Shown: piece by piece, positions 1-11,330 of the stretch
Position numbering within the stretch: the stretch's first letter is position 1
How the letters are laid out: every line of letters begins with the position of its first letter
The notes under the pieces: generated by a model
Seen by the model: only the letters and a program-made list of their open reading frames with translations
The model's database searches: none
Told to the model about the DNA's origin: nothing
Translations under genes and position numbers: made by a program
Origin: a bacterium
GTDB lineage: Bacteria > ARS69
Length of the DNA: 11,330 nt
Reading direction: 5' to 3'
NCBI GenBank assembly: GCA_025774865.1
Contig: JALGZO010000199.1
Location: forward strand, 1 to 11,330

Positions 1-210
1 GGCCTCCGAGCGAGACCACAGCACTGCCCCAAGAGCATATCCGAATTTCCGGTGGGGACAAGGAGAGAACGAAGCGGCGATTGACGTGGCGATCAGGGAC
101 GCCGGAGGCGGGATTCGCTGGGGCTTCTTGGCGAGGGCGAGCGCGGCTGCGGACGGCGTTCTATCGCGCGGGCGTCAGCGGTTTTCGCCGAGATTCTCGC
201 CAAATCGAGG
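1..210. other. Non-coding or unassigned left edge
   Basis: I see no convincing gene here. The short plus-strand frame that opens at 81 runs into the TPR lipoprotein gene on the other strand. It encodes an Arg/Ser-rich low-complexity peptide typical of high-GC antisense shadows. The stretch is more AT-rich than the surrounding genes around 30-62, where a weak minus-strand promoter can be drawn. It probably separates the 211-1392 gene from a gene further left. No strong hairpin followed by a T tract is visible after the 211 stop codon. Confidence 0.5.
34..61 (-). promoter_or_regulatory. Weak candidate promoter facing left, out of the window
   Basis: Read on the minus strand, TTGTCC (61-56) and TATGCT (39-34) are separated by 16 nt. 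Each matches the sigma-70 consensus at 4 of 6 positions. It lies in the only AT-enriched part of the left gap and would serve a gene beyond position 1. This is a pattern match only. Chance matches of this quality are common. Confidence 0.2.
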
Positions 211-1392
211 CTAGTACCCGTACTTCTCCTTCTCTTTCTTCAGCTCCTCGATCTTCTTCAGCTGCTCCTGGCGATCAATCTGCTTGGTCGCGTAATCGTT
301 GAAATTCGCGTCGTTGCAGTTGAGGGCCTTTTTGAACTCCCGCTTGGCCCGATCGTACTGGCCCAGCTTCTCGTACGCCTGACCCAAGACGCAGTAGCCG
401 TGGGCACCGCATTCGGTGTCGAGTTGCTTGCCCTCTTTGACCCGAGAGATCGCCTCCTTGTGGCGGCCCACGTCGTTCATCAGCTCGCCGAGACGGTAGT
501 AATACACGGGCCGATCCGGGACCTTCTCCACCAGCGCCTGGTAGAGCTCGATCGCCAGATCCAGTTGCTCCGTCTTCTCGTAGGACACGGCGAGGCCACG
601 GATCGCACGGACCTTCGCGTTCTCGTTCGCGTACGCCGATTCCATGACGTAACGGTTGTGCGGAATCGCGCTCTCGTACGAACCGACCTCCGTGTACAGG
701 TGCGCCAGCCGCCCCCGCGCCCAGGTGATCCAGTTGCCGTCTTTCCCGTGGTTCGGGTGGGCCAGGATCGCCTCGTACGTCATGATCGCTTCCGGATACA
801 GATTGAGGTCCCAGTACAGCTTGGCCAGCGACTCGTACGCTCCGATGTCGGCCTGGTTGAGCTCGATGGCCCTTCGGAAGACCTCCACTGCCTCCAGGAG
901 GTAGCCACCCTCCCGGTAAGCCTTGCCCATGTTGACGAACGCGTTCGGATCGTCGGGACACAGCGCCAGCGCTTGCTCGTACGACCGGATCGCCTGGTCC
1001 GATAGCTGCTGCTTGAGATAGGCGAAACCCAAGCTCGCGTGGGACTGGCAGTCCTTCGGCCTGAGCTCGACGTAGCGGCGGTACGTCTTGACCGCCTTCT
1101 CGAAATCCTCGGCCTCGATGAACGCATAACCCAGTCGCTGGTAGGTCTCCGGCTTCTCGGGATCGATCGCGAGGGCCTTCTCGTACTCCTCGATCGCCTT
1201 CAAAGGGAGCCCGCTGTTGCGGAACTGGTCCCCCGTGTACAGGTGCTTCGTCAGCAGGTCGTCCTCGGGGGCCGTCGCGGACTCCACCGAGGGCGGAGCC
1301 GTCTGCGTCGTCGACGGCCCGCAAGCGGAGAGCGCGAGTGCGAGAACCGTGAGAATCGACGGCAGCGCGGTGATCGTCCGGATCCGGGCCAT
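211..1392 (-). CDS. TPR-repeat lipoprotein, 393 aa
   Basis: Probable envelope-anchored scaffold protein. Residues 1-24 are a lipoprotein signal peptide: MARIR, a hydrophobic core, then lipobox LSAC with Cys24 as the lipidated residue. A short Ser/Thr/Pro/Ala-rich linker follows. From about residue 48 to 365 there are roughly nine TPR units with the usual helix-turn-helix spacing, such as 'AIEEYEKALAIDP', 'RRYVELRP' and 'RAIELN'. The C-terminus (about 370-391) is a Lys/Glu-rich helix, possibly a coiled coil. The start is supported by the signal peptide and by AAGGA five nt before the ATG. TPR proteins bind other proteins and have no catalytic motif, so the partner cannot be read from sequence. 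It lies 149 nt downstream of another TPR lipoprotein on the same strand, and a possible promoter of its own sits in that gap. The TPR and lipoprotein calls are firm; the role is unknown. Confidence 0.93.
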   Translation of the reverse strand: MARIRTITALPSILTVLALALSACGPSTTQTAPPSVESATAPEDDLLTKHLYTGDQFRNSGLPLKAIEEYEKALAIDPEKPETYQRLGYAFIEAEDFEKAVKTYRRYVELRPKDCQSHASLGFAYLKQQLSDQAIRSYEQALALCPDDPNAFVNMGKAYREGGYLLEAVEVFRRAIELNQADIGAYESLAKLYWDLNLYPEAIMTYEAILAHPNHGKDGNWITWARGRLAHLYTEVGSYESAIPHNRYVMESAYANENAKVRAIRGLAVSYEKTEQLDLAIELYQALVEKVPDRPVYYYRLGELMNDVGRHKEAISRVKEGKQLDTECGAHGYCVLGQAYEKLGQYDRAKREFKKALNCNDANFNDYATKQIDRQEQLKKIEELKKEKEKYGY

Positions 1393-1467
1393 TTCGTGTC
1401 CTTTGAGTCCCCGCCCAGGGTTCGGGGGAGTGGTGAAAGGCGGGCAGGGCGCCCAATGAGCGACACT

Positions 1468-1496
1468 ACGATGCGAAACACCTGAACCGATGTCAA
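1468..1496 (-). promoter_or_regulatory. Candidate promoter for the 393-aa TPR lipoprotein
   Basis: On the minus strand a perfect -35 box TTGACA (1496-1491) is followed after 17 nt by CATCGT (1473-1468), a 3-of-6 match to the -10 consensus. Transcription would begin near 1461, giving a leader of about 70 nt before the ATG at 1392. The 149-nt gap between the two TPR genes is unusually wide for this window, which fits a separate promoter. The poor -10 box keeps confidence low. Confidence 0.35.
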
Positions 1497-1541
1497 GATC
1501 GCGTCACAGGCCGATCGGGCCCGAGCCCCGTCGGGCGATGC

Positions 1542-2210
1542 TCAGGGCGAGGGCTCGAGAAGCGGTCGGATCCGCGCCAGATTCTCCTCCGCGAGTGAGC
1601 GAGCCGGACCCTCCGGCGCGGTCTCCAGCACCTTCTCCCATTCGGTCTGAGCCTCCCCGAACAGGTTCGCATCGGCGAACAGGACGCCCAGATTGAAGTG
1701 GGCGTCCGCGTTACTCGGGTCGAGCTCCAGAGCGCGTGCGAGCTCTGCCTTCGCTTCGTAGGTGCGATTGAAGTGGAAATACAGTAGGGCGCCCAGATTG
1801 ACGTGCGGAAGTGGATCATCCGGAGCGATCGCGATCGCCTTTTCGTACTGCGCCTGGGCCTCATCGAAGCGCTGAAGGTCCTCGAGCACGAGACCATAGT
1901 GCACCAGCCCTTCGACGCTTTCGGAATCGAGGGCGAGCAAGCTCTCGTACGCCACGCGCGCAGAGTCCACGTGCCCGGCCGTCGTCGTGTCCGCCTGCCA
2001 CCCGAGGGCGAGCCGGAACCACGCGTCGACGGACTGTGGGTCGCTGGCGAGCGCCGCCCGCGCGAGTCTCCGATCCTCCTGCGGATCCCCGGTCCCCGTG
2101 CGCCAGGCCGGAGACGAACCGGAGCCATCCTTCGTGCCGGCGCACGAGCAGAGAACGACGAGGCTCGCGAGCGCGAATGCGGCCTCGCGAGGCGAGCGAA
2201 CTCTCGACAT
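1542..2210 (-). CDS. TPR-repeat lipoprotein, 222 aa
   Basis: Small exported TPR protein. I place the start at the ATG at 2210. It is preceded by GGAGG with a 7-nt spacer, and translation from it gives a clean lipoprotein signal: MSRVRSPREA, a hydrophobic stretch, then 'VLCSC'. Cys23 is the likely lipid attachment site, although the -2 residue is Cys rather than the usual small residue. The frame stays open upstream to 2396, but that extension is Arg/Ser/Pro-rich, would bury the signal peptide, and overlaps the upstream gene. About four TPR-like units follow, roughly residues 47-96, 100-130, 134-164 and 168-198, with signatures 'AQYEKAIAIAPDDP' and 'ARALELDPSNADAHFNLG'. The gene begins 31 nt after the beta-helix gene ends, so the two are probably co-transcribed. 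Its partner and role are unknown. Confidence 0.88.
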   Translation of the reverse strand: MSRVRSPREAAFALASLVVLCSCAGTKDGSGSSPAWRTGTGDPQEDRRLARAALASDPQSVDAWFRLALGWQADTTTAGHVDSARVAYESLLALDSESVEGLVHYGLVLEDLQRFDEAQAQYEKAIAIAPDDPLPHVNLGALLYFHFNRTYEAKAELARALELDPSNADAHFNLGVLFADANLFGEAQTEWEKVLETAPEGPARSLAEENLARIRPLLEPSP

Positions 2211-2241
2211 GGGAGAACCTCCGGGGCGCTTCACCGACCCT

Positions 2242-3273
2242 TCACTGGCGGTAGCGCGACTTGACGCGTCCCCAACTGGCCGCGTCGAGCGACGCCTCCG
2301 CGACCGTTGGCCTGCAGGGTGGGCAGTTCCCCGTGGGCGACAGGTATCCGATCGTCCCACAGGGTCCGTTGAGCGCTGGAGAGTCAGCGCAGACACCGAA
2401 GTCGAGCGTGCCCGGATCGCAAATCAGCGGGTTCACCATCTCGTTCCCGTCAATACCCAAGACGTCGCCACAGACACCCGCAAACGCGCCGAACTCCGGC
2501 TCCCAGATGATGTTGCAGGTGATCTCCGGTTCCTGTTCTCCGGCGCAAAAGATCGCCGGTCCGCCATGAGAAAACGAGACGATGTTGTGACTGAACGTGA
2601 AATCGGAGCCGACGGAGTAGAGATCCACGGCCTCCACCCCGAAGGGCACCGTGTTCGCGTGGAAGGTGTTGCTCCGGATGATGGGCGTGCCACCCGAGAT
2701 CGAGATGGTTCCCCCGCCACCTTCCGTATTGTTGGCGGTGAACACGTTGTTCTCCACGATCACCGTCGACGACTGCAGGTAGACGCCGGCGCCGACCCCC
2801 CCCGAGCACAGCCTGAAGATGTTGTTCTTGATCGTGCCGCCCGAGACGAACGCGCCGATAGCTCCACCGAAACTGGTCTCGTTGGCCCCCCACCGAAACG
2901 TAAAGCCGTCGATCACGGTGGAGGCAGAACACTCGGAGAGCGTGACGGCGGGGTCGCTCCCGGAGGATCCGCGGATGAGCGTGAACTCCGGCCCTTCGGC
3001 CGAGACGAGCGTGACGCTCGACTTCATGACGAAGCGCCTCCCGTACTCCCCGGGCCAAACCATGACCGTGTCCCCGGGGAAGACCCCGAGATCCGTCATG
3101 GCGCTGTAGATTCCCTGGCCCGGGCCGCCGCCGGGGGTCCCATCGTGGAAGTTACAGCCTCCCGGGCAGTCGTTTGCATCGAGACCGACCCGCCATGTGC
3201 CAGCCGACGCGGGTGCCGTGGCAAGCCACGCCGTAAGCGTAGCGGCTGTCAGGATTCCGGCGAATCTCGTCAT
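2242..3273 (-). CDS. Secreted right-handed parallel beta-helix protein, 343 aa
   Basis: Exported protein with a Sec signal peptide (about 1-24, cleavage after 'PASA'). The segment at 50-75 ('IYSAMTDLGVFPGDTVMVWPGEY') and the following repeats of 'Φ-x-N-N-x-F' type ('IKNNIF', 'VENNVF', 'IRSNTF', 'FSHNIV') are the rungs of a pectate-lyase-like parallel beta-helix (NosD/PbH1 style). No polysaccharide-lyase active site can be assigned. There are 12 Cys, concentrated after residue 240, including 'ICDPGTLDFGVCADSPA', a segment I associate with Eisenbacteria-like exported proteins. The protein ends with 'SWGRVKSRYRQ' after a variable Ala-rich linker, which could be a sorting tail (inference). The ATG at 3273 is preceded by GGGGAG about 10 nt upstream and by a good promoter at 3318-3346. 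It is probably the first gene of a transcript with the 222-aa TPR lipoprotein. Likely location is the cell surface or outside the cell; the ligand is unknown. Confidence 0.9.
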   Translation of the reverse strand: MTRFAGILTAATLTAWLATAPASAGTWRVGLDANDCPGGCNFHDGTPGGGPGQGIYSAMTDLGVFPGDTVMVWPGEYGRRFVMKSSVTLVSAEGPEFTLIRGSSGSDPAVTLSECSASTVIDGFTFRWGANETSFGGAIGAFVSGGTIKNNIFRLCSGGVGAGVYLQSSTVIVENNVFTANNTEGGGGTISISGGTPIIRSNTFHANTVPFGVEAVDLYSVGSDFTFSHNIVSFSHGGPAIFCAGEQEPEITCNIIWEPEFGAFAGVCGDVLGIDGNEMVNPLICDPGTLDFGVCADSPALNGPCGTIGYLSPTGNCPPCRPTVAEASLDAASWGRVKSRYRQ

Positions 3274-3317
3274 CGGACGGCTTCTCCCCGGGGGGTTCCA
3301 CGCGCAAAATCGGGCGA

Positions 3318-3346
3318 ACTATACCAAGCGCCCCCGCGAGCGGCAA
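3318..3346 (-). promoter_or_regulatory. Promoter of the beta-helix gene
   Basis: On the minus strand TTGCCG (3346-3341, 4 of 6) and TATAGT (3323-3318, 5 of 6) are separated by exactly 17 nt. The expected start point near 3311 gives a leader of about 38 nt that contains the GGGGAG ribosome-binding site before the ATG at 3273. This is the best sigma-70-type promoter in the window. It stands back to back with the plus-strand promoter at 3357-3385, leaving only 10 nt between the two -35 boxes. Confidence 0.6.
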
Positions 3347-3356
3347 CCGATCCGCC

Positions 3357-3385
3357 TTGCGAGGGTGCGGGAGCTCTCCTATCCT
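3357..3385 (+). promoter_or_regulatory. Promoter of the glycosyltransferase-pab operon, leaderless layout
   Basis: TTGCGA (3357-3362, 4 of 6) and TATCCT (3380-3385, 4 of 6) are separated by exactly 17 nt. Seven nt after the -10 box lies GTG at 3393, in frame with the glycosyltransferase. Transcription would therefore begin at or next to the start codon, giving a leaderless mRNA. No Shine-Dalgarno sequence is present at proper spacing before either the GTG or the alternative TTG at 3357, which agrees with this reading. Confidence 0.5.
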
Positions 3386-3392
3386 CCTCGCT

Positions 3393-5507
3393 GTGCCCGC
3401 CCCGCCCACCGCTCGCTCCGCCCTCTCTCGAGCGGACCTCATCGGCCTGTTCACGGTCGCTTTGGGGCTGCGCGTCGCCCTCATCTGGACGACGCGGGAT
3501 GACCCGATCTTTGCCGTGCCCATGCTCGACGCCGAGTACGCGGTCGAGTGGGCGCGGAGCGTTCGAGCGGGAGACGTGTTCGGGAGCCCGGAGGGAACGG
3601 CCTACTTCCGGACGCCACTCTACGCCTGGCTCCTGGCCCTGGCGGCACTCCTGCCGGGAGACGATCTCGCCGGGGCACGGCTCCTGCAAGCCGGGCTCGG
3701 GGCGACGGCGGCAGCGCTGCTGGCGTCGATCGCGGGCCGCCGCTTCGGGCGTGCCGCCGGCCTCGTCACGGGCGGGCTGGCGGTGGCCTCGTGGCCGCTC
3801 CTCTTCTTCGCCCGTGAGCTTCTGATTGCGTCCCTGTCGGTCTTTTGGGGGGCGCTCCTGCTCCGGGTGCAGGACGGCGCGGGTGAGACGTCCAGAGCGC
3901 GACGCTGGCTGGCCATCGGCGCGATCGTCGGGCTCGGCGCGGCGACCCGGCCGAACTTCCTGATCCTCGCGCCCGTGGCGATCGTGCTCGCGTTCATGAG
4001 GGCCGGAAAGCCTCGACGGTGGGCCGCCACCGCGCTGGTGGCGGGCGGCGCCCTCCTCGTGGTGGCGCCGATCACGGTGCGGAATCGGATCGTCTCCGGC
4101 GAGTGGGTCCTCCTCAGCTATCAGGGCGGCCTCAACCTCTGGATCGGCAACAACCCGGACGCCGACGGGATGAGCGCGCGACTTCCCGGATTCTCGTCGT
4201 GGCGTAACGAGGACGTGGAGGCCCAGCTCGCCCGCGAAGCCGGACGGGCGGTCGGACCGTCGGAGCAGGACGCGTATTTCCGGCGCCAGGCAATCGCGTT
4301 CTTCTCCGCTGAGCCTCTCCGCGCCGCCGCACTGCTCGCGCGCAAGACCTATCTGCTCGCCCAGGGATACGAGATTCGCAACAACCGCGACCTCTACGCG
4401 ATGCGCGAGCGCGACGTGATTCTCGGCCTGCCCGGCCCCGACTTCGGCTGGATCGGACCGCTCGCACTGGTCGGATTCTTTCTCACGTGGCGCCGGCGCG
4501 CCGAGCTCGCGCACCTGTGGGGCTTCGCGGCCGCGATGAGCGCGAGTATCGTTCTCTTCTTCGTGTGCTCACGCTATCGCCTTCCGCTCTGGCCGCCGAT
4601 GCTCGTCTACTCGGGGGTGACCGCCGCGACGCTCTTCGCCCCGACCACGCCGCTTCGCCCCCGGGTCACCGTCGCGGTGCTCCTCGTGGGGTGCGTGGTC
4701 CTCGCGCGGGTCGACTTCCTCGGAATCCGCAGTCCGGATCGCTCACAGGTTCACTACCAGTACGGCAACGTGTACGCACGCGTGGGCCGCGATGCCGACG
4801 CCGAGCGCGAGTTTCGCGAAGCCCTCGACCTCGCCCCGACCTTCGCCGAGGCCCGGCATCATCTCGGCGCGCTCCTGCTGCGCCAGGGGCGGGTGGCAGA
4901 GGCCCTGCCCGAGCTGAAGAGCGCCACCGAGGCATTGCCGCTCTCCTTTCGCGCGCGACGCTCGCTCGCGGAGGCGCTCACCGCCACCGGCGCATTCGAA
5001 GCCGCTGTCGCGGCTCGGCGAGAGATTGCCCGGCTCTCCGCCGGCGACCCGCGTGACCTGCTTCTGCTCGCCGACGCGCTCGGAGCGTCCCGCCGCTACG
5101 AGGAGGCCTGGGCCCTGTACCGGGAGCTCCGATCGGCCGGGATGGAGGACCCGTTCCTGGATCTCAACGGCGGCCAGACGGCGCTGGCGCTGGGGCACTC
5201 CGACGAGGGACGGCGGTGGATCGAGCGCGCGATCGCGCATCCCGAGACCCGCGTGAGCGCCTACGAGCAGCTTGGACGCTACCTCCTCGCGAATCGGCGA
5301 GCGGAGGAGGCGCTCGGGCTCGCGAACGAAGCGATCGCCTTCGTCCCCGGCCGCCCGGAGCTGCACCGGCTACGCGCATACGCGCGACACGCGGTCGCCG
5401 ATACCGCCGGAGCCATCGCGGATTTCGAGACCGTGCTCGCACTCGACCCGAACGACGTGACGTCTCGGCGGCGCCTCGCCATACTGCGTGAGGCAGGGGG
5501 TTCGTAG
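3393..5507 (+). CDS. GT39/ArnT-like membrane glycosyltransferase with C-terminal TPR domain, 704 aa
   Basis: Integral membrane GT-C glycosyltransferase, expected to transfer a sugar from a polyprenyl-phosphate donor on the periplasmic face. Residues 1 to about 440 contain 10-12 hydrophobic spans. The first large loop has 'PMLDAEYAVEWA' (Asp46 the likely catalytic acid), followed by 'FRTPLYAW'. Other family-type motifs are 'AATRPN', 'LNLWIGNNPDADG' and 'SRYRLP'. Residues about 455-704 form a TPR domain of about seven units ('AEREFREALDLAPTFAEARHH', 'AIADFETVLALDPND'). I start at GTG 3393, with a promoter ending 7 nt upstream. The longer start at TTG 3357 would use the -35 box as a start codon and adds 12 residues. 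The gene ends 2 nt before pabB, so they share a transcript. Sugar and acceptor are unknown. The architecture recalls eukaryotic TMTC O-mannosyltransferases; lipid A or polysaccharide modification is an alternative. Confidence 0.85.
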   Translation: MPAPPTARSALSRADLIGLFTVALGLRVALIWTTRDDPIFAVPMLDAEYAVEWARSVRAGDVFGSPEGTAYFRTPLYAWLLALAALLPGDDLAGARLLQAGLGATAAALLASIAGRRFGRAAGLVTGGLAVASWPLLFFARELLIASLSVFWGALLLRVQDGAGETSRARRWLAIGAIVGLGAATRPNFLILAPVAIVLAFMRAGKPRRWAATALVAGGALLVVAPITVRNRIVSGEWVLLSYQGGLNLWIGNNPDADGMSARLPGFSSWRNEDVEAQLAREAGRAVGPSEQDAYFRRQAIAFFSAEPLRAAALLARKTYLLAQGYEIRNNRDLYAMRERDVILGLPGPDFGWIGPLALVGFFLTWRRRAELAHLWGFAAAMSASIVLFFVCSRYRLPLWPPMLVYSGVTAATLFAPTTPLRPRVTVAVLLVGCVVLARVDFLGIRSPDRSQVHYQYGNVYARVGRDADAEREFREALDLAPTFAEARHHLGALLLRQGRVAEALPELKSATEALPLSFRARRSLAEALTATGAFEAAVAARREIARLSAGDPRDLLLLADALGASRRYEEAWALYRELRSAGMEDPFLDLNGGQTALALGHSDEGRRWIERAIAHPETRVSAYEQLGRYLLANRRAEEALGLANEAIAFVPGRPELHRLRAYARHAVADTAGAIADFETVLALDPNDVTSRRRLAILREAGGS

Positions 5508-5509
5508 CC

Positions 5510-6877
5510 GTGCGTATTCCGCGCCGTCATCGATTTCGAGTCTCGGCCGCCCCGGAAGAGCTCTTCCGGCGCTTGCCGCGCGGGCACCGCTTCCGGTTCG
5601 CCGCGGGAGCCCGGTCGACCACCGTCTTCGGCGCCGAGCCGGTTCTCATCGTCGAGTCCGACGCGCCCGCCGCGCCTCCCTTCGAGGAGTTGCGAAACGT
5701 CCTCCCGCGCATCGGCACCGTCGGCGGCGGCGCGTTCCCGGGAGGCGCCGTCGGCTTCATCACGTACGAGGCGGGTTACGCGATGGAAGGCCTCGACGCG
5801 GGGACTGCCGAGCTCGGGCCTGCGGCGTGGTTCGGCGTTTACGACACGTTCGCCGTGTGGCACCCGGAAGACGAGGCGGTCGAGGTCGTGTCGTGGGGGC
5901 TGACCTCGCGCGGCGACTTCGACGAGACGGTGGCCCTCCGCCGCGCGGGCGAGCTCGAGGAGCACCTCCGCGCCCGCAGCGTCGGCCCGAGGCGGGACAG
6001 CGGCATCACGACGGCATCCCCGCCGAGCGTGCGCGCGAGTCTCACACGCGCGGAGCACGAAGTGGGCGTCTCCGCGATCCTCGACGCGATCGAGCGCGGC
6101 GACATCTATCAGGGCAACCTCACCGTCCGCTTCGACGTCGAGTGGACCGGCGACAGCATCGGGCTGTTCGAAAAGCTGATTCGCGACAACCCCGCCCCGC
6201 ACGCGGCGTTCCTCGAGGTGGACGACTTCACCATCATTTCCTGTTCGCCCGAACGACTGCTCGCCGCGCGCGGCCGCGACCTCGAGTCGCGTCCGATCAA
6301 GGGGACCTCTCTCCGCGACTCTGACCCCGCCGTCGACCGCGTGCTCGCACAGCAGCTGCTCGAATCTCCCAAGGATCGCGCGGAGCTCTTGATGATTACC
6401 GACCTCGTACGGAACGATCTCGGCAAGGTATGCGCTCCGGGATCGGTCCGGGTGCCGCGCCTGCGAGAGCTGGAGTCGTTCCCTTACGTCCATCACCTGG
6501 TATCGACCGTGCGCGGGCGGCTCCCCGCGGGCCGCGACTCCCTCGACGCTCTCGAGGGGTTGTTTCCGGCCGGCTCGATCATCGGGTGCCCGAAGCGTCG
6601 GGCGATGGAGATCCTCCGCGAGCTGGAGGGCGCCCCGCGCGGGGCCTACACGGGGACCGTGGGGTGGGTCGGCTTCGATCGATCGTGCGACTTCAACGTC
6701 GCGATCCGGACCGGCCGACTCCGCGATGGGGTATTCTCGTTCGGAGCCGGGGGCGGGGTCGTCGTCGATTCCGACCCGGGCCGGGAGTGGGACGAACTCG
6801 GGTGGAAGGCGCAGGCAATCCTGAGCGCGCTGGGGACCGAGCTCGAGCCGGCGACGCCCACCGGGAGCGACACGTGA
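5510..6877 (+). CDS. pabB: Aminodeoxychorismate synthase component I (PabB), 455 aa
   Basis: Chorismate-binding enzyme that converts chorismate and ammonia to 4-amino-4-deoxychorismate, the first committed step of p-aminobenzoate and folate synthesis. The C-terminal catalytic domain (about 180-445) shows, in order, 'GDIYQGNLT' (197-205), 'SCSPERLL' (244-251), 'PIKGT' (262-266), 'DLVRNDLGKV' (298-307), 'FPAGSIIGCPKRRAM' (352-366) and 'GAGGGVVVDSDPGREW' (412-427). The Lys in PIKGT (Lys264) is the residue used by PabB, where anthranilate synthase TrpE normally has Ala; this favours PabB. The N-terminal part has the family's 'GFITYEAGY'. The start is GTG 5510, 2 nt after the upstream stop codon, with AGGGGG about 8 nt before it. 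The stop overlaps the next start as GTGA. The glutaminase subunit PabA is not encoded here. TrpE or isochorismate synthase are unlikely alternatives. Confidence 0.92.
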   Translation: MRIPRRHRFRVSAAPEELFRRLPRGHRFRFAAGARSTTVFGAEPVLIVESDAPAAPPFEELRNVLPRIGTVGGGAFPGGAVGFITYEAGYAMEGLDAGTAELGPAAWFGVYDTFAVWHPEDEAVEVVSWGLTSRGDFDETVALRRAGELEEHLRARSVGPRRDSGITTASPPSVRASLTRAEHEVGVSAILDAIERGDIYQGNLTVRFDVEWTGDSIGLFEKLIRDNPAPHAAFLEVDDFTIISCSPERLLAARGRDLESRPIKGTSLRDSDPAVDRVLAQQLLESPKDRAELLMITDLVRNDLGKVCAPGSVRVPRLRELESFPYVHHLVSTVRGRLPAGRDSLDALEGLFPAGSIIGCPKRRAMEILRELEGAPRGAYTGTVGWVGFDRSCDFNVAIRTGRLRDGVFSFGAGGGVVVDSDPGREWDELGWKAQAILSALGTELEPATPTGSDT

Positions 6878-7764
6878 GCGATCAGGCCCGCAAGGTCTGG
6901 TGGAACGGCGACATCGTCCCCGCCGACGAGGCGCGCGTCTCGGTGTTCGACGCGGGCTTCCTCTACGGCGACGGCATCTACGAGACGATGCGCTCCTACC
7001 GTGGTCGCGTCTTCGCCGTCGCCCGGCACCTCAAGAGGCTGGCGCACAGCGCGGCGCGGATCGATCTCGACCTGCCCGGGGCCGAGGAGCTCCGTAAGGC
7101 GATCGAGAACACGGTTGAAGCGAACGGCGGCGGCGACAAGATCGTACGGCTCACCGTGACGCGCGGCGCGCTGGAGCGTCGTCTCGACCTCTCGACGTCG
7201 GGCGCAGCGTCGGTGCTCGTGACGACCGACCCGATCGATCGGAAGGAAGACGACCGCCGTCGCCACGGGATTCGGGTGATCTACTCCAAGTTCCTGCGAC
7301 CGTCCGCGTACCCACTCGTCGGCGTCAAATCGACGAACTACCAGATATCTCTCTTCGCGCGGAACGAAGCGCGGGCGGCCGGAGCTCAGGAGGTCCTCAT
7401 CCCGAACGAGTCGGGGGAAATCGTCGAGGGCGCCGCTTCCAATGTCTTCATCGTGGAGGGCAACCGGCTGGTCACTCCGCCGCTCTCATCGGGAATCCTC
7501 GGGGGGATCACACGTGAGCTCGTGATGGAGCTCGCGGCGGCCCGCGGCGTCCCCGTCGAAGAATCGACGTTGGCGCGAGAACGCATCGAGACGACGGACG
7601 AGCTCCTTCTTTCCAGCACGACGATCCGGATCGCGCCGGCGATCGAGATCGAAGACCGTCGGATCGGAACCGGTCGCCCCGGCCCCCTGACGCTTCAGCT
7701 CCTGGACGACTACTTGGCCGCGGTCCGCGAGGACACCCGGACCTCGTCGGGCTCTCAGCGGTAG
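6874..7764 (+). CDS. pabC: Class IV PLP enzyme, probable aminodeoxychorismate lyase (PabC), 296 aa
   Basis: Fold-type IV PLP enzyme. Landmarks are 'DAGFLYGDGIYETMR' (26-40), 'RHLKRLAHSA' (51-60), 'GVKSTNYQ' with Lys152 as the PLP Schiff-base lysine, 'EGAASNVFIV' (185-194) with the cofactor-binding Glu185, and 'SGILGGITRELV' (206-217). Length and domain order are normal. The frame is open back to 6430, but residues before GTG 6874 are antisense-like and overlap pabB; GTG 6874 overlaps the pabB stop by 4 nt and begins the conserved 'VWWNGD' strand. Translational coupling to pabB argues for PabC, which splits aminodeoxychorismate into p-aminobenzoate and pyruvate. By sequence alone, a branched-chain or D-amino acid aminotransferase remains possible, since the three share all these motifs. 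The last codons overlap the comM stop on the opposite strand. Confidence 0.72.
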   Translation: MSDQARKVWWNGDIVPADEARVSVFDAGFLYGDGIYETMRSYRGRVFAVARHLKRLAHSAARIDLDLPGAEELRKAIENTVEANGGGDKIVRLTVTRGALERRLDLSTSGAASVLVTTDPIDRKEDDRRRHGIRVIYSKFLRPSAYPLVGVKSTNYQISLFARNEARAAGAQEVLIPNESGEIVEGAASNVFIVEGNRLVTPPLSSGILGGITRELVMELAAARGVPVEESTLARERIETTDELLLSSTTIRIAPAIEIEDRRIGTGRPGPLTLQLLDDYLAAVREDTRTSSGSQR

Positions 7765-7769
7765 AGCCT
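7749..7769. terminator. Hairpin spanning both convergent stop codons, possible weak bidirectional terminator
   Basis: GGCTCT (7750-7755) pairs with AGAGCC (7763-7768) around a 7-nt loop; a G-T pair at 7749/7769 extends the stem to 7 bp. The pabC stop (7762-7764) and the comM stop (7755-7757) both lie inside it. No T tract follows on either strand, so intrinsic termination would be weak at best. No other terminator is visible at this convergent junction. Confidence 0.3.
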
Positions 7770-9305
7770 CGCATCCGCGAACCGGGCCGGTGAATCGACC
7801 GACGCATCCGAGAGGATCCGATACCGCGCCGCCTCCGCGAGATGCGCGAGCTTGATGTTCGGGCTCGCGTCCAGATCTGCGATCGTCCGTGCAACTCGCA
7901 GCACGCGATGAATCGCGCGCGCGGAGAGACCCCGACGCCGTAGCGCGCTGGCGAGAAGCGCTCTCCCGCCAGGCGGCAAGGTGCACGCGCGCTTCAAGCG
8001 CCGCCCGTCGAGCTCCGCATTCCGGACGCCCCCGCCGGCCCTTCGGACCTGGAAACCCCGCGCTTGCCCGACCCGCTCGCGCACGACCGCCGATTCCTCC
8101 GCCACCTCGTCCCCCGTGATGCGATCGACGTCGACGGGCCCCACCCATACGTGAAGGTCGATTCGATCGAGAAGGGGCCCGGAAACACGCGCCCGGTAGC
8201 GCCGGACGTCCGTCGAGGTGCAGGTACACGGCTTGCCCGCGTTGCCCGCGTTTCCGCAGGAACACGGGTTCATCGACCCGATGAGCTGGAAGCGCGCGGG
8301 GAAAGTCGCGGACCGGCCGGAGCGTACGACGGCGACCGATCCGTCCTCGATCGGCTGGCGCAACGACTCGAGCGCCGAACGGCGAAACTCGGGCAGTTCG
8401 TCGAGGAACAAGACCCCGCGGTGCGCGAGACTGATCTCGCCCGGCCGCGGGGGATTCCCACCGCCCACCAGGCCGACATCGGACACGGTGTGATGCGGGG
8501 CCCGAAACGGGGCTCGCGTGAGCGGAAGACCGCGCGCGCCGAGGGTTCCCGCCACGGAGTGGATCATCGTGGCCTCGAGGGTTTCGGCTTTCGTGAGAGG
8601 CGGGAGAATCGACGGGAGGCGCCGAGCGAGCATCGTCTTGCCAGTCCCCGGCGGCCCGATCAGCAGCAGGTTGTGACCGCCGGCCGCGGCGATCTCGAGG
8701 GCGCGCCGGGGCGTGGCTTGCCCCTTCACTTCGGCGAGATCGGCTGCGTCGCCGCTGGCCTCCGCCGGGCGGCACGATCGACCGACGGCGAAGGACGACG
8801 CGGAGCGCACCACCGCCACCGCATCTCGAAGAGTCGACGGCGCGGCCACGCGTAACCCTTCCACCGAGAGCGCCTCCTCGCGATTCGCGGCCGGCACGAC
8901 GATTCCTTTCGCCCGATCCCGGGCGGCGAGCGCCGCCACGAGCACGCCGCGAACCGGGCGCACATGCCCGTCGAGTGACAGCTCACCGATGAAGACGAGA
9001 TCACGCAGACTCTTCACATCCGCCTGACCCGAGGCGGCGAGCAGGGCCAGCGCGATCGGCAGATCGAATCCGCTTCCCTCCTTCGGTAACTCGGCGGGAG
9101 CGAGGTTCAAGGTGATTCGTGCACTCGGCATCTCGAATGCGGAGTTCCGGATCGCGGCGTGCACGCGTTCCTTGGACTCGCGTACGGATGCGTCGGGTAA
9201 TCCGACGATCTGCGTGTGCGGCAGGCCGGAAACGACGTCGGCTTCTACGTGAACCGTGTGAGCTTCGACGCCGCAGAGGGAGACGGTGATGACACTGGCC
9301 GGCAT
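7755..9305 (-). CDS. comM: ComM/YifB family Mg-chelatase-like AAA+ ATPase, 516 aa
   Basis: AAA+ ATPase of the ComM (YifB) family. The characterised Vibrio ComM is a hexameric helicase that drives branch migration when transformed DNA is integrated. The N-terminal Lon-like domain starts with 'VEADVVSGLPHTQIVGLPDA' and includes 'GSGFDLPIALALL' (77-89). The AAA+ core has Walker A 'GPPGTGKT' (217-224), Walker B 'GVLFLDEL' (297-304) and 'GSMNPCSCG' (343-351). Paired Cys at 348/350 and 360/362 resemble the family's putative metal site. A C-terminal Mg-chelatase domain ends with 'GLSARAIHRVLRVARTIADLD'. The length is normal for the family (about 500-516). The ATG at 9305 is preceded by a strong GGGGAGG, itself buried in a hairpin. 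It follows the TPR lipoprotein by 71 nt in the rnhB-yraN series. Its presence alone does not prove natural competence, as many non-competent bacteria carry it. Confidence 0.93.
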   Translation of the reverse strand: MPASVITVSLCGVEAHTVHVEADVVSGLPHTQIVGLPDASVRESKERVHAAIRNSAFEMPSARITLNLAPAELPKEGSGFDLPIALALLAASGQADVKSLRDLVFIGELSLDGHVRPVRGVLVAALAARDRAKGIVVPAANREEALSVEGLRVAAPSTLRDAVAVVRSASSFAVGRSCRPAEASGDAADLAEVKGQATPRRALEIAAAGGHNLLLIGPPGTGKTMLARRLPSILPPLTKAETLEATMIHSVAGTLGARGLPLTRAPFRAPHHTVSDVGLVGGGNPPRPGEISLAHRGVLFLDELPEFRRSALESLRQPIEDGSVAVVRSGRSATFPARFQLIGSMNPCSCGNAGNAGKPCTCTSTDVRRYRARVSGPLLDRIDLHVWVGPVDVDRITGDEVAEESAVVRERVGQARGFQVRRAGGGVRNAELDGRRLKRACTLPPGGRALLASALRRRGLSARAIHRVLRVARTIADLDASPNIKLAHLAEAARYRILSDASVDSPARFADARLYR

Positions 9306-9309
9306 GAAG

Positions 9310-9340
9310 TCCTCCCCGCGTAGTCGCGAGACGGGGAGGA
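9310..9340 (-). promoter_or_regulatory. Hairpin masking the comM ribosome-binding site
   Basis: Perfect 9-bp inverted repeat: TCCTCCCCG (9310-9318) and CGGGGAGGA (9332-9340) around a 13-nt loop. In the comM mRNA the 3' arm is CGGGGAGGA, which contains the whole Shine-Dalgarno sequence and ends 4 nt before the ATG. With the hairpin closed the ribosome site is double-stranded. A competing CGCG-TAGT-CGCG hairpin (9317-9328) shares part of the stem and loop. The pairing is seen directly; a regulatory role is inferred. Confidence 0.5.
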
Positions 9341-9347
9341 TGAAACG

Positions 9348-9370
9348 GGCCTCGGTCGGTCTCCGAGGTC
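9348..9370 (-). terminator. Possible weak terminator after the 293-aa TPR lipoprotein
   Basis: CCTCGG (9350-9355) pairs with CCGAGG (9363-9368) around a 7-nt loop. A G-T and a G-C pair extend the stem to 8 bp (9348-9370). It begins 6 nt after the stop codon of the 293-aa lipoprotein. The bases that follow on the minus strand are CCCGTTTCATC, which lacks a proper T run, so partial attenuation is more likely than full termination. It stands directly before the comM ribosome-site hairpin. Confidence 0.3.
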
Positions 9371-9376
9371 AAGCGA

Positions 9377-10258
9377 TCAGCCCGCGGCCTTCTTGTTGGG
9401 CGTGTGACTGACCTGCTCGAAGTACTGATGAACCATCTTGAACATGGGGCTGTCTTCTTCGCCCTCCAGAAGGTCGAGAACTTGTTCGAACCACTCGATC
9501 GCTTCCACGTGCCGGCCCTGGCTCGCGAGCGACACCCCGAGGCTGTACAGACCGTCGACGTAATCCGGATCGATCCCTACGGACGCTCGGTATTCGTTCT
9601 CGGCGAGCCGCAGGTTCTGCTCGAGGCTCGACTGCATGTACGCGTTGCCGAGGAGAACCCGGACCTCCTTGAGACTCGGCTCCAGCTCCAGCGCCCGAGT
9701 GAGCGCTTCGATGGCGGCGTCGAGGTTGCCTTGGTCGTAGAAGAGCCGCCCGAGATCGATGAAACCGAGCGTATATTGATTGTCGTACTCGACGCACTTC
9801 TTGTACTCCTCGATCGCCTGGTCGGTCCGTCCGGACTTCTCGTAGATCTTGCCCAGGTTGTAGCGGGCGGGCACGAAAGCGCCCTCCTCCCGGACGGCCG
9901 CCGCAAAGGAACTCTCCGCTTCCTTTACCTTCCCCTGCATCTGGTAGCAGTTGCCGAGGTTGAAGTGCGCTTCCGCGTAGCCGGGATCCGACTCGAGGGC
10001 GAGGAGATACTGCTCCGCCGCCTCATCGAGCCGCTTCACCTTGTAGTGGGCCAGTCCCAGCAGGTTGTACGCCGGGGCGTCATCCGGATCTTCGGCCAGC
10101 ATCGAATTGGCCAGGGCGATCGCGTCGTCGACGCGTCCCGCGACCACCAGGTCGTAGCCCTCCTGAACGCGGGGATCGAGCTTGCGACTACACGCCGCGA
10201 GCGCGGTGATTCCCAGCAAGAGAAAGACGAGGCTACGAAGCGTTGGCAGGTACATCAT
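9377..10258 (-). CDS. TPR-repeat lipoprotein, 293 aa
   Basis: Envelope lipoprotein with TPRs. The signal peptide ends in lipobox LAAC, with Cys23 as the lipidated residue. About seven TPR units run from residue 30 to 263, for example 'AAEQYLLALESDPGYAEAHFNLGNCY', 'AIEEYKKCVEYDN' and 'AIEALTRALELEPS'. A short polar tail follows. Two ATGs are adjacent (10258 and 10255). AAGGA lies 8 nt before the first and GGAGG 3 nt before the second, so the exact start is uncertain by one codon. The gene begins inside the 3' end of the 47-aa membrane-protein gene, in another frame with a 26-nt overlap, which suggests translational coupling. It sits between yraN and comM, which are often neighbours. The protein is related in design, not near-identical, to the two TPR lipoproteins at 211-2210. 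Its function is unknown; scaffold or assembly factor is the general family role. Confidence 0.92.
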   Translation of the reverse strand: MMYLPTLRSLVFLLLGITALAACSRKLDPRVQEGYDLVVAGRVDDAIALANSMLAEDPDDAPAYNLLGLAHYKVKRLDEAAEQYLLALESDPGYAEAHFNLGNCYQMQGKVKEAESSFAAAVREEGAFVPARYNLGKIYEKSGRTDQAIEEYKKCVEYDNQYTLGFIDLGRLFYDQGNLDAAIEALTRALELEPSLKEVRVLLGNAYMQSSLEQNLRLAENEYRASVGIDPDYVDGLYSLGVSLASQGRHVEAIEWFEQVLDLLEGEEDSPMFKMVHQYFEQVSHTPNKKAAG

Positions 10259-10376
10259 CCTCCGATTCCTTCCGGCGTGAACGGGCGTGATCCACGAGCA
10301 GAATACCGGCGACCGCGAGAATGACCAGCGCGTTGAACGCGAGAATACCCAGGAAGATGATGAAGAGGATCTTCAC
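10233..10376 (-). CDS. Small single-span membrane protein, 47 aa
   Basis: Short gene that is easy to miss. It starts at GTG 10376, 6 nt after the yraN stop codon, with AAGGA immediately upstream (2-nt spacer) and GGGGAG 11 nt upstream. Residues 3 to about 28 are one continuous hydrophobic helix ('ILFIIFLGILAF', 'ALVILAVAGILLV'). A basic patch follows ('HARSRRKE', 30-37), then an acidic tail ending 'DDVPANAS'. The charge pattern predicts N-out/C-in, with the basic stretch at the cytoplasmic face. It ends at TAG 10233, overlapping the first 26 nt of the TPR lipoprotein gene. The hydrophobic-then-charged composition and tight fit between two real genes argue that it is translated. No lipobox and no known family recognised. 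It could be a partner or assembly factor for the overlapping lipoprotein; that is inference. Confidence 0.68.
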   Translation of the reverse strand: MKILFIIFLGILAFNALVILAVAGILLVDHARSRRKESEDDVPANAS

Positions 10377-10382
10377 CGTCCT

Positions 10383-10760
10383 TCAGACTCCCCAGCGATC
10401 GGGCGCCTCGAACGCGGCGCGGATGTGACGCACTTCCACTCCCGGACCCGCCCCCCCGACCGTCACGACGTCGAATCGACAACCTCCGCGCGGCGATCCG
10501 CGCCGGCTCAGCCACACCGCGGCGGCCCGCCCCACACGCCGGCGCTTGTCCGCCGAGACCGCTTCCGCGGCTTCGTGCGATCCGGCACGCCGGGCCTTCA
10601 CCTCGACGAATACTTGGACGTCGCCGTCTCGCAGCACGAGATCGATCTCGCCGCCGGCCAGCCGCACGTTGCGCGCCTGCAGTTGCCAGCCGAGCGACTC
10701 GGTCAAGTACCGCGCGGCGCGATCTTCGGCCCATCTGCCTCGAGCGGGCGAAGTCCTCAC
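10383..10760 (-). CDS. yraN: YraN/UPF0102 family nuclease-like protein, 125 aa
   Basis: Small UPF0102 (YraN) protein with a restriction-endonuclease-like fold; its biochemical role is poorly defined. Signatures are 'GRWAEDRAARYL' (8-19), 'RNVRLAGGEIDLV' (30-42) and 'VFVEVKARR' (50-58). Glu38, Asp40, Glu53 and Lys55 form the PD-(D/E)xK-like acidic and lysine set. I choose GTG 10760, which overlaps the rnhB stop as GTGA and puts the conserved 'GxxAE' block at residue 8, as is usual for the family. A longer start at 10823 would overlap rnhB by 67 nt and add 21 Gly/Pro/Ser-rich residues. The rnhB-yraN order is common in bacteria. The 47-aa gene begins 6 nt after the stop, so all are likely on one transcript. 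Confidence 0.9.
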   Translation of the reverse strand: MRTSPARGRWAEDRAARYLTESLGWQLQARNVRLAGGEIDLVLRDGDVQVFVEVKARRAGSHEAAEAVSADKRRRVGRAAAVWLSRRGSPRGGCRFDVVTVGGAGPGVEVRHIRAAFEAPDRWGV

Positions 10761-11330
10761 AGGAACAGGTCCGCCGACAGAGCCTCCCGGACCGGCGCGA
10801 AGCTCAAGCGATGATGAACGCAAGGTCCCGACCGCGCCAGGGCCTCGCGGTGCTCTGGCGTGCCGTATCCCATGTTGCGATCGAACCCATAGCGAGGGTA
10901 GCGCGTGGCGAGCTTCGTCATGAGTCGATCACGCACGACCTTGGCCACGATCGAGGCGGCACCGATGCAGGCGCACTTTCCATCGCCCTTGACGATCGCG
11001 GTGTGCGACACGGGTAGTCCCTCGACGGGGAGGCCGTCGATCAGCAGGTGCGCGGGACAGCGCGCCAGGTGCGCGACCGCACGCGCCATGGCCGCGTGCG
11101 ACGCCCTCAGGATGTTCAGACGATCCACTTGTCCGCTCGTCGCCCAACCGATCCCGATGTCCTCCGCCTCCGTGAGGAGGATCCGGAAGACCTCCTCCCG
11201 CTCCTCGGCGTCCAGTTGCTTCGAGTCCGCGATGCCGTCCACCCGACGTTCCGGCGGAAGGACGACGGCGGCCGCGACTACCGGTCCCGCGAGCGGACCG
11301 CGGCCGACCTCGTCGACCCCGGCGACCGGC
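10757..11330 (-). CDS. rnhB: Ribonuclease HII, 5' end outside the window (190 aa visible)
   Basis: Type 2 ribonuclease H, which cuts RNA in RNA-DNA hybrids and starts removal of single ribonucleotides from DNA. The frame is open to the window edge, and the visible part begins at the catalytic motif 'GVDEVGRGPLAGP', so only about ten N-terminal residues should be missing. Counting visible residues, the acidic tetrad is Asp6 and Glu7 (DEVGRG), Asp98 ('LLIDG') and Asp116 ('VKGDGK'). The spacing matches E. coli Asp16, Glu17, Asp108 and Asp126. Other family blocks are 'ADSKQL', 'IGAASIVAKVVRD' and 'YPRYGFDRNMGYGTPEH'. A 161-aa version starting at GTG 11242 is rejected because it lacks the first catalytic motif. 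It is the most upstream gene seen of the minus-strand series and overlaps yraN by 4 nt. The gene is apparently intact within the window. Confidence 0.95.
   Translation of the reverse strand, partial: PVAGVDEVGRGPLAGPVVAAAVVLPPERRVDGIADSKQLDAEEREEVFRILLTEAEDIGIGWATSGQVDRLNILRASHAAMARAVAHLARCPAHLLIDGLPVEGLPVSHTAIVKGDGKCACIGAASIVAKVVRDRLMTKLATRYPRYGFDRNMGYGTPEHREALARSGPCVHHRLSFAPVREALSADLFL

Follow-up and report, generated by a model that had tools for sequence, protein, structure and literature searches.

A frame of 47 codons lying between yraN and the gene for a TPR lipoprotein is almost certainly a genuine, conserved protein-coding gene, as judged by sequence comparison, and it is small enough that gene finders could miss it. 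Its product represents a previously undescribed family, one found together with the TPR lipoprotein gene after rnhB and yraN. The gene lies near one end of the window, by which we mean the whole 11,330-nt stretch of contig JALGZO010000199.1 that was analyzed. An earlier note on this DNA had proposed it as an overlooked small membrane protein gene; that it is a gene is borne out by homologs in 12 genomes, a kept position, and purifying selection. The features of this region are the following.

10757..11329, minus strand: rnhB (ribonuclease HII, PF01351), continuing past the window edge
10383..10760, minus strand: yraN (UPF0102, PF02021), probable GTG start at 10760, stop TGA at 10385..10383
10377..10382, minus strand: 6-nt gap AGGACG from the yraN stop to the small gene, in which AGGA is a possible, close-set ribosome-binding site
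10376..10233, minus strand: small membrane protein gene, GTG start, 47 aa, VKILFIIFLGILAFNALVILAVAGILLVDHARSRRKESEDDVPANAS, then stop
9377..10258, minus strand: TPR lipoprotein gene, 293 aa, lipobox LAAC, predicted regular TPR superhelix of about 8 repeats
7755..9305, minus strand: comM/yifB-like Mg-chelatase family gene, 71 nt after the lipoprotein gene

The longest yraN frame begins at 10823, but the GTG at 10760 is the probable start and overlaps the rnhB stop by 4 nt (GTGA). At the other end of yraN, the GTG-started small frame is exactly where the earlier note had placed it, 6 nt past the stop. The AAGGA said to precede it is present but poorly spaced, with only 2 nt between it and the GTG; an alternative ribosome-binding site is the GGGGAG about 10 nt away, within the final codons of yraN. 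The proposed 26-nt overlap with the lipoprotein start is found for the ATG at 10258 and becomes 23 nt if counted from the second lipoprotein ATG.

Coding potential was compared over the first 36 codons in a gap-free alignment of twelve sequences. The claimed frame contains a stop in none of the 12 genomes, whereas every other frame has stops in 2 to 12 of them. Its mean BLOSUM62 score per codon is 2.17, the best of the six frames (the other five reach at most 0.96), compared with 0.44 ± 0.21 (s.d.) and a maximum of 0.96 in 300 column-shuffled controls. Differences at codon positions 1, 2, and 3 stand at 0.47, 0.30, and 0.63; hydrophobic composition is part of the cause of the low second-position value, but it cannot account for the invariance of Asn15 and Asp29 or the near-invariance of Arg34-Arg35. 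Pairwise dN/dS values of 0.17/0.98 (G138-G387), 0.35/0.99 (G000-G004), 0.23/0.64 (G001-G004), and 0.35/1.65 (G386-G388) correspond to a ratio of about 0.2 to 0.4. The earlier note had named stops or frameshifts in relatives, or a lack of synonymous excess, as grounds for giving up the gene, and on all of these the gene passed. Other long frames do overlap the region on both strands, as a chance frame in GC-rich DNA or the shadow of a gene in another frame might, but only the claimed frame is open in all twelve genomes with top conservation, the rest carrying stops or scoring much lower, so that we regard the chance of such an artifact as negligible.

In a search of 60 genomes, strong homologs turned up in each of the four further genomes from the family to which the window belongs, all of them representing different genera. 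The window's phylum, which comprises only five genomes in the genome set used, thus has a homolog in 5/5 genomes and five genera, with E values from 1e-9 to 1e-25. A profile built from these five small proteins returned two weaker matches, G275 and G138, both at the identical place in the order rnhB, yraN, small gene, TPR lipoprotein gene. In the second phylum, to which these two belong, seven of eight genomes carry a homolog; the eighth, 83% complete, has neither the small gene nor a yraN that could be detected, which makes it probable that its assembly lacks the locus. Homologs are 42 to 54 aa long across the 12 genomes. Each locus was read, and the order yraN, small gene, TPR lipoprotein gene is found in all twelve, wherever the contig reaches. 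The check that the earlier note had suggested, looking in relatives for the same hydrophobic small frame between yraN and a TPR lipoprotein gene, therefore recovered it. A collection scan with a four-sequence alignment matched two named records, which are G001 and G004; they were deposited as the Gemmatimonadetes/Gemmatimonadota assemblies HKST-UBA01 and DHS20C21, but the genome set used treats them as a small phylum of their own.

Outside these two groups, about 105 readable yraN loci of other genomes contained no comparable small single-helix gene, in a survey of 110 loci of which several were unjudgeable (contig too short or yraN missed by the script). Profile searches of 386 genomes likewise gave no further syntenic match, both surveys being samples of phyla rather than exhaustive. 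Hydrophobic frames at two yraN loci, L090 (94 aa) and L138 (108 aa), are longer and unrelated. Among weak profile matches elsewhere (E 0.003 to 0.05) whose locus could be inspected, only those in G138 and G275 adjoin yraN. At L095 and L106, yraN is followed directly by another TPR-type lipoprotein gene (BamD-like by eye) with no small gene, and at L096, L097, and L110, it is followed by a gene for a TPR-like protein without a signal.

Sequence searches of Pfam, NCBIfam, PHROG, and PDB with the small protein yielded only sub-cut-off, composition-type matches, and a literature search returned nothing on a small gene beside yraN. The envelope stress protein PspB (TIGR02976) was rejected at 12.5 bits versus 51.7. 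Phage holin-like small membrane proteins were also set aside, as tblastn against phages and plasmids gave no match to the small protein and PHROG matches were weak (best E 0.0025). A family that has no match in these libraries is retained across two phyla, both of them little known and represented here mostly by fragmented assemblies. Such tiny genes can come to light when the stretch that follows a core operon gene is compared from phylum to phylum.

The small protein has one long hydrophobic stretch (maximum 19-residue Kyte-Doolittle value, 2.93), and AlphaFold2 models it as a single helix over residues 2 to 40, with pLDDT above 90 across the first 30 residues. The transmembrane part covers roughly residues 3 to 28, followed by a basic patch (R32-K36) and a variable tail. 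The invariant residues are Asn15, within the membrane helix, and Asp29, where that helix ends, with the basic cluster that includes Arg34-Arg35 coming after. The hydrophobic helix, basic patch, and acidic tail described previously are all there in the window copy, but the last is not a family trait, since net tail charge ranges from -6 to +5 among members and the tail is acidic in most of the window's phylum and not in most of the second.

In all 12 members, three or four Lys/Arg residues follow the helix, versus none or one before it. By the positive-inside rule, basic residues C-terminal of the helix indicate that the C terminus should be cytoplasmic, and all 12 have the two marks of the single-pass, cytoplasmic-C-terminus class (one hydrophobic helix, positive excess on its C-terminal side), an assignment that is a prediction. 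We infer that the small protein crosses the inner membrane once, with a short N terminus in the periplasm and a basic tail in the cytoplasm. The hosts encode Omp85 in 5/5 genomes and LpxC in 4/5, which indicates that they are diderm, with an outer membrane. Within the helix, the conserved positions 11, 12, 15, 18, 19, 22, 26, and 29 share one face, at a borderline p of 0.05. Helix oligomerization is known to be influenced by a lone Asn within the membrane core (PMC6824673); together with the conservation of the Asn15 face, this effect suggests that the helix contacts a second one, either a copy of itself or part of a larger membrane protein.

The lipoprotein is orthologous in both phyla (20 to 51% identity to the window copy), and its lipobox Cys is invariant in all 10 full lipoproteins. 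A fold search with it returned generic TPR superhelices only. The type IV pilus pilotins PilW/PilF and Tgl are likewise short exported TPR lipoproteins, which the window lipoprotein matches generically; it scores 88.5 of 154 and 89.5 of 225 bits, far below the curated cut-offs for PilW/Tgl pilotins, and its gene neighborhood differs from theirs. In E. coli, yraN adjoins lpoA, which encodes a TPR-containing envelope lipoprotein; the order there is the opposite one, the lipoprotein architecture is another, and no small membrane gene lies between. TPR proteins with lipoprotein-type signal sequences are encoded by three genes in 11 kb of the window, all on the minus strand (211-1392, about 1542-2200, and 9377-10258), the middle one assigned by eye.

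The small gene and the lipoprotein gene appear to form one inherited two-gene unit. Outside the window's phylum, at least nine of the genomes surveyed have comM as the very next gene after yraN. Members of the window's phylum carry the pair between yraN and comM, and the second phylum keeps the two genes of the pair together as well, although comM is not next to them there. In all 12 genomes, the lipoprotein start lies between -29 and +7 nt from the end of the small gene; five of them have overlaps of 17 to 29 nt, outside the usual -4/-1 optimum for coupling. In E. coli, subunits of a single complex are enriched 4.5-fold among gene pairs with a spacing of -8 to +10 nt (PMC10666635), a spacing class that covers just part of the distances found here.

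The earlier note had suggested that translating the small gene opens the lipoprotein start. This tight spacing is compatible with coupling, but no RNA structure was found that would need unmasking: the 201 nt around the junction are a little less stably folded than shuffled versions of them (z = +0.85), with no unusual structure. Because the junction shows no excess of structure and the lipoprotein ATG is served by a Shine-Dalgarno sequence of its own, GGAGG, simple reinitiation is likelier than unmasking. A further suggestion, that the two products act as a membrane peptide paired with a lipid-anchored scaffold, fares unevenly. The gene partnership is conserved, but direct contact is doubtful, as the tail is predicted to be cytoplasmic and only 2 to 3 residues would reach into the periplasm, the expected location of the TPR domain. 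Direct contact would be possible only at the membrane region or via a third protein.

We favor a reading in which an envelope complex includes both the lipoprotein and the small protein, the latter as a small helper subunit in the inner membrane; taken as a whole, role included, we think this statement has about as much chance of being right as wrong. It would involve four steps. The small protein would insert with its N terminus out and its C terminus in; it would be made in step with the lipoprotein through termination-reinitiation; its conserved face around Asn15 would pack against another membrane helix, its own or that of a larger membrane protein; and it would then serve the complex as a helper subunit, while the TPR lipoprotein would bind its partners on the periplasmic side, a third partner being postulated. 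Certainty falls in this order, from topology through coupled production and helix-face packing to the helper-subunit role. Small single-pass helper subunits of some 30 to 50 aa, with one transmembrane helix and easily missed in annotation, include AcrZ, KdpF, and CydX. The small protein resembles them in size and in having a single helix, but it has no Pfam or NCBIfam match to them, and its operon contains no transporter or oxidase gene.

That the membrane is predicted to separate the tail from the TPR domain would also fit a small protein that serves another inner-membrane system and is functionally unrelated to the lipoprotein. Adjacency would then be inherited operon order, much as in the whole rplS-rnhB-yraN block, an old and stable operon whose genes are unrelated in function. 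Against this stands the arrangement around comM, which can follow yraN directly, and yet the pair stays together in both phyla. On balance, we consider a purely inherited adjacency unlikely, though well worth keeping in mind.

Another layout to be considered is that of LapA and LapB. LapA is longer than the protein described here, with two membrane segments plus a LapA domain, and LapB has an inner-membrane anchor and cytoplasmic TPRs. In E. coli, lapA (yciS), likewise a small inner-membrane protein gene, lies immediately upstream of the TPR protein gene lapB (yciM), in one operon with coupled translation (PMC7730581). The pair in the window could by analogy be a regulator that tunes envelope lipid or LPS synthesis, for example by steering a membrane protease. 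The shared layout, a small membrane protein gene set tightly against a downstream TPR gene and possibly coupled to it in translation, speaks for it, as do the occurrence of LpxC and a weak LapA_dom (PF06305) match in one member (E 0.011). That best match, however, scores 16 bits against a 28-bit cut-off, a level that unrelated membrane families reach as well, and the small protein has only one segment; the window TPR protein scores 31 bits against 363 for LapB and is an exported lipoprotein, with a lipobox Cys instead of an inner-membrane anchor. Membership in LapA/LapB fails on these sub-cut-off scores and on the lipoprotein nature of the TPR protein, and we give a regulator of this type a low probability. 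By layout, LapA/LapB is the nearest known case, but likeness of layout does not establish likeness of function.

A bolder reading, to which we attach a similarly small probability, is that the small protein and the TPR lipoprotein could be the inner- and outer-membrane ends of an undescribed trans-envelope complex of a few diderm phyla, the Asn15 face docking on a postulated inner-membrane core. Finally, the tight spacing to the lipoprotein gene in all 12 genomes is what one would see if the frame were a leader cistron, translated merely to bring ribosomes to the lipoprotein start and yielding a functionless peptide. A pure leader would keep its frame only, whereas residues conserved between phyla run along the helix, well clear of the overlap, with Asn15 and Asp29 invariant and the dN/dS ratio as low as given above, which makes a mere leader very improbable.

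Whatever its precise role, a small gene kept beside one lipoprotein gene offers a tangible way into the organization of envelope TPR lipoproteins in these bacteria. At five loci of the second phylum (L201, L203, L205, L206, and L207), the lipoprotein gene is closely followed on the opposite strand by an apparent ABC-2 permease gene, convergent to it and adjoined by its ATPase gene where the contig reaches. Elsewhere in the window, 2242-3273 (minus strand) encodes a secreted protein whose repeats resemble, by eye, a right-handed parallel beta-helix, and 3357-5507 (plus strand) encodes a membrane glycosyltransferase-TPR fusion. At 5510-7764 (plus strand), a pabB-like gene for a chorismate-binding enzyme precedes an aminotransferase-like frame that by eye resembles pabC/ilvE.
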